This document shows, piece after piece, positions 1 through 64,000 of a stretch of 64,000 nt of DNA (its first letter is position 1; every line of letters starts with the position of its first letter). Where the stretch lies: contig NZ_QFYQ01000001.1 of the NCBI RefSeq assembly GCF_003254475.1, positions 1,612,001 through 1,676,000 on the forward strand. Direction: 5' to 3'. The DNA is from Phenylobacterium soli (GTDB taxonomy: Bacteria > Pseudomonadota > Alphaproteobacteria > Caulobacterales > Caulobacteraceae). Under the pieces are notes generated by a model, which was not told the DNA's origin, did not search any database, and saw nothing but the letters and a program-made list of their open reading frames with translations. The translations under genes and the position numbers were made by a program.

Positions 1-575
1 TCGTCGCGCATGACCAAGCGCGCGGCGTAGGGCTGGGCGCCGTCGGCGAAGCGGCCCACGGCGAGCAGGGCCGGCGCATCCTCGCGCCCGGCCAGGCCGA
101 AGCTCATGCGATCGGCGCCGAAGGCGGTGTCCTGCTTCAGCCGCCAGGGATTGGCGGCGCTGACGTAGCGGTCCGCCTGCCAGCCGGCGACGTCCCCCGG
201 ATAGGCGATGCGGTTGACGCGGGAGAAGCCGGCGAAGGCCTGGCGCACGCGGTCGGCGGCGACGGTGACGTCCTTCGAGCGGCAGTCGGCCCCGGCGGCG
301 CGGCCCCGGGCGATGCGCTCGGTCTGGGCGATCTCCTCGGCGCTCGCGCCGGCGCGCAGGGCCGCGCCACGGGCCTGGGCCGCCGCGGCGGCGAGGGCGC
401 GGGCGAGGTCGGGCGTGAACAGGCCGCATCGGCTGCCCGCGGCGGTCATGACCGTACGCTCGTAGAACAGGTCCAGCGGCCGCGCGTGCGCGAGCCCGGG
501 CGCGGCGGCCAGCGCCACACCCAACAACCCCATCCACCGAGACGCCGGCCGCGCATTGATGCGCGTGCTCTTCAT
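1..575 (-). CDS. Secreted protein of unknown function (3' part outside window)
   Basis: Read on the minus strand from an ATG at 573-575; the frame stays open to base 1, so about 191 residues are visible and the C-terminus is missing. The N-terminus has a signal peptide: basic start, hydrophobic core near residues 15-28, and a likely cleavage after AHA at about residue 31. The mature part is rich in Ala and Arg, with one Cys near residue 50 and another near residue 95, which could pair in the periplasm. I do not recognise the family. It is divergent from the DUF1491 gene, with 167 bases between the two starts. The predicted export is well supported; no function can be given. Confidence 0.75.
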   Translation of the reverse strand, partial: MKSTRINARPASRWMGLLGVALAAAPGLAHARPLDLFYERTVMTAAGSRCGLFTPDLARALAAAAAQARGAALRAGASAEEIAQTERIARGRAAGADCRSKDVTVAADRVRQAFAGFSRVNRIAYPGDVAGWQADRYVSAANPWRLKQDTAFGADRMSFGLAGREDAPALLAVGRFADGAQPYAARLVMRD

Positions 576-742
576 GCGTCCTAGTCCATCACCGTCGTCG
601 TTCAGATCCGACCCAATTGAATTCCTGGGCCTTGGAGCCATCAGTAACGGCTGCGGGTTTCCGGAGGGTTAGCGACGGCGAGAGGCCGGATGACGAGGGG
701 CCGGATGACAGGGCCGGCCGGCTCTGCGCATGTTCCGCCGCG

Positions 743-1075
743 ATGCTGCTTTCCACCGACATCTGGGTCGCCGCCCTGATCCGCCGGGCCGAGTTGGGCG
801 GAGCCTTCGCCGTGGTCGCGCGCAAGGGCGACGCGCGCGCCGGCTCGGTTCTGGTCAAGGTGCTCAACCGGACCGACGGCACGGCGCGGCTCTATTCCGA
901 GGCGACGCGGATGGACGGCGAGCGGGTGTGGATGCAGCCGCAGCCCTCCACGGAGGAGCCGGACCTCGACCGCTATATCGAGCGGTCGGTGAAGATCGAC
1001 CCGGACATCTGGGTGGTGGAGGTGGAGGACAAGCAGGGCCGCCATTTCCTGACCGAGCCGGTGGAACGCAGCTGA
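743..1075 (+). CDS. DUF1491 family protein
   Basis: A 110-residue protein starting at the ATG at 743, whose product begins MLLSTDIWVAAL. The frame is open upstream to 617, but that stretch is low-quality and contains a small direct repeat, so the shorter start is preferred. The pattern (an Ala-Leu-Ile-Arg-Arg-Ala-Glu helix, a 'GDARAGSVLVKV' strand, a 'D.W.VEVED..GRHFL' end) is that of the DUF1491 family of alphaproteobacteria, small cytoplasmic proteins of unknown role. No catalytic motif is visible. It lies 21 bases upstream of the DNA ligase gene and may be co-transcribed with it. Confidence 0.8.
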   Translation: MLLSTDIWVAALIRRAELGGAFAVVARKGDARAGSVLVKVLNRTDGTARLYSEATRMDGERVWMQPQPSTEEPDLDRYIERSVKIDPDIWVVEVEDKQGRHFLTEPVERS

Positions 1076-1096
1076 GGCGAAAGGCGCTTCGGGGCC

Positions 1097-2152
1097 ATGC
1101 GTGCTTCGCATCGCCATCTGGCCGACCTCGCCGTGCCGCTGGACCTGGCGCCTATGGAGGCCAAGCTCGTCGAGGAGATCCCGACGGAGGCCGGCTGGCG
1201 CTACGAGCCCAAGTGGGACGGCTTCCGCTGCCTGGCGTTCCGGGCCGGCGACGAGGTGGAGCTGAAGGCCAAGTCCGGCAAGCCGCTCGGCCGCTATTTC
1301 CCGGACGTGGTGGCGCTGCTGAAGTCGCTGCCGGTGGCGCGTTTCGTCGTCGACGGCGAGCTGACCATCGCCGTCAACGGCAAGCTGTCGTTCGACGCCC
1401 TCCAGCTGCGGCTGCATCCGGCCGAGAGCCGGGTGAGGAAGCTGGCGGCCGAGACCCCGGCCTCGCTGGTGCTGTTCGACTGCCTGCTGGATGCCGAGGG
1501 CCGCTCCCTGGTGGCCGAGCCGCTCCGCCGCCGGCGCAGCGAACTGGAGGCGCTGTTCGCGCGGTTCGAGAGGCCGGAGCGGCTCAGCCTGTCGCCGGTG
1601 ACCGAGGATACGGAGCAGGCGCGCCAGTGGCTGCGCGAGGTGGGCTCGGCGCTGGATGGGGTCGTCGCCAAGCGGCTGGACGGCCCCTACGCGCCGGGCG
1701 AGCGCGCGATGCTGAAGATCAAGCGCATGCGCACCGCCGAGTGCGTGGTCGGCGGGTTCCGCTATGAGCAGGGAAGCCGGGAGGTCGGCTCCCTGCTGCT
1801 CGGCCTCTACGACGAGGAGGGGCGGCTCGACCACGTGGGCTTCACCTCGACCATCTCAGACGCCGAGCGCCCCGCCCTGACCAAGCGGCTGGAGGCCCTG
1901 GCCGGCGGCGAGGGGTTCACCGGCGACAAGCCGGGCGGGCCGAGCCGCTGGTCGAACGGCCGATCCACCGAATGGACGCCCCTGAAGCCGGAGCTGGTGG
2001 TCGAGGTGCGCTACGACCACGTGACCGGCGACCGCTTCCGGCACGGGACCAAGCTGATCCGCTTCCGCCCGGACAAGGCGCCGCGGCAATGCACCCTCGC
2101 CCAACTGCGGGCCGAGGCGGCCCCACAACGCATCCTGGCGATGACACGCTAA
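1097..2152 (+). CDS. ATP-dependent DNA ligase, LigC/LigD-ligase type
   Basis: A 351-residue nick-sealing enzyme that uses ATP. It has the nucleotidyltransferase motif I KxDG at K39-W-D-G42 (the adenylated lysine), a VVDGEL segment with E88 as motif III, a DGVVAKR segment near 188-195 (motif IV) and a LKIK segment near 208-212 (motif V). The OB-fold follows, ending in 'IRFRPDKAP'. Length and domain order fit the stand-alone LigC group or the ligase part of LigD. Neither a polymerase/phosphoesterase domain nor a Ku gene is present nearby. The family acts in end joining or repair rather than replication, which in these bacteria uses the NAD-dependent LigA. An alternative start is Met20, since the family often begins just before 'PMEAKL'. 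Confidence 0.85.
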   Translation: MRASHRHLADLAVPLDLAPMEAKLVEEIPTEAGWRYEPKWDGFRCLAFRAGDEVELKAKSGKPLGRYFPDVVALLKSLPVARFVVDGELTIAVNGKLSFDALQLRLHPAESRVRKLAAETPASLVLFDCLLDAEGRSLVAEPLRRRRSELEALFARFERPERLSLSPVTEDTEQARQWLREVGSALDGVVAKRLDGPYAPGERAMLKIKRMRTAECVVGGFRYEQGSREVGSLLLGLYDEEGRLDHVGFTSTISDAERPALTKRLEALAGGEGFTGDKPGGPSRWSNGRSTEWTPLKPELVVEVRYDHVTGDRFRHGTKLIRFRPDKAPRQCTLAQLRAEAAPQRILAMTR

Positions 2153-2170
2153 GCGTGTTTTCCTGCGCCC

Positions 2171-2569
2171 ATGACCACCGTGACGCCCTTCCTGATGTTC
2201 CAGGGCGCCTGTGAGCAGGCGCTGACCTTCTATGTCTCGCTGCTGCCGGACGCGGCCATCACCAGCCTGACCCGCTGGGGACCGGGCGGCCAGGCGCCGG
2301 AAGGCCAGGTCCAGCAGGCGACCTTCACCCTGGCGGGCCGCGAGTTCCGCGCCTTCGACAGCCCGCCGGTCCACGCCTTCACCTTCACGCCATCCTTCTC
2401 TCTGTTCGTCGACTGCCGGGACGAGGCCGAGATCGATCGGCTGTATGCGGCGCTGGTGGAGGGCGGCGGGGCGATGATGCCGCTCGGCGACTACGGCTTC
2501 TCGAAGAAGTTCGGCTGGGTGAGCGACCGGTTCGGAGTCTCCTGGCAGCTCAATCTTCCGGCGGGCTGA
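2171..2569 (+). CDS. VOC family protein, PhnB/3-dmu-9_3-mt type
   Basis: A 132-residue protein with the vicinal-oxygen-chelate fold. Recognisable segments are 'PFLMFQGACEQALTFY' at the start, 'FRAFDSP' in the middle, and 'GDYGFSKKFGWVSDRFGVSWQL' at the end, typical of the PhnB-like subgroup annotated as 3-demethylubiquinone methyltransferase-like. Members of this subgroup usually have no proven enzymatic activity, so that family name should not be read as a function. It begins 18 bases after the ligase stop and may be co-transcribed with it. Cytoplasmic; role unknown. Confidence 0.8.
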   Translation: MTTVTPFLMFQGACEQALTFYVSLLPDAAITSLTRWGPGGQAPEGQVQQATFTLAGREFRAFDSPPVHAFTFTPSFSLFVDCRDEAEIDRLYAALVEGGGAMMPLGDYGFSKKFGWVSDRFGVSWQLNLPAG

Positions 2570-2577
2570 TCGCCGCA

Positions 2578-2594
2578 CGGGTTTGCGAAACCCG
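2578..2594. terminator. Small perfect stem-loop between VOC gene and prfC
   Basis: A 7-bp perfect stem (CGGGTTT / AAACCCG) with a 3-base loop lies 8 bases after the VOC stop codon and 25 bases before the prfC start. It has no T-tract, so it is at best a weak terminator or an mRNA-end structure. Confidence 0.35.
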
Positions 2595-2619
2595 GGCGCG
2601 CACGCTACGTGCCGCGCCC

Positions 2620-4251
2620 ATGAGCTCTTCCCCGCCCGCCGACATCGCCAACCCTCGCCTCGGACTCGCCGATCAGGCGGCGCGGCGGCGCACCTTCGCG
2701 ATCATCTCGCACCCGGACGCCGGCAAGACGACCCTGACCGAGAACCTGCTGCTGGCCGGCGGGGCGATCCGGGCCGCCGGCGCCGTGCGCGCCCGCGGCG
2801 AGAACCGCCGCACCCGGTCGGACTGGATGAAGATCGAGCGCGAGCGGGGGATCTCCGTCTCCGCCTCGGTGATGACGTTCGACCACGATGGCAAGATGTT
2901 CAACCTCCTGGACACGCCGGGCCACGAGGACTTCTCGGAAGACACCTACCGGACGCTGACGGCGGCCGACGCCGCGGTGATGGTGCTGGACGCCGCCAAG
3001 GGCATCGAGCCGCAGACTCTGAAGCTGTTCGAGGTCTGCCGCCTGCGCGACATCCCGATCCTGACCTTCATCAACAAGATGGACCGCGAGGCGCAGGATC
3101 CCTTCGCCCTGCTCGACGAGATCGGCTCCAAGCTGGCGCTCGACCCGGCGCCGCTCTACTGGCCGGCCGGGTCGGGCGGCCGCTTTAAGGGCATGATCGA
3201 CCTGCGCCGGGAGATGTTCGTGCCGTTCCGCAAGAGGGGATCGGACGACGAGGAGGGCCATCCGGAGGCGGTGTCACTGAAGGGCAATTCGCTGGCTGGC
3301 TTCCTCGACGAGGCCGAGCAGGCCGAGGTGGAAGAGGGCGCCATGCTGGTGCAGGAGGCCTCCAAGCCGTTCGACGTGCAGTCCTTCCTGGAAGGGCACA
3401 TGACGCCGGTGTTCTTCGGCTCGGCCCTGCGCCATTTCGGCGTCGACCAGCTGCTGGAGGGCCTGGGGGCCTATGCGCCGCCGCCCAAGGCGGTCTCCGC
3501 GACCAAGAACGGGGAGTCGGTCGATGTGCAGCCGGGCGACAAGGAGGTCTCCGGCTTCATCTTCAAGATCCAGGCGAACATGGATCCCAACCACCGGGAC
3601 CGCATCGCCTTCCTGCGCCTGACCTCGGGCAAGTTCAGCCGCGGCATGAAGCTGAAGGTGCAGAACACCGGCCGCCAGCTCAGCGTCAACGCGCCGGTGA
3701 TGTTCTTCGCCTCCGACCGGGAGCTGGCCGAGGAGGCCTACGCGGGCGATGTGATCGGCATCCCCAACCACGGCGTGCTGCGGGTCGGCGACAGCCTGTC
3801 GGAGACCGGGACCCTGCGCTTCGCCGGCCTGCCCAACTTCGCGCCCGAAATCCTGCAGCGCGTGCGGGTCAAGGATCCGCTCAAGGCCAAGCACCTGAAG
3901 AAGGCGCTGGAGGGCCTCGCCGAAGAGGGCGTGACCCAGCTCTTCCGGCCGAGCATCGGGGCCGACTTCATCGTCGGCGCGGTGGGCCAGCTGCAGTTCG
4001 AGGTCATGGCCGACCGCCTGGCCAACGAATACCAGCTCGAGGTGATCTTCGAGCCGAGCCCCTATGCGGAGGCCCGCTGGCTCGGCGGGGAGAAGGCCGA
4101 TCTCGAGGACTTCATGGGCAAGCACCGCGCGGCCATGGCGACCGACATCGACGAGCAGCCGGTGTTCCTCGCCAAGTCGTCCTGGGAGATCGGCTACGTG
4201 TCCGAGCGCTTCCCGAAGGTGCGCTTCGAGCGGTCCAAGGAACGCGCCTGA
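2620..4251 (+). CDS. prfC: Peptide chain release factor 3
   Basis: A 543-residue translational GTPase that recycles RF1/RF2 from the ribosome after peptide release. The G1 loop is 'SHPDAGKTT' with K36, the switch II G3 motif is 'DTPGHEDF' near residue 97, and G4 is 'NKMD' near 149. The switch I segment 'ARGENRRTRSDWMKIERERGISV' is characteristic of RF3 rather than EF-G, and the length equals the usual 525-545 residues. The C-terminal domain 'FGAVGQLQFEV'-like segment appears as 'VGAVGQLQFEV'. RF3 is patchily distributed in alphaproteobacteria. The gene stands alone, followed by the CtrA-box promoter region. Confidence 0.96.
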   Translation: MSSSPPADIANPRLGLADQAARRRTFAIISHPDAGKTTLTENLLLAGGAIRAAGAVRARGENRRTRSDWMKIERERGISVSASVMTFDHDGKMFNLLDTPGHEDFSEDTYRTLTAADAAVMVLDAAKGIEPQTLKLFEVCRLRDIPILTFINKMDREAQDPFALLDEIGSKLALDPAPLYWPAGSGGRFKGMIDLRREMFVPFRKRGSDDEEGHPEAVSLKGNSLAGFLDEAEQAEVEEGAMLVQEASKPFDVQSFLEGHMTPVFFGSALRHFGVDQLLEGLGAYAPPPKAVSATKNGESVDVQPGDKEVSGFIFKIQANMDPNHRDRIAFLRLTSGKFSRGMKLKVQNTGRQLSVNAPVMFFASDRELAEEAYAGDVIGIPNHGVLRVGDSLSETGTLRFAGLPNFAPEILQRVRVKDPLKAKHLKKALEGLAEEGVTQLFRPSIGADFIVGAVGQLQFEVMADRLANEYQLEVIFEPSPYAEARWLGGEKADLEDFMGKHRAAMATDIDEQPVFLAKSSWEIGYVSERFPKVRFERSKERA

Positions 4252-4294
4252 CCCGGGCGCCTCGGAACGGAGCCTCGCCCCGCGCCTTTAGGAA

Positions 4295-4309
4295 TTAAGG
4301 ACGGGTTAA
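4295..4309. promoter_or_regulatory. CtrA box 1 (TTAA-N7-TTAA)
   Basis: A perfect TTAA, seven bases, TTAA. The right half runs on as TTAACCAT, which is also a described CtrA half-site form. This is the recognition sequence of the caulobacterial cell-cycle regulator CtrA. Confidence 0.7.
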
Positions 4310-4323
4310 CCATAAGAGGCACG

Positions 4324-4338
4324 TTAAGGACTTGTTAA
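4324..4338. promoter_or_regulatory. CtrA box 2 (TTAA-N7-TTAA)
   Basis: A second perfect TTAA-N7-TTAA, 29 bases downstream of the first. It covers the TTG at 4332 that could otherwise open the next reading frame, which argues that translation starts further down at 4425. Confidence 0.7.
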
Positions 4339-4424
4339 GGCCGTCGGCTCCGGCTTTGCTGAGGTCGTTCAGGACGCTGGCGGACCGTCTCATCCCGGGA
4401 CGGACGCCCAGTCGGAGCGGCGCG

Positions 4425-5804
4425 ATGTTCGAGTTGGGGCGTGAGATCTTGCGGCGGCTGAGCCCCGAGCGGCTGAAGCCGGGCCAGGACGGCCTGACCG
4501 GCGGCGACGCCACCCTCCTCGAACTCCTCGACCTCAACCTGCTGCGCCAGGAAGGCAAGGCGGCCGACGTGGCCGCCGGCCGGATCAGCGCCAAGGACCG
4601 CGCCCAGAAGCGCCTCGAAGCGGCGGTGGTCTGGCGCGAGGTCGCCCGGCGCACCGGCGACGCCGCCACCCTGCGCAAGGCCGCGCAGTCGGCCGAATCC
4701 GCGGCCGCCGCCTTCCAGGCCGCCCGCCGCCACGAGGGCTGGGCCCGCGCCCGCGCCGAGCAGGCGGCCTGCGCCCTGCTGGGCTCGGACCTGTTCGGAG
4801 ACACCGGGCTCGACGCGGCCGCCGAGGTGGCCTTCCGCGAAGCCCGCGGCGCGGCGCGCGGCGCCCTGGTCCAGCCGCTCGCCGACATCGGCCTGGCGCT
4901 GATCGAAGCCCGCCGCGAGGTCTCGCGCGGCGACGCCGGGGCCGCGCGCGCCGCCGCCGCCCAGTTCGCCGCCCCGATCGCCGCCCTCGAGGCGCTGAGC
5001 CGCCGGCTGCCCTCGGCCCGCGTCATGGCCGCCGAGGCGCGCATCGGCCGCGCCGACCTGATCTGCGGCTGGGCCGCGCGGCTGAAGGACGAGAGCCTGT
5101 TCCGCGCCGCCCTGGACGACGCCGCGCTCGCCGCCTCGCGGCTCGACCCGGCCTACGAGCCCCTGACCTGGGCGCGCGCCGAGCTGCTTCGCGGCCAGGT
5201 GCTGACCTTGTGGGGCGAGATGCTCGGCGACGTGGACATGGTCGCCGGCGGCGCGACCGCGCTCGCCGCCGCCCTCGACCAGATTTCCCGCGACCACAGC
5301 CCGCTGGACTGGGCGCGCGCCCAGGTGGCGCTCGGCCAGGCGCTGCAGGGCCTGGGCGAGGCCAGCGCCGAGCCGCGCGCCTACGAGCAGGCGGTGACCT
5401 GCTACGACCGGGCGAGCCTGGTGCTGAAGGAGCTGTCCGGCAGTCCGCTGCGCGGCCTGGCCGCCGGCGCCCGGGCCGTGTGCCTCGCCCGCCAGGCGGA
5501 GATCACCGGCGATCTCGCCGTGCTCGACGTCGCCGAGGCGGCGATGAAGACCGAGCTCACGGGCATGCAGGCGCGCAAGGATCCGGTCGGCTGGGCGCTG
5601 GCCCAGCTGCACCTGGCCAGGATCTACGAGGCGCGGATGGACATCACCGGCGAGGACCGCGGCCGACGCGCCGCGGCGGTGATGGCGCTCGACGCCGCCC
5701 TCGACGTCTTCGCCGAGCAGGGGCTGGCCTCGCTCAGCCGCCTGGCGGCCGACGCCCTTGAGCGGATGGCGGGCGTGACCACGACCTCGCGCACCCCGCA
5801 CTGA
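4425..5804 (+). CDS. Tetratricopeptide-like helical repeat protein behind CtrA boxes
   Basis: A 459-residue, Ala-rich, all-helical protein. Repeated segments such as 'SPLDWARAQVALGQALQGLG', 'YEPLTWARAELLRGQ' and 'DPVGWALAQLHLARIYEA' match the divergent TPR units found in many alphaproteobacterial proteins, roughly every 45-50 residues from about 190 to the end. No signal peptide or catalytic motif was seen, so it is probably a cytoplasmic scaffold. The frame is open from a TTG at 4332, but that codon lies inside the second CtrA box, so the ATG at 4425 is preferred. The two CtrA boxes 86-116 bases upstream suggest cell-cycle control. The exact function is unknown. Confidence 0.8.
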   Translation: MFELGREILRRLSPERLKPGQDGLTGGDATLLELLDLNLLRQEGKAADVAAGRISAKDRAQKRLEAAVVWREVARRTGDAATLRKAAQSAESAAAAFQAARRHEGWARARAEQAACALLGSDLFGDTGLDAAAEVAFREARGAARGALVQPLADIGLALIEARREVSRGDAGAARAAAAQFAAPIAALEALSRRLPSARVMAAEARIGRADLICGWAARLKDESLFRAALDDAALAASRLDPAYEPLTWARAELLRGQVLTLWGEMLGDVDMVAGGATALAAALDQISRDHSPLDWARAQVALGQALQGLGEASAEPRAYEQAVTCYDRASLVLKELSGSPLRGLAAGARAVCLARQAEITGDLAVLDVAEAAMKTELTGMQARKDPVGWALAQLHLARIYEARMDITGEDRGRRAAAVMALDAALDVFAEQGLASLSRLAADALERMAGVTTTSRTPH

Positions 5805-5879
5805 GCAGAGGGCGTCCGCGGCCCACTTCTCGGAGCCGCGCCCATCTGCCAAGCTCCCTCCAGCTGGAGGGGATGTCGG

Positions 5880-6551
5880 ATGCGCGTTCGACCATTCGTT
5901 GTATTGGCCGGAATGATCTTGGCGGCGACGGCGGGAGCCGCGGCCGCGCAGGGCGTGACCGCCTGGAGCGACGCCCCGACCTATGCCGAGGCGGCTGTGG
6001 TCTATCCGGCCAAGGCGAAGGCCGCGGGTGTGGCGGGCGGGGCGAAGCTGACCTGCACGGTCTCCTACAGCCGCGCCCTGCGCAATTGCGAGATCCTCAA
6101 CGAAAGCCCGGCGGGCTACCGGCTCGGACAGGCGGCGCGGGACCTGGCGACGCGCCTGAAGGTGGCGCGCGGGGCGGGCGTCGCGTCGAACGCCGAGGTG
6201 GAGGTCGACATCGCCTTCCCGGCCCAGCTGGCCGGCCATGCGCCCTATGTGGCGCCCGATCCGGTGTGGATGGCGACGCCGAGCGCGGCCGACTTCCAGG
6301 CGACGTTCCCGAAGGCGGAGAACGGGGTGAACCAGGTCAAGGTGGTGCTGCTCTGCGACGTGGCCGACGGCGGCGCGCTGAGCGGCTGCGGCGTGGAGAG
6401 CGAGACGCCGGCCGGCCAGGGTTACGGGGCCGGGGCGCTGGCGCTCGCGCCCAAGATCAGGGTCGGGCTGCTGTCGGCCAGCGGCGTGCCGCTGGTGGGC
6501 GCGAAGGTCCGGGTGCCGGTGCGCTATGAGCTGACGCCGGTGAAGCCCTGA
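5880..6551 (+). CDS. Periplasmic TonB-C-like protein with two Cys repeats
   Basis: A 223-residue protein starting at an ATG behind a strong GGAGGGG ribosome site. A signal peptide ends near AAAQG at residue 25. The mature part holds two repeats of about 90 residues, each with the order beta strand, C-x10-C, 'ESPAG(Y/Q)...A..LA...' and a short strand, as in the C-terminal domain of TonB-type energy transducers. There is no N-terminal membrane anchor or Pro-rich spacer, so it is not a functional TonB. The two C-x10-C pairs suggest disulfides. A paralogue with the same layout lies at 61171-61872. Role unknown. Confidence 0.75.
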   Translation: MRVRPFVVLAGMILAATAGAAAAQGVTAWSDAPTYAEAAVVYPAKAKAAGVAGGAKLTCTVSYSRALRNCEILNESPAGYRLGQAARDLATRLKVARGAGVASNAEVEVDIAFPAQLAGHAPYVAPDPVWMATPSAADFQATFPKAENGVNQVKVVLLCDVADGGALSGCGVESETPAGQGYGAGALALAPKIRVGLLSASGVPLVGAKVRVPVRYELTPVKP

Positions 6552-6557
6552 GCGGGG

Positions 6558-7325
6558 CTATCGGCCGCGCCACCACCTGAGGCCGGCCCGCTGAAGCGCT
6601 TCGAGGAGCGTGTGCAGCACCACGCCCATCAAGCCGAGCACCACCAGGGCGGCGATCATCCGGTCGGTCTGCAGCTTGTTGCCGGCGTCGAGGATCTGCC
6701 AGGCGAGGCCGCGCACGCCGCCGGACCCGGCGCCGAACTCGGCCACCACGGCGCCGATGATCGCCAGCCCCGCGCCGACCTTGTGGCCCTCCAGCAGGAA
6801 GGGCACCGCGGACGGCAGACGCAGGCGGGTGACCCGCTGCCAGCGGCTGGCGCCATAGAGCTCGAAGAGCCGCTCGAGGTCGGGATCCGCCGAGCGCAGG
6901 CCCGCCACCGCCCCGGAGAAGATCGGGAAGAAGGCGACGACGACGGCCAGGGCGACGAGCGCGCGCCCCGGATGGTCGAGCCCCGCCCAGATGAGGAACA
7001 GCGGGGCGATGGCGACCACCGGCGTCACCTGGATCACCGAGGCGAGCGGGCGGATGGCCCGGTCGAGGATCGGGCTCAGGGCGACGAGGACGGCGAGCGC
7101 CTGGGCGATCAGGCTGGCGACGACGAGCGCGATCAGGGCGACGGACAGGGTCCGCCAGGAGGCGGCGGCCAGGGTCGGCAGGTTGGCGGCCAGGGCCTCG
7201 GCCACCTGGGACGGCGCCGGCAGGAAGTAGGGCGGGACCTGCAGGGCTCGGCAGGCGACTTCCCAGCCCCCGAGCAGCAGGGCGATCAGCGCCCAGGGGG
7301 CGATGGCCTCGGCGATGCGCCTCAT
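6558..7325 (-). CDS. ABC transporter permease, NitT/TauT (SsuC/TauC/ThiX) type
   Basis: A 255-residue inner-membrane protein with about six hydrophobic segments. The cytoplasmic coupling loop 'ASRWQRVTRLRLPSAVPFL' near residues 165-183 is the EAA motif that docks on the ATPase. The N-terminal 'GGWEVACRALQVPPYFLPAPSQV' is the usual start of the SsuC/TauC family. Its start codon overlaps the stop of the ATPase gene (ATGA), so the three ABC genes form one operon read from right to left: binding protein, ATPase, permease. The substrate is inferred only from the binding protein. Confidence 0.92.
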   Translation of the reverse strand: MRRIAEAIAPWALIALLLGGWEVACRALQVPPYFLPAPSQVAEALAANLPTLAAASWRTLSVALIALVVASLIAQALAVLVALSPILDRAIRPLASVIQVTPVVAIAPLFLIWAGLDHPGRALVALAVVVAFFPIFSGAVAGLRSADPDLERLFELYGASRWQRVTRLRLPSAVPFLLEGHKVGAGLAIIGAVVAEFGAGSGGVRGLAWQILDAGNKLQTDRMIAALVVLGLMGVVLHTLLEALQRAGLRWWRGR

Positions 7326-8059
7326 GCCGCCATGCCTTCGGCGAGGGCCTTGGAGACCGCCTCGACGGTGCGGCGGAAGCCGACGGTGGTGCGGAAGCCG
7401 GCCGGACGCGGGAGGGGGCCCTCCACCCCGACCTCGGCCACGATGCGCCCGGGGCCGTTGCTCATGACGATGACGCGGGAGGCCATGTAGACGGCCTCCT
7501 CGACGTTGTGGGTGACGAAGACGATCGCCGGCTGCAGGCCCTGCCAGAGCTTCTGGATGTCGTCGGCGAGCGCCCGGCGGGTGATCTCGTCGAGGGCGGC
7601 GAAGGGCTCGTCCAGGAGCAGCAGGCGCGGCTCGGTGACGAGGGCGCGCGCCAGGGAGACGCGCATGGCCATGCCGCCGGAGAGCTGGGCCGGACGGGCC
7701 GTCTCGGCGCCGGCGAGGCCGACGCGGGCGAGCGCGTCGGCGGCGCGGCGACGGGCCTCCTCGGGCCGCACTCCGCCGAGCTCGAGCGGCAGGGAGACGT
7801 TGGCCCGGGCGCTGAGCCAGGGCGCCAGGGTCGGCGCCTGGAAGACCACCGCCGTCTCGCCGCGCTCCGGCGAGCGGCGGACCGTGCCGCAGGTCGGCTG
7901 TTCGAGCCCCGCGAGCAGGCGCAGCGCCGTCGACTTGCCACAGCCCGAGGGGCCGACGAGCGCCACGATCTCGCTCTCGCGGATGTTGAGGGTGAACGGA
8001 CCCAGCGCGCGGCCGCGCGCATAGTCCACCTCCACCTCGGCGAGGGCGGCGACGGTCAT
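7322..8059 (-). CDS. ABC transporter ATP-binding protein, NitT/TauT type
   Basis: A 245-residue ATPase that powers the importer. Walker A is 'GPSGCGKST' near residues 36-44, the signature is 'LSGGMAMRVSLARA' near 132-145, Walker B is 'LLLLDEPFAALD' near 151-162, and the switch His is in 'IVFVTHNVEEAVY'. The signature has Met where many relatives have a Gln (usual LSGGMRQR), a minor deviation. Its start overlaps the stop of the binding-protein gene by ATGA and its stop overlaps the start of the permease gene, so translation of the three is likely coupled. Confidence 0.94.
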   Translation of the reverse strand: MTVAALAEVEVDYARGRALGPFTLNIRESEIVALVGPSGCGKSTALRLLAGLEQPTCGTVRRSPERGETAVVFQAPTLAPWLSARANVSLPLELGGVRPEEARRRAADALARVGLAGAETARPAQLSGGMAMRVSLARALVTEPRLLLLDEPFAALDEITRRALADDIQKLWQGLQPAIVFVTHNVEEAVYMASRVIVMSNGPGRIVAEVGVEGPLPRPAGFRTTVGFRRTVEAVSKALAEGMAA

Positions 8060-9069
8060 TTGGCGGCGGTCGGCGCGGGCAGGAACTGCAGGGTGTAGGC
8101 GGCCTTGTAGCCCATGTCCTTGGGATAGACGCCGGCGCCGGACGCCATGTCGAAGAAGCTTTTCCAGCGGGCGTCGGTCATCGCCCCGACGCCGAGCGTC
8201 TTGGCCTCGGCCCCGTCGACGATGCCATAGGCCTTCATCTTCTCGCGCGCCTGGGCCAGCACGTCGGCCGTCATCTCCGGATTGTCCTTCATGATCAGGG
8301 CGTCGGCGGGCTTGGGATCACCGTAGAGGTAGTCGCGCCAGCCCTTGGCCGAAGCCTCGACGAAGGCCTTCACCGCGGCGGGGTTGGAGGCGATCAGCTT
8401 GTCGGAGGCGAGCACCATGGCCGCGTAGCCGGGATAGCCCTCGTCGGCCAGCAGGAAGACCTTGGGCCTGAGGCCCGACTGCTTCTCGATGGTGTAGGGT
8501 TCGGACGTCAGGTAGCCCTGCTGGGCGACGCGCTTGTCGGCCAGGAACGGCGCGGAATTGAAGGTGTACTTGCGCACCTGCTCGTCCTTGAAGCCGAACT
8601 TCGCCTTCAGCCAGACCCAGAAGTCGCCGATGGCGGCGTCCGAGAGCAGGATCGGGTGGCCCCTGAGGTCGGCGATCGAATTGATGCCCTGGTCGGGGTG
8701 GACGATGAGGACCTGCGGGTCCTTCTGCATGAAGGCGGCGACCGCCTTCACCGGGACCTTCTGGCGGGCGAGGTTCATCACCAGGAAGGAGTTGGAGCCG
8801 TCGCCCATCTCCACCGCGCCGGAGGCGACGAGCTGGGAGACGTTCACGCCGGGGCCGCCCTGGATCAGGGTCACGTCGAGCCCGCGCTTGGCGTATTCGC
8901 CCTCGGCGAGCGCCTCGTAGAACCCGCCGTGCTCGGCCTCGGCCCGCCAGTCGGTGGCGAAGCGGATAGCGGTGCGCTGGCCGGGGCCCGGCGCGGCCTC
9001 CTTCTTCTGCGGCGAACAGGCGGCGAGCAGGCCGATGGCGGCCAGCAGGGCCGGGCGCAGAGCTTTCAT
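8056..9069 (-). CDS. ABC substrate-binding lipoprotein, NMT1/THI5-like
   Basis: A 337-residue periplasmic binding lipoprotein. The start is taken at the ATG at 9067-9069, giving MKALRPALLAAIGLLAACS with a lipobox whose Cys is residue 18; the open frame upstream lacks such a signal. The mature N-terminus 'IRFATDWRAEAEHGGFYEAL' and 'GLDVTLIQGGP..N' are typical of the NMT1/THI5-like group, which includes binding proteins for pyrimidine thiamine precursors (ThiY), riboflavin (RibY), nitrate and alkanesulfonates. The AEHGGFY form is closest to the ThiY/RibY side, but the ligand cannot be fixed from sequence alone. A 480-base structured leader or RNA gene precedes it. Confidence 0.9.
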   Translation of the reverse strand: MKALRPALLAAIGLLAACSPQKKEAAPGPGQRTAIRFATDWRAEAEHGGFYEALAEGEYAKRGLDVTLIQGGPGVNVSQLVASGAVEMGDGSNSFLVMNLARQKVPVKAVAAFMQKDPQVLIVHPDQGINSIADLRGHPILLSDAAIGDFWVWLKAKFGFKDEQVRKYTFNSAPFLADKRVAQQGYLTSEPYTIEKQSGLRPKVFLLADEGYPGYAAMVLASDKLIASNPAAVKAFVEASAKGWRDYLYGDPKPADALIMKDNPEMTADVLAQAREKMKAYGIVDGAEAKTLGVGAMTDARWKSFFDMASGAGVYPKDMGYKAAYTLQFLPAPTAAK

Positions 9070-9147
9070 GGACGAGATCCCCCACGACGTCGAAGCGGCG
9101 GAGGGTAGGGCGGTCCGGCGGCGCTTGGAAGAGCGCCCAAATAGCAA

Positions 9148-9183
9148 GAGGGCGGCGCATCGGTTTCCCGCTGCGTCGCCCTC
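9148..9183 (-). terminator. Terminator-like hairpin at the 3' end of the structured region
   Basis: The stem pairs GAGGGCG with CGCCCTC and continues as CGCA with TGCG after one mismatch; its apex is the CGG-GAAA-CCG hairpin. On the minus strand it is followed by TTGCTATTTG, a loose T-rich stretch. It ends 78 bases before the ABC binding-protein start, so it could end an independent RNA or act as an attenuator. Confidence 0.45.
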
Positions 9184-9267
9184 TCATACAGATCCGTTGG
9201 GGGATCTGCGTCGATAGGCCAGGTGCGATTTCGGTTCGCGGGTCGCCCCGCTGGTTTTCAGTCGCAT
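9184..9267 (-). CDS. Possible 27-residue leader peptide inside the structured region
   Basis: A minus-strand ATG at 9265-9267 follows a GGAAGGG ribosome-site-like sequence at about eight bases and opens a 27-codon frame ending in TGA at 9184-9186. The product is very basic, beginning MRLKTSGATREPK and ending RRRSPNGSV. Codons are not like those of the neighbouring genes, and the frame runs through the hairpins described for this region, so it may be coincidental. The same frame is open further upstream to a TTG at 9456. Confidence 0.25.
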   Translation of the reverse strand: MRLKTSGATREPKSHLAYRRRSPNGSV

Positions 9268-9456
9268 CCGGGTTTCCCTTCCAGGCGAGTTCCGGGTCGC
9301 CCCGGTTCTGCACCCTTCGAAGAAACCTCCGCTCGCTTGTTTGGATCGGTTTCCCGCTCCGCCCTGCGCCGCAGTTCCTCTCGGCGACTTGACGTTCCCA
9401 CCGAACCCGTTATGAGGCAAGCGCCCGACCTCGCCCCGGTGTGGGGAAGCCGTCAA

Positions 9457-9476
9457 AACAGTGTGAATGAACTGTT
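9457..9476. promoter_or_regulatory. Inverted repeat AACAGT-N8-ACTGTT
   Basis: Two perfect 6-base half-sites around an 8-base spacer lie in the AT-richer part of the uup/ABC gap, just upstream (minus-strand sense) of the structured RNA region. It could be an operator for that transcript. No regulator can be named. Confidence 0.3.
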
Positions 9477-9527
9477 AACGATTGGCGGATGGCGGGCTGT
9501 TTCTCCTGAAAATTCAAAGCGCTCGAT

Positions 9528-9536
9528 TTATCCACA
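9528..9536 (+). promoter_or_regulatory. Consensus DnaA box TTATCCACA
   Basis: One exact 9-base DnaA box in the intergenic region, 16 bases after the uup stop codon. No cluster of boxes, AT-rich unwinding element or origin gene is nearby, so this is not an origin; it could be a regulatory or titration site, or chance. Confidence 0.4.
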
Positions 9537-9551
9537 GGAAAGCCGCGCCGC

Positions 9552-11363
<1,812 letters not shown>

Positions 11364-11412
11364 GGGCCGGCTGAGATAGAGCCTTCCGGCGAAGGCGCAA
11401 GGCCGCGCGCGA

Positions 11413-12630
11413 TCAGGCCGCGGCGGCGGGCTCCGGATGGGTCGTCGCGTGCAGGGCCGCCGCCACCGCGAGGCCGAGCGCCAGGAGAACGGCGCCGAGG
11501 ACCAGCACGCCGTGCGCGTGGCCCTCGCGGACCGCCAGGGAGGCGAGGAAGGGGCCGAGCGCGCCGGCCAGGACCTGGGTGGCGCCGCTCTGCACGGCGG
11601 CGCGCCGCGTGGGGTCGGCCTCGATGGTCATGGGCACCAGGAACGGCCCGATCGTCCCGCCCGCCATGCCGGCGAGGCCGGTGACCAGGATGAACCACCA
11701 GGCCGGGGCCGAGACCGCGAAGGTGATCCAGGCGAGGGCCAGGGCGGCGGCACAGCCGGCGAAGACCCAGATGTAGCGGACCCGGCCAGCCAGGGCGGTG
11801 GCGAGAATTCCGCCGAGGATCTGGGCCCCGACGCCCGCCGAGGCTGCGGTGCGGCCGGCGCCGTTGGCAAGTCCGGCTTCGTGGGCCAGCGGGATCAGGT
11901 AGACGCCGACGGCGGCGATCGAGCCGGAGAAGCCGAGGGTGGCGAGGAGGGCGATCCAGCCCTTCAGCGGCGGCGCGCCGGAACTCTCCTGTTCGGTCCC
12001 CGGGACCGCGCCGTACTCGCTTGGCCCGACGAGAGCGACGAGGGCGCAGAGGACGCCGGTGGCGGCCAGCAGGGCATAGCCGCCGTTGGCCCCGAAGTGC
12101 GGCAGGACGTAGGCCGTCAGCGTCATGGCCGCGGCGAGCTGGGTGAGGCCCATGCCGGTGAACATGAAGCCCGCCCACCGCTCGGGCGTGGCGGTGCGCG
12201 AGATCAGGCCGACGGCGATCCACAGCAGCACGCCTTCCGGCACGCCGGCCAGGAGACGGATGATCAGCACCTGATCGCCGCTGGCCCGGAAGGTGGCGAG
12301 ATTGACGAGCACGAGGAGCAGGCTGGCGACCACGCCCACCAGGCGAAGGCGGCGGGGCTTGAGGAGGATGCCGGCGAGGCCGGTGGCCAGGCCCATGCTG
12401 AGCGCCTCCAGCATGGCGGTGCGGCCGATGCCGGCGGCGGTCAGGCGGTGCTCGTCGGCGAGGGCGGCGAGCAGCATGCCGAGCACGCCGGCGCCGACGA
12501 GGGCAAGGACGCCGAGGGAGATGGCGGCGGCGGTCTCGAGAGGGGTGAACGGCGCGCCGGCGACCTCGGCGACCATGTCGTCGGGGCTGTCTTCGGCTGC
12601 GGGCGCGATCGCCTCGAGGCCCTGACTCAT
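11413..12630 (-). CDS. MFS transporter
   Basis: A 405-residue inner-membrane protein with about twelve hydrophobic segments. Translation is placed at the ATG at 12628-12630, which follows GGGAGGGAAGG directly and gives the product MSQGLEAIAPAAEDSP; an ATG 27 bases upstream (12655-12657) has no ribosome site. The N-terminal 30 residues are cytoplasmic and acidic. No substrate-specific motif was found; the family includes exporters of drugs and sugars. It is divergent from ycgN, with 116 bases between the starts. Confidence 0.85.
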   Translation of the reverse strand: MSQGLEAIAPAAEDSPDDMVAEVAGAPFTPLETAAAISLGVLALVGAGVLGMLLAALADEHRLTAAGIGRTAMLEALSMGLATGLAGILLKPRRLRLVGVVASLLLVLVNLATFRASGDQVLIIRLLAGVPEGVLLWIAVGLISRTATPERWAGFMFTGMGLTQLAAAMTLTAYVLPHFGANGGYALLAATGVLCALVALVGPSEYGAVPGTEQESSGAPPLKGWIALLATLGFSGSIAAVGVYLIPLAHEAGLANGAGRTAASAGVGAQILGGILATALAGRVRYIWVFAGCAAALALAWITFAVSAPAWWFILVTGLAGMAGGTIGPFLVPMTIEADPTRRAAVQSGATQVLAGALGPFLASLAVREGHAHGVLVLGAVLLALGLAVAAALHATTHPEPAAAA

Positions 12631-12746
12631 CCTTCCCTCCCGTTTTCTTTTGAGCATCGCGCGGCGGCGGGCGGGTTGGCCAGAGTGAAAAGCCAGACTG
12701 AAAAGAAAGCCAGGCGCCGCTTGGGAGTTCGGCGCAACCCGACTAG

Positions 12747-13214
12747 ATGACCGCCATGGCCGGCCAACCCTTCTGGCGACGCAAGACCCTGGAACAGATG
12801 ACCGCCGCGGAGTGGGAGAGCCTCTGCGACGGTTGCGGCCTGTGCTGCCTGGTGCGCTTCGAGGACGAGGAGACCGGCGAGGTCATCCCGACGCGGGTCC
12901 ACTGCAAGCTCTTCGACCCGCAGGCCTGCGTCTGCACCGACTATGCGAACCGCAAGCGCCACGTGCCGGACTGCATCAAGCTGACGCCGCACAACATCGA
13001 GGCGCTGGAGTGGATGCCCAAGAGCTGCGCCTACCGCCGCCTGCACGAGGGCCGCGACCTGGCCGACTGGCACCCGCTGATCTCAGGCGATCCGGAGAGC
13101 GTCCATCGGGCCGGCGTCTCGGTGCGGGGCCAGACGATCAACGAGGACGTGCTGGCGGATCCGGAGGACGCTCTCGACTTCGCCGCCGCGGATCTGCTCG
13201 ACGAGCGCGGCTGA
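12747..13214 (+). CDS. YcgN family cysteine-cluster protein (UPF0260)
   Basis: A 155-residue cytoplasmic protein with the clustered cysteines of the UPF0260/YkgJ-like group: 'CDGCGLCCL' at residues 28-36, a Cys in 'VHCKLFD', 'ACVCTDY' and 'PDCIKL', and a Cys in 'KSCAYR'. These probably bind a metal or an iron-sulfur cluster; the biochemical role is not established. Length and ending match the family (E. coli YcgN is about 150 residues). An alternative start is the ATG at 12756, three codons later. Confidence 0.92.
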
Positions 13215-13311
13215 TCAAGCTTGGCCGTGACGGCCGCGTGGCCTAGGACCGTCATGGACGAGGTGGGGTCTCTCCGCGAGCTCTCCGGTCCGTCACGAGG
13301 GGGGAAGATCG

Positions 13312-13626
13312 ATGATCGGCGTAGCGATGGCGCTCGCAGCGGGCGCGGCCGCCGTTTCCGGCGGCGAGACGATGCCTGCCGCCGAGGTGTCTCAGCTTTC
13401 GAATTGCCTGCTCGGTACAGGCCAGAGTGTACAGCCTGCTGATTGCCCGGCCCCCAAGGAAGCGATCATCCGGCTTGGCCAACCCGTCCCTGGCTTCCAG
13501 GGCCTGGTCACCAGCATCACCCGACCGCAACATTTGGCTCCCAATGGCTGCTGGGCGATGGTTCAGGTCGGTGGCAAGAACGTGGTCCTGATCAGCTATC
13601 GGAACTGCGTCGCTCGCCGCCCCTGA
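13312..13626 (+). CDS. Small secreted protein of unknown function
   Basis: A 104-residue protein behind a strong GAGGGGGGAAGA ribosome site. The first 18 residues (MIGVAMALAAGAAAVSGG) resemble a short signal peptide. The mature part has four Cys residues (about 32, 45, 79 and 98), which could form two disulfides. The order 'SNCLLG', 'ADCPAP', 'NGCWAMVQVGGKNVVLISYRNC' suggests a small beta-rich fold. I do not recognise a family. It stands alone between ycgN and the dnaJ-like gene. Confidence 0.6.
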   Translation: MIGVAMALAAGAAAVSGGETMPAAEVSQLSNCLLGTGQSVQPADCPAPKEAIIRLGQPVPGFQGLVTSITRPQHLAPNGCWAMVQVGGKNVVLISYRNCVARRP

Positions 13627-13726
13627 AGTATGTGGCAAAATTGCCACAGACGCTCTTGCGTGCAAGGGCGAACGGACCAATCTAAAAGGCCAAGTTCTTC
13701 TAGCGCTTTTAGACGAGGTCCATCGC

Positions 13727-14689
13727 TTGGCGCGCGACCCCTATCAGGAGCTGGGCGTCTCCCGCACCGCGAGCGCCGACGAGATCCGCAAGGCCTTCCG
13801 CAAGCTGGCGAAGGCGAACCATCCCGACACCAACCCCGGCGACAAGGAAGCCGAGGAGCGGTTCAAGCGGGTGAGCGCGGCCTTCGACATCATCGGCGAC
13901 GCCGAGAAGAAGAAGAAATTCGACGCCGGCGAGATCGACGCCGACGGGCGCGAGACCTTCCGCGGCTTCGGCGGCGGGCAGGGCCCCTGGGGCTCCCGGC
14001 CGGCGGGCAACTACGACACAGGCGGCTTCGGCCGCGGCGGCGGCTATCGCGAGAGCTTCGAGGGCGTCGACCTCGGCGACATCCTCGGCGAGATGTTCGG
14101 CGGCGGTGGCGCGGCCGGGCGCGGCGGCGGCGGCGGCCGAGGCGGCGGCTTCGGCCCGTTCTCCCAGCGCGGCTCGGACGTGCGCGCCAAGCTCGAGATC
14201 GACATCGAGGATTCCATCCGCGGCGCGAAGAAGCGCATCGCCTTCTCCGACGGCCGCACCATCGACGTAACCATTCCCAAGGGCGCCCAGGAAGGCCAGA
14301 CGCTTCGGCTGAAGGGCCAGGGCGCCCCCGGCCGCGCCGGCCCTGGCGACGCGTTCATCGAGCTGGTCATCGCCCCGCACCCGATCTACCGCCGGGAGGG
14401 CGAGGTGCTGGTCATGGACGTGCCGGTGACCGTCTATGACGCAGTGCTGGGCGGCAAGGTCGAGGCGCCGACGCCCGACGGCCCGGTGACCCTGACCATC
14501 CCGAAGGGCGCCAACACCGGCGCCAAACTGCGCCTGAAGGGCCGCGGGCTCTCCGACACCGGCGGGCGGCGCGGCGACCTGTTCGCCCGGCTGGTGGTGA
14601 CCCTGCCCGATACGCCGGGGCCGGAGCTGGAAGACTTCGCCGAGGAATGGAAGAAGAAGCGGCCCTATCAGCCGCGGCGGCGTGTGTAG
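13727..14689 (+). CDS. DnaJ-class co-chaperone, CbpA-like
   Basis: A 320-residue class II J-protein that stimulates a DnaK ATPase. The J domain is residues 1-70 with the invariant H32-P33-D34 tripeptide. A Gly-rich and Phe-rich linker (about 80-145, including long Gly runs) follows, then two beta-rich substrate-binding domains (about 150-305) with 'IRGAKKRIAFSDGRTIDV' and 'VTLTIPKGANTGAKLRLKGRG'. There is no zinc-finger (CxxCxGxG) domain, which separates it from true DnaJ. The start is a TTG, since no ATG is present upstream in frame. Confidence 0.92.
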   Translation: MARDPYQELGVSRTASADEIRKAFRKLAKANHPDTNPGDKEAEERFKRVSAAFDIIGDAEKKKKFDAGEIDADGRETFRGFGGGQGPWGSRPAGNYDTGGFGRGGGYRESFEGVDLGDILGEMFGGGGAAGRGGGGGRGGGFGPFSQRGSDVRAKLEIDIEDSIRGAKKRIAFSDGRTIDVTIPKGAQEGQTLRLKGQGAPGRAGPGDAFIELVIAPHPIYRREGEVLVMDVPVTVYDAVLGGKVEAPTPDGPVTLTIPKGANTGAKLRLKGRGLSDTGGRRGDLFARLVVTLPDTPGPELEDFAEEWKKKRPYQPRRRV

Positions 14690-14758
14690 ACAAAGCCTAA
14701 GCGTGGCATAACCAGCCATTCAGGCTGGGTTCAGTCCGGGTGGGCAAGGGTGCGCTCC

Positions 14759-15112
14759 ATGAAGTGTCGTATGGCCATCGCTGCGCTCCTCATCGCCACG
14801 GCGGCTCCGCTGTCGGCGGGCCTGGCGGTTCCGGGCGCGGCCTGGGCGCAGGAAGGACTCCCGTCCCTCGGCGCCGGTCGGGGCGATCAGGACCAGGCGC
14901 GGGCGGCGGTCCGCGCCGGACGCCAGATCCCGCTCGCGCGCGTTATCCAGATGATCGCCGCGCGGACGCCGGGCCGGATGCTCAACGCGACCGTGGGCGA
15001 TCAGGGCGGCCGCCCCGCCTATTTCGTCCAATGGCAAAAGCCAGACGGGCGCGTGGTGGTCTTCGTGGTCGACGCCGAGAGCGGCGCGATGATCGGCCAG
15101 CAGGGCGGCTAG
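14759..15112 (+). CDS. PepSY-like periplasmic protein preceding a two-component system
   Basis: A 117-residue exported protein. The ATG at 14759 follows AAGG at nine bases; a GTG three codons upstream is the alternative. A signal peptide ends near AWAQE at about residue 31. The rest, 'IPLARVIQMIAARTPGRMLNATVGDQGGRPAYFVQWQKPDGRVVVFVVDAESGAMIG', is a single PepSY-like unit. In proteobacteria such small proteins often precede a PhoP-type regulator and kinase and inhibit the kinase from the periplasm (as with FeuN). Here the regulator starts 29 bases downstream, so the same role is inferred. Confidence 0.85.
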   Translation: MKCRMAIAALLIATAAPLSAGLAVPGAAWAQEGLPSLGAGRGDQDQARAAVRAGRQIPLARVIQMIAARTPGRMLNATVGDQGGRPAYFVQWQKPDGRVVVFVVDAESGAMIGQQGG

Positions 15113-15141
15113 GCCAGAATTTCGAAAGGGACGCGGAAACC

Positions 15142-15843
15142 TTGCGCATCCTGCTTGTGGAAGACGATCCGGATCTGTCGCGCCAGCTCAAGCTCGCGCT
15201 GAGCGACGCCGGCTATGCGGTGGACCATGCCCCCGATGGGGAAGAGGCCCAGTACCTCGGCGAGACCGAGCCCTATGACGCGATCATCCTCGACCTCGGC
15301 CTGCCGAAGGTGGACGGGGTGTCGGTGCTGGAGCGCTGGCGGCGCGAGAACATGACGACGCCGGTGCTGATCCTCACCGCCCGCGGCGCGTGGAGCGAGA
15401 AGGTCGCGGGCTTCGACGCCGGGGCCGACGACTACCTGACCAAGCCGTTCCACACCGAGGAGCTGCTGGCGCGCCTGCGGGCGCTGCTGCGGCGCTCGGC
15501 CGGCCATGCCGCGCCGCACCTGTCGTGCGGCGGGCTGCGGCTCGATCCGCGGGCGGCGCGGGCCAGCGTCAACGGCGAGCCGCTGCGGCTCACCTCGCTG
15601 GAGTACCGGCTGCTGCACTATCTGATGATGCACCAGGGCCGGGTGATCAGCCGCACCGAACTGGTCGAGCACCTCTACGACCAGGACTTCGACCGCGACT
15701 CCAACACCATCGAGGTGTTCATCGGCCGCGTGCGCAAGAAGATCGGGGCCGAGCGGATCGAGACGGTCCGCGGGCTCGGCTACCGCCTGACCTGCCCGGC
15801 CAACGAAGTCGGCGAGCAGGCCGGCGGCTCGGCCGGCGCGTGA
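15142..15843 (+). CDS. OmpR/PhoP-type response regulator
   Basis: A 233-residue DNA-binding regulator. The receiver domain (1-115) has the acidic pair D8/D9, the phospho-acceptor D51 in 'IILDLGLPK' and the Lys in 'LTKPF'. The winged-helix DNA-binding domain (about 125-220) ends 'IETVRGLGYRL'. The start is a TTG at 15142 (product begins MRILLVEDD) preceded by AAGGGA. The kinase gene starts 22 bases after the stop. The set PepSY protein/regulator/kinase resembles FeuN-FeuP-FeuQ or PhoP-PhoQ systems, so periplasmic or envelope signals are likely; the targets are unknown. Confidence 0.93.
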   Translation: MRILLVEDDPDLSRQLKLALSDAGYAVDHAPDGEEAQYLGETEPYDAIILDLGLPKVDGVSVLERWRRENMTTPVLILTARGAWSEKVAGFDAGADDYLTKPFHTEELLARLRALLRRSAGHAAPHLSCGGLRLDPRAARASVNGEPLRLTSLEYRLLHYLMMHQGRVISRTELVEHLYDQDFDRDSNTIEVFIGRVRKKIGAERIETVRGLGYRLTCPANEVGEQAGGSAGA

Positions 15844-15865
15844 CGTCCTAGGGCGGGCCAAGGGC

Positions 15866-17248
15866 ATGGCCTTCGAGGCGCTCCGCCGCCCCTCGCTCGC
15901 GCGGCGACTGGTGCTGCTGGCGCTGGGCTGGAGCCTGGCGGCGCTGGTGGTCTCGGCGCTGGTGCTGGCCCTGCTCTTCCAGCAGGCGGCCCTGCGCCGC
16001 TTCGACCTCGGGCTTTCGGACCTGATCGACAACCTGACCGCCGGGGCGACGGTGGACCAGGGCCAGGTCTATGCGCCGGTGCTGACCGACGAGCGGGCGC
16101 TGCGCGCCTATTCCGGCCGCTACTGGGAGATCGCCGAGCGGGCGCCCGACGGCAGGATCCGCGCCCTCGTCCGCTCCCGTTCGCTATGGGACTCCGAGCT
16201 GCATCCGCCCGCCGACCTCGCCCAGCGGGTCGGGGCCAACCCCGGCCAGCCGGTGACCTTCTCGACGCCGGGACCGCTCGGCGAGCCGCTGCGCGCCATG
16301 GCCCGCCAGGCGAGCTATCCGGGCCGGGCGACGCCGGTGATCTTCTTCGCCGCGGAGGACCGTTCCCCCATCGACCGCGACGTGCGGGCGTTCGTCGCCT
16401 GGACGGCCGGCGCCTTCCTGCTGCTGGGCGCCGGGCTGATCGCCGCGGTGATCGTGCAGGTGCGCGTCGGCCTGCGGCCACTCTGGGCGCTGCGGCGCGA
16501 AGTGGCGGCGGTGCGCCGCGGCAAGGCCGAGCGCATCGAGGGCGAGTTCCCCATCGAACTGACCCCGCTGGCCGAGGAGCTGAACGCCCTGATGGCCCAC
16601 AACCAGGAGGTCGTGGAGCGCCAGCGGACCCACGTCGGCAACCTGGCGCACGCCCTGAAGACGCCGATCTCGGTGATGATCGCCGAGGCCGGCCAGCAGC
16701 CGGGGGCGCTGGCCGAGGTGGTCTCGCGCCAGGCCCAGGTGATGCAGCAGCACGTCGACCACCACCTGCGCCGGGCGCGGGCTGCGGCGCGGACCCAGGG
16801 CCAGGGCGAACGCACCGAGGTGGCCGAGGTGCTGGACGAGCTGGCCCGCACCCTGACGCGGATCTTCACCGACAAGGGCGTCGAGATCGACTGGGACTGC
16901 GACGAGGACCTCTATTTCCTCGGCGAGCGGCAGGACCTGATGGAGATCGCCGGCAACGCCATGGAGAACGCCTGCAAGTGGTGCAAGGGCAAGGTCCGCG
17001 TGCGCGCCGCGGCCAAGGGGCCCGAGCGGTTCGGCCTGACGGTGGAGGACAACGGCCCGGGGCTGCGGCCCGAGCAGCGCGAGGCGGCGCTGATGCGCGG
17101 CCAGCGGCTGGACGAGAGCGCGCCGGGCTCGGGGCTCGGCCTTTCGATCATCGACGAGCTGGCGAGGGCCTATCGCGGCAGCCTGAGCTTGAGCGACTCC
17201 ACGCTCGGCGGCCTGCGCCTGGAGGTCGACTTACCCCGCGTTGGGTAA
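15866..17248 (+). CDS. Sensor histidine kinase, FeuQ/PhoQ-like
   Basis: A 460-residue inner-membrane kinase. Transmembrane segments are at about 14-38 and 176-200, with a periplasmic sensor domain of about 135 residues between. A short HAMP-like linker leads to the H box with the phosphorylated H262 in 'NLAHALKTPISVM'. The N box is 'NAMENACKW', G1 'DNGPGL' and G2 'GSGLGLSI'. The 'HALKTP' H box is the form found in the PhoQ/FeuQ group. It is paired with the regulator just upstream and probably restrained by the PepSY protein. Confidence 0.93.
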   Translation: MAFEALRRPSLARRLVLLALGWSLAALVVSALVLALLFQQAALRRFDLGLSDLIDNLTAGATVDQGQVYAPVLTDERALRAYSGRYWEIAERAPDGRIRALVRSRSLWDSELHPPADLAQRVGANPGQPVTFSTPGPLGEPLRAMARQASYPGRATPVIFFAAEDRSPIDRDVRAFVAWTAGAFLLLGAGLIAAVIVQVRVGLRPLWALRREVAAVRRGKAERIEGEFPIELTPLAEELNALMAHNQEVVERQRTHVGNLAHALKTPISVMIAEAGQQPGALAEVVSRQAQVMQQHVDHHLRRARAAARTQGQGERTEVAEVLDELARTLTRIFTDKGVEIDWDCDEDLYFLGERQDLMEIAGNAMENACKWCKGKVRVRAAAKGPERFGLTVEDNGPGLRPEQREAALMRGQRLDESAPGSGLGLSIIDELARAYRGSLSLSDSTLGGLRLEVDLPRVG

Positions 17249-17303
17249 CGCGGTTTCCTTAACTTCGGAAAAGCTTAACCCGAACAACGGCAAGGTTCGA
17301 GTT

Positions 17304-17320
17304 CGCGGAGCCCCTCCGCG
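17304..17320 (+). promoter_or_regulatory. Perfect stem-loop just upstream of the 478-aa gene
   Basis: CGCGGAG and CTCCGCG pair around a CCC loop. The hairpin ends 14 bases before the ATG at 17335 and 3 bases before the GGAG ribosome site, so it may influence translation start. Confidence 0.35.
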
Positions 17321-17334
17321 GCTCGGAGTCCTTC

Positions 17335-18771
17335 ATGGCCGCTCTTTCGGAGCGCAAGATCGAGATCGTTCGACAGATCGTCGAATCCGCTCCCGACCGG
17401 GTGGTCGGCGGGCTGGAAGCGGCGCTGTCGGAGACCTCCGAGGACTCCGCCCTGGCGGGCGTTCGCCGGCTCGTGGACGCCGAGGCGCGCGACCGGCGCC
17501 TGCGCAACGGCGTGCTGCAGCCCATCGCCCCGATGTGCGTGGGCGACGGCAAGGACCCCGCGCGGCTGACCTTTCCCGCCCGCGCCCTGGCGGCGGTCTG
17601 GCGGGGTCTGAAGGAGACCGCGCCGGAGGCGGTGTCGGACGCCGCCGTGGCGATGATCGACTACCGCCCCGGCGAGAGCCCCAACGAGCCGTTCGACCAT
17701 CTGGTGCGGCTGGCGGCCAACGCCCTGCGCAACCGCGCCAGCCGGGATTTCGAGATCGCCGCCGATGTCTGCGAGGCGGCGCGCCCCGGTGGGGCGGAGC
17801 TGTTCGCCCTGTGCCTGGACCTGTCGCCGGTGGTTCGCCGCGCCCTGCCCAAGCTGCCGGAATGGATCGCCCACTTCGGCAAGGACACCACGGCCGCCGC
17901 CAAGCTCGCCTACAAGGACGCCGTGGCGATCGCGGACGACGCGGGGCCGCGCTTCTTCGACATGCTGTCGGCCCAGCTCGCCCATCCCTGGATGGTGCTG
18001 CGGATCATCTCCGCGGTGATGACCAAGCCGACCGAACGCTACCTCGCCGATTCCGAGATGTCGGGCTTCGGCCAGCGGGTGATGCAGGAGATCGAGGACA
18101 CGCTGAAGGCGGTCTCCAAGCTCGACCCCCTCGCCGGTCCCGAGGCCGGCCGCGTGGCGGCCAAGCAGGTGGAGCTGATCACCTTTCTGGTCAGCGAGAT
18201 CGAGACCTGCGTCGAGCTCTCCAAGGAGCACGGCTGGGGCCACGAGATCACCAAGCACCGCAAGAGCCTGGCGGCGGTGGTCGAGTCGCACCTGCGCAGC
18301 GCCGACAAGTTCGCGCGCGCGGCCCTGCCGACGCAGCCGCCCAAGCTGCGGCGCATCCGCCGGCAGATGCCGAAGCTGAACCTGATGCCCGATCCGGTGG
18401 CGGTGAAGCGGGCGATCACCCTGCTCACCTTCTCCCACGAGGTGCGCGCCAGCGCCAACTACGGCGGTTTCGCCGCGGCGCGCGGCAAGCTGCTCGAGGG
18501 CCTGGGCGAGATGCTCGACAACTATGTCGAGGAGCTGCTCGACCTCCTGCGCACCGGAGACGCCGAGGACGAGGGCGTCGGCTACGCCTTCATGGAGGTG
18601 GCCGCCGAGATCAGCCACCTGGTGCGCGACGAACGGGCCGCCGAGCTGGTGCGTCGGCGCACCGCCGCGGTGCGCCAGCAGTCCGAGCCCTACGAGTATC
18701 GCGGCGACGAACCGGGCGATCCGGTGCGCAGCAGCCGCTTCGACGGCTTCGACGAGTTCGACGCGCCATGA
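17335..18771 (+). CDS. Conserved-looking helical protein of unknown function
   Basis: A 478-residue protein with a GGAG ribosome site six bases before its ATG. It is predicted mostly helical, without signal peptide or membrane segment. Features are an N-terminal 'LSERKIEIVRQIVESAPD' helix, a central 'FLVSEIETCVELSKEHGWGHEITKHRKSLAAVV' region, and an acidic, low-complexity tail 'DGFDEFDAP'. Codon use matches that of the neighbours and no long competing frame is convincing, so it is clearly coding. I do not recognise a family. It sits between the two-component system and the ccm operon. Confidence 0.8.
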   Translation: MAALSERKIEIVRQIVESAPDRVVGGLEAALSETSEDSALAGVRRLVDAEARDRRLRNGVLQPIAPMCVGDGKDPARLTFPARALAAVWRGLKETAPEAVSDAAVAMIDYRPGESPNEPFDHLVRLAANALRNRASRDFEIAADVCEAARPGGAELFALCLDLSPVVRRALPKLPEWIAHFGKDTTAAAKLAYKDAVAIADDAGPRFFDMLSAQLAHPWMVLRIISAVMTKPTERYLADSEMSGFGQRVMQEIEDTLKAVSKLDPLAGPEAGRVAAKQVELITFLVSEIETCVELSKEHGWGHEITKHRKSLAAVVESHLRSADKFARAALPTQPPKLRRIRRQMPKLNLMPDPVAVKRAITLLTFSHEVRASANYGGFAAARGKLLEGLGEMLDNYVEELLDLLRTGDAEDEGVGYAFMEVAAEISHLVRDERAAELVRRRTAAVRQQSEPYEYRGDEPGDPVRSSRFDGFDEFDAP

Positions 18772-18812
18772 CGCACTCGCGCGCCTAGGCGGTTTCGGCT
18801 ACACGGCCCGGC

Positions 18813-19895
18813 ATGATCTTGTTCTGGGTCGCAGCCGGCGTGCTCTCGGCCGCCGCGGCTGGCCTCATCCTGAGCCGCGCCGCCCGGGCCGCCTCCGTGT
18901 CGGAGGACCCGGATCCCACGCCCGTTCTCTATCGCCGCCAGCTGGCCGAGATCGACGAGCTGGCCGAGCGCGGCCTGATGGGCGAGGCGGAGCGCAAGAG
19001 CGCCCATGCCGAAGCCGGCCGCCGCCTGCTGGCCGCCGCCGAGGCCGAGAAGAGCCCCTGGCGCGTGGAGCCGAAGGCGCGCATCGGCGTGCTGGCGGCG
19101 GTGATCGCCGCGCCGGCCCTGGCGCTCGGGATCTATCTGGCGCTGGGCGCGCCCGGCATGGCCGACCAGCCGTTCGCCGCCCGGATGAAGGCCTGGCAGA
19201 AGACCAATCCGGCCGAGCTGTCGGCCAGCGAGCTGGCGGCGGTCCTGAAGAAGCTCACCGCCGAGCGGCCGAACGACGCCGAGGGCTTCCGCTACCTGAC
19301 GCTGGCCGAGGGCGCGGCGCAGAACCCGGCCGAGGCGGTGCGCGCCGCCCGCCGGGCGGTGAAGCTCGCGCCCGATCGCGCCGAACTCTGGGAGGCGCTC
19401 GGCGAGGCGCTGGTGGTCGAGGACCAGGGCAAGCTCTCGGACGAGGCGTTAATGGCCTTCCGTGAGACCGTGAAGCGCAATCCCAAGGCGGTGGTGGCCC
19501 GCTTCCACCTCGCCCGGGCCCGCATCGAGGCGGGGGACAAGGCCGGCGGCCTCGCCGAATGGAAGAGCCTGCTCGGCGAGCTGCCCGCCGACGATCCCCG
19601 CCACGAGGCCCTGGTCCAGGCGATCGCCGAGAAGGAAGGCCAGGCCGCGCCGCCGCCGGCGTTCAGCGGCGGCCAGATGCAGATGATCCGCGGCATGGTC
19701 TCTGGCCTTGCCCAGCGGCTGAAGACCAATCCGGACGACCCGCAGGGCTGGGTGCGGCTGGTGCGCGCCTATTCCGTGCTCGGCGAGACGGCGCAACGCG
19801 ACGCCGCGCTGAAGGCCGCCCGCGCGCGCTACGCCTCGCAGCCTGATATCCTCCAGCAGTTGGACGCCGCCGCGAAAGCGGAGCCGATGAAATGA
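18813..19895 (+). CDS. ccmI: Cytochrome c biogenesis protein CcmI
   Basis: A 360-residue apocytochrome c chaperone. An N-terminal membrane segment (about 2-20) is followed by a cytoplasmic part with 'PVLYRRQLAEIDELAERGLMGEAE', then a second membrane segment (about 92-112) and a periplasmic TPR domain with units near 150-260 and 290-350 ('NPDDPQGWVRLVRAYSVLGE'). This is the CcmI/CycH layout; the TPR domain holds the apocytochrome C-terminus for the haem lyase. Its stop overlaps the ccmE start (ATGA), so this begins the ccmI-E-F-H operon. Confidence 0.94.
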   Translation: MILFWVAAGVLSAAAAGLILSRAARAASVSEDPDPTPVLYRRQLAEIDELAERGLMGEAERKSAHAEAGRRLLAAAEAEKSPWRVEPKARIGVLAAVIAAPALALGIYLALGAPGMADQPFAARMKAWQKTNPAELSASELAAVLKKLTAERPNDAEGFRYLTLAEGAAQNPAEAVRAARRAVKLAPDRAELWEALGEALVVEDQGKLSDEALMAFRETVKRNPKAVVARFHLARARIEAGDKAGGLAEWKSLLGELPADDPRHEALVQAIAEKEGQAAPPPAFSGGQMQMIRGMVSGLAQRLKTNPDDPQGWVRLVRAYSVLGETAQRDAALKAARARYASQPDILQQLDAAAKAEPMK

Positions 19896-20380
19896 GCCTG
19901 TTGCCGAAGTCACCCAAGGCGCGCCGCCGCCTGATGCTGGTCCTGGCCATCGCCCCGGTGCTGGCGATCGCCGTGGGGCTGACCCTTTGGGGCCTGCGCG
20001 GCTCCATCTCGTTCTTCTACACCCCGACCCAGGCCGCGGCCGCCAAGCCGCCGCCCGGCCGCTCGGTGCAGCTCGGCGGGCTGGTCGAGAAGGGCTCGGT
20101 GATCAAGCATCCCGACGGGCGGGTGGAGTTCACGGTCGCCGACCAGCACGCCGCCGACAAGGTGGTGTTCCAGGGCGACCTGCCGGACCTGTTCCGAGAG
20201 GGGCAAGGTGTGGTGGCGGTGGGCGCGTTCCGCGACGACGGGGTGTTCGAGGCCAAGAACGTGCTGGCCAAGCACGACGAGCGCTACATGCCGCGGGAGG
20301 TCGCCGACCAGCTGAAGAAGCAGGGCGAGTGGCGCGGCGGCGGGGCGATGCCCGACTACGAGAAGGCCGAGCGTCCATGA
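19892..20380 (+). CDS. ccmE: Cytochrome c maturation haem chaperone CcmE
   Basis: A 162-residue membrane-anchored periplasmic protein that carries haem covalently from CcmC to the CcmF/H lyase. The anchor is at about 13-36, and the OB-fold domain follows with 'LGGLVEKGSVIKHPDGRVEF'. The haem-binding H128 and Y132 are in 'LAKHDERYMP' (HxxxY). It overlaps ccmI by four bases and its stop overlaps the ccmF start. Confidence 0.97.
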   Translation: MSLLPKSPKARRRLMLVLAIAPVLAIAVGLTLWGLRGSISFFYTPTQAAAAKPPPGRSVQLGGLVEKGSVIKHPDGRVEFTVADQHAADKVVFQGDLPDLFREGQGVVAVGAFRDDGVFEAKNVLAKHDERYMPREVADQLKKQGEWRGGGAMPDYEKAERP

Positions 20381-22350
20381 TCGCGGAGTTCGGCGCCTTC
20401 GCCCTGATGCTGGGCCTGGCCTTCGCCATCGCCCAGTTCGTGCTCTCGGCCGCCGGCCGCGTGCGCCGCTCGAGCGTCCTGGCGGCGGCCGGGGAGGGCG
20501 CGGCGCTGGCCTCCTTCGCCGGGGTGGCGATCGCCTTCGCGGTGCTGATGCACGCCTTCGTGACGTCGGACTTCTCGGTCGCCAACGTGGCGGCCAATTC
20601 GCATACCGAGAAGCCGCTGCTCTATCGCGTGGCCGGAACCTGGGGCAGCCACGAGGGCTCGATGCTGCTCTGGGACCTGGCGCTGACCGGCTATGGCGCG
20701 GCCATGGCCGTCTTCGGGCGCAGCCTGCCCCGCGGCCTGAAGTCCTCGGCGGTGGCGACCCAGGGCCTGCTGGGCGTGGTGTTCCTGGCCTACACGGTGT
20801 TCGCCTCGAACCCGCTTATCCGGCTGGCGCGGCCGCCGGTGGAGGGCCGCTCGCTCAATCCGCTGCTGCAGGACCCGGCGCTCGCCGTCCACCCGCCGTT
20901 CCTCTACGCCGGCTACGTCGGCATGAGCGTGGTCTTCTCCCTGGCCGTCGCCGCCCTCATCGAAGGCCGGGTGGACGCCGCCTGGGCGCGCTGGGTGCGG
21001 CCCTGGGCGCTGGCCGCCTGGAGCCTGCTGACCGTCGGCATCACCCTGGGCGCCTTCTGGGCCTACTACGAGCTCGGCTGGGGCGGCTGGTGGTTCTGGG
21101 ATCCGGTGGAGAACGCCTCCTTCATGCCCTGGCTGGTGGCCGCGGCCCTGCTGCATTCGGCGATCGTCACCGAGAAGCGCGGGGCGCTGGCCGGCTGGAC
21201 GGTGTTCCTCGGCCTGGCGGCGTTCTCGTTCTCGATGCTGGGCGCGTTCCTGGTGCGCTCCGGCGTGCTGACCTCGGTCCACGCCTTCGCCGTGGATCCC
21301 AAGCGCGGCGTGCTGCTGCTGATCATCCTCGGCGTCATGGCGGGCAGCGCCTTTTCGCTGTTCGCCTGGCGGGCGCCGAGCCTGAACCAGGGCGGGGTGT
21401 TCGCGCCGGTGAGCCGCGAGAGCGCCCTGGTGCTCAACAACATCCTGCTGGCCGCGGCGACGGCGACGGTGCTCCTGGGCACCCTGTTCCCGCTGATCCG
21501 CGAGGCGGTGACCGGCGAGCCGATCTCGGTCGGCCCGCCCTATTTCAACCTGACCTTCACGCCGCTGATGGCGGCGCTGATCCTGATCCTCCCGGCCGGG
21601 CCGCTGCTCGCCTGGAAACGCGGCGACGCGCACGGCGTGGCGCAGCGGCTGTGGGCGGCCGCGGCCCTGGCGGTGCTGGCGGGCCTCGGTACCTACGCCC
21701 TCGTCAGCCCCCGGAAGGCGTTCGGGGCGCTCGGCCTGGCGCTGGGCGCCTGGCTGATCGCCGGGGCGCTGGCCGAACTCGCCGAGCGGACCCGGGCCTT
21801 CCGCGTCCCGGCGGCGGAGAGCTGGCGGCGCCTCACCGGCCTGCCGCGCGGCGCCTGGGGCATGACCCTGGCCCACCTTGGGCTCGGCGTGTTCGTCATC
21901 GGGGCCTGTTTCGAGACCGGCTGGAAGGCCGAGGCGGCCGAGACCCTGCCGCTCGGCGGCACGCTCGACGTCGGCGCCTATCACCTGGTGCTCGAAAAGG
22001 TCAGCCCGGTGGAGGGGCCCAACTACGACGCCGACCGCGGCGTGATCACCGCCACCAGGAACGGAGCCTTCGTCTGCCGCGCCGAGCCGGAACGGCGGCT
22101 CTACCTGGCCAACGGCCAGACGACGTCCGAAGTCGCGATCTGCGACCGGGGCGCGAGCCACCTCTACATCGTGCTCGGCGAGCAGCGCGACGCGGGCGGC
22201 AAGCCGGTCTGGCTGGTGCGCGCCTACTGGAACCCGCTGGCGATGCTGATCTTCGCCGGGCCGGTGATCATGGCGCTGGGCGGGCTGATCTCGCTCTCCG
22301 ACCGCAGGCTGCGGATCGGCGTGCCCAAGCGGCGGGAGCAGGCGGCGTGA
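20377..22350 (+). CDS. ccmF: Haem lyase subunit CcmF
   Basis: A 657-residue polytopic membrane protein that attaches haem to apocytochrome c. The WWD signature 'WGGWWFWDPVENASFMPW' is at about 234-252, and conserved periplasmic His residues flank it ('VHPPFLYAGYVGMSV', 'GTWGSHEGSMLLWDL'). Length matches the usual 640-670. The C-terminal periplasmic beta domain ('GPNYDADRGVITATRNG') is present. Its ATG overlaps the ccmE stop and its stop overlaps the GTG of ccmH. Confidence 0.97.
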   Translation: MIAEFGAFALMLGLAFAIAQFVLSAAGRVRRSSVLAAAGEGAALASFAGVAIAFAVLMHAFVTSDFSVANVAANSHTEKPLLYRVAGTWGSHEGSMLLWDLALTGYGAAMAVFGRSLPRGLKSSAVATQGLLGVVFLAYTVFASNPLIRLARPPVEGRSLNPLLQDPALAVHPPFLYAGYVGMSVVFSLAVAALIEGRVDAAWARWVRPWALAAWSLLTVGITLGAFWAYYELGWGGWWFWDPVENASFMPWLVAAALLHSAIVTEKRGALAGWTVFLGLAAFSFSMLGAFLVRSGVLTSVHAFAVDPKRGVLLLIILGVMAGSAFSLFAWRAPSLNQGGVFAPVSRESALVLNNILLAAATATVLLGTLFPLIREAVTGEPISVGPPYFNLTFTPLMAALILILPAGPLLAWKRGDAHGVAQRLWAAAALAVLAGLGTYALVSPRKAFGALGLALGAWLIAGALAELAERTRAFRVPAAESWRRLTGLPRGAWGMTLAHLGLGVFVIGACFETGWKAEAAETLPLGGTLDVGAYHLVLEKVSPVEGPNYDADRGVITATRNGAFVCRAEPERRLYLANGQTTSEVAICDRGASHLYIVLGEQRDAGGKPVWLVRAYWNPLAMLIFAGPVIMALGGLISLSDRRLRIGVPKRREQAA

Positions 22351-22799
22351 GCTGGCGCACCGCCTTGGCGGCCCTGGCCGGGGTCTTCCTGCTGGCGGCG
22401 GCCTCCGATCCGGCCGAGCGGCTGCCGGACCCGGCGCAGGAGGCGCGGGCCCGGGCGCTGATGCAGGACGTGCGCTGCCTGGTCTGCCAGAACGAGTCGA
22501 TCGACGATTCCGAGGCCGAGCTCGCCAAGGACCTGCGCAAGATCGTGCGCGAGCAGGTGGCGGCCGGGAAGAGCGACGATGAGATCAAGCAGTTCCTGAC
22601 CGACCGCTATGGCCAGTTCGTGCTGCTCAGGCCCGCTTTCGACCCGGCCAACCTGGTGCTGTGGATCGCGCCGTTCGTCGTGGTCGGCTTTGGCCTTCTG
22701 CTGCTCATCGGGCGCCTGCGGAACCGTCAGGCCGATGCGGAGCTTTCGCAGGCAGAGGAAGAAAGGCTGGCCAAGCTTTCGGAGGACGGGCCGGCCTGA
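22347..22799 (+). CDS. ccmH: Cytochrome c maturation thiol protein CcmH (CycL)
   Basis: A 150-residue protein with a GTG start overlapping the ccmF stop. It has an N-terminal signal or anchor, the redox pair C44/C47 in 'VRCLVCQNES', the typical helices 'DLRKIVREQVAAGKSDDEI' and 'LTDRYGQFVLLRP', then a C-terminal membrane segment (about 108-130). It keeps the apocytochrome CxxCH thiols reduced and works with CcmI and CcmF. The ccmABCD and ccmG genes are not in this window. Confidence 0.96.
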   Translation: MSWRTALAALAGVFLLAAASDPAERLPDPAQEARARALMQDVRCLVCQNESIDDSEAELAKDLRKIVREQVAAGKSDDEIKQFLTDRYGQFVLLRPAFDPANLVLWIAPFVVVGFGLLLLIGRLRNRQADAELSQAEEERLAKLSEDGPA

Positions 22800-22906
22800 C
22801 ATCATTGCGCCGCAGATCGGTCCGAATGCCGAACGGAGGCTGTCCTAAACGTAACTTGTGAGTAGTTGCGCTCTCGTGCATCGAACCTAGGTTGTCAGTG
22901 TGCGCC

Positions 22907-22932
22907 GGACCGGATGTTCGGACCGGATGTTC
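22907..22932. repeat. 13-bp perfect tandem duplication
   Basis: GGACCGGATGTTC occurs twice head-to-tail, 24 bases before the degP-like start. It may be a slippage product in the leader. Confidence 0.7.
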
Positions 22933-22955
22933 GGGGCGCGCAGGGAAAAAGGCTT

Positions 22956-24533
22956 ATGACCTCCAAGAAGACCGGTTACCTGTTTGGCGCCATCGCGGGC
23001 GCCGGCGTCATGGCGGCCGCGGTGGCGGGCGCGGGAATCCGCCTGCCGGCCGCGCACCCCGGCGACGGCCAGGTGATCAAGGCCTCGACCGCACCGATCT
23101 TCGCCCCGCCGCCCGGCGCGCCGATGTCCTTCGCCGACATCTTCGAGAAGGTGTCGCCCGCGGTGGTGTCGATCAATGTGACCAGCCGCGTCGACCCGAG
23201 CCTCCTGCGCCGCATCCCGGGCCTGGAAGGCCTGCCGTTCGACATCGTGCCGAAGGGCGGCCAGGGCGGCGACGACGACGAGGGCGGGGCGACCCCGCCC
23301 AAGGGCGGCCGCACCGAGAAGGGCCAGCCGAAGCTGCCGACCCAGCAGTCCTCCGGCTCCGGCTTCTTCATTTCACCGGACGGCTACATCGTCACCAACA
23401 ACCACGTGGTCGAGAACGCCGAGACCATCAAGGTCGTGCTGAAGGACGAGCGCGAGCTCGACGCCAAGGTGGTCGGCCGCGACGAGGCCACGGACCTGGC
23501 GGTCATCAAGGTGACCGGCGGGCCGTTCCCGTTCGTGAACTTCGAGAACTCGGCGCGCCCGCGGGTGGGCGACTGGGTGATCGCGGTCGGCAACCCGTTC
23601 GGCCTGGGCGGGACGGCCACGGCCGGCATCGTCTCCGCCTACGGACGCGACATCGGCGAGACCTTCGTCGACTACATCCAGATCGACGCGCCCATCAACC
23701 GCGGCAACTCCGGCGGGCCGACCTTCGACATCTACGGCCGGGTGATCGGGGTCAACACGGCGATCTTCTCGCCCACCGGCGGCTCGGTGGGCATCGGCTT
23801 CGCCATTCCGGCGGACGTCGCCGAGCAGGTCACCCAGCAGCTGATCCGCGGCGGCAAGATCCAGCGCGGCTACATCGGCGCGACCATCCAGAACTTCACC
23901 AGCGAAATGGCCGAGGCCCAGGGCCTGGGTGACCAGAAGGGGGCGATCGTCTCCGACCTGGTGCCGAACGGCCCCTCGGCGAAGGCCGGCCTGCTGCCGG
24001 GCGACGTGGTGGTGTCGGTCAACGGCCGTAGCGTGAAGAGCTCCTCGGAGCTGACCCGCGAAGTGGCCAAGGGCCGGCCGGGCGACGTGCTGCGCCTGGA
24101 CGTGATCCGCGACGGCCGCCACCGCACGGTCGAGGTGCACTCTGGCGTGCGGCCGTCCGAGGCCGAGCTCGCCGCCAACGACAACGGCCAGCGGGGCCAG
24201 GGCGGCGGCGGGGCGACCCCGCAGGCGCCGGCCGCGCCGGCGGTGCTGGGCCTCAAGCTCGCGCCGCTGGACGATGCGACCCGCCGCCAGCTCGGCTTGC
24301 CGGCCGAGGTGCGCGGGGCCGCGGTGCTGTCGGTGGACGAGAGCTCCGACGCCGGCGAGAAGGGCCTCAAGCGCGGCGACGTCATCGTGCGCGCCGGCGA
24401 CCGGGCGGTGACCAGCGCCGCCGACGTGGCTGCGGTGGTCGACCAGGCCAAGAAGGCCGGCCGTCCGAGCGTGCTGGTGGGCGTCTATCGCGGCGGCCGG
24501 ACCCTGTTCCTGCCGCTGAAGATTTCCAAGTAG
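22956..24533 (+). CDS. Do-family periplasmic serine protease (DegP/HtrA-like)
   Basis: A 525-residue envelope protease-chaperone. The ATG at 22956 follows AGGGAAAAAGG and opens with a signal-anchor-like hydrophobic stretch (about 6-26). The catalytic triad is H150 in 'TNNHVVENA', D180 in 'ATDLAVIKV' and S252 in 'NRGNSGGP'. Two PDZ domains follow (about 300-385 and 425-515), the second separated by a Gly/Ala-rich spacer. An acidic insertion near residues 95-125 enlarges the LA loop. The window has the common alphaproteobacterial order of this protease, an OmpR-type regulator, a kinase and glnE. Confidence 0.95.
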   Translation: MTSKKTGYLFGAIAGAGVMAAAVAGAGIRLPAAHPGDGQVIKASTAPIFAPPPGAPMSFADIFEKVSPAVVSINVTSRVDPSLLRRIPGLEGLPFDIVPKGGQGGDDDEGGATPPKGGRTEKGQPKLPTQQSSGSGFFISPDGYIVTNNHVVENAETIKVVLKDERELDAKVVGRDEATDLAVIKVTGGPFPFVNFENSARPRVGDWVIAVGNPFGLGGTATAGIVSAYGRDIGETFVDYIQIDAPINRGNSGGPTFDIYGRVIGVNTAIFSPTGGSVGIGFAIPADVAEQVTQQLIRGGKIQRGYIGATIQNFTSEMAEAQGLGDQKGAIVSDLVPNGPSAKAGLLPGDVVVSVNGRSVKSSSELTREVAKGRPGDVLRLDVIRDGRHRTVEVHSGVRPSEAELAANDNGQRGQGGGGATPQAPAAPAVLGLKLAPLDDATRRQLGLPAEVRGAAVLSVDESSDAGEKGLKRGDVIVRAGDRAVTSAADVAAVVDQAKKAGRPSVLVGVYRGGRTLFLPLKISK

Positions 24534-24567
24534 GATCGTTCCGCAAGGAATCGGCCGGGGGGCGGGC

Positions 24568-25239
24568 ATGAAGATCCTGATCGTCGAGGATGATCTCGAG
24601 GCGGCCGACGCCATGGCGCGCGGCCTCACCGAAGCCGGCCACGAGTGCGTCAAGGCGGCGGACGGCGAGGAGGGCCTCGGCGCCGCCCACGCCGGCCAGT
24701 TCGACGTGATGATCGTCGACCGGATGATGCCCAAGATGGACGGGGTGACCCTGATCCAGACCCTGCGCCGCGAGGGCGACGGCACGCCGGTGCTGTTCCT
24801 CTCCGCCCTCGGCGAGGTGGGCGACCGGGTCACCGGCCTGCAGGCCGGCGGCGACGACTACCTGGTCAAACCCTACGCCTTCGCCGAGCTCATCGCGCGG
24901 GTCGAGGCGCTCGCCCGCCGGCGCGAGACCGGCTCGGTGGCGACGGTGCTCAAGGTCGGCGACCTCGAGATGGACCTGATCGGCCGCACCGTGCACCGTC
25001 AGGGCAAGGAGATCGACCTGCAGCCGCGCGAGTTCCAGCTCCTGGAATTCATGATGCGCCACGCCGGCCAGTCGGTGACCCGCACCATGCTGCTGGAGAA
25101 GGTCTGGGAGTACCACTTCGATCCCCAGACCAACGTCATCGACGTGCACATCTCGCGCCTGCGTTCGAAGATCGACAAAGGCTTCGACCGGCCGATGCTG
25201 CAGACCGTGCGCGGCGCGGGCTATCGGCTCGACGCCTGA
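24568..25239 (+). CDS. OmpR-type response regulator
   Basis: A 223-residue regulator with the acidic pair D8/D9, phospho-acceptor D51 in 'VMIVDRMMPKMDG' and Lys in 'LVKPY'. Its winged-helix domain (about 125-220) ends 'LQTVRGAGYRLDA'. It begins 34 bases after the degP-like gene and 19 bases before its kinase. The place next to an envelope protease suggests, but does not prove, control of envelope stress genes. Confidence 0.93.
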   Translation: MKILIVEDDLEAADAMARGLTEAGHECVKAADGEEGLGAAHAGQFDVMIVDRMMPKMDGVTLIQTLRREGDGTPVLFLSALGEVGDRVTGLQAGGDDYLVKPYAFAELIARVEALARRRETGSVATVLKVGDLEMDLIGRTVHRQGKEIDLQPREFQLLEFMMRHAGQSVTRTMLLEKVWEYHFDPQTNVIDVHISRLRSKIDKGFDRPMLQTVRGAGYRLDA

Positions 25240-25258
25240 GCCGGCCGGCGCCTGAGCC

Positions 25259-26662
25259 ATGCGCCTCCCCCGCATCTTCCGGACCACCGCGTTCCGGCTG
25301 ACGCTGCTGATCCTGGCGCTGTTCGCCTCGGCGTCGCTGGCGTTCCTGGCCTACATCTACGTGGCGACGGCGAGCGAGGCGACGCGCCGCACCGATCGCG
25401 AGATCGTCCAGGAGATGCGCTCGCTCACCGGGGCCTACGACCGCGCCGGGCTCGACGCGGTGAACCAGTCGCTGATCGAGCGGGCGGCCAGCGAGCGGCC
25501 GTTCCTCTACCTGCTGATGGGGCCGGACGGGAAACGGATCTCGGGGTCGATCGAGGCCTCGCCGGTGGAATCGTTCCGCGGCGACGCCAGCTGGACGACG
25601 TTCTCGGTCACCGACCAGGACGCTCATGGGCGGACCTTGAAGCACCCGGCCCGCGGCCTGCAGGAGCGGCTGAAGGGCGGCGAGATCCTGTTCGTGGGCG
25701 CGGACGTGGGCGAGGACGAGGCCTATCTGGTCAAGGTGGTCCGCGCGCTGTGGGGCGCTGGCGGGCTGGTGCTGATCCTCGGGCTCTGCTGCGGGGTGCT
25801 GGTGAGCCGCAACGTCAGCCGCAGCATGGCGGGGCTGGCCGGGGTGCTGGAGGCGGTGAACAACGGCGACCTCGGCGCCCGTGCGCCGGTGCGCAACACC
25901 CGCGACGAGTTCGACGAGCTGGCGCAGGGCCTCAACGAGATGCTCGACCGGCTCGAGCGTTCGATGGCCGGCCACAAGCACGCCGGCGACGCCATCGCCC
26001 ACGACCTGCGCTCTCCACTGACCCGGCTTCGGGCCCGGCTCGAGGCCGCCTATCTCGACGTCGAGGCCGGCAAGGCCGATCCGACCCAGGCCATCGAGCA
26101 GGCGCTGGAAGACACCGACGGGGTGCTGAAGACCTTCAACGCGGTGCTGGCCATCGCGCGCCTGCAGGCGGCGGGCTCGGCGCCGGACCCGGTGCTGTTC
26201 GACCCGGCGGAGCTGGCGGCCGACATCTCCGAACTCTACGAGCCGCTCTGCGAGGACAAGGGCATCGACTTCGCCGCCGAGCTGACCAAGGGGCTGCAGG
26301 TCCGCGCCAACCGGGAGTTCATGGCCCAGGCGCTGGCCAACCTGCTCGACAATGCGGTCAAGTACACCCCCGCGGGTGGAGCGATCATGCTGCGCGTGCG
26401 GCGGCGCTCGTCGGGCGAGGTGGAGTTCTCCGTCACCGACACCGGGCCCGGCGTCCCCGAGGAGGATCGGGCGCGCGTGGTCGAGCGCTTCGTACGGCTG
26501 GAGAATTCGCGCAATCAGCCCGGCGCCGGGCTTGGCCTGTCGCTGGTGGCGGCGGTGGCCGAGGCGCACGGCGGGCGCATCGAGCTGGACGAGGGGCCCG
26601 GCAAGGTGGGCGAGTCCGGGCCGGGCCTCAGGGTCGCGCTGATCCTGCCTCGCGCCGGGTAA
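25259..26662 (+). CDS. Sensor histidine kinase
   Basis: A 467-residue inner-membrane kinase partnering the regulator just upstream. Membrane segments lie at about 12-36 and 163-184, with a periplasmic sensor domain of some 125 residues. A HAMP domain (about 185-235) precedes the H box with H248 in 'AIAHDLRSPLTRLRARLE'. The N box is 'NLLDNAVKY', G1 'DTGPGV' and G2 'GAGLGLSLV'. It is a classic HisKA-HATPase kinase; the signal is not evident. Confidence 0.93.
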   Translation: MRLPRIFRTTAFRLTLLILALFASASLAFLAYIYVATASEATRRTDREIVQEMRSLTGAYDRAGLDAVNQSLIERAASERPFLYLLMGPDGKRISGSIEASPVESFRGDASWTTFSVTDQDAHGRTLKHPARGLQERLKGGEILFVGADVGEDEAYLVKVVRALWGAGGLVLILGLCCGVLVSRNVSRSMAGLAGVLEAVNNGDLGARAPVRNTRDEFDELAQGLNEMLDRLERSMAGHKHAGDAIAHDLRSPLTRLRARLEAAYLDVEAGKADPTQAIEQALEDTDGVLKTFNAVLAIARLQAAGSAPDPVLFDPAELAADISELYEPLCEDKGIDFAAELTKGLQVRANREFMAQALANLLDNAVKYTPAGGAIMLRVRRRSSGEVEFSVTDTGPGVPEEDRARVVERFVRLENSRNQPGAGLGLSLVAAVAEAHGGRIELDEGPGKVGESGPGLRVALILPRAG

Positions 26663-26700
26663 GGCTGGCGAACGGCGCAAACCCCTGGCAGTGAAGGGCC

Positions 26701-29586
26701 ATGCCCTTGCTCGGCCAGACGATCCGTCCCTGTGGTCCCGTGGTGGACGCCAAGGCCGCGGCGCGGGCGAAGGAGATCATCGCCGAGACCTGCTGGACGC
26801 CGGCGATCGAGGCGGCGTGGCCCGCGCTCGAGCCGGTGTTCGGGGCCTCGCCCTATCTGGCGAGCCTTGCCCGGCGCGACCCCAGGCGCCTCGCCGCCCT
26901 GCTGGAGATCGATCCGGACGCACGGCTCACGGACATCCTGACGCGGACCGCGGCGGCTGCGGGGCTCGACACTGAGGCCGCCAGCGCCGAGCTCCGCCGG
27001 CTGAAGGCCGAGTTGCACCTGATGACCGCCCTGGCCGACCTCGGCGGGGTCTGGGACCTCGACCAAGTGACCGGCGCCCTCACCAGGTTCGCCGACGCCT
27101 CGGTGGCCGCGGCGCTGCGGGTGTCGGCGCAGGCCGAGCTCGACGCGGGTCGGCTGACGCGCATCGGCGCGGGCGAGGAGGGGCCGGTCCCGGGCTGGTT
27201 CTGCATCGCCATGGGCAAGCAGGGCGCCTATGAGCTGAACTACTCCTCCGACATCGACGTCTCGGTCTTCTACGACCCCGAGCGGCTGCCGCTGGCCGAG
27301 GGCGTCGAGGACCAGGCCTTCGCGGTGCGCCTGACCCACCGCCTGGCCGACCTGATGCAGGCGCGGACCGCCGAGGGCTACGTCTTTCGCATCGACCTGC
27401 GGCTGCGGCCGGACCCCTCCTCGACCCCGCCGGCGGTGCCCACCCCGGCGGCCCTGGAGTACTACGAGAGCGTCGGCCAGAACTGGGAGCGGGCGGCCTT
27501 CATCAAGGCCCGTCCCTGCGCCGGCGACATGGCCTCGGCGACGGCGTTCCTGGACGAGCTGAAGGCCTTCGTCTGGCGACGGAACCTCGATTTCGCGGCC
27601 ATCGCCGACATCCATTCGATCAAGCGCCAGATCCATGCCCACAAGGTCGACGAGCGGGTCTCGGCCAAGGGCGTGGACCTCAAGCTCGGGCGCGGCGGCA
27701 TTCGCGAGATCGAGTTCTACGTCCAGACTCAGCAGCTGATCCTCGGCGGCCGGCATCCGGAGCTGCGCAGCTCGCGGACCCTGGACGCCCTGGCGGCCCT
27801 GGCCACGGCCGGCCACGTGGAGCCGGCGACGGCGACGGAGCTGACCGAGGCCTACAAGACCCTGCGGGCCATGGAGCACCGCATCCAGATGCTGGCCGAC
27901 GACCAGACCCACAAGCTGCCGGAGGCGGACTCCGACCGCCGGCGAGTGGCGGCGCTGATGGGCTCGGACAACCTGCGCAGCTTCGACGCCGGCGTGACCC
28001 GCCTGCTGAAGGGCGTCAACGCGCGCTACGGCGAACTCTTCCCCGAGGAGGAGCCGCTGTCGTCGCGCTTCGGCAGCCTGGTGTTCACCGGCGTCGACGA
28101 CGACCCGGAGACCCTCGCCACCCTGGCGCGGATGGGCTTTTCCAATCCGCCGCAGGTCTCGCGGACGATCCGCAGCTGGCATCACGGCCATATCCCGGCG
28201 ACCCGCACCGAGCGTGGCCGGGAGCTGTTCACGCGCCTGGCGCCGAAGCTTCTCGAGGCGGCGCAGGCCACCGGCGCGCCGGACGCGGCCTTCAACCGCT
28301 TCGTCGATTTCTTCTCGCAGCTTTCGACCGGGGTGCAGCTGCAGTCGCTGTTCCTGGCCCAGCCCCGGCTGTTCGAGCTGATCGTCGAGGTGATGGCCTT
28401 CGCCCCGCGGCTGGCGAACACGCTGGCGCGGCGGCCGGCGGCGATCGACGCCATGCTGGACCCGGCCTTCTTCGAGCCGATCGACATCGCCGAGGACCGC
28501 GCCGCCATGGCGCTGGCCCTGTCCCGCGCCGACGGCTTCGAGGCGGCGATGGACGTGGTGCGCCGGGTGCACCGCGAGCAGGCGTTCCGGGTCGGCGTAC
28601 AGGTGATGAGCGGCACGGCCAGCGCCGAGGTGGCCGGCCAGGCCTTCGCCGACCTTGCCGACGTCTGCATCGAGGCCCTGGGGCCGGCGGCGCTGGCGGA
28701 GGCCGAGCGGCTGGGCGGGGCCTTCGAAGGGCATGTGGCGGTGGTGGCGCTGGGCAAGTGCGGCTCGCGCGAGATGAGCGCCGGGTCCGACCTCGACCTG
28801 ATGACCTTCTATCGCGGCGCCGACCCGGCCGCGGCCTCGGCGGTGAAGGGCTGGGACGCGGCGACCTTCTACGGCCGCTTCACCCAGCGACTGATCGCGG
28901 CCCTGTCGAGCCAGACGGCCGAGGGCGGCCTCTACGAAGTCGACATGCAGCTGCGCCCGTCCGGCACCAAGGGACCGGTGGCGGTGAGCTTCACGGCCTT
29001 CGAGTCCTACTATGCCCAGGAGGCGGAGACCTGGGAGCTGCTGGCCCTGACGCGGGCGCGGGTGGTGTGGGCGACCTCCGAGGCCTTCGCCGCCGAGGCG
29101 CAGGCCGCGATCACGACCGCCCTGCGCCGGCCGCGCGACCGGGGGCGGACGGCGGTGGACGTGCGCGATATGCGCGAGCTGCTGGAGCGCGAGCGGCCGC
29201 CGAAGGGGGACTGGGACCTGAAGCTTTCGCCCGGCGGGCTGGTGGACATCGAGTTCGCCGCCCAGTTCCTGCAGCTGGCCCATGCGGCGGCGGACGGGCC
29301 GCTCGATCCGAACACCGCCCGGGCGCTGGCCGCGATGCGCGAGAGCGGCCTCGCGCCCGCCGCGCCGCTCGCCGACCTGGAGGCCGCCTGGCGGCTGCAG
29401 CAGGACCTGACCCAACTGCTCAAGGTCGCCCTCGCCGAGGGCGCCGATCCCACCGACGAGCCGGCGGCGTTCAAGAAGCTGCTGGCCCGGGCCGGCGGCG
29501 CACGGGACTTCAGGGCGCTGGTGAAGGCGCTGGGCGCAGCCCGCGTGGCGGCGCGGAAAGCCTACGACATCGTCGTGCAACCCTGA
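26701..29586 (+). CDS. glnE: Glutamine synthetase adenylyltransferase/deadenylase GlnE
   Basis: A 961-residue bifunctional enzyme that adds AMP to, and removes it from, glutamine synthetase in response to PII and glutamine. The N-terminal nucleotidyltransferase-like domain (adenylyl removal) has the metal-binding 'SSDIDVSVFY' near residue 180. The C-terminal one (adenylyl transfer) has 'GSDLDLMTFY' near residue 696, and both are followed by helical GlnD-PII-like domains. Length matches the usual 940-1000. It starts 38 bases after the kinase gene and may be read from the same transcript. Confidence 0.96.
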   Translation: MPLLGQTIRPCGPVVDAKAAARAKEIIAETCWTPAIEAAWPALEPVFGASPYLASLARRDPRRLAALLEIDPDARLTDILTRTAAAAGLDTEAASAELRRLKAELHLMTALADLGGVWDLDQVTGALTRFADASVAAALRVSAQAELDAGRLTRIGAGEEGPVPGWFCIAMGKQGAYELNYSSDIDVSVFYDPERLPLAEGVEDQAFAVRLTHRLADLMQARTAEGYVFRIDLRLRPDPSSTPPAVPTPAALEYYESVGQNWERAAFIKARPCAGDMASATAFLDELKAFVWRRNLDFAAIADIHSIKRQIHAHKVDERVSAKGVDLKLGRGGIREIEFYVQTQQLILGGRHPELRSSRTLDALAALATAGHVEPATATELTEAYKTLRAMEHRIQMLADDQTHKLPEADSDRRRVAALMGSDNLRSFDAGVTRLLKGVNARYGELFPEEEPLSSRFGSLVFTGVDDDPETLATLARMGFSNPPQVSRTIRSWHHGHIPATRTERGRELFTRLAPKLLEAAQATGAPDAAFNRFVDFFSQLSTGVQLQSLFLAQPRLFELIVEVMAFAPRLANTLARRPAAIDAMLDPAFFEPIDIAEDRAAMALALSRADGFEAAMDVVRRVHREQAFRVGVQVMSGTASAEVAGQAFADLADVCIEALGPAALAEAERLGGAFEGHVAVVALGKCGSREMSAGSDLDLMTFYRGADPAAASAVKGWDAATFYGRFTQRLIAALSSQTAEGGLYEVDMQLRPSGTKGPVAVSFTAFESYYAQEAETWELLALTRARVVWATSEAFAAEAQAAITTALRRPRDRGRTAVDVRDMRELLERERPPKGDWDLKLSPGGLVDIEFAAQFLQLAHAAADGPLDPNTARALAAMRESGLAPAAPLADLEAAWRLQQDLTQLLKVALAEGADPTDEPAAFKKLLARAGGARDFRALVKALGAARVAARKAYDIVVQP

Positions 29587-29661
29587 TCGACGGAACTGGC
29601 GGCCTCGCCCGTGGAAGCTCTCGGACGGCGAGATGACGCGAACGGATTCAGGATGCCGACA

Positions 29662-30144
29662 ATGAAGACGACCCTGCTCGCCGCCTCGGCCGCGGTTCTC
29701 CTTATGGCGGGCGCCGCCCAGGCGCAGGACGGCCCGCCCGCAGCCGGCCCGATGGGCGGCGGCTTCGGCATGCGCCAGCCGCCGAACTTCGACCTCGACC
29801 ACGACGGCAAGGTCACCCTGGCGGAGTTCAGGAAGGGCGAGGCCCGGCGGATCGAGCGGATGTTCGCCCGCCTCGACGCCAACCACGACGGCAAGATCAC
29901 CCGGGCCGAGCTCGACGCCGGCCTGCAGCGGATGGCGGCCATGGGCGGCGGCGGCGGCGCGCCGGGCCGCGCCGACATCTTCTTCCGGATGAACGACGCC
30001 AATGGCGACGGCGCCGTGACCAAGGCGGAGATGGAGAAGGCCGTGGAGCGGCGCTTCCAGGCCGCCGACACCAACCACGACGGCTGGCTCTCGAAGGGCG
30101 AGCTGATCATGATGCGGCAGAGGGCGCGTGGTCCGGGTCAGTAG
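29662..30144 (+). CDS. Secreted EF-hand calcium-binding protein
   Basis: A 160-residue protein with a signal peptide ending near AQAQD at about residue 20. Four EF-hand loops are seen: DLDHDGKVTLAE, DANHDGKITRAE, DANGDGAVTKAE and DTNHDGWLSKGE, with Gly-rich linkers between the second and third. The start at 29662 follows AGGA at eight bases; an in-frame ATG at 29653 is an alternative. It lies 44 bases upstream of an ECF sigma factor, an arrangement seen in many Caulobacterales and thought to link calcium or metal binding to that sigma factor; this link is inference. Confidence 0.9.
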   Translation: MKTTLLAASAAVLLMAGAAQAQDGPPAAGPMGGGFGMRQPPNFDLDHDGKVTLAEFRKGEARRIERMFARLDANHDGKITRAELDAGLQRMAAMGGGGGAPGRADIFFRMNDANGDGAVTKAEMEKAVERRFQAADTNHDGWLSKGELIMMRQRARGPGQ

Positions 30145-30188
30145 GCAAGGACGCGTCCCTGACCCGTTCAGGATAGGCGAGATCAGGC

Positions 30189-30737
30189 TTGGCCGAGGCG
30201 GATCCCGACGAGGAGCTGCTGGCGCGGGTGGCCGATGGCGACCCGGCGGCCGTGCGCGCGCTCGTGGGCCGCAAGCTGCCGAGGCTGATGTCGCTTGGCC
30301 AGCGGATGCTGGGCGAAGCGGCGGAGGCCGAGGACATGGCGCAGGAGGCGTTCCTTCGCGTCTGGAAGCAGGCGCCGAGGTGGAAGCCCGGGCAGGCCAG
30401 GTTCGACACCTGGCTGCACCGGGTGGCGCTGAACCTCTGCTACGACCGGCTGCGCAAGCGGCGCGAGGTGGTGACCGATGCGCCGCCCGAGACGGCGGAT
30501 CCCGCGCCCTCGGCCGAACGGGGGCTGGAGGCGCAGGACACCGCCGCCCAGGTCGCGGCGGCGATGGCGAAACTGCCCGAGCGGCAGCGCGAGGCAATCG
30601 TGCTTTGTCACTACCAGGAGCTCGGCAACATCGAGGCGGCGGCCGTGATGGGCGTCAGCGTCGAGGCGCTGGAGAGCCTTCTGGGACGCGGACGGCGGGC
30701 GCTGAGGGCGTCGCTGGCCGACATGGTGGAGCGGTGA
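30189..30737 (+). CDS. ECF RNA polymerase sigma factor
   Basis: A 182-residue sigma factor with region 2 (about 20-90: 'AEDMAQEAFLRVWKQAPRWKPGQARFDTWLHRVALN') and region 4 (about 120-175: 'LPERQREAIVLCHYQELGNIEAAAVMGVSVEALESLLGRGRRAL'). Regions 1.1 and 3 are absent, as in extracytoplasmic-function sigma factors. The start is a TTG; no ATG is available in frame upstream. A gene for a membrane protein of anti-sigma type follows by one base, and then a periplasmic sensor, so this is a self-contained signalling cassette. Confidence 0.93.
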   Translation: MAEADPDEELLARVADGDPAAVRALVGRKLPRLMSLGQRMLGEAAEAEDMAQEAFLRVWKQAPRWKPGQARFDTWLHRVALNLCYDRLRKRREVVTDAPPETADPAPSAERGLEAQDTAAQVAAAMAKLPERQREAIVLCHYQELGNIEAAAVMGVSVEALESLLGRGRRALRASLADMVER

Positions 30738-30738
30738 A

Positions 30739-31176
30739 ATGGGCTCGGTGAACGATCCCGGCATGACCCGCGAGCGGTTCGCGGCGCTCGCCGAGGCCTT
30801 TGGCGGCGAGGTGGCGCGCTGGCCGCTGGCGGAGCGCGACGGCGCGGCCATGCTGATGGCGGCCGACGCGGCCTGGACCGGCGAGGTGCTGGCCAAGGCG
30901 GGCGCGCTCGACGCGGCGCTCGACGCCTGGCGGCCGGCGACGGCGAGCGAGACCACCCTGGCGGCGATCCTGGCCTCGGCGCCCCGGCGGCGCGGGCCCC
31001 GCTGGCTCGCCTGGCTGTCGCCGGCGGCGCTGGGCGCGGGCTTGGCGGCGGCGTGCGCGGCCGGCGTCGTGGTCGGCGTGCAGGTGCAGCAGAATTCCAG
31101 CGACGCGCAGGAGGTGGCCGTGACCAACACCCTGACGGCGGTGTCCTCGACCTTCGACCTGGAGGAAGGCGCGTGA
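30739..31176 (+). CDS. Putative membrane anti-sigma factor
   Basis: A 145-residue protein. Its cytoplasmic part (1-85) begins 'TRERFAALAEAFGGEVARWPLAERDGAA', followed by a single membrane segment (about 94-115) and a short periplasmic tail of about 30 residues. It starts one base after the sigma factor stop and overlaps the next gene by four bases (GTGA). Gene position and single-pass layout are those of an anti-sigma factor for the adjacent ECF sigma factor, but no ZAS zinc motif (HxxxCxxC) is seen, so the identification rests on context. Confidence 0.7.
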   Translation: MGSVNDPGMTRERFAALAEAFGGEVARWPLAERDGAAMLMAADAAWTGEVLAKAGALDAALDAWRPATASETTLAAILASAPRRRGPRWLAWLSPAALGAGLAAACAAGVVVGVQVQQNSSDAQEVAVTNTLTAVSSTFDLEEGA

Positions 31177-31670
31177 GCCGCCGGACCCTCATCATCCTGC
31201 TGTTCGTCTCCCTGGCGCTGAACCTGTTCGTGATCGGGGCGGCGACCGGCGCCTTCGTGCTCGGCGAGCGGATGCACCGCCGGACCATGGAGCCGCGCGG
31301 CGGGCCGGCGATGCTGGTTGCGGCCCAGGCGCTGCCCGACGAGGAGCGCGAGGCCTATCGCAAGGCGCTGCGCGCGCAGGCCGGCGCGGTCGGCCCGAAG
31401 CTGCGGGAGTCGCACAAGATCCGCCGCGAGGCCTGGGGCCGGCTCGGCGCCGACCCGCTGGACGCCAAGGGCATCGCCGCGGACCTGGATCACGCGCGGG
31501 CGCTTGAGACCGGAGCGCGCGGCGACGTCGACCATGCGATCCTGGAGTTCGCCGAGCACCTGCCGGCCGCCGACCGTGCGCGGCTGGGCCAGGCGCTGGC
31601 GCAGCCGATGCGCCATGGCGGCCATGGGGACCCGCGCGAGCGACCGCCCGCGCCGCCGCCGCAGCCTTAA
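31173..31670 (+). CDS. Periplasmic metal-sensor-like protein (CnrX/CpxP type)
   Basis: A 165-residue protein with a GTG start overlapping the previous stop. A hydrophobic anchor (about 6-28) leads to a periplasmic four-helix part rich in Arg, Glu and His, with 'ALPDEEREAYRKALRAQAGAV' and 'KIRREAWGRLGADPLDA', which resembles the heavy-metal-resistance/CnrX family (Metal_resist). The tail is His- and Pro-rich ('HGGHGDPRERPPAPPPQP'). CnrX-type proteins sense Ni/Co and release a sigma factor through a membrane anti-sigma protein (CnrY), the same three-part set seen here. The metal is unknown. Confidence 0.8.
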   Translation: MSRRTLIILLFVSLALNLFVIGAATGAFVLGERMHRRTMEPRGGPAMLVAAQALPDEEREAYRKALRAQAGAVGPKLRESHKIRREAWGRLGADPLDAKGIAADLDHARALETGARGDVDHAILEFAEHLPAADRARLGQALAQPMRHGGHGDPRERPPAPPPQP

Positions 31671-31676
31671 GGCCGC

Positions 31677-33518
<1,842 letters not shown>

Positions 33519-33634
33519 GTGAGAAGCCCTTCCACGCCCGCCCAGCCCCCAAATCAGCCGAAGCACCCAGGAGTCTACGCGGCGGGAGTCACCTCGTCAT
33601 TAAGATCGAGGCGCTCCCTCGCGGCGAAGGGCGA

Positions 33635-36139
33635 TCAGGCGAACACCCAGTCCGATCCCGGCGTCAGGCTCGAGGCGACCACATGGTCGAGGGTCGTCAC
33701 CAGGACCGCGGAGCCGGGACCAGACCCGTCCGCGTCGAACAGCACCCGCGTGTCGCCGGCGCCGTCGTCCTGGAAGAGGATGTGCCCGTCCGCCAGGGGG
33801 TTGTTCCCGGCGTAGCCCGCCGCGGCGAAGACGCCGCGCAGGTCGAGCACGTCGGTTCCGGCCGTGAAGTCGGTGACGTGGCCGGCCGCGGTCGGCAGGC
33901 GCGAGAACTCGAACACGTCGCGCCCCGTGCCGCCGGTGAGCGTGTCCGCCCCGAGGCCCGCATGCAGGATGTCGTTGCCGGCCCCGCCGTCGAGCGAGGA
34001 GGCCGCGTCGTTGGCCCGCAGGTCGTTGTTGAGGCCATTGCCGGTGAGGCTCTGGGCGCCCGATCCTTTCTGGACGCCGTTCTCGACGTTCGAGGTCAGC
34101 GTGTAGCTGGTGTCGTAGGACCAGACGGTGTCGACGCCGGCGCCAGTCTTTTCCGTCACCGTGTCTGTCGAGACGTAGATCGCATAGGTGTCGTCGCCGG
34201 CCCCGCCGCTCATCGAGTGGTACTGGCCGTGGCCGTCCAGCAGGTCGTTGCCGGAGGTGCCGGTCAGGATGCCGCGCTTGCCGGTCGAGATGGTGGTCGT
34301 CCAGGCGCCGCTGAGCGGCAGGGTGAAGGGCTCGACATTGACGATCGCGGGCGCCGGCGGCGGCGGCGGGGGAGGCGGCGGCGGAGGCGGTGAGGCCGGC
34401 GGCGGCGGGCTGACCGCCCCGCCGAACAGGTCCGCCGAGGTCAGGCCGGCGGCGCTGACGCCGTCGAGGTGGACCACGCTAGAGCCCCAGGCGTCGGCCG
34501 AGCCGGACCCGTCGGTGTCGTAGATCACCCAGGTCCCGGAGCCGTCGTCATAGAGCTTCACATAGTGGTCGGCGATCGGGTCCGCGCCGGCGTAGCCGCT
34601 GGCGCCGAACAGGGCCGAGAAGTCGAGGCGGTCCTCGCCGACCGTGAAGTCGGCGATGTGGTCGCCCACCCACGGCACGCTCTTGAAGGCGAAGACGTCG
34701 GCGCCGGCGCCGCCAGTCATGGTCTCGCCGCCGCCGGTGCTGGCGGTCAGGGTGTCTGCGCCGCTCGTGCCGGTGAAGCCGGTGGAGGTGGTGGGCGGCG
34801 GCGGAGAGGTCGTGGTCGGCGGGGGCGGCGAGGTCGTGGTGGGCGGCGGCGAGACCGCCACATAGCCGTCCGCGGCGACCTGGAAGGTGTTGGCGGTGGA
34901 GAAGGTGCTGGCGGCCGTCTGGCCGGCCGCGGTGTTGACCAGCAGGTTGGCCGAGGTCAGGCCGACGTCGGTGACGCCCTGCAGGTCGACCACGAAGGTC
35001 GCATAGGGGTTGGCGGTGGTCGCGTGGCCGTCGGGATTGACGAGGACGTTGTAGCCGCCGTGGCCGTCGGCCGCGAGGACCACGTAGCCGGCCGCGATCG
35101 GGTCCGAGCCGGTGTAGGTCGGGTAGAGGGCGTGCAGGTCGAGCTTGTCGCTGCCGACCTGGAAGTCGGTGATGCGGTCGCCGCTCCACGGCAGCTTGCC
35201 GAAGACGTACGTGTCGTGCCCCGTGCCGCCGGTCATGGTCTCGCCGCCCTGCAGGCTGGCGGTGAAGAGATCATCCCCGCCGGTGCCGACGAGGGTGGCG
35301 CCGCCGGTGGCGGTGAAGGTCTGGCCCGCGCCCGTCGAGGTCTCGGGGGTGTAGGTGTAGGGGTTGGAGTCCCAGGCCTTGATGTAGTCGATCAGCATCT
35401 GGCCGGGGAAAGGCGTGGTGGCGTCGACGTTGCCGCCCCAGCCGCCGCCCAGCGCCAGGTTGGCGATCATGTACATCGGCTTGTTCAGGTCCGCCGGGGT
35501 GACGACCTGGTAGACCGGCTTGTTGTCGAAGTACCAGGTGATGTGGTCCGGCTCCCAGTCCACGGCGAAGGTGTGGTAGCCGTTCGACATGTCGGCCACG
35601 ACGCTGCCCACGCCGCTGGAGGTGTGCGAGCCGGTCTCGTTGGTGTGGACGGTCGTGTAGAGGGTGCTCGGGTCCTTGCCGAGAACCTCCATGATGTCGA
35701 GCTCCGGCGGCCAGGAGCCGTCCTTGGGCATCAGCCAGAAGGCGGGCCAGAAGCCCTGGCCGGCCGGCAGCTCAGCCTTCATCTCGAAGTAGCCGTAGGT
35801 CTGGCTGAACGAGTGGTTCGTCTCGATCATGCCCGAGGTGTACTGGTAGCTGCCGAGCGCCGGCAGGCCGGGGTCGGTGTAGCCCAACAGCGGCGCGATC
35901 GCCGGATCCACCTTAGCCGCCGTGAGGGTGAGGATCCCGTTGTTGACGGTCCAGGGGGTGACCGAGGCGGTCGGGGCGTAGTTGGCGTTGATGTACCACT
36001 CCTGCTCGCCGTTGCTCGGCAGCGAGCCGCCGTTCCCGTTCCACGGGCGGAAGGCGAAGGTGGTGTCCCAAGTCCCGGTCGAGCCGTTCCAAAGGCTCAG
36101 GGAATTGAAGTCGTCGCTGAACGTCAGGGTCGCCGGCAT
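33635..36139 (-). CDS. GH16 beta-glucanase with RTX calcium-binding repeats
   Basis: An 834-residue exported glycanase. The GH16 domain (about 1-275) has the catalytic E-x-D-x-x-E: E146, D148 and E151 in 'PELDIMEVLG', next to 'FWPAFWLMPKDGSWP'. Such enzymes cut beta-1,3 or beta-1,3-1,4 glucans. Three RTX/haemolysin-type calcium modules follow, each with a 'GGETMTGG.G.D.(Y/F).F...PW.GD.I.DF..G.D.LD' core; Pro/Thr-rich and poly-Pro linkers separate them. The final module has 'LDGGAGNDILHAGLGADTLTGG'. No N-terminal signal peptide is present, as expected for type I secretion by a C-terminal signal. It resembles the ExsH-type succinoglycan glycanase in layout, so secreted polysaccharide trimming is likely. 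Confidence 0.92.
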   Translation of the reverse strand: MPATLTFSDDFNSLSLWNGSTGTWDTTFAFRPWNGNGGSLPSNGEQEWYINANYAPTASVTPWTVNNGILTLTAAKVDPAIAPLLGYTDPGLPALGSYQYTSGMIETNHSFSQTYGYFEMKAELPAGQGFWPAFWLMPKDGSWPPELDIMEVLGKDPSTLYTTVHTNETGSHTSSGVGSVVADMSNGYHTFAVDWEPDHITWYFDNKPVYQVVTPADLNKPMYMIANLALGGGWGGNVDATTPFPGQMLIDYIKAWDSNPYTYTPETSTGAGQTFTATGGATLVGTGGDDLFTASLQGGETMTGGTGHDTYVFGKLPWSGDRITDFQVGSDKLDLHALYPTYTGSDPIAAGYVVLAADGHGGYNVLVNPDGHATTANPYATFVVDLQGVTDVGLTSANLLVNTAAGQTAASTFSTANTFQVAADGYVAVSPPPTTTSPPPPTTTSPPPPTTSTGFTGTSGADTLTASTGGGETMTGGAGADVFAFKSVPWVGDHIADFTVGEDRLDFSALFGASGYAGADPIADHYVKLYDDGSGTWVIYDTDGSGSADAWGSSVVHLDGVSAAGLTSADLFGGAVSPPPPASPPPPPPPPPPPPAPAIVNVEPFTLPLSGAWTTTISTGKRGILTGTSGNDLLDGHGQYHSMSGGAGDDTYAIYVSTDTVTEKTGAGVDTVWSYDTSYTLTSNVENGVQKGSGAQSLTGNGLNNDLRANDAASSLDGGAGNDILHAGLGADTLTGGTGRDVFEFSRLPTAAGHVTDFTAGTDVLDLRGVFAAAGYAGNNPLADGHILFQDDGAGDTRVLFDADGSGPGSAVLVTTLDHVVASSLTPGSDWVFA

Positions 36140-36210
36140 GTGTGCTCTGTCTCTCTCCAGGCCGTCGAGCGGGATGGCGGCTTGCGAGAGACGAGGACGA
36201 ACGCCACCGC

Positions 36211-36252
36211 GCCGGGACGCTGGCGTCCGGCTGGAGACCGGCAAAGGTCTCC
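36211..36252 (-). promoter_or_regulatory. Two adjacent hairpins in the GH16 leader
   Basis: The region 72-113 bases upstream of the GH16 start holds a 9-bp stem with one bulge (36211-36231) and a perfect 7-bp stem GGAGACC/GGTCTCC around a 6-base loop (36233-36252). They would be part of the 5' leader of the glycanase mRNA. No known riboswitch consensus was matched. Confidence 0.35.
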
Positions 36253-36336
36253 CGTCCGCGGCCAGGCGTCAGCCGGCGCGGCTATGTCGGTAGGTACTTC
36301 CGGTTCTCGATAAGCTTGGCTGCTCTTATTCGGCGA

Positions 36337-36385
36337 GTGACGAGTATCCGACACATGCCTGCGCCGTAATAAGTCGGATTGTCAC
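36337..36385. promoter_or_regulatory. Nested inverted repeats in the pepN/GH16 gap
   Basis: GTGAC...GTCAC (36337-36341 and 36381-36385) encloses CCGAC...GTCGG (36348-36352 and 36373-36377). A further dyad CCGTAG-AG-CTACGG lies at 36387-36400. This gap (36140-36530, 391 bases) is distinctly more AT-rich than the genes around it and contains no convincing gene; it probably carries the promoter and operators of the glycanase gene. Confidence 0.35.
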
Positions 36386-36530
36386 ACCGTAGAGCTACGG
36401 GGAAAGCTTCACTCTAATGTATAGGTGAGGTGTTGTTTCGTATTTTTGGTATGACTGCTTGGCGGCGCGTCCTGTGGACGCGCCGCCGCCAGTCCGCGGC
36501 CGCCAGTCGGCCCGTATCAGTCGGCCGGCG

Positions 36531-39161
36531 TCAGTCCGCCCCGTCGCGGCCGAGCGCGCGGGTGACCAGCTCGAAGACGTTCTTGGAGAGGCCCTCGCTG
36601 GCCAGGATGCGCTCCAGCTCGGCCTTCATGAGCTGACCGAGGGCGGGCGCGTAGCGCCGCCAGCCGCCGAGCGGATCGACGAGCCGCGCCGCGGTCATCG
36701 GGTTGTAGCGGTCGACGGCGAGAATCTGATCGGCGAGGAAGCGGTAGCCCGCGCCGGACGGATCGTGGAAGCGCACCGGATTGAAGTTAGCGAAGGTCGA
36801 GACCAGCGCCCGCAGGCGGTTCGGGTTCTTCGGATCGAAGGCCGGATGGGCGGTGAGCCCCATGACGCGGCCGAGCGCGGTCTCGTCCGGATCGCGCGCC
36901 TGGACGGCGAACCACTTGTCGACCACCAGCGGCTCGGCCTTCCACTTCGCGTAGAAGTCCTCGAGCGCGGCTTCGTACTCGGGCCCGCCGATGAGCATGA
37001 GGGCCGCCAGGCCCCCCATGGCGTCGGTCATGTTGCCGGCGGCCCGATAGTGGCCCAGCGCCAGTTCCGCCGTCTCGGCCTTGGGATTGGCGGCGAGCAG
37101 TTCGAGGGCGGCGTTGCGCAGGGCGCGCCGGCCGGCGCTGGCCGCGTCGGGCGAGAACTCGCCGGACTCCTGGAGGCCCGAGTGCAGCCGCTTCAGGTCC
37201 TCGGCGAGGTGCACGGCGAGGCGAAGGCGAAGCGCCTCCCGCGCCTCGTGCAGCGCCGCGGGATCGGCGGGCTGGCGGGCGAGGGCGAGGTCCGGCTCGG
37301 ACGGCATGGCGAGCAGCAGGGCCTTGAACGCCGGATCGGCGGCCTGGTCGGAGAGCGCGCGGCCCATGGCCTCGGCGAAACGCTCTTCGCCGACTTCGTC
37401 GGGCTGGCCGGCGGCGCGCGCCAGGATCAGCTCGCGGGCCAGTTCCTGGCCGGCTTCCCAGCGGTTGAAGAGGTCCGGATCGCCGGCCAGGAGGACGTAG
37501 CGGTCCTTGGGCTGGGCGTCGGTGGTCATCACGACCGGGGCCGAGAAGCCGCGCAGGGCGGACACTACGGGCGGGCGGTCGACGCCCTCGAGGCGGACCG
37601 TGGTCTTCGCCTCGCTGAGCACGACGACAGTCTCGTCGAGGGCCTCGCCGTCGCGCAGGAAAGCCTGGGTGCGGCCGTCCTGGTCGAGGAGGCCAAGGCG
37701 CACCGGGATCGGCAGGGCGGTCTTGGTGGGCTGGCCGGGCGTCGGCGGCGTCTCTTGCGCGATCTCGACCTCGAGCGTGCGCCGGGCCACGTCATAGGCG
37801 CTGGAGAGGCTCAGGCGCGGCGTGCCCGCCTGCTCGTACCAGCCGAAGAAGTCGGACAGGTCGCGGCCCGAGGCCTCGGCGAAGCACTTGATGAATTCCT
37901 CGACCGTGGTGGCGTGGCCGTCCCAGCGCTCGAAATAGAGGTCCATGCCGGCCCGGAACGCCTCCGGCCCGATCAGGGTCTTGAGCATCCGGATGACCTC
38001 GGAGCCCTTCTCGTAGATCGTCGCTGTGTAGAAGTTGTCGATCTTCAGGTAGCTGGACGGCCGCACCGGGTGGGCGAGCGGGCCCTGGTCCTCGGCGAAC
38101 TGGCGCGCGCGCAGCGCCTTGACGTCCTTGATCCGCTGGACCGCGTGGCCGCGCATGTCGGCCGAGAAGCTCTGATCGCGGAAGACCGTCAGGCCCTCCT
38201 TGAGGCAGAGCTGGAACCAGTCCCGGCAGGTGATCCGGTCGCCGGTCCAGTTGTGGAAGTATTCGTGGGCGACGACGCTTTCGATGCGCTCGTAGTCCAT
38301 GTCGGTGGCGGTCGCCGGGTCGGCCAGCAGGAGCGAGGAGTTGAAGATGTTCAGCCCCTTATTCTCCATGGCCCCGAAGTTGAAGTCGCGGACGGCGACG
38401 ATCATGAACAGGTCGAGGTCGTACTCGCGGCCGAAGGCTTCCTCGTCCCACTTCATCGAGCGCTTGAGGGCGTCCATGGCGTAGGCCGCGCGCGGCGCCA
38501 TGCCAGGATCGACATAGATGCGCAGGTCGACCGTGCGGCCGCTCATGGTGACGAGCTTGTCCTCGAGCACGTCGAGGGCGCCGGCGACCAGGGCGAACAG
38601 GTAGCAGGGCTTGGGGAAGGGGTCGTTCCATACCGCGTAGTGACGCCCGCCCGAAAGCTCGCCCTTCTCGATCAGGTTGCCGTTGGAGAGCAGGTGCGGG
38701 AAGGCCTTGTCCGCCTCGATGCGGACGGTGAAGCGCGACAGCACGTCCGGCCGGTCGGGCCAGTAGGTGATCTTGCGGAAGCCCTCGGCCTCGCACTGGG
38801 TGCAGAAGCGGCCGCCGGACATGTAGAGCCCCTCGAGGGCCTTGTTGTTCTCCGGGTCGATCTCGACCTCGGTCTCCAGCACGAAGGCGTCGGGGACGCC
38901 CGGCACGGTCAGGAACTCGGCGTCCACCTCGCGCTCTGCCTCGGCCAGCGCGCGGCCGTCCACGGCCACGGAGATGAGCTTCAGCCGCTCACCGTTCAGC
39001 TTGAGCGGGTCGGCGTGCGCGCCGTTGCGCCGGACGCTCAGCCGCGCCTTCACGCGGGTGGTGTTGGGGGCGAGATCGAAGGCGAGGGCGACCTCGTCGA
39101 TCAGGAATGCGGGGGGGCGATAGTCCGAGAGCCGGATCGGCTGGGGGGTCTCTGTGCGCAT
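36531..39161 (-). CDS. pepN: Aminopeptidase N
   Basis: An 876-residue M1 zinc metallopeptidase that removes N-terminal residues from peptides in the cytoplasm. The exopeptidase motif GAMEN is at 263-267. The zinc site is H299-E300-x2-H303 in 'VVAHEYFHNW' with E322 in 'KEGLTVF'. Length and the C-terminal helical domain match E. coli PepN-type enzymes. Translation is placed at the ATG at 39159-39161; the frame is open 12 codons further upstream. It is divergent from ompW, and the 165-base gap between holds two regulatory-looking sites. Confidence 0.96.
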   Translation of the reverse strand: MRTETPQPIRLSDYRPPAFLIDEVALAFDLAPNTTRVKARLSVRRNGAHADPLKLNGERLKLISVAVDGRALAEAEREVDAEFLTVPGVPDAFVLETEVEIDPENNKALEGLYMSGGRFCTQCEAEGFRKITYWPDRPDVLSRFTVRIEADKAFPHLLSNGNLIEKGELSGGRHYAVWNDPFPKPCYLFALVAGALDVLEDKLVTMSGRTVDLRIYVDPGMAPRAAYAMDALKRSMKWDEEAFGREYDLDLFMIVAVRDFNFGAMENKGLNIFNSSLLLADPATATDMDYERIESVVAHEYFHNWTGDRITCRDWFQLCLKEGLTVFRDQSFSADMRGHAVQRIKDVKALRARQFAEDQGPLAHPVRPSSYLKIDNFYTATIYEKGSEVIRMLKTLIGPEAFRAGMDLYFERWDGHATTVEEFIKCFAEASGRDLSDFFGWYEQAGTPRLSLSSAYDVARRTLEVEIAQETPPTPGQPTKTALPIPVRLGLLDQDGRTQAFLRDGEALDETVVVLSEAKTTVRLEGVDRPPVVSALRGFSAPVVMTTDAQPKDRYVLLAGDPDLFNRWEAGQELARELILARAAGQPDEVGEERFAEAMGRALSDQAADPAFKALLLAMPSEPDLALARQPADPAALHEAREALRLRLAVHLAEDLKRLHSGLQESGEFSPDAASAGRRALRNAALELLAANPKAETAELALGHYRAAGNMTDAMGGLAALMLIGGPEYEAALEDFYAKWKAEPLVVDKWFAVQARDPDETALGRVMGLTAHPAFDPKNPNRLRALVSTFANFNPVRFHDPSGAGYRFLADQILAVDRYNPMTAARLVDPLGGWRRYAPALGQLMKAELERILASEGLSKNVFELVTRALGRDGAD

Positions 39162-39210
39162 CCGAAGGATGTAGCCGCCAGCCGCGCGGATCGCCACCCC
39201 GCACGGCCCC

Positions 39211-39225
39211 TGGACAATTTGTCCA
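39211..39225. promoter_or_regulatory. Perfect 15-bp palindrome TGGACAA-T-TTGTCCA
   Basis: A complete dyad about a single central base, 50 bases from the pepN start and 102 bases from the ompW start. This is the form of a repressor operator; the regulator is unknown and either gene could be the target. Confidence 0.5.
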
Positions 39226-39243
39226 TGCCGGATCTTCGAACGC

Positions 39244-39257
39244 TTGATTTAGCTCAA
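39244..39257. promoter_or_regulatory. FNR/FixK-type box upstream of ompW
   Basis: TTGATTTAGCTCAA has the TTGA-N6-TCAA core of CRP/FNR-family oxygen regulators and differs from the full TTGAT-N4-ATCAA by one base. It is 70 bases from the ompW start, a sensible activation distance. OmpW is oxygen-regulated by FNR in other proteobacteria, which supports this reading. Confidence 0.6.
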
Positions 39258-39326
39258 AGCTGCGCTTGGTCCCGGCGACACCCTGGCCGTGCGGCCCTCT
39301 CATGCCGCCAATCAAGGGGATAACCT

Positions 39327-39986
39327 ATGAGTGTTCTTCGTTACGCGCTCGCCGCCGGCGCAGCGCTGACCGCCGTCGCGGCCGTGGGCGCCGCCCAGGC
39401 GCAGGATTTTCGTCCGAAGGCGGCCGGCGACATCATGCTGAACGTGCGCATCACCGACGTGGCGCCCGACGCGGGCGACCCGATCAAGCTGATCGCCACG
39501 GGCGCGGACACCGGCCTGAAGGCGGACGTCAGCGACGAGGTCGTGCCCAGCGTCGGCCTGACCTACTTCCTCACCGACAACTGGGCGGTCGAGGCCATCG
39601 CGACCACCACGCACCACACCATCAAGGCGACCGGGCCGGGCACGGACCTGAAGGTGAAGGACACCTGGGTGCTGCCGCCGGTGGTCTCGCTGCAGTACCA
39701 CTTCATGCCGAAGGCCAAGTTCAGCCCCTATCTCGGCGCGGGCGTGAACTACATGCTGTTCTACAACGGCTCCGACAAGAACGGCTTCCATCTGAAGGTG
39801 AAGAACGGCTTCGGCACGGCCCTGCAGGCGGGCGCCGACATCGCCACCTCCGGTCCCTGGAGCGTCAACCTCGACGTCAAGAAGGTGTTCTTCAACACCA
39901 AGGCCACGGACACGACCAGCGGTCTGAAATCCAAGGTGAACCTGGACCCGTGGGTGGTCTCCGCCGGCTTCGGCTACAAGTTCTGA
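39327..39986 (+). CDS. ompW: OmpW family outer-membrane protein
   Basis: A 219-residue beta-barrel protein. The signal peptide ends near AQAQD at about residue 27. The barrel shows the OmpW pattern: 'DIMLNVRITDVAPDAG' at the start, 'VVPSVGLTYFLTDNWAVEAIATTTHHTI', 'TWVLPPVVSLQYHFMPKAKFSPYLGAGVNYMLFY' and a final 'VVSAGFGYKF' ending in Phe, as needed for outer-membrane insertion. OmpW forms a narrow channel for hydrophobic compounds and is linked to adaptation to low oxygen and osmotic stress. Confidence 0.95.
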   Translation: MSVLRYALAAGAALTAVAAVGAAQAQDFRPKAAGDIMLNVRITDVAPDAGDPIKLIATGADTGLKADVSDEVVPSVGLTYFLTDNWAVEAIATTTHHTIKATGPGTDLKVKDTWVLPPVVSLQYHFMPKAKFSPYLGAGVNYMLFYNGSDKNGFHLKVKNGFGTALQAGADIATSGPWSVNLDVKKVFFNTKATDTTSGLKSKVNLDPWVVSAGFGYKF

Positions 39987-40010
39987 CCCGTCGGATCTGA
40001 CTCTTGGGCT

Positions 40011-40034
40011 GGGCGGGGCGGCGACGCCTCGCCC
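40011..40034 (+). terminator. Stem-loop terminator of ompW
   Basis: A 9-bp GC-rich stem with one mismatch and a GCGA loop (GGGCGGGGCG with CGCCTCGCCC) begins 24 bases after the ompW stop. It has no long T-tract. Confidence 0.5.
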
Positions 40035-40156
40035 GGTTCCCGCCCGCCGGCTCCCCTAGGGCATACTGACGCGAGGTCACGCTTTTCAGCGCGGACGGCC
40101 CGCGTATGCTCCCGCCCAACAGACGAATGCCGGGCTGCCGGCGATGGGCGGAAACG

Positions 40157-41272
40157 ATGAATTTCGATTTCTCAGACGACCAGAAGTTCCTCCAGTCGGA
40201 GGCCCGGAAGTTCCTGGAGGCCAATTCCTCGGCCGCCCAGGTGCGCAAGGTGCTGGACGACGAGGCCAAGCCCTATGACGAGAAGCTCTGGAAGGCCGTG
40301 GCCGGGCAGGGCTGGCTGGGCGCGGCGATCCCCGAGGCGCACGGCGGGCTTGGCCTGGGCCACCTCGAGCTCTGCGTGATCGCCGAGGAGCTGGGCCGCT
40401 CGGTCGCGCCGATCCCCTTCGCCTCCACCGTCTACTTCCTGGCTGAAGCCGTGATGCTGGCGGGCTCCGACGCCCAGAAGGCCGAGATCCTGCCGAAAGT
40501 CGCGGCGGGCGAGATCATCGGCGCCATGGCGACCTCGGAAGGCCCTGGCACGCTGACGCCGAGCGGGCTGCAGGCCACGGTGGCGGGCGGCAAGCTCTCG
40601 GGCGTGAAGATCCCGGTGACCGACGGCGACATCGCCGACCTCTGTGTGGTGCTCGCCAAGGAGGGCGGCCAGGCCGGTCTCTACCTCGTCGACCTGAACG
40701 GGCCGGGCGTGACGCGAGAGGCGCTGAAGACGCTGGATTCCACCCGTGACGCGGCCAAGCTCACCTTCAAGGACGCGCCGGCCCAGCGGCTGGGCGGCGC
40801 GGGCGAGGGCTTCGCCCTGGTGGAGCAGGTGTTCGACCGCGCGGCGGTGCTGATCGCCTTCGAACAGTGCGGCGGCGCCGACAAGTGCCTGGAGATGGCC
40901 AAGGCCTACGCCCTCGAGCGCTACGCCTTCGGCCGGGTCATCGCCTCCTACCAGGCCATCAAGCACAAGCTGGCCGACATGTACGTGAAGAACCAGCTGG
41001 CGCGGTCCAACGCCTACTACGGAGCCTGGGCGCTCAACACCAATGCGCCGGAGCTGCCAATCGCGGCGAGTGCGGCGCGCATCTCGGCCTCGGAGGCCTA
41101 CTGGTTCGGGGCCAAGGAGAACATCCAGACCCACGGCGGCATCGGCTTCACCTGGGAGATGGACTGCCACCTCTACTACAAGCGCTCGCGCCAGCTCGGT
41201 CTGGTCGCCGGCGCGCCGCGCGCCTGGAAGGAGCGGCTCGTCAGCCACCTCGAGCGCAAGAACGCGGCCTAA
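40157..41272 (+). CDS. Acyl-CoA dehydrogenase (smaller subunit-like)
   Basis: A 371-residue flavoprotein of the acyl-CoA dehydrogenase family. The N-terminal helices begin 'MNFDFSDDQKFLQSEARKFLEAN'; the middle domain has 'GAMATSEGPG' and the C-terminal domain 'FGRVIASYQAIKHKLADMYV' and 'QTHGGIGFTWEMDCHLYYKRS'. Usual catalytic Glu positions are not obvious, as in the smaller partner of FadE-type heteromers. It is followed after 16 bases by a second acyl-CoA dehydrogenase gene, so the two probably form one enzyme, as in steroid or branched-acyl degradation operons; the substrate is unknown. Confidence 0.9.
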   Translation: MNFDFSDDQKFLQSEARKFLEANSSAAQVRKVLDDEAKPYDEKLWKAVAGQGWLGAAIPEAHGGLGLGHLELCVIAEELGRSVAPIPFASTVYFLAEAVMLAGSDAQKAEILPKVAAGEIIGAMATSEGPGTLTPSGLQATVAGGKLSGVKIPVTDGDIADLCVVLAKEGGQAGLYLVDLNGPGVTREALKTLDSTRDAAKLTFKDAPAQRLGGAGEGFALVEQVFDRAAVLIAFEQCGGADKCLEMAKAYALERYAFGRVIASYQAIKHKLADMYVKNQLARSNAYYGAWALNTNAPELPIAASAARISASEAYWFGAKENIQTHGGIGFTWEMDCHLYYKRSRQLGLVAGAPRAWKERLVSHLERKNAA

Positions 41273-41288
41273 GCGGGAGATCAGGACG

Positions 41289-42518
41289 ATGGACTTCAAC
41301 GACAGCCCCGAAGAAGCCGCCTACCGCGCCAAGGTCCGCGAGTGGCTCGCCGCCAATGCGCCGAAGAAGGCCGTGGGCGGAGACCCCGAAGGGGGCGGCG
41401 ACACCATGGCCGCCTCCAAGGCCTGGCAGGCCAAGAAGGCCGCCGCCGGCTACGCCCAGATCACCTGGCCCAAGGAGTGGGGCGGGCCGGGCGGCACGCC
41501 GATCCAGCAGGTCATCTTCAGCCAGGAAGAGGCCAAGTACCCGGTCCCGCCGAACGTGTTCCAGATCGGCCTCGGCATGTGCGTGCCGACGGTGATGGCG
41601 TTCGCCGATGAGGAGACCAAGAAGCGCTTCGTCGGCCCCGCCCTGCGCGGCGAGGAGATCTGGTGCCAGCTGTTCTCCGAGCCCTCCGGCGGCTCGGACG
41701 TGGCCGCGGCGCGGACCCGCGCCGAGAAGGCCTCCGACGGTTCCGGCGACTGGCTGATCTCGGGCCAAAAAGTGTGGACGACGGGGGCCCAGTTCTCCGA
41801 CTTCGGGATCGTCATCTGCCGGACGGACGTCAACCAGCCCAAGCACAAGGGCATGACGATGTTCTGGCTCGACATGAAGGATCCGGGCGTCGAGGTGCGG
41901 CCGATCCACCAGATGTCCGGCGGCTCGGGCTTCAACGAGGTGTTCTTCACCAACGTGCGGGTGAAGGACAGCCAGCGGCTCGGCGCGGTCAACGAGGGCT
42001 GGAAGGTCAGCCTGGTCACCCTGATGAACGAGCGCCTAGCGGTCGGCGGCCCTTCGGGCGCGAGCTGGGAGCAGTTCATGGAGGCGGCCCGCGACATCAC
42101 CGGCCTCGACGGCGCGCCGGCCATCAAGGACCAGTCGCTGCGCGACAAGATCGCCGACTGGTACGTGGCGACCGAAGGCCTCAAGCACACCCGCAACCGG
42201 ACGCTGACCGCCCTGTCGCGCGGCGAGACGCCCGGCCCGGAGAGCTCCATCGGCAAGGTGGTCTCGGCGCTCAACATGCAGGAGCTGGCCAACACCGCCG
42301 TGGAGATGCTGGATCAGTACGGGGTCATCAACGACCCGGCGCTGAGCCCGCTCTCGGCGGCGTTCCACATGTCGCTGTTGAGCGCGCCCGGCCTGCGGAT
42401 CGCCGGCGGCACGGACGAGATCCTCAAGAACATCATCGCTGAGCGCGTCCTCGGCCTGCCCGGCGACATCCGCGTCGACAAGGACGTGCCGTTCAAGGAC
42501 ATGCCGACCGGGCGGTAG
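41289..42518 (+). CDS. Acyl-CoA dehydrogenase (larger subunit-like)
   Basis: A 409-residue flavoprotein of the same family. It has 'CQLFSEPSGGSDVAAARTRAE' and 'GQKVWTTGAQFSDFGIVICRTD', the FAD and substrate loops, and a C-terminal 'LSAPGLRIAGGTDEILKNIIAERVLGLPGDIRVDKDVPF', typical of the FadE-like partners found in mycobacterial and alphaproteobacterial alpha2-beta2 dehydrogenases. Its start is at 41289, 16 bases after its partner. It is followed by an intergenic repeat element. Confidence 0.9.
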   Translation: MDFNDSPEEAAYRAKVREWLAANAPKKAVGGDPEGGGDTMAASKAWQAKKAAAGYAQITWPKEWGGPGGTPIQQVIFSQEEAKYPVPPNVFQIGLGMCVPTVMAFADEETKKRFVGPALRGEEIWCQLFSEPSGGSDVAAARTRAEKASDGSGDWLISGQKVWTTGAQFSDFGIVICRTDVNQPKHKGMTMFWLDMKDPGVEVRPIHQMSGGSGFNEVFFTNVRVKDSQRLGAVNEGWKVSLVTLMNERLAVGGPSGASWEQFMEAARDITGLDGAPAIKDQSLRDKIADWYVATEGLKHTRNRTLTALSRGETPGPESSIGKVVSALNMQELANTAVEMLDQYGVINDPALSPLSAAFHMSLLSAPGLRIAGGTDEILKNIIAERVLGLPGDIRVDKDVPFKDMPTGR

Positions 42519-42527
42519 TGAAAGAGG

Positions 42528-42643
42528 CTCCCCTCAGAGGGAGCTGTCGCGAAGCGACCGAGGGGGTTGGAGACCAGGGCGTCTGATGCCCGTGGGCTTC
42601 GGCCCCTTCCGGCCTTTCAGGCCACCTCCCCCTGAACGGGAGG
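42528..42643. repeat. Intergenic palindromic repeat element
   Basis: About 116 bases made of short hairpins: GCTCCC/GGGAGC, GTCGC-GAA-GCGAC, GGGC/GCCC, GGGC-TTCG-GCCC, GGCC/GGCC and CCTCCC/GGGAGG. The outer text (GCTCCCCTC.. and ..CCTCCCCCTGAACGGGAGG) is of the kind repeated between genes in many alphaproteobacterial genomes. It lies between convergent genes and may serve as a bidirectional transcription end. Confidence 0.7.
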
Positions 42644-42652
42644 ATTGGCGCG

Positions 42653-43885
42653 CTAGGCCGTCAGGGCCAGCGGCTGGCGGCGGGCGGCCGAGGCGTCGAT
42701 GAGCTCGGCGTAGAGCTTGGTCAGGCCGTCGAAGGTGGCGTCCCAGCTGTGGCGGGCGACAGCGCGCTTGCGGGCCGCCAGGCGGATCGCGGCGACGTCG
42801 CGGGCGAACAGGGCCTCGATGGCCTCGGCGAGGTCCGAGGGGTCGGAGGTGGCGGCGTGCTGTCCCACGGCGTCGTCGATCAGCTCGCCCACTCCGCCCT
42901 TGTTGGGGCCGATCACCGGCAGGCCGGCGGCCATGGCCTCGATGACCACGAGGCCGAAGATCTCGTTCTCGTTAGCGTGCAGGAAGGCGTCGCAGGAGGC
43001 GACGACGGCGGCGAGCCGCTCGGGCTCCTTCTCGAAGTCGAGGCTGACGACCTGGCGCGAATAGCGCGCGCCCTGGCCGGCGCCGATCAGCACCAGCCGG
43101 TAGGGATCGCCGAGCTTCTCCACCGCCTCGATCATGCCGTCGACGTTCTTCTCCCGGGCGGGACGGCCGGCGAACACCAGCAGCCGGCTGTCGGCCGGCA
43201 GGCCGGTGCGGCGCAAGAGGCGGGCGCGGTCGCCGCGGCTCGGGTGGAAGAGGTCGGTGTCGACGCCCAGCGGATGGACGCTGACCCGCTCGACACCGGC
43301 CTCGGCAAGGCGCGAGGCGGTGTGCCAGGACGGCGCGACCACGTGGTCGAACCGCTGGTAGGCCTGGCTCCAGAAGTTGAAGGTCGGGGCCTCGGCCCAG
43401 TCGCCCAGGTGCAGGGCGGCGAGCGCCGCCGCGTCGGTGTGGCAGAAGCCGACCACCGGCACGCCCAGGGCCTCGCCCGCCTCGAGGGCGGCGTGGCCGG
43501 GCACGAAGACGTCGCCGGCCTCGATGATGTCGGGCCGCAGGGCGGTGAGCACCGTCTCCCACTTGGTCACGCTGGCCGGCATCCGGTAGCCGTCGCCGAA
43601 CGGCAGCCGGGTCGACTTGACGGTGACCAGGCCTGGGCCCTCCACGTGGGTCTTGGCGCCGGGGACGACGAGGGTGTGGCGAATGTCCGGCCGCTTCTTA
43701 TCGAGCCAGGAGCGCTTGGCCGAGAGGTAGCGCTTCACCCCGCCGGAGCGGGGTGCGTACATCATGGTGGTGTCGATCAGGTGGAAGCTGGTGTGGTCGT
43801 CGCCGCCGAAGGCGGTCAGGGCCGCCGGATCGAAGCGCACGAGCCGGGCCGAGCCCGGCGCGCCCTTGCCCTTGGCGCGGCGCAC
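42653..43885 (-). CDS. Glycosyltransferase family 4 protein
   Basis: A 410-residue GT-B glycosyltransferase. The N-terminal domain begins 'SFHLIDTTMMYAPRSGGVKRYLSAKR', with the Gly-Gly loop that holds the acceptor. The C-terminal donor-binding domain has 'LLVFAGRPAREKNVDGMIEA' and the E-x7-E-like 'ENEIFGLVVIEAMAAGLPVIGPNKGG' (about 300-330), which binds a nucleotide sugar. The acceptor is unknown. The start is a GTG; the same frame is open upstream for about 43 more codons with Arg/Lys-rich sequence but only a CTG as a possible start, so the N-terminus is uncertain. Confidence 0.88.
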   Translation of the reverse strand: MRRAKGKGAPGSARLVRFDPAALTAFGGDDHTSFHLIDTTMMYAPRSGGVKRYLSAKRSWLDKKRPDIRHTLVVPGAKTHVEGPGLVTVKSTRLPFGDGYRMPASVTKWETVLTALRPDIIEAGDVFVPGHAALEAGEALGVPVVGFCHTDAAALAALHLGDWAEAPTFNFWSQAYQRFDHVVAPSWHTASRLAEAGVERVSVHPLGVDTDLFHPSRGDRARLLRRTGLPADSRLLVFAGRPAREKNVDGMIEAVEKLGDPYRLVLIGAGQGARYSRQVVSLDFEKEPERLAAVVASCDAFLHANENEIFGLVVIEAMAAGLPVIGPNKGGVGELIDDAVGQHAATSDPSDLAEAIEALFARDVAAIRLAARKRAVARHSWDATFDGLTKLYAELIDASAARRQPLALTA

Positions 43886-44154
43886 CTTGCGCTTCTCGAC
43901 GCTGGAGGAGGCGGCCAGGAAGAGGGCGGCGGTGCGCTCGCGCTGGTCGCCCTCGGCCTTGCCGAAGCGGCGCTTCCGCTTGGCCGTGCCGGCGGATCTC
44001 TTCCAGAGTCTGGCCAGGGCTTTCGTCCTTGTTGACTAGGGGCGCGCCGCGCGAACCGGGATGGTGGTAGCAGCCTTACGCCGGGATCGTCATCACCCGC
44101 GTCGGTTTTGCGACGGAATTCAGATCGTCGCGGCGCCCCGGTTCGGCAAGAGCC

Positions 44155-45771
44155 TCAGCGTGGATCGTAGGCCGCGGCGACGGCGGGGCGGTCGGCGAGG
44201 GTGCGCAGGAACGGCGGATCGCGTCGGGCGTGGGTGGCCTGCTCGAACGCGTAGCCGAGGGCCAGAAGCCTCGCCTCCGACCAGGCGGGACCGACGAAGG
44301 AAAGGCCGACCGGCAGGCCGAGAACCTCGCCCATGGGCACAGTCAGGTGCGGATAGCCGGAGACCGCTGGCAGGGTGGTGGGCGAACCGAAGAACTTGCC
44401 GTCGCTGACCGGATCGACCTGCCAGGCCGGGCCGCCGGTGGGCGAGACCAGGGCCTCGACCTTGGCGTCGGCCATCATCTTGTCGAGCGCGTCGGCGGCG
44501 AGCTTGCGGATCCGGGCCCGGCGGGCCTGGTGGGCCGGGTCGCTGGGAGCGGGGCTGCGCGCGGCGGCCTCGAAGATCTCCTGACCGAACAGCGGCGTCT
44601 CGCGCGGCTCGGCCCGGTCGAAGGCGATGAGGTCGGCGAGGGTGCGGCTCTTCACGGCCGGCGGGGTCGCGGCCAGGTAGGCGTCGATAGCGGCCTTGAA
44701 CTCGGTGTGCAGGGCCGCGTCCTCGCCCTCGCCGATCTCCTTCATCACCGCGGCCTCGGGCGGTTTCACCTCCACGAGCACGGCGCCGGCGCGCGTCAGC
44801 GCCTCCAGGGCGGCGTCGAAGACCGCGTCCGTCTGCGGCGAGCCGTGGACGACGCCGCGGACCACGCCGATCCGCGCGCCCTTGAGCGCCTCGGGGGCGA
44901 GGGCGGCGAGGTAGTCGGTACGATGGGCGTCGGCGGCCTTGGTGGCCGGATCCTCAGGATCGGAGCCGGCGATGGCGAAGAGCACCGCCGCGGCGTCGGC
45001 GACCGTGCGGGTCATCGGCCCGGCGGTGTCCTGCTCGGGCGAGATCGGCACGATGAAGCGGCGCGAGACGAGGCCCACGGTCGGCTTGAGGCCGACGACG
45101 CCGTTGGCGGCGGCCGGGCAGGTGATCGAGCCGTCGGTCTCGGTGCCGATGGCGGCGGAAGCGAGGCCGGCGGCCACCGCCGCGCCCGACCCCGAACTGG
45201 AGCCGCAGGCCGAGCGATCAAGGACGTGCGGATTGCGGACGAGGCCGCCGACGGCGCTCCAGCCGGAGATGGATTCGGTCGAGCGGTAGTTGGCCCATTC
45301 GGAGAGGTTGGTCTTGCCGAGGATGACGGCGCCGGCGTCGGTCAGCCGCCTGACGATCGGGGCGTCGCGGCCGGTGACGTTGGCGGCGAGCGCCAGGGAG
45401 CCGGCCGTGGTGGCCGTGCCGTCGGCGGACTCGACGTTGTCCTTGAGGAGGATCGGCACGCCGTGCAGGGGGCCGCGCACGTGGCCGCGGCGGCGTTCGG
45501 CGTCGAGCGCGCGGGCGTCGGCCAGGGCGTGGGGATTGACGGCGATGACCGCGTTGAGCCGCGGGCCGGCGTGGTTGAGCGCGGCGATGCGGTCGAGGTC
45601 GGCGCGGACCAGGGCCTCGGAGGTCAGCCGGCCCTCGCGCATGGCGGCCTGGGCCTCGGTCGCGGAGGCGTAGGGGCTGAGCGGAACGGGCGGATTTGGA
45701 GCAAGGGGCTGGGCCCACGCCGCACCGGCGAGCCACGCGCTCGCCACCACACCCAGCACAAATTCACGCAT
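44155..45771 (-). CDS. Secreted amidase (amidase-signature family)
   Basis: A 538-residue hydrolase with a signal peptide ending near AWAQP at about residue 20. The Ser-cisSer-Lys triad is visible: K110 in 'PILLKDNVE', the Ser-rich loop 'ACGSSSGSGAAVAAG' around 188-202 and the nucleophile S215 in 'GTETDGSITCPAA'. The family cuts amide bonds in amidotransferase subunits, peptides and xenobiotics; export points to a periplasmic substrate. The substrate is unknown. Confidence 0.92.
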   Translation of the reverse strand: MREFVLGVVASAWLAGAAWAQPLAPNPPVPLSPYASATEAQAAMREGRLTSEALVRADLDRIAALNHAGPRLNAVIAVNPHALADARALDAERRRGHVRGPLHGVPILLKDNVESADGTATTAGSLALAANVTGRDAPIVRRLTDAGAVILGKTNLSEWANYRSTESISGWSAVGGLVRNPHVLDRSACGSSSGSGAAVAAGLASAAIGTETDGSITCPAAANGVVGLKPTVGLVSRRFIVPISPEQDTAGPMTRTVADAAAVLFAIAGSDPEDPATKAADAHRTDYLAALAPEALKGARIGVVRGVVHGSPQTDAVFDAALEALTRAGAVLVEVKPPEAAVMKEIGEGEDAALHTEFKAAIDAYLAATPPAVKSRTLADLIAFDRAEPRETPLFGQEIFEAAARSPAPSDPAHQARRARIRKLAADALDKMMADAKVEALVSPTGGPAWQVDPVSDGKFFGSPTTLPAVSGYPHLTVPMGEVLGLPVGLSFVGPAWSEARLLALGYAFEQATHARRDPPFLRTLADRPAVAAAYDPR

Positions 45772-45826
45772 GCGCCGTCCCCCTGCTACCGAGCCGCGAG
45801 CTTAGACGGCGGGACCCGCATGCGGA

Positions 45827-45855
45827 AAGGGCCGCGGCGTCGCGCCACGGCCCTT
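45827..45855 (-). terminator. Strong hairpin downstream of csbD-like gene
   Basis: AAGGGCCG and CGGCCCTT plus GGCG and CGCC pair with one mismatch to give a 12-bp stem with a TCG loop, 25 bases beyond the CsbD stop. On the minus strand it is followed by TCC, not a T-run. Confidence 0.55.
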
Positions 45856-45879
45856 GTCCCCAACGGAATGGGTCAGGCT

Positions 45880-46062
45880 CTAGTGCTTGAGCGCGTTGCG
45901 GGCGGCGTCCTTCAGGTTGCCCACGCCCTTCTGCACCTTGCCCATCGTCTTCTCGGCGGCGCCTTCGGCCTGCATGTCACGGTCGCCCATGGCCTTGCCG
46001 GCGGTCTCCTTCACGGAGCCCTTCATGTCCTTGGCGGCGCCCTTCATCTCGTCCTTGTGCAT
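45880..46062 (-). CDS. CsbD family stress protein
   Basis: A 60-residue, highly charged helical protein of the CsbD family. It has repeats of 'KGSVKETAGKAMGD' and 'MGKVQKGVGNLKDAARNALK', typical of these general-stress proteins. The biochemical role is unknown. A GGAAC-N16-CGTAA element 62-87 bases upstream matches the EcfG general-stress sigma promoter, in line with the family's behaviour. Confidence 0.93.
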   Translation of the reverse strand: MHKDEMKGAAKDMKGSVKETAGKAMGDRDMQAEGAAEKTMGKVQKGVGNLKDAARNALKH

Positions 46063-46123
46063 GGCGTCAGTGTCCTCTTTCGCGTGTCACTTCGCGGCGC
46101 GAAGTCCGCGCCGGTCGGAAGGC

Positions 46124-46149
46124 TTACGCAAAAGCTAAGCGCGGGTTCC
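46124..46149 (-). promoter_or_regulatory. EcfG (SigT)-type promoter of the csbD-like gene
   Basis: On the minus strand GGAAC (46145-46149) is followed by 16 bases and CGTAA (46124-46128). The alphaproteobacterial general-stress sigma factor recognises GGAAC-N16/17-CGTT, so the match is exact at -35 and one base off at -10. Confidence 0.6.
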
Positions 46150-46174
46150 GAGGGCCAAGCTTGCCAAGGGACCG

Positions 46175-46768
46175 CTAGACGGCCCCGATCTCCGCCCGCT
46201 TCAGCAGTCCGGCGAAGGCGCGCTCGGCGAGGCCGCGGGCGTCCATGTCGCCCATCATCCGACGCGCCTCGGTGTGCCCGAGGACGAGGCTCTTCATCTC
46301 GAAATAGCAGAGCTCGGCCTGGTCCTCGTCGAGGGGCGGGGTGCGGATGGCGGCGAACTCGCGCATCAGTGTCCGACGCCAGCGGCGCAACTGGCCCTGC
46401 AGATAGTCGCGCAAGGGGCCCGGCTGGTCGTCCAGCTCGATGCTGAAGGTGACCATCGGACAGCCCGAGGCGGGCCATTCCAGCTCGGCCCAGTCGAGCC
46501 AGCGGCGGAAGACCTTCTCGAGCCGCGCCCGGCCGGGCGCGAGGTCGATGGCCGGCGCCCAGACGAAGTCGGCGAAGCGGGCGGTGATCTGCTCGACCAC
46601 GGCCTGCTGCATCGCCTCCTTGGACTCGAAGTGCTTGAAGAGGCCGCTCTTCGACAGACCGACGGCCCCCGCCAGCTCGCCCAGGCTGACGGCGCCCAGC
46701 CCTTTCTGCGCCGCCTCGCGGGCGGCGGTCTCGAGGATCCGGGCGCGGGTGGCGTCGCCTTTGCGCAA
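46175..46768 (-). CDS. TetR family transcriptional regulator
   Basis: A 197-residue repressor. The N-terminal HTH (about 6-50) has 'RARILETAAREAAQKGLGAVSLGELAGAVGLSKSGLFKHFESKEAM', a standard TetR DNA-binding domain; the C-terminal part is the ligand-binding helical domain ('TetR_C_6/C-terminal' like, with 'GCPMVTFSIELDDQPGPLRDYL'). The start is a TTG, as no ATG is available in frame. It is divergent from the small Cys-protein gene; two GACCGRTCG sites lie in the 92-base gap, so autoregulation and control of the neighbour are likely. Confidence 0.9.
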   Translation of the reverse strand: MRKGDATRARILETAAREAAQKGLGAVSLGELAGAVGLSKSGLFKHFESKEAMQQAVVEQITARFADFVWAPAIDLAPGRARLEKVFRRWLDWAELEWPASGCPMVTFSIELDDQPGPLRDYLQGQLRRWRRTLMREFAAIRTPPLDEDQAELCYFEMKSLVLGHTEARRMMGDMDARGLAERAFAGLLKRAEIGAV

Positions 46769-46796
46769 AAGCTGCGGCTCCAGAGCTTGACAAAGT

Positions 46797-46832
46797 GACC
46801 GATCGTTCCCTTTTTCAGATGGCGACCGGTCG
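46797..46832. promoter_or_regulatory. Paired operator-like sites GACCGATCG and GACCGGTCG
   Basis: Two 9-base sites (46797-46805 and 46824-46832) of form GACCGRTCG, each nearly palindromic (GACCGGTC and CGATCG are perfect), spaced 27 bases start to start in the gap between the TetR gene and its divergent neighbour. GACCGNNCGGTC-type sites are common TetR operators. Confidence 0.5.
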
Positions 46833-46860
46833 TGCTCTTTTCTAGCCGAAGGATCACGAG

Positions 46861-47172
46861 ATGCATAGTCTGAGGATGTTGGGCGCCATGGCCGCGGGTG
46901 CGGCGATGGCGGCGGGGGCCGCGTGGGCGGCGCCTCAGGGCGGCGAGGCGCGCGCCACGGTCCAGCCGGTGGCGTGGGAGTGCATGGGCGAACGCTGCGT
47001 CGGCGACGTGCGGCCCAGGCCGAGCCCGGGCGCGCTGCTGCGCGAATGCCAGAAGGTGGTGGAGGCGATCGGGCCGGTCAGCAGCTATCGCAGCCGCGGC
47101 GTCGAGCTGACGCCCGACCAGCTGCGGCGCTGCAACCGCTACGCCACGGAGACGCCCGTCTCTCTACGCTGA
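46861..47172 (+). CDS. Small secreted Cys-containing protein
   Basis: A 103-residue protein whose ATG follows AAGGA at seven bases. The signal peptide ends near AWAAP at about residue 24. The mature part has four Cys, in 'WECMGERCVGD', 'RECQKVV' and 'RRCNRY', with the order 'C..(R)C...CQ.VV...G.V.SY...G..L....L..CN' that recurs in small secreted proteins of alphaproteobacteria. The function is unknown; the Cys probably pair. It is divergent from the TetR gene and probably controlled by it. Confidence 0.75.
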   Translation: MHSLRMLGAMAAGAAMAAGAAWAAPQGGEARATVQPVAWECMGERCVGDVRPRPSPGALLRECQKVVEAIGPVSSYRSRGVELTPDQLRRCNRYATETPVSLR

Positions 47173-47279
47173 GGCGGCCCGGCGGGGCGCGCCCCTCACA
47201 GCGGGGGGCGTTGCGCCGCGGGCTCGCCGCCGCTATCTGCTCGCCCGACCTCCTCACATAGCGAGCACGCGGACGCCCG

Positions 47280-48941
<1,662 letters not shown>

Positions 48942-49025
48942 GGCGAGGCCGGCCAAGCCATTGGCGACGCTCCCGGGCGTCATCCCCGCGACCCTGCCGG
49001 CCGGCTGGATCGTCGGCGGCTAGGC

Positions 49026-49051
49026 GGAACCCCTCCGGTCGCCCTGCGGTT
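49026..49051 (+). promoter_or_regulatory. Possible EcfG-type promoter of the PfpI-like gene
   Basis: GGAAC (49026-49030), 16 bases, then CGGTT (49047-49051), close to GGAAC-N16/17-CGTT but with one extra G in the -10. It ends 36 bases before the ATG of a DJ-1/PfpI gene, a family often under general-stress control. Confidence 0.35.
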
Positions 49052-49087
49052 GGGCTGCATCCCCAACCAGAGAGCAGGAGGTCCCCC

Positions 49088-49642
49088 ATGGCCGAGGAAC
49101 GGCTGCAAGGGTGCAAGGTGGCGGTGCTGGCCACCGACGGCTTCGAACAGGTGGAGCTGGAGAAGCCGGTCGAGGCGTTGCGCCAGGCGGGCGCAGAGGT
49201 CGAGGTGGTCGCGCCGCACGGCGGCCAGATCCAGGGCTTCAACCATCACGACAAGGGCCGGATGGTGCCGGTGGATCGCGAGCTCGGCCAGGCCAGTCCC
49301 GACCAGTACGACGCCATCGTCCTGCCGGGGGGCGTCATCAATCCCGACCAGCTCCGGCTGGAGCCCAAGGCCATCGATTTCGTCCGCTCGTTCGCCCAGG
49401 CGAAGAAGCCGATCGCCGCGATCTGTCACGGGCCCTGGACGCTGATCAACGCCGAGGCGGTGGAGGGCAAGCGGATGACTTCATGGCCCTCGCTGCAGAC
49501 GGACCTGAGGAACGCCGGCGCGGAATGGGTCGACCAGGAGGTGGTCGTCGACGACGGCCTCGTCACCTCGCGCAATCCCGGCGACCTGCCGGCCTTCTGC
49601 GCCAAGATGATCGAGGAGTTCGCCGAGGGGCGGCACGGCTGA
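49088..49642 (+). CDS. PfpI/DJ-1 family protein (YhbO/YraA-like)
   Basis: A 184-residue cytoplasmic protein of the type 1 glutamine-amidotransferase fold. The ATG follows AGGAGG at seven bases. The reactive C113-H114 is in 'AAICHGPW', with the family's E near residue 20 ('GFEQVELEKP') and the 'LPGG' nucleotide-like loop near 79-82. Relatives are described as stress-linked glyoxalases or deglycases and were earlier called proteases. A candidate stress promoter lies upstream. Confidence 0.92.
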   Translation: MAEERLQGCKVAVLATDGFEQVELEKPVEALRQAGAEVEVVAPHGGQIQGFNHHDKGRMVPVDRELGQASPDQYDAIVLPGGVINPDQLRLEPKAIDFVRSFAQAKKPIAAICHGPWTLINAEAVEGKRMTSWPSLQTDLRNAGAEWVDQEVVVDDGLVTSRNPGDLPAFCAKMIEEFAEGRHG

Positions 49643-49653
49643 GTCGCGGGCGC

Positions 49654-49677
49654 GGGCTCCCCCCGGAAGGGGAGCCC
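49654..49677. terminator. Bidirectional terminator-like hairpin
   Basis: GGGCTCCCC and GGGGAGCCC form a perfect 9-bp stem with a 6-base loop between the convergent PfpI-like and Ser/Thr-rich genes. It lacks a T-tract on both sides. Confidence 0.6.
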
Positions 49678-49688
49678 GGCCTTCGATC

Positions 49689-50132
49689 CTATTGCTGCGG
49701 CGAGCCCGACGGCGGCGGCGTGGTCGTCGACGGGGTGGTCGAGGACGCGTCCGGCGTGGTGCTCGACGGCGGGGTCGGCGCGGGGCTGGTCGACGGGCTC
49801 GGATTGACCTCAGTTGACCCCGAGGTCGTGGCGCTGCCCGAGCTCGTGTCGCCGGTCGCGCCGCCGGCGGTCGCGGTGGGCGCGGTCGTCGAGGCGTTGG
49901 CGCTCGTGCCGGTCGTCGCCGAGCCGGACCACCAGTCGCGCGTCGCCCGCTGCCTGGGCGAGGCCTTCAGGTAGGAGTCGAGCATGGCGTAGGGGATCGG
50001 CTGCGCCGGGCCCGCGGCGCTGGCCATGCCGTGGCTCGCGTGGTGCTTGCGGTGGTGCTTGGCCTTGGCGTCGGCCGCGGAAGCGGACAGGGCAAGGGCG
50101 GCCGCGCCGGCCGCCAGCAGGAAGGTTTTCAT
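49689..50132 (-). CDS. Secreted Ser/Thr/Pro-rich protein
   Basis: A 147-residue protein. A signal peptide (MKTFLLAAGAAALALSASA) is followed by a His/Lys-rich patch, 'PIPYAMLDSYLKASPRQRATRDWW' and a low-complexity tail of Ser, Thr, Pro, Gly and Ala. The tail may be disordered or cell-envelope-associated. I do not recognise the family; small proteins with a 'YLKASP..R' motif and Ser/Thr tail are found in Caulobacterales. It is convergent with the PfpI-like gene. Confidence 0.7.
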   Translation of the reverse strand: MKTFLLAAGAAALALSASAADAKAKHHRKHHASHGMASAAGPAQPIPYAMLDSYLKASPRQRATRDWWSGSATTGTSANASTTAPTATAGGATGDTSSGSATTSGSTEVNPSPSTSPAPTPPSSTTPDASSTTPSTTTPPPSGSPQQ

Positions 50133-50279
50133 GGGTGCATCTCCCTCGAGACGTTCGCGCCTCAGGCGGGCGCAAACGCGTTAACGAACAAGCGACGCCG
50201 TGTGTTTCCCTCCGGCGATTGTATTTCGCTCGCGCGGCGGCTTAGGAGATGCGCGAGGCGTCGGGTGCGGGGGAGGTCG

Positions 50280-52292
50280 ATGGCGAGCGAGGCGATCCCG
50301 CAGAGTGCTGACGCCGCCCTGGCCCGCGCCCGCGAACTCTACCGCGCGGGCACGTTCGCTGCGGGCGGTGCGTTCACCACCGCCGCCATCGCCGCCCATC
50401 CCCGATCCGCCGATCTCTGGAACGTCCATGGGGCCATGCTGCGCATGACCGGCGAGCCGCAGGCGGCGCTGGCCGCGTTCGGCGAGGCGCTGAGACTGGA
50501 TCCCGCCCACGGCGCCGCGCGCGCCAACCGCGGCGGGGCGTTCCTGGATCTCGCCAAGGCGCGGAACGAGGCCGAGGGCCCGGCCGCCGCCGAGGCGGTG
50601 CTGGACGAGGCCCTGGGCCTCGACCCCGAGAACCTGGCGCTGCTGGAGGCCAAGGCGGCGGTGCTGCGGGCGGCCGGCGCGCGCGACCGCGCCGAAGCCT
50701 TCCTGGCCGCGCTGGTCGCCAGGCGACCCGAGATCGGCTGGGCCCAGCTCCAGCTCGGCGATGTGCTGTCGGAGCGCGGCGATGCGGCGGCCGAGGCTCA
50801 CCTGCGGCGGGCGCGCGCGCTCGAGCCGGCCAGCCTCGACGCCCTCGTCGGGCTCGTGCAGCACCTGGCGCGGACCAAGGGGCCGGAGGCCGGCAACGCC
50901 CTCGACGAAGCCCATCGCCTGGCCCGCGCGGCGCTGGGCCTCGGCGCACTCACGCCGCAGCAAGCCAAGGTTCTGCGCGACGTCTTCGCCCAGGTTTGCG
51001 ACTTCGAGGCGGCCGAGCGGCTGGGCGACTTCCGCACGCTCGGGCGCGCCTGGGCGCAGGCGGGCCTGCACACGGCCCTGTTCCGCCAACTCAGCCGGGT
51101 GCGCACCGACGCGGACCGGCGCGAGCTGCTCGAGGAACATCGGATCTGCGGCCGGGCCATGGTGGCCAGGGCGGAGCGGCGGCCGATCCGGCGCCCGGCG
51201 CCGCGGCCGCCAGGGGAGAAGATCCGGCTGGGCTTCCTGTCGTCGGACCTGCGGCGCCATCCCGTCGGCTACTTCGCCGAGCCGGTGTTCCAGCACCTCG
51301 ACCCCAGCCGCTTCGAGCTCTTCTGCTACGCCTTCGATCCGGGACCGGCGGACGCGATGCAGAGCGCTTTCGCCGCCCGCTCCACCTTCCGCCGGATGCC
51401 CGACGCCACGGCGCGCGAAGCGGCCCAGGTCATTGCCGACGACGATCTCGACCTGCTGATCGAGCTGGGCGGCTCGACCCATATGAACAAGCTCGAGGTC
51501 CTGGCCTGGCGTCCCGCGCCGCGCCAGGCGAGCTGGCTCGGCTATCCGCATTCCGAGGGCCTGCCGACGATCGACGGTTTGATCTGCGATCCCTTCGTCG
51601 CGCCGGCCGATGCCACCTTGCTGGCGGAAGCCGCGTGGCGGATGCCGAGGAGCTGGATCGCGCTCGGCTCCACATTCTCCGACGCCTTCGTCATCGACCC
51701 GACGCCGCCGGAGGTCCGCAAGGGGTGTCTCACGTTCGGGACGGCCAACAATCCCTACAAGTACACGCCGGAGGTCCTGGCGACCTGGGCCTCGATCGTG
51801 GCCGCCACGCCGGGGTCGCGCTTCGCCATCGTGCGTCCCGAGGCGGCCTCGGCGGTGTTCCGCGAGCACATCATCCGGGCGTTCGCGGCTGGCGGGGTCT
51901 CCGCGGACCGGATCGACTTCCACCCCGTCCGGCACGAGCACATGCCGATCTACAACGAGATCGACATCTCGCTGGACACCTTCCCGCTGACCGGCGGCAC
52001 GACCACGGTCGAGGCGCTCTGGATGGGCGTGCCGGTGGTGAGCCTGCGGGGGCCGGCCCTGTACGAGCGGCTCAGCGCCTCGATCCTGAGCAACGCGGGC
52101 CTTGCGGAGATGATCGCCGACGATCTGGGCGGCTATCGCGCCGTCGCATTGCAGCTGGCCGCGGATGGGCAGGGACGGGCGGCATTGCGGAGCGGCCTGC
52201 GGGAGCGGATACGGCGCAGCCCGCTCGGCGACACGGCGGCCTTCGCCCGGGATTTCTACGCCCTCGTCGAGACGGTGGTGCGCGGCGGCTGA
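50280..52292 (+). CDS. TPR/SPINDLY-type O-linked glycosyltransferase (GT41)
   Basis: A 670-residue protein with an N-terminal TPR region (about 8-230) and a C-terminal SPINDLY/OGT-like catalytic part (about 300-660). Landmarks are 'LGFLSSDLRRHPVGYFAEPVFQHLD', 'LDLLIELGGSTHMNKLEVLAWRPAPRQASWLGYPHSEGLPTID', 'GTANNPYKYTPEVLATWASI' and 'DTFPLTGGTTTVEALWMGVPVVSLRG'. The family transfers sugars to Ser/Thr of proteins or to polysaccharide precursors. The ATG at 50280 has GGGGGAGG ahead of it. It starts a set with a GT2 enzyme and a polysaccharide deacetylase, so surface-glycan assembly is plausible. Confidence 0.92.
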   Translation: MASEAIPQSADAALARARELYRAGTFAAGGAFTTAAIAAHPRSADLWNVHGAMLRMTGEPQAALAAFGEALRLDPAHGAARANRGGAFLDLAKARNEAEGPAAAEAVLDEALGLDPENLALLEAKAAVLRAAGARDRAEAFLAALVARRPEIGWAQLQLGDVLSERGDAAAEAHLRRARALEPASLDALVGLVQHLARTKGPEAGNALDEAHRLARAALGLGALTPQQAKVLRDVFAQVCDFEAAERLGDFRTLGRAWAQAGLHTALFRQLSRVRTDADRRELLEEHRICGRAMVARAERRPIRRPAPRPPGEKIRLGFLSSDLRRHPVGYFAEPVFQHLDPSRFELFCYAFDPGPADAMQSAFAARSTFRRMPDATAREAAQVIADDDLDLLIELGGSTHMNKLEVLAWRPAPRQASWLGYPHSEGLPTIDGLICDPFVAPADATLLAEAAWRMPRSWIALGSTFSDAFVIDPTPPEVRKGCLTFGTANNPYKYTPEVLATWASIVAATPGSRFAIVRPEAASAVFREHIIRAFAAGGVSADRIDFHPVRHEHMPIYNEIDISLDTFPLTGGTTTVEALWMGVPVVSLRGPALYERLSASILSNAGLAEMIADDLGGYRAVALQLAADGQGRAALRSGLRERIRRSPLGDTAAFARDFYALVETVVRGG

Positions 52293-52429
52293 GCCCCCGC
52301 AACGCCGTCGAACCGCACACCGGCGTTACCCTGCGACATTGTGTCCATTCTGAAACAGTGAGGGGGGAAGCCTGGCTGTGGCGTCTATCTCTCCGGACGG
52401 CCTCGGACGGGAGGCCGGGGGGAACATCG

Positions 52430-53248
52430 ATGAGGATTTCTGCGCTCGTCTGCGCGCGCAACGAGGAAGCGCGCCTGGCCGAATGCCTGAGGGGGCTGGC
52501 GGCCTTCGACGAGGTGGTCGTGGTCGCCGACCGCTGCACGGATAGGACCGCCGAGATCGCCCGCCGGTTCGGCGCGGTGGTGGTGGAAGGGATCTTCCCG
52601 CTCGAAAGCCAGCGCAAGGAAGCCGGTCTCGGCGCCTGCTCGGGCGACTGGGTGTTCGAGCTCGACGCCGACGAACACGCCGACGACACCCTGGTCCGTG
52701 AGGTCCGCGCCGCCGTGGCCAAGGCCTCGGGCGACTGGTTCCGGGTTCCGGTGGACAACTACGTGGGCCACAAGCTCGTGCGCCGCGGCTGGGGCGGCAG
52801 CTTCGGCACCACCTCGGTGGCCAGGCTCTATCGCCGGGGCGTGAAGCACTGGAAGCCGGAGCGGGTCCATCCCGGCGTGGTGTTCGACGGCGCTTTCGCC
52901 GGCGAGCTGGCGACGCCGATCCGCCATCTGGTGGACGAGGACATCGGCGACATGGTCGACCGGCTGAACCGCTACACCGCCCTGCGCGCCGCCGACCTGG
53001 CCGACAAGGGCGATCCCGGGCGTCTTTGGGACAACGTCTTCCGCGGCTTCCGCAGGTTCTGGAAGTGCTACGTGGGCCGCAAGGGGCGCACCGAGGGCGA
53101 CCTCGGCTTCACCATCGCCCTGATGGCCGGGCTCTATCCGGTGATCTCACACCTGCGCGCCAAGGAGATCCTGGAGGCGCGGCGCGGCCAGGCCGCGCAG
53201 GCCGGCGAGCGGCCCGCGGCGGAAACGGTCCTGCAGGGCGTGGGCTGA
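52430..53248 (+). CDS. GT2 family glycosyltransferase
   Basis: A 272-residue GT-A enzyme of the WaaE/KdtX-like group. It starts 'MRISALVCARNEEARLAECLRGL', then has 'DEVVVVADRCTDRTAEIARRFG', the Asp-rich 'FELDADEHA' (metal and nucleotide-sugar site) near residue 80, and a C-terminal helix-rich tail. Such enzymes add sugars to lipopolysaccharide core or similar glycans. It is 137 bases after the SPINDLY gene, and 8 bases separate it from the deacetylase gene. Confidence 0.9.
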   Translation: MRISALVCARNEEARLAECLRGLAAFDEVVVVADRCTDRTAEIARRFGAVVVEGIFPLESQRKEAGLGACSGDWVFELDADEHADDTLVREVRAAVAKASGDWFRVPVDNYVGHKLVRRGWGGSFGTTSVARLYRRGVKHWKPERVHPGVVFDGAFAGELATPIRHLVDEDIGDMVDRLNRYTALRAADLADKGDPGRLWDNVFRGFRRFWKCYVGRKGRTEGDLGFTIALMAGLYPVISHLRAKEILEARRGQAAQAGERPAAETVLQGVG

Positions 53249-53256
53249 CCGCCGAG

Positions 53257-53988
53257 GTGTTGATCGCCAGATTGAGGCTCGCGGCCGAACTCGGCCGCTG
53301 GCGGCGCGCCGGGCGTTGCGCGACGCTCTGGTGGCGCGATGACGACGCGCGGGCCGCCACCCCGGCGCTGCGCCGACTGCTCGTGCTGTCCGATGCGCAC
53401 CGGACGCCGCTGACGCTGGCCGTCATCCCGGATGGGCGACTGCGCGAGCTGGCGGCCCTGCTTGGCGGCCGGCCCTGGGTGTCCGTCGTCCAGCACGGGG
53501 TCGACCACCTCAATCGCCGCGACGGGGCCGCGGCCGGGGAGTTCCCGCACGAGTGGAGCGAGGCGCAGCTCGCCGAACGACTGAACATCGGCTGGCGTCA
53601 GGTCGAGCGCTTGCCGGGGGCGCTGCGGATGTTCACGCCGCCCTGGAACGACGTCCATCCGGCGCTCCCCCAGGCGCTGCTGGCCTGCGGCTACACGGGC
53701 CTGTCCGCCTGGGGCGAGATCGCCGAGGCCGGGCCCCGGATCGACGCCCACATCGACCTGATGCGCTGGAAGAAGGGGGCGCGGTTCCGTGGGCGGCGGC
53801 GGATGTGGTCGGCGCTGCGCGTCGCGCTGCGGGCGCGGCGGCGGGCGGGGCTGTGGGATGCGCCGATCGGCCTCCTCAGCCATCACCTGGATCACGACGA
53901 AGACGCCTGGGCGTTCCTCGAAGCGCTTCTCGCCTGGGCCGAGGGCCGGCCTGAGCTGAAATGGAAGGCGCTCGCCGACTTGACATAA
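53257..53988 (+). CDS. Polysaccharide deacetylase family protein
   Basis: A 243-residue protein of the NodB-like fold. It has 'TLWWRDDDA' (Asp residues for metal and catalysis), 'VVQHGVDHLNR' (H-x3-H metal ligands) and 'MFTPPWNDV', the pattern of the alphaproteobacterial polysaccharide deacetylase subgroup. There is no signal peptide, so it acts in the cytoplasm, probably on a lipid-linked or nucleotide-sugar precursor. The start is uncertain: GTG at 53257 or TTG at 53260. Its TAA stop lies within the first half-site of the next operon's operator. Confidence 0.8.
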   Translation: MLIARLRLAAELGRWRRAGRCATLWWRDDDARAATPALRRLLVLSDAHRTPLTLAVIPDGRLRELAALLGGRPWVSVVQHGVDHLNRRDGAAAGEFPHEWSEAQLAERLNIGWRQVERLPGALRMFTPPWNDVHPALPQALLACGYTGLSAWGEIAEAGPRIDAHIDLMRWKKGARFRGRRRMWSALRVALRARRRAGLWDAPIGLLSHHLDHDEDAWAFLEALLAWAEGRPELKWKALADLT

Positions 53989-54010
53989 AGACATAAAGAT
54001 ATCTTTATGT
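53980..54010 (+). promoter_or_regulatory. TTGACA -35 overlapping a 20-bp perfect palindrome
   Basis: The palindrome ACATAAAGAT/ATCTTTATGT is exact over 53991-54010, with an extra direct half-site ACATAAAG at 53983-53990 and a consensus TTGACA at 53980-53985. It ends 6 bases before the ArsR-methyltransferase start, the position expected for an autorepressor site of that regulator over its own promoter and the met operon. Confidence 0.7.
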
Positions 54011-54016
54011 GCCGCC

Positions 54017-54988
54017 ATGAAGCTCTCGGCGGCACAGGCGGTGGAGGTGCTGCGCGCGGCAGGCGAGCCGACGCGCCTGCGCATCCTGGCGCTCCTCGCG
54101 CGTGAGGAGCTGGCCGTCCTCGAACTCTGCGGCGTGCTCGACCAGAGCCAGCCGCGCGTCTCCCGCCACCTGAAGCTGCTGGCCGAAGCCGGCCTCGTCG
54201 AGCGTTTCCCGGATGGCGCGTGGGTGTTCTACCGCCTCACGGCCGGCGGGCAAGCCGGCGAGCTCGTCCGCGAGGTGCTGGCGCGGCTCGACGCGAACGA
54301 TCCGCAGCTCGTCCGCGACGCCGAGCGGCTGACGGCCGTGTTCGCCGAGCGGGCCCAGGTGGCGTCCGACTACTTCGCCCGCAACGCCGCCCGTTGGGAC
54401 GAGATCCGCTCGCTCTATGTCGCCGAGGGCGACGTGGAGGCGGCGATCCTGAAGGCCGCGGGGCCGGGGCCGTTCAGGCGGCTGGTGGACCTCGGCTCCG
54501 GCACCGGCCGGATGCTGACCCTCCTGGGGCCGAAGGCGCAGGTGGCGCTTGGCCTCGACCTTTCGCAGCAGATGCTCAACATCGCCCGCGGCCACGTGGC
54601 CGAGGCCGGATTGAAGGCCTGCGAGCTGCGCCACGGCGACATCTTCAGCACGCGCCTGCCCGACGGCGAGGCCGACCTCGTGGTGGTCCACCAGGTGCTC
54701 CACTATCTCGCCGATCCGGCCGCGGCGGTGAAGGAGGCGGCGCGCATCACCGCGCCGGGCGGCAAGCTGCTGATCGTCGACTTCGCGCCGCACAAGCTCG
54801 AGTTCCTGCGCGAGCAGCACCAGCACCGCCGGCTCGGCTTCTCCGACCAGGAGATGCGCCGATGGCTGGCGGAGAGCGGCTTCGCGTACACCGCCGTCGA
54901 GACCCTGCCGCCAGCCCGCGAGGCGGGCCTGACCGTGAAGATCTGGACCGCCGAGCGGGCCGCCGCCCGGCAGAGGACCGCCGCATGA
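54017..54988 (+). CDS. ArsR-family regulator fused to a SAM-dependent methyltransferase
   Basis: A 323-residue protein. The winged HTH (about 5-85) has 'LRAAGEPTRLRILALLAREELAVLELCGVLDQSQPRVSRHLKLLAEAGLVERFPDGAWVFYRL'. The C-terminal Rossmann methyltransferase domain has the SAM loop 'LVDLGSGTGRML' (residues 156-167), 'GLDLSQQML' and 'VVVHQVLHYLADP'. Proteins of this layout next to metF and metH are thought to sense SAM or S-adenosylhomocysteine and repress the methionine cycle, as described for SahR; the ligand here is inferred. Its stop overlaps the metF start (ATGA). Confidence 0.92.
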   Translation: MKLSAAQAVEVLRAAGEPTRLRILALLAREELAVLELCGVLDQSQPRVSRHLKLLAEAGLVERFPDGAWVFYRLTAGGQAGELVREVLARLDANDPQLVRDAERLTAVFAERAQVASDYFARNAARWDEIRSLYVAEGDVEAAILKAAGPGPFRRLVDLGSGTGRMLTLLGPKAQVALGLDLSQQMLNIARGHVAEAGLKACELRHGDIFSTRLPDGEADLVVVHQVLHYLADPAAAVKEAARITAPGGKLLIVDFAPHKLEFLREQHQHRRLGFSDQEMRRWLAESGFAYTAVETLPPAREAGLTVKIWTAERAAARQRTAA

Positions 54989-55956
54989 CACCGGTAGACA
55001 CAGCCTTAGGCCCCGTCGCCCGCGCGGGCGTCGGCGGCACGCCGCGCCCCAACGTCTCCTTCGAGTTCTCGCCGCCCAAGACGCCCGAGGCGGAGGCGAG
55101 CCTGTGGGAGGCGATCCGCCGGCTCGAGCCCCTCAACCCGTCGTTCGTCTCGGTGACCTACGGCGCCGGCGGCTCGACCCGCGACCGCACGCACCGGACG
55201 GTGCTGCGCATGGTCAACGAGACGACGCTCAAGCCGGCCGCGCACCTGACCTGCGTCGAGGCCTCCCGCGAGGAGGTGGACGAGGTGATCCGCGACTACT
55301 GGGCGGCGGGCATCCGGCACATCGTGGCCCTGCGCGGCGACCCGCCGGGGCAGATCGGCGGGCGCTATACGCCGCGGGCCGACGGCTACAACAACGCCAC
55401 CGAGCTGACGGCGGCGATCCGGCGCATCGCGCCCTTCGAGGTGAGCGTCGGGCTCTATCCGCAGGTCCACCCGGAGAGCAGCGGCGTCGACCACGACATC
55501 GACGTGCTGAAGGCCAAGGTGGATGCGGGGGCGACGCGGGCGATCACCCAATTCTTCTTCGACCTCGACGCGTTCCTGCGGTTCATGGACAGGGTCCGCA
55601 AGGCCGGAGTGACCATCCCGATCTCGCCGGGGATCATGCCGGTGACCAACTACAACGGCCTCAAGAAGATGGCGGGCCCCATCGGTATCCAGTTGCCGCA
55701 GTGGCTGGCTAACCTGTTCGAAGGACTGGAGAAAGATCCGGAGACCCGGCGGCTGATCGCGGCCTCGGTGGCGAGCGAGACCTGCGCCCGCCTGGCCGAG
55801 GAAGGCTTCTCCGACTTCCACTTCTACACCCTCAACCGCGCCGACCTGACCTATGCGATCTGCCGGGTCCTCGGCGTGCGCGAAGCCCCCACCCCAGATT
55901 CCTCTCAAACGAAGCCCGATCGCGGATCGGGCGGGCCGAAGGAGGCCGCGGCATGA
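54985..55956 (+). CDS. metF: 5,10-methylenetetrahydrofolate reductase
   Basis: A 323-residue flavoenzyme that makes 5-methyl-THF for methionine synthase. The TIM-barrel begins 'NVSFEFSPPKTPEAEASLWEAIRRL' and has 'FVSVTYGAGGSTRDRT' and 'HIVALRGDPPGQ' for folate and FAD, and 'FFFDLDAFLRF' and 'GIMPVTNYNGLKKMAG' later. The E in 'FEFSPPK' is the catalytic Glu of the family. Length is slightly above E. coli MetF because of a disordered C-terminal tail ('[19 protein letters not shown]'). Its stop overlaps the metH-N start. Confidence 0.97.
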   Translation: MTPVDTALGPVARAGVGGTPRPNVSFEFSPPKTPEAEASLWEAIRRLEPLNPSFVSVTYGAGGSTRDRTHRTVLRMVNETTLKPAAHLTCVEASREEVDEVIRDYWAAGIRHIVALRGDPPGQIGGRYTPRADGYNNATELTAAIRRIAPFEVSVGLYPQVHPESSGVDHDIDVLKAKVDAGATRAITQFFFDLDAFLRFMDRVRKAGVTIPISPGIMPVTNYNGLKKMAGPIGIQLPQWLANLFEGLEKDPETRRLIAASVASETCARLAEEGFSDFHFYTLNRADLTYAICRVLGVREAPTPDSSQTKPDRGSGGPKEAAA

Positions 55957-57020
55957 CCAGCCGAGCCGAACGCATCGCCGCCCTGAAGCAGGCGGCCAAG
56001 GAGCGGATCCTGATCCTCGACGGCTCGTGGGGGGTGATGATCCAGAAGAAGGGCCTGGACGAGGCCGACTACCGCGGCCAGCGCTTCAAGGACCACCCGG
56101 TCCAGCTGAAGGGCGACAACGACATCCTGTGCCTGACGCGGCCCGACATCATCGCCGAGCTGCACGACGCCTACTACGCGGCCGGGGCGGACATCAGCGA
56201 GACCAACACCTTCTCGGCCACCTCGATCGGCCAGGGCGAGTACGAGGCCCAGGGCGCGGTGCGCGACATCAACTTCGAGGGCGCCAAGATCGCCCGCGAG
56301 GTCGCCGACCGTTGGACGGCCAAGGAGCCCCACAAGCCGCGCTTCGTGGCCGGCTCCATCGGCCCGCTGCCGGTGATGCTGTCGATGAGCTCGGACGTGA
56401 ACGACCCGGGCGCGCGCAAGGTGACGTTCGACCAGGTCTATGACGCCTACAAGGAGCAGGTGAAGGCGCTGCACGAGGGCGGGGTCGACCTGTTCCTGGT
56501 GGAGACGATCACCGACACCCTCAACTGCAAGGCGGCGATCAAGGCGATCATGGACCTCGAGGACGAGGGCTACGAGCCGCTGCCGATCTGGATCAGCGGC
56601 ACCATCACCGACCGCTCGGGCCGCACCCTGTCGGGCCAGACGGTCGAGGCCTTCTGGAACTCGATCAAGCACGCCAAGCCGTTCGCGGTCGGCCTCAACT
56701 GCGCCCTGGGCGCGGAGCTGATGCGGCCGCACATCGCCGAGCTGTCGCGCATCGCCGACACCTTGGTTTCGGCCTATCCCAACGCCGGCCTGCCGAACGC
56801 CATGGGCGAGTACGACGAGACGCCGGACCAGACCGGCCACGCGCTGCACGACTGGGCCAAGGACGGCATCGTCAACATCCTCGGCGGTTGCTGCGGCACC
56901 ACCCCCGACCACATCCGGCACGTCGCCGACGAGGTGAAGGGCGTCAAGCCGCGGCCCGTGCCCGAGCGGCCGACGGCGCTGCGCCTCGCCGGCCTGGAGC
57001 CGTTCGAGCTGGCGTCCTAA
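55953..57020 (+). CDS. metH: Methionine synthase, homocysteine-binding part (split MetH, N-terminal)
   Basis: A 355-residue protein equal to module 1 of cobalamin-dependent MetH. The zinc ligands of the homocysteine site are C250 in 'GLNCALG' and C313-C314 in 'LGGCCGTTP', matching the three Cys of E. coli MetH in spacing. It starts '[25 protein letters not shown]' and ends after the module, where E. coli MetH continues. The rest of the enzyme is a separate gene at 57178. The split arrangement is known in Caulobacterales and some other alphaproteobacteria and is not a pseudogene here. Confidence 0.95.
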
Positions 57021-57028
57021 ACACCCCT

Positions 57029-57159
57029 GTCATCCCGGTCTGGGCGCCAGCCCAAGACCGGGACCCCCGGCGCCTGATCGCGCGGGGAGGGCTGCGGCCC
57101 GACGACTTCCATCTGGCGACAAGGGTCCCGGTCTTCGCGTTCCGCGAAACCGGGATGAC
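57029..57159. repeat. Palindromic intergenic element between the metH halves
   Basis: Outer inverted repeats GTCATCCCGGT (57029-57039) and ACCGGGATGAC (57149-57159) bound two inner hairpins: CCCGGTCT with AGACCGGG around GGGC/GCCC, and CCCGGT with ACCGGG around TCGCG/CGCGA. It is the kind of 'TCATCCCGGTC' repeat found in many copies in alphaproteobacterial genomes. It fills almost the whole 157-base gap in the operon. Confidence 0.75.
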
Positions 57160-57177
57160 ATCAAGTAGTAGAGCTGA

Positions 57178-59811
<2,634 letters not shown>

Positions 59812-59831
59812 GGCAAGGCTGACTCAGAGGA

Positions 59832-59885
59832 GACGCCGGACTGTCCTCACCTCTGCCAGGGCTTAGGTGGGTGACGTGCGGCGTC
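59832..59885. terminator. Nested stem structure between metH and the VOC gene
   Basis: GACGCCG (59832-59838) pairs with CGGCGTC (59879-59885) and encloses CACCT (59848-59852) with AGGTG (59865-59869). It lies between the two convergent genes and may end both transcripts; there is no T-run. Confidence 0.3.
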
Positions 59886-59898
59886 GCCGGGCCGAGGC

Positions 59899-60321
59899 TC
59901 AGCGCTTGACGCTGACCAGCTCGATCTCGTGGCCGTCGGGATCGAGGATGAAGGCGACACGGAGCGCGCCGGCGTCGAACGGCTCGCGGTGGGCCCTGGC
60001 GCCTTCCTGGACCGCATGGGCGAAGGCGGCGTCGACGTCGCGGACGTAGAAGCCGACCGGGCCGTGGGCGTGGCCGAGCGTCAGCCGGCGGCCGTCCTTG
60101 TGGTGGTAGAGGATGAGGTTGGCGCCGCCCTGCTGGCCGGCCTTGCCGAGGATCTTCTCGACCATGTCGGCGGTCTCCACCGTCTGGGCGACGACGAGGC
60201 CCAGGACGCGGGCGTAGAAGTCCACGGCCGCGTCGAGGTCGGCGACGATCAGCTTGGTGAAGGCGAAGGTCGCGGACGGCGCCGCGCTCTGCGCGATGGG
60301 CGTCGTTGTGGTTTCGGACAT
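59899..60321 (-). CDS. VOC family (glyoxalase-like) protein
   Basis: A 140-residue protein of the vicinal-oxygen-chelate superfamily. It shows 'FAFTKLIVADLDAAVDFYARVLGLV', 'GGANLILYHHKDGRR', 'GPVGFYVRDVDAAFAHAVQEGA' and 'VAFILDPDGHEIELV', including the Glu of 'IELV' and the His of 'YHH' as possible metal ligands. It is close to lactoylglutathione-lyase-like proteins; the substrate is unknown. It converges on the metH half. Confidence 0.88.
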   Translation of the reverse strand: MSETTTTPIAQSAAPSATFAFTKLIVADLDAAVDFYARVLGLVVAQTVETADMVEKILGKAGQQGGANLILYHHKDGRRLTLGHAHGPVGFYVRDVDAAFAHAVQEGARAHREPFDAGALRVAFILDPDGHEIELVSVKR

Positions 60322-60417
60322 GCTGCTTCCTTTCGGCGCTCTGCGGGGACCGCCGGCAGGCTGTCAGTTGCATCGGGCGAGGTCCACCCTCGCTTCGTCA
60401 GCGTGTCACGCGCCGTC

Positions 60418-61017
60418 TCACTCCGCGGGTGGGCCGCCGAACCGGTTCGGGTTTGGGGCGGTGGCGCCGATGAGCTGGAGGACCAGCAGTCCCAGGCTGA
60501 CTATATAGAGCAGGTTGGCGCCGAAGAGCAGGACGAAGCCTTTCGGCGGCGCGCCCGGGCTCGCAGCCATGGTCGCGAAAACGCTGGGCGTGATGCTCAT
60601 GCCGATGACGAGGAAGGCGAGCGGCGGGAGGGCCCAGATCCCGCTGCGGCCGCGATCGTGCAGCCGTCGCGTGACCGCGGCTGACAGCAGCAGCACCGCC
60701 AACCCGACCGGAAGGGCCATCAGGTGGAGAAGCCGGGGAAAGTCCGGCATCAGCTCGGGGTGTTGGCCATGGATCTGGATCGAATAGCTGGTGGGGGTCC
60801 GGGTGATGGTGGCCTGGTCCGGGTGCGCGAGGGCGAACTGCTGCATCCGCTCGAATGAGTCCGCGATCACCGGCGCCGCCAGGGCGAAGGTGGCGATGAA
60901 AGTCACGAGCAGAATGAAGACGGCGTAGACCCAGAACGTCTCGCGTGAATCGCGGCCCGCGAAGCGGGTCAGGTTTCGCAGCGCATAGGCGATGCGCTGG
61001 AACATGGCTTTGCTCAT
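60418..61017 (-). CDS. DUF805 membrane protein
   Basis: A 199-residue inner-membrane protein. It starts at the ATG at 61015-61017 behind GGGGAG. 'ALRNLTRFAGRDSRETFWVYAVFILLV' at the start is the DUF805 signature. Hydrophobic segments lie at about 27-49, 100-116, 128-147 and 163-186, with 'RRLHDRGRSGIWAL' between the second and third. The function of DUF805 proteins is unknown. Confidence 0.88.
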   Translation of the reverse strand: MSKAMFQRIAYALRNLTRFAGRDSRETFWVYAVFILLVTFIATFALAAPVIADSFERMQQFALAHPDQATITRTPTSYSIQIHGQHPELMPDFPRLLHLMALPVGLAVLLLSAAVTRRLHDRGRSGIWALPPLAFLVIGMSITPSVFATMAASPGAPPKGFVLLFGANLLYIVSLGLLVLQLIGATAPNPNRFGGPPAE

Positions 61018-61170
61018 GGATGCTCCCCCGAACCGGCCGAAGGTAACCGCTCGGGCGAGCGGCGCAACCGGGGCGGGAGGGGGCGGCCCCCGCGCTTGAC
61101 GGCGCTCGGTACCGGGCCCGGCGAACAGGACTGCCAAGGGCAAGGAACCTGCAGCGGCCAAGTGAGGCGC

Positions 61171-61872
61171 CTAGCGCCACGCAATGCGGAAGTGGAACGG
61201 AATGCGGATGCGGGCGCCGGCCGGGATCGGGCGGCCATCGCTCAGCACCGGCTTCAGCCGCCAGCTGGAGATCACCGCGAGGGCGCTTTCCCTGAAGCCC
61301 CAGCCGTAGGGCGTGCTGACGATGCTGCGGCAGCCGGTCAGGGCGCCGTTGGCCGCGACGTCGCAGTCGGCCACCACATAGCCTTCCAGCGGCGCGTTGG
61401 CGGCGGCCGCGGGATAGTGGTCGCTGAGCCGCGTGCCGACAGCGCGGTAGGCCCAGTCATCCTGCTTCGGGCGCAGGCGGCCGGCGTCAGTCTCCTTGAG
61501 GCTGAAGACGAACGGGATCACGGCGTCTTTGGCCGCGTCCTTGCCGAGCGGGGCCTGGGCGAGGCGGGGCGTCAGGGCGAGGGCCGCCGCGCCGAATCCC
61601 TGGCCGGCGGGGCTCTCTTCCACGAGATCGCAGTTGGCGAAATCGCCGCTCTGCAGGGCGTCGCAGCGGACGACGGCCGAGCCTTCGACGCCGGCCCTGC
61701 GGGCCGCTTCGGGGTAGAGAGCGGCGGCCGTGCCGGGCTTGGGTGTCTCTTCGCGACTGGCGGGCACGCCGACGAGTTGGACGTTGATGGCGGTGCGCAG
61801 GTCCCCCGCATGGGCTTGGCCGGCGACGAGCATGAGCGCGAGCGTCGCGGCTGATGTGCGCAGGGGTTGCAT
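61171..61872 (-). CDS. Periplasmic TonB-C-like protein with two Cys repeats (paralogue)
   Basis: A 233-residue exported protein, starting at the ATG at 61870-61872 and having a signal peptide ending near GQAHAG. Like the protein at 5880-6551, it has two repeats, each with C-x10-C ('VRCDALQSGDFANCDL' and 'ADCDVAANGALTGCRS') and an 'ESPAGQGFGAAALAL' or 'STPYGWGFRESALAV' segment, as in TonB C-terminal domains. The rest has no membrane anchor. The two genes are likely paralogues of one periplasmic protein family; role unknown. Confidence 0.75.
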   Translation of the reverse strand: MQPLRTSAATLALMLVAGQAHAGDLRTAINVQLVGVPASREETPKPGTAAALYPEAARRAGVEGSAVVRCDALQSGDFANCDLVEESPAGQGFGAAALALTPRLAQAPLGKDAAKDAVIPFVFSLKETDAGRLRPKQDDWAYRAVGTRLSDHYPAAAANAPLEGYVVADCDVAANGALTGCRSIVSTPYGWGFRESALAVISSWRLKPVLSDGRPIPAGARIRIPFHFRIAWR

Positions 61873-61951
61873 CCGGCGACAGTGCCTGCGGCAAGCTGGG
61901 CTGTCGAGCGCCTCTTCCGTTACCTTGCGGCGAGCGGCTAGAGAGCGCCGC

Positions 61952-62776
61952 ATGGAGACGACGATTTCGCATGCGATGCCGCTTCGGGCCGAGGGGCCGG
62001 GGCGCTGGATCACCACGGCCGGGCCGGAGTGGGAGAACCCGGGCGGGGGCCTTTGGGGCGGCTATCCGATCGGGCTGACGGTGCGGGTGCTGGAGGCCGA
62101 AGCCGAGGCGGTGGGCGAGCCGGTGTGCCTGACCCTGACCTATGTGGACCGGCTGCCGGTGGGCGAGCTTTCGGTGCGCACGCGGCGCATGCGGCAGGGC
62201 GGCTCGGTGGGCGTGTGGCAGGTGGACATCGGCCCGGCCGGCTCGGACGAGGTGAGCGTGCATGCGGTGGCCACCCTGGCGCGGCGCCCGCCGACGCCGG
62301 ACTTCGCCTTCGCCGAGATGCCGCTTCTGGCCGACCCGGAGACCCTGCCGGCGCCGGAGAGCCCTGGTGGGCGGCGCCACTTCGGCGCCCAGGCCTTCGA
62401 GCGGCGGACGACGGAGAGCTTCCCGATCCCGCCGGGCGGGGATTCGTTCTCCCTGGCCTGGGTGCGGCCGCGGATCGCGCCCTGGGACAAGGCGCTGATC
62501 GGCATGGTGACCGACAATTCGCCGCCGCGGGCGTTCTACGCCCTGGGCTCCGGCGTGATGACCACGACCCTGTCGCTGACGGTCTATCTGCACGCCACGG
62601 CGGCCGAGATCGCGGCGGCCGGCGACGACTACATCCTCATCGAGTGCGAGGGCCGGGTGGGCGGCGGCGGCGCCTCGGACGAGCGCTCCAGCTACTGGCG
62701 GCGCGACGGCAAGCTGCTGGCGACCAGCGAGCAACTCGTCTGGTACCGGGAGCGGCGGCCGCAGGTGCCGGAATAG
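61952..62776 (+). CDS. Acyl-CoA thioesterase family protein
   Basis: A 274-residue protein of the double hot-dog thioesterase group. Segments 'GGGLWGGYPIGLTVRVLEA', 'LTLTYVDRLPVGELSVRTRRMRQGGSVGVWQVDI' and 'LSLTVYLHATAAEI..AGDDYILIECEGRVGGGGASDERSSYWRRDGKLLATSEQLVWYRE' are typical of TesB-like acyl-CoA thioesterases (Tes_2/4HBT_3). It is expected to cleave acyl-CoA in the cytoplasm. The start at 61952 is not preceded by a strong ribosome site. It precedes the RNase H-like gene by 20 bases. Confidence 0.85.
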   Translation: METTISHAMPLRAEGPGRWITTAGPEWENPGGGLWGGYPIGLTVRVLEAEAEAVGEPVCLTLTYVDRLPVGELSVRTRRMRQGGSVGVWQVDIGPAGSDEVSVHAVATLARRPPTPDFAFAEMPLLADPETLPAPESPGGRRHFGAQAFERRTTESFPIPPGGDSFSLAWVRPRIAPWDKALIGMVTDNSPPRAFYALGSGVMTTTLSLTVYLHATAAEIAAAGDDYILIECEGRVGGGGASDERSSYWRRDGKLLATSEQLVWYRERRPQVPE

Positions 62777-62796
62777 GGGTGGCCCAGGAGGATCCC

Positions 62797-63282
62797 GTGG
62801 CCGAGCCGGTCCGCATCTGGCTGGGGGTTTCGCACCATGCGGCGTTCCGCGTCGCGGGCTGGGCCGTGGTGCGGGCCGACGAGGCCGGGGTGAGCGGCTT
62901 CGCAGGCGGCGAGCGGCGGCTGGACGCCGAGCGCGGCGCGCTGCTGGCGCTGCTGGCGGCGCTCAAGGACCTGCCGGCGGGGCGGTCGGTCGTGCTGACG
63001 ACCAGCGACGCGATTGTCGCCGGGTTTCCGGCGCGCATGGCGGCGGCGCAGGCGGGCGGCGAGGCGCCGGCCGACAACCTCGACCTGTGGGCGGCGCTCT
63101 CGACGGCCCTCGCAGCGCGTGAGGTCAAGATCGTGCAGGCGGCCGCAGCACCCGGAACGCCCCCCGGGACGCCTTTAGCCTTCGCCGCGGCCTGGGCCGA
63201 GTTCGGCCGCGAGCGGGCGAAGGACAAGGGCCCGTTCACGGCGTCCATCCCGAAGCCCAACCTGGCGAAGGCGGGCGTGTAG
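62797..63282 (+). CDS. RNase H-like fold protein, degenerate active site
   Basis: A 161-residue protein with a GTG start 5 bases after AGGAGG; a GTG 18 bases upstream is less likely. Its first 80 residues follow the RNase HI pattern: a strand ending 'SHHAAFRVAGWAVVR', then 'GGERRLDAERGALLALLAALKDLP' and 'VVLTTSDAIVAGFP'. In RNase HI the first strand has DGS and the acidic set D-E-D; here the first Asp is replaced, while Glu (in 'AERGAL') and Asp (in 'TSDAIV') remain. The C-terminus ends in a basic tail. It may bind nucleic acid without cutting it. The family was assigned by eye. Confidence 0.55.
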   Translation: MAEPVRIWLGVSHHAAFRVAGWAVVRADEAGVSGFAGGERRLDAERGALLALLAALKDLPAGRSVVLTTSDAIVAGFPARMAAAQAGGEAPADNLDLWAALSTALAAREVKIVQAAAAPGTPPGTPLAFAAAWAEFGRERAKDKGPFTASIPKPNLAKAGV

Positions 63283-63300
63283 GGGCGGGCGGTTTGGCCG

Positions 63301-64000
63301 CTAGAAGGTCTCGCCGACCATCTTTTCGCTGAGCGCCCAGAGGGCCTTGGCGCGGTCCGGATCGACGGCATAGGCGCGCACGCCGTCGCGGCCGGCCGAG
63401 ACATTGTCGACCACCTCCGCCACGTGGCAGTCCTCGCAGTAGTGGCCGCCGACGACGTCGGCCGGGGCCACGACGGCGGCCCAGACCGAGGTCGCCGCGC
63501 CCTGGGGCACGGTCTTCCACTCGAAGGCGCCGCCGCTGGCGGCCTGGGCGGCGGTGACGTTGGCCAGCATCTGCGCGCGCAGCTCGTCGGTCATGTGGCG
63601 GCCGAGCTCGGTCTGGATGCCGCCCGGGTGGATGGCCGTGGCGCGCACGCCGTGGCCCTTGTGGCGGCGGTCGAATTCGACGGCGAAGAGGACATTGGCG
63701 GTCTTGGCCCGGCCGTAGGCGGCGAAGGGCTCGTAAGGGGTGCGCTCGAAGCCCGGATCCTCGAGGTTGACGTCTGAGAAGCGGTGCCCGGCGGAGGCCA
63801 GGCTGACGACGCGCCCCCCCGCGCGGATCAGCGGGGCGATGCGGTTGACGAACACGAAGTGGCCGAGGTGATTGGTGCCGAACTGGGTCTCGAAGCCGTC
63901 GGCGGTCTTGCCGAACGGCGTGGCCATGACGCCGGCGTTGCAGATGACGACGTCGAACGGCCGGCCGTCGGCCAGCAGGGCGTCGGCGCAGGCGCGGACG
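63301..64000 (-). CDS. Short-chain dehydrogenase (5' part outside window)
   Basis: A minus-strand frame open from a stop at 63301-63303 to the window end, so the N-terminal NAD(P)-binding part is missing. Present are '[14 protein letters not shown]' (NAG motif), '[15 protein letters not shown]' (Asn of the tetrad), '[10 protein letters not shown]' (catalytic Ser), and '[15 protein letters not shown]' (Y-x3-K). '[19 protein letters not shown]' and the remaining C-terminal part are those of retinol-dehydrogenase-like SDRs. The substrate is unknown. Confidence 0.9.

Follow-up and report, generated by a model that had tools for sequence, protein, structure and literature searches.

The locus examined here raises the question of what occupies the minus strand between two protein genes of the window, as we call the whole 64,000-nucleotide stretch of DNA that was analysed: a leader of the gene that follows, a part of the transcript that precedes it, or an RNA gene in its own right. 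The original prediction, made for the interval 9148-9460, had described a highly structured RNA-like region that ends in a strong hairpin and lies between uup and an ABC importer operon. Its placement was accurate. Along the minus strand, a uup-type ABC-F gene (9552-11363) is followed by the RNA unit and then by genes for an NMT1-like binding protein (8056-9069), an ABC ATPase and a permease, and the last hairpin, P9 (9146-9185), closes the conserved unit about 72 nt ahead of the importer start codon. Judged on its sequence and that of its relatives, the minus strand of 9141-9385 is very probably a stand-alone gene of a structured non-coding RNA of about 245 nt. The features of the locus are as follows.

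9552-11363, minus strand: uup-type ABC-F gene, upstream neighbour (ABC_tran, ABC_tran_CTD; adjoins 53 of 85 copies)
9440-9490, minus strand: upstream region, a box array in relatives and degenerate here (GTTAACAG, TTCATTCACAC, CTTCCCCACAC; motif counts in 85 copies)
9418-9420, minus strand: predicted -35 element TTG(C) (TTG occupies -35 to -33 in all 85 distinct copies)
9392-9397, minus strand: predicted -10 element GAACGT (all 85 distinct copies have A at -11 and T at -7)
9141-9385, minus strand: predicted non-coding RNA, about 245 nt (folding z = -4.48, conserved block, covariation)
9377-9383, minus strand: 5' strand of the closing helix P1 (alignment covariation and fold)
9329-9374, minus strand: GNRA-capped arm P2/P3 with hairpin P3, CGG-GAAA-CCG, at 9343-9360 (alignment, loop count, fold)
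9271-9327, minus strand: GNRA-capped arm P4/P5 with hairpin P5, GGG-GCGA-CCC, at 9292-9305 (alignment, loop count, fold)
9220-9270, minus strand: GNRA-capped arm P6/P7 with hairpin P7, GGG-GCGA-CCC, at 9238-9251 (alignment, loop count, fold)
9212-9218, minus strand: 3' strand of P1 (alignment covariation and fold)
9188-9209, minus strand: hairpin P8, CAGAUC...GAUCUG, with loop CCCCCAAC (alignment, covariation, fold)
9146-9185, minus strand: GNRA-capped hairpin P9 with apex CGG-GAAA-CCG at 9157-9174, terminator-like without a U tract (alignment, loop count, fold)
8056-9069, minus strand: NMT1/THI5-like substrate-binding protein of an ABC importer, downstream neighbour outside the RNA unit (family search; near 43 of 85 copies)

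The interval 9148-9460 proved to be composite, with 9148-9385 lying within the RNA and 9386-9460 corresponding to the promoter and the region upstream of it. Over its full length the minus strand gave a folding z of -2.86 (1 of 100 shuffles as good), and since the plus strand was nearly as stable (z = -2.57, 0 of 100 shuffles as good), the fold of this interval alone is little proof of an RNA. The trimmed unit 9141-9385, by comparison, folded on the minus strand with z = -4.48 and none of 200 shuffles as good, in line with the high degree of structure that had been proposed, and its centroid structure was identical to the minimum-free-energy fold. All four hairpins predicted earlier (the apices of P3, P5, P7 and P9) are present in that fold. 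Because a plain consensus promoter scan called no promoter at the locus and P9 lacks a U tract, we infer both the start and the end of the RNA, the 5' end being placed at 9385 and the 3' end at about 9141-9146. The tail after P9 reads UUGCUAU, and a terminator scan called no minus-strand terminator at the locus.

A second, diverged copy was found in the same genome, where two matching blocks span 294 nt behind a gene read as rnd (ribonuclease D) and before one read as an acyltransferase, both names being taken from translations. In a DNA-only search of 60 genomes, 31 matched, namely the genome itself and 30 of 35 genus-mates, against 0 of 24 genomes from other genera of the order. An exact pattern from the 3' part matched 58 stretches in a named collection, all titled Phenylobacterium or something vaguer (Caulobacteraceae, Caulobacterales, Alphaproteobacteria or Proteobacteria bacterium), and a similar exact pattern was present in 13 of 24 Phenylobacterium genomes compared with 0 of 125 other genomes of the family. 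One of the searches covered 30 chosen genomes. The covariance model R1 gave full-length matches in all 24 Phenylobacterium genomes; altogether it matched 58 of 149 genomes, many of those outside the genus only through short P9-like hairpins, which we excluded from the members. A further model, R2, leaves out the terminator-like hairpin and begins at +1. It matched 69 of 249 family genomes, 54 of them Phenylobacterium and 15 from a sister genus (g32), two of these 15 being weak (G140 and G236, E about 0.001); among the genomes listed, two genus-mates were without a match. Two matches were present in 31 of the 54 Phenylobacterium genomes, the second one in G272 being a weak 102-nt piece.

Beyond these groups the signal faded. 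R2 matched only the genome itself in a class-wide sample of 289 genomes, and in an order-wide sample of 299 genomes 15 genomes of the family matched; neither sample yielded a convincing match outside the family, and a 36-nt order-wide match in another family (E = 0.009) was taken as chance. Three further genera, g16, g28 and g31, gave weak full-length R1 matches of 54, 44 and 46 bits, and R2 found no match in these three or in g13. The bodies downstream of uup in these four genera contain 2 to 7 GNRA hairpins per 700 nt, where about 1 is expected from the window average. By inspection, the g28 locus L187 seems to hold a longer version of the RNA, in which 7 GNRA hairpins fall within 700 nt and AAGCAGGCGGA-like spacers recur, giving the impression of a multiplied module, and at the g13 locus L190 the promoter and start box resemble those of Phenylobacterium ahead of a longer body without an R2 match. 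The predicted RNA appears to be carried by most of the Phenylobacterium genomes examined and by some relatives, often in two copies.

These relatives allowed covariation to be followed between homologues. Alignment A1 comprised 32 of 34 prepared copies (L023 and L031 omitted), A3 48 of 67 matches after omission of near-duplicates and the most divergent copies, and A4 46 of the 48 in A3, leaving out L037 and L116 with their long inserts; of the 97 loci chosen for A5, 96 matched at E up to 1e-8, giving 85 distinct rows, and the only locus that failed this limit was L066 (P. deserti), a weak match of 43.1 bits. Among harmless isolates, Phenylobacterium aquaticum KACC 18306 (locus L062) scored 138 bits, and Phenylobacterium sp. 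J367 and J426 scored 94 and 86 bits. Compensatory changes were found in 54 of 75 pairs in a sequence-only alignment of 48 copies and in 42 of 51 pairs in a model-fitted alignment of the 85 distinct copies. It had been proposed that the repeat hairpins covary internally; the hairpins are real, but their likeness within one molecule is not decisive, and it is the covariation between homologues that counts. Standard pairs filled 85.0% of cells in the 48-copy alignment against 32.4-44.9% with partners slid (87.1% against 28.8-47.1% for the 85 copies), and 318 G-U cells compared with 135 A-C cells favour the minus-strand reading, both comparisons being tilted toward the structure since it was derived from those sequences and on that strand. 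None of 500 shuffles of the 48-copy alignment scored as high on any of five measures.

Plain compensatory counts ignore kinship, and we therefore devised a phylogeny-aware test in which each column retains its count of changes along a tree, the trees being built from the alignments under test. Restricted to the proposed pairs, it gave E < 0.05 for 9 of 75 pairs (48 copies) and 10 of 51 pairs (85 copies). The passing pairs of the 51-pair set lie in P2, P4, the inner part of the P4/P5 arm, P5, P6 and P7, and those of the 75-pair set in the same helices minus P4 and plus P8 and P9. When all column pairs entered a stricter version of the test, no pair reached E < 0.05 in either alignment; with the 85 copies, the strongest 6 of 19,110 column pairs all fell within the structure, as did 18 of the strongest 60.

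The shape common to the copies was recovered repeatedly. Five subsets folded separately led to broadly one plan, in which P1 encloses the arms P2/P3, P4/P5 and P6/P7 and is followed by P8 and P9. Conservation extends from the fixed -35/-10 box through P9. Among 48 copies a GNRA loop caps P3 in 40, P5 in 46, P7 in 36 and P9 in 41, and the loop sequences of these four hairpins swap within the GNRA class from copy to copy. Counting GNRA-capped hairpins with 3 bp or more, the window copy has five, compared with an average of 0.35 per 245 nt for the window as a whole; over 85 copies the mean is 4.00 (range 2 to 6), compared with 0.52 after mononucleotide shuffling. In P8, seven of the eight stem pairs show compensatory change, and the loop CCCCCAAC, usual in Phenylobacterium copies, is substituted in several other clades while the stem covaries.

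A protein-coding origin of the conservation was considered and dropped. The copy lengths do not come in threes (14/18/16 over the three remainders in 48 copies), which argues against coding, and Pfam returned no family for the two tested reading frames that overlap the RNA. That the unit acts as DNA, as a repeat, a mobile element or a protein-binding site, would agree with the nature of the upstream boxes, which are DNA motifs, and with the richness of the region in hairpins. We consider it scarcely credible, given the excess of G-U over A-C cells (318 and 135), the variation of the loops inside the GNRA class and the fact that no genome has more than two R2 matches, with copies mostly in one of two constant locations; on the count of matches a mobile repeat was rejected.

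Upstream of P1 the alignment of the 85 distinct copies contains what is likely a promoter. The TTG at -35 to -33, the A at -11, the T at -7 and a G at +1, the first base of P1, are fixed in all 85, which makes an own promoter at a conserved distance likely; the copies are related, so that 85 of 85 does not amount to 85 independent cases, and the A and T are covered by model R1, one of the means by which some copies were found, whereas the TTG lies outside it. Of 29 family loci, 8 carry the start-box pattern downstream of uup, including loci in genera g13, g16, g28 and g31, whose copies are outside the alignments used for counting but whose sequences had already been seen when the pattern was written, and it is absent from the part of these loci before the end of uup. 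Within the window its only two occurrences, both on the minus strand, are at 9385 and at an unrelated position, 58422.

The promoter bears directly on whether the RNA could instead be released from, or form a 3' element of, uup and rnd mRNAs, shielding or attenuating them without a promoter of its own. Its genomic position fits such an origin, as the 85 distinct copies have, on the same strand and within 1.2 kb upstream, uup in 53 cases, rnd in 20 and neither in 12, so that one of the two genes precedes 73 copies, and the failure of the consensus scan to call a promoter fits it as well. Paralogues are often paired, one behind uup and the other behind rnd. The constant spacing of the TTG, A, T and G positions, seen in all 85 copies and again in the further genera, speaks against it, however, as do the 12 copies with neither gene within 1.2 kb, even if in some of them uup or rnd lies slightly beyond that distance. 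We regard an origin from these mRNAs as improbable and prefer a separately transcribed RNA.

The same survey of neighbours weighed on the idea that the region is a ligand-sensing leader. In the window the unit does lie on the same strand as the importer operon and directly upstream of it, and counting only matches of at least 55% identity, a binding-protein gene follows within 600 nt in 43 of the 85 distinct copies. These 43 comprise 42 uup-linked copies, no rnd-linked copy and one of the 12 with neither gene; the gene is absent within 600 nt at 11 of 53 uup-linked and at all 20 rnd-linked copies, and with the identity limit lowered to 35% it was still absent beside L010, L014, L026, L033, L108, L124, L126, L127 and L133. 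In addition, the conserved unit closes with a strong hairpin ahead of the gene, and no Rfam riboswitch matched. With the importer gene near only 43 of 85 copies and the copies lying mostly behind uup or rnd, the unit is not tied to the importer; the proposed leader function was not borne out, and a cis-acting leader or riboswitch of the operon is highly improbable.

On the far side of P9, a convergent reading frame seems, by eye, to stop with a TAG inside the conserved CTTGCTAT tail at loci L123 and L125, and at L118 such a frame ends slightly ahead of this tail. With a convergent frame ending at or near the tail, the final hairpin may serve both sides.

We compared the unit with described RNAs. 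Scanning 8000-11000 of the window with Rfam release 15 at E up to 5 returned a single match of 15.5 bits (gathering score 42.5), which lies outside the RNA; ten related loci gave no match at the gathering score and four gave none at E up to 1. Conserved, covarying and without an Rfam match, the unit has stood up as the new structured RNA that had been suspected, and it appears to be a so far undescribed one with an intricate fold. The genome has its one match to the 6S RNA model (RF00013) elsewhere and above the cut-off, at G000:C1:944494-944655, and its one alpha-type tmRNA match at G000:C1:1767088-1767447; since both occur elsewhere, the RNA is neither a missing 6S RNA nor a missing tmRNA. 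It shares with 6S RNA the character of a stand-alone structured bacterial RNA of similar size, but 6S RNA is shaped as one long hairpin whereas the Phenylobacterium RNA has a multi-arm GNRA architecture and no Rfam match. Several similar hairpins in one RNA are also the mark of CsrB-type sequestering RNAs, which carry GGA in their loops; a CsrB-like sponge was rejected, as the loops here are mostly GNRA and not GGA.

OLE, GOLLD, ROOL and raiA had a conserved complex fold and no known function at their discovery, and the Phenylobacterium RNA resembles them in both respects. Compared through the Rfam scan, it differs from them in matching no Rfam family, in being confined to one bacterial family in the samples searched and in being often paired behind uup and rnd. 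To our knowledge, only a small number of large, strongly structured RNAs of unassigned role have been described from bacteria, and some of them proved important once they were studied. The present RNA matters for its presence in nearly every sampled Phenylobacterium genome, its frequent duplication, its predicted start and its defined fold outside Rfam, features that would open its function to direct test.

Small RNAs of the same bacterial family include GsrN and CrfA/SisA-D (PMC5869019, PMC12559287). As far as the available parts of these papers describe them, GsrN homologues typically lie near general stress response genes (PMC5869019) and SisA-D are members of the alphaR8 family (PMC12559287); by these descriptions they are set apart from the Phenylobacterium RNA, with which they have neither place nor Rfam match in common. 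Among the matches listed from the main texts of open-licence papers, no description of the RNA was found. The main text of PMC6429828 makes no mention of Caulobacter, Phenylobacterium, uup or rnd, and that of PMC2864571 none of Caulobacter, Phenylobacterium, uup or Caulobacterales.

How would such an RNA work? A housekeeping-type promoter of its own would drive transcription from 9385, the first base of P1, to a point after P9. The separate promoter, the closed multi-arm fold, the frequent duplication and the changing neighbours point to action in trans. One form of this, a stand-alone RNA that base-pairs with mRNAs through a seed in the 5' stretch AGAGG(A/G)AC or in the C-rich loop of P8, seems rather unlikely to us. 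Both stretches are conserved in most aligned Phenylobacterium copies, and Caulobacter GsrN uses a C-rich loop (PMC5869019); set against this, the AGG of the 5' stretch sits paired in P1 in the predicted fold, the P8 loop is replaced in several clades though its stem covaries, and the tail lacks the U-rich character seen in Hfq-binding RNAs. The interchangeable GNRA caps and freely changing stems suggest instead that shape has been selected more than sequence, which would suit an RNA that binds a protein or itself. Our guess is that GNRA hairpins set on a closed junction equip the molecule to hold a protein, as a scaffold or by sequestration, and not to sense a ligand; this protein-binding role is put forward tentatively, as plausible and somewhat short of probable.

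The region upstream of the promoter offers a handle on how output might be set. Between -104 and -55 it contains direct repeats of YTNTCCAC(A/C)G, 11-12 bp apart and nearly all in one orientation. In 85 copies TNTCCAC was counted 72 times in the forward orientation and once in the opposite one at -130 to -40, a stretch picked after the sequences had been read, and at least once in 59 copies; equal-length downstream stretches gave 0 and 1, and the 64-kb window 18 on both strands. The CCAC/TCAC cores peak at intervals of 11 to 12 bp, at -104/-103, -93/-92, -82/-81, -71/-70 and -59. The TCCACA boxes resemble DnaA boxes, and their phasing looks suited to binding by a single factor along one side of the helix. 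We take TTNTCCACA to be close to a DnaA box, and it is present upstream in only 18 of 85 copies. Elsewhere in the genomes the boxes do not tell which factor binds, as tandem TCCACMG in eight genomes occurred at 21 places (3 of them at promoters of the RNA) compared with 26 for a backward-pattern control, and six inspected of the other 18 places had no common theme.

A factor bound to the phased boxes may, as a guess, set the output of the RNA, and control by DnaA through these predicted boxes is a hypothesis that the array makes concrete and cheap. There is a likeness here to CcnA of Caulobacter crescentus, also a Caulobacterales RNA with DnaA or DnaA-like boxes at its gene; as described in PMC8959179, CcnA is 182 nt long and lies in the replication origin, whereas the Phenylobacterium RNA stands behind uup or rnd. 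Taken as one proposal, the idea that DnaA at the TCCACA boxes couples transcription of a family-specific RNA to the replication cycle, and that the GNRA scaffold of this RNA serves a partner protein, is decidedly doubtful. If it were true, cell-cycle control in Phenylobacterium and its kin would include an additional layer of paralogous RNAs, one that may have escaped notice in studies of Caulobacter crescentus should that species be without the RNA.

Elsewhere in the window, on the minus strand at 34589-34680, ARAGORN called a tRNA with an unresolved two-base anticodon.
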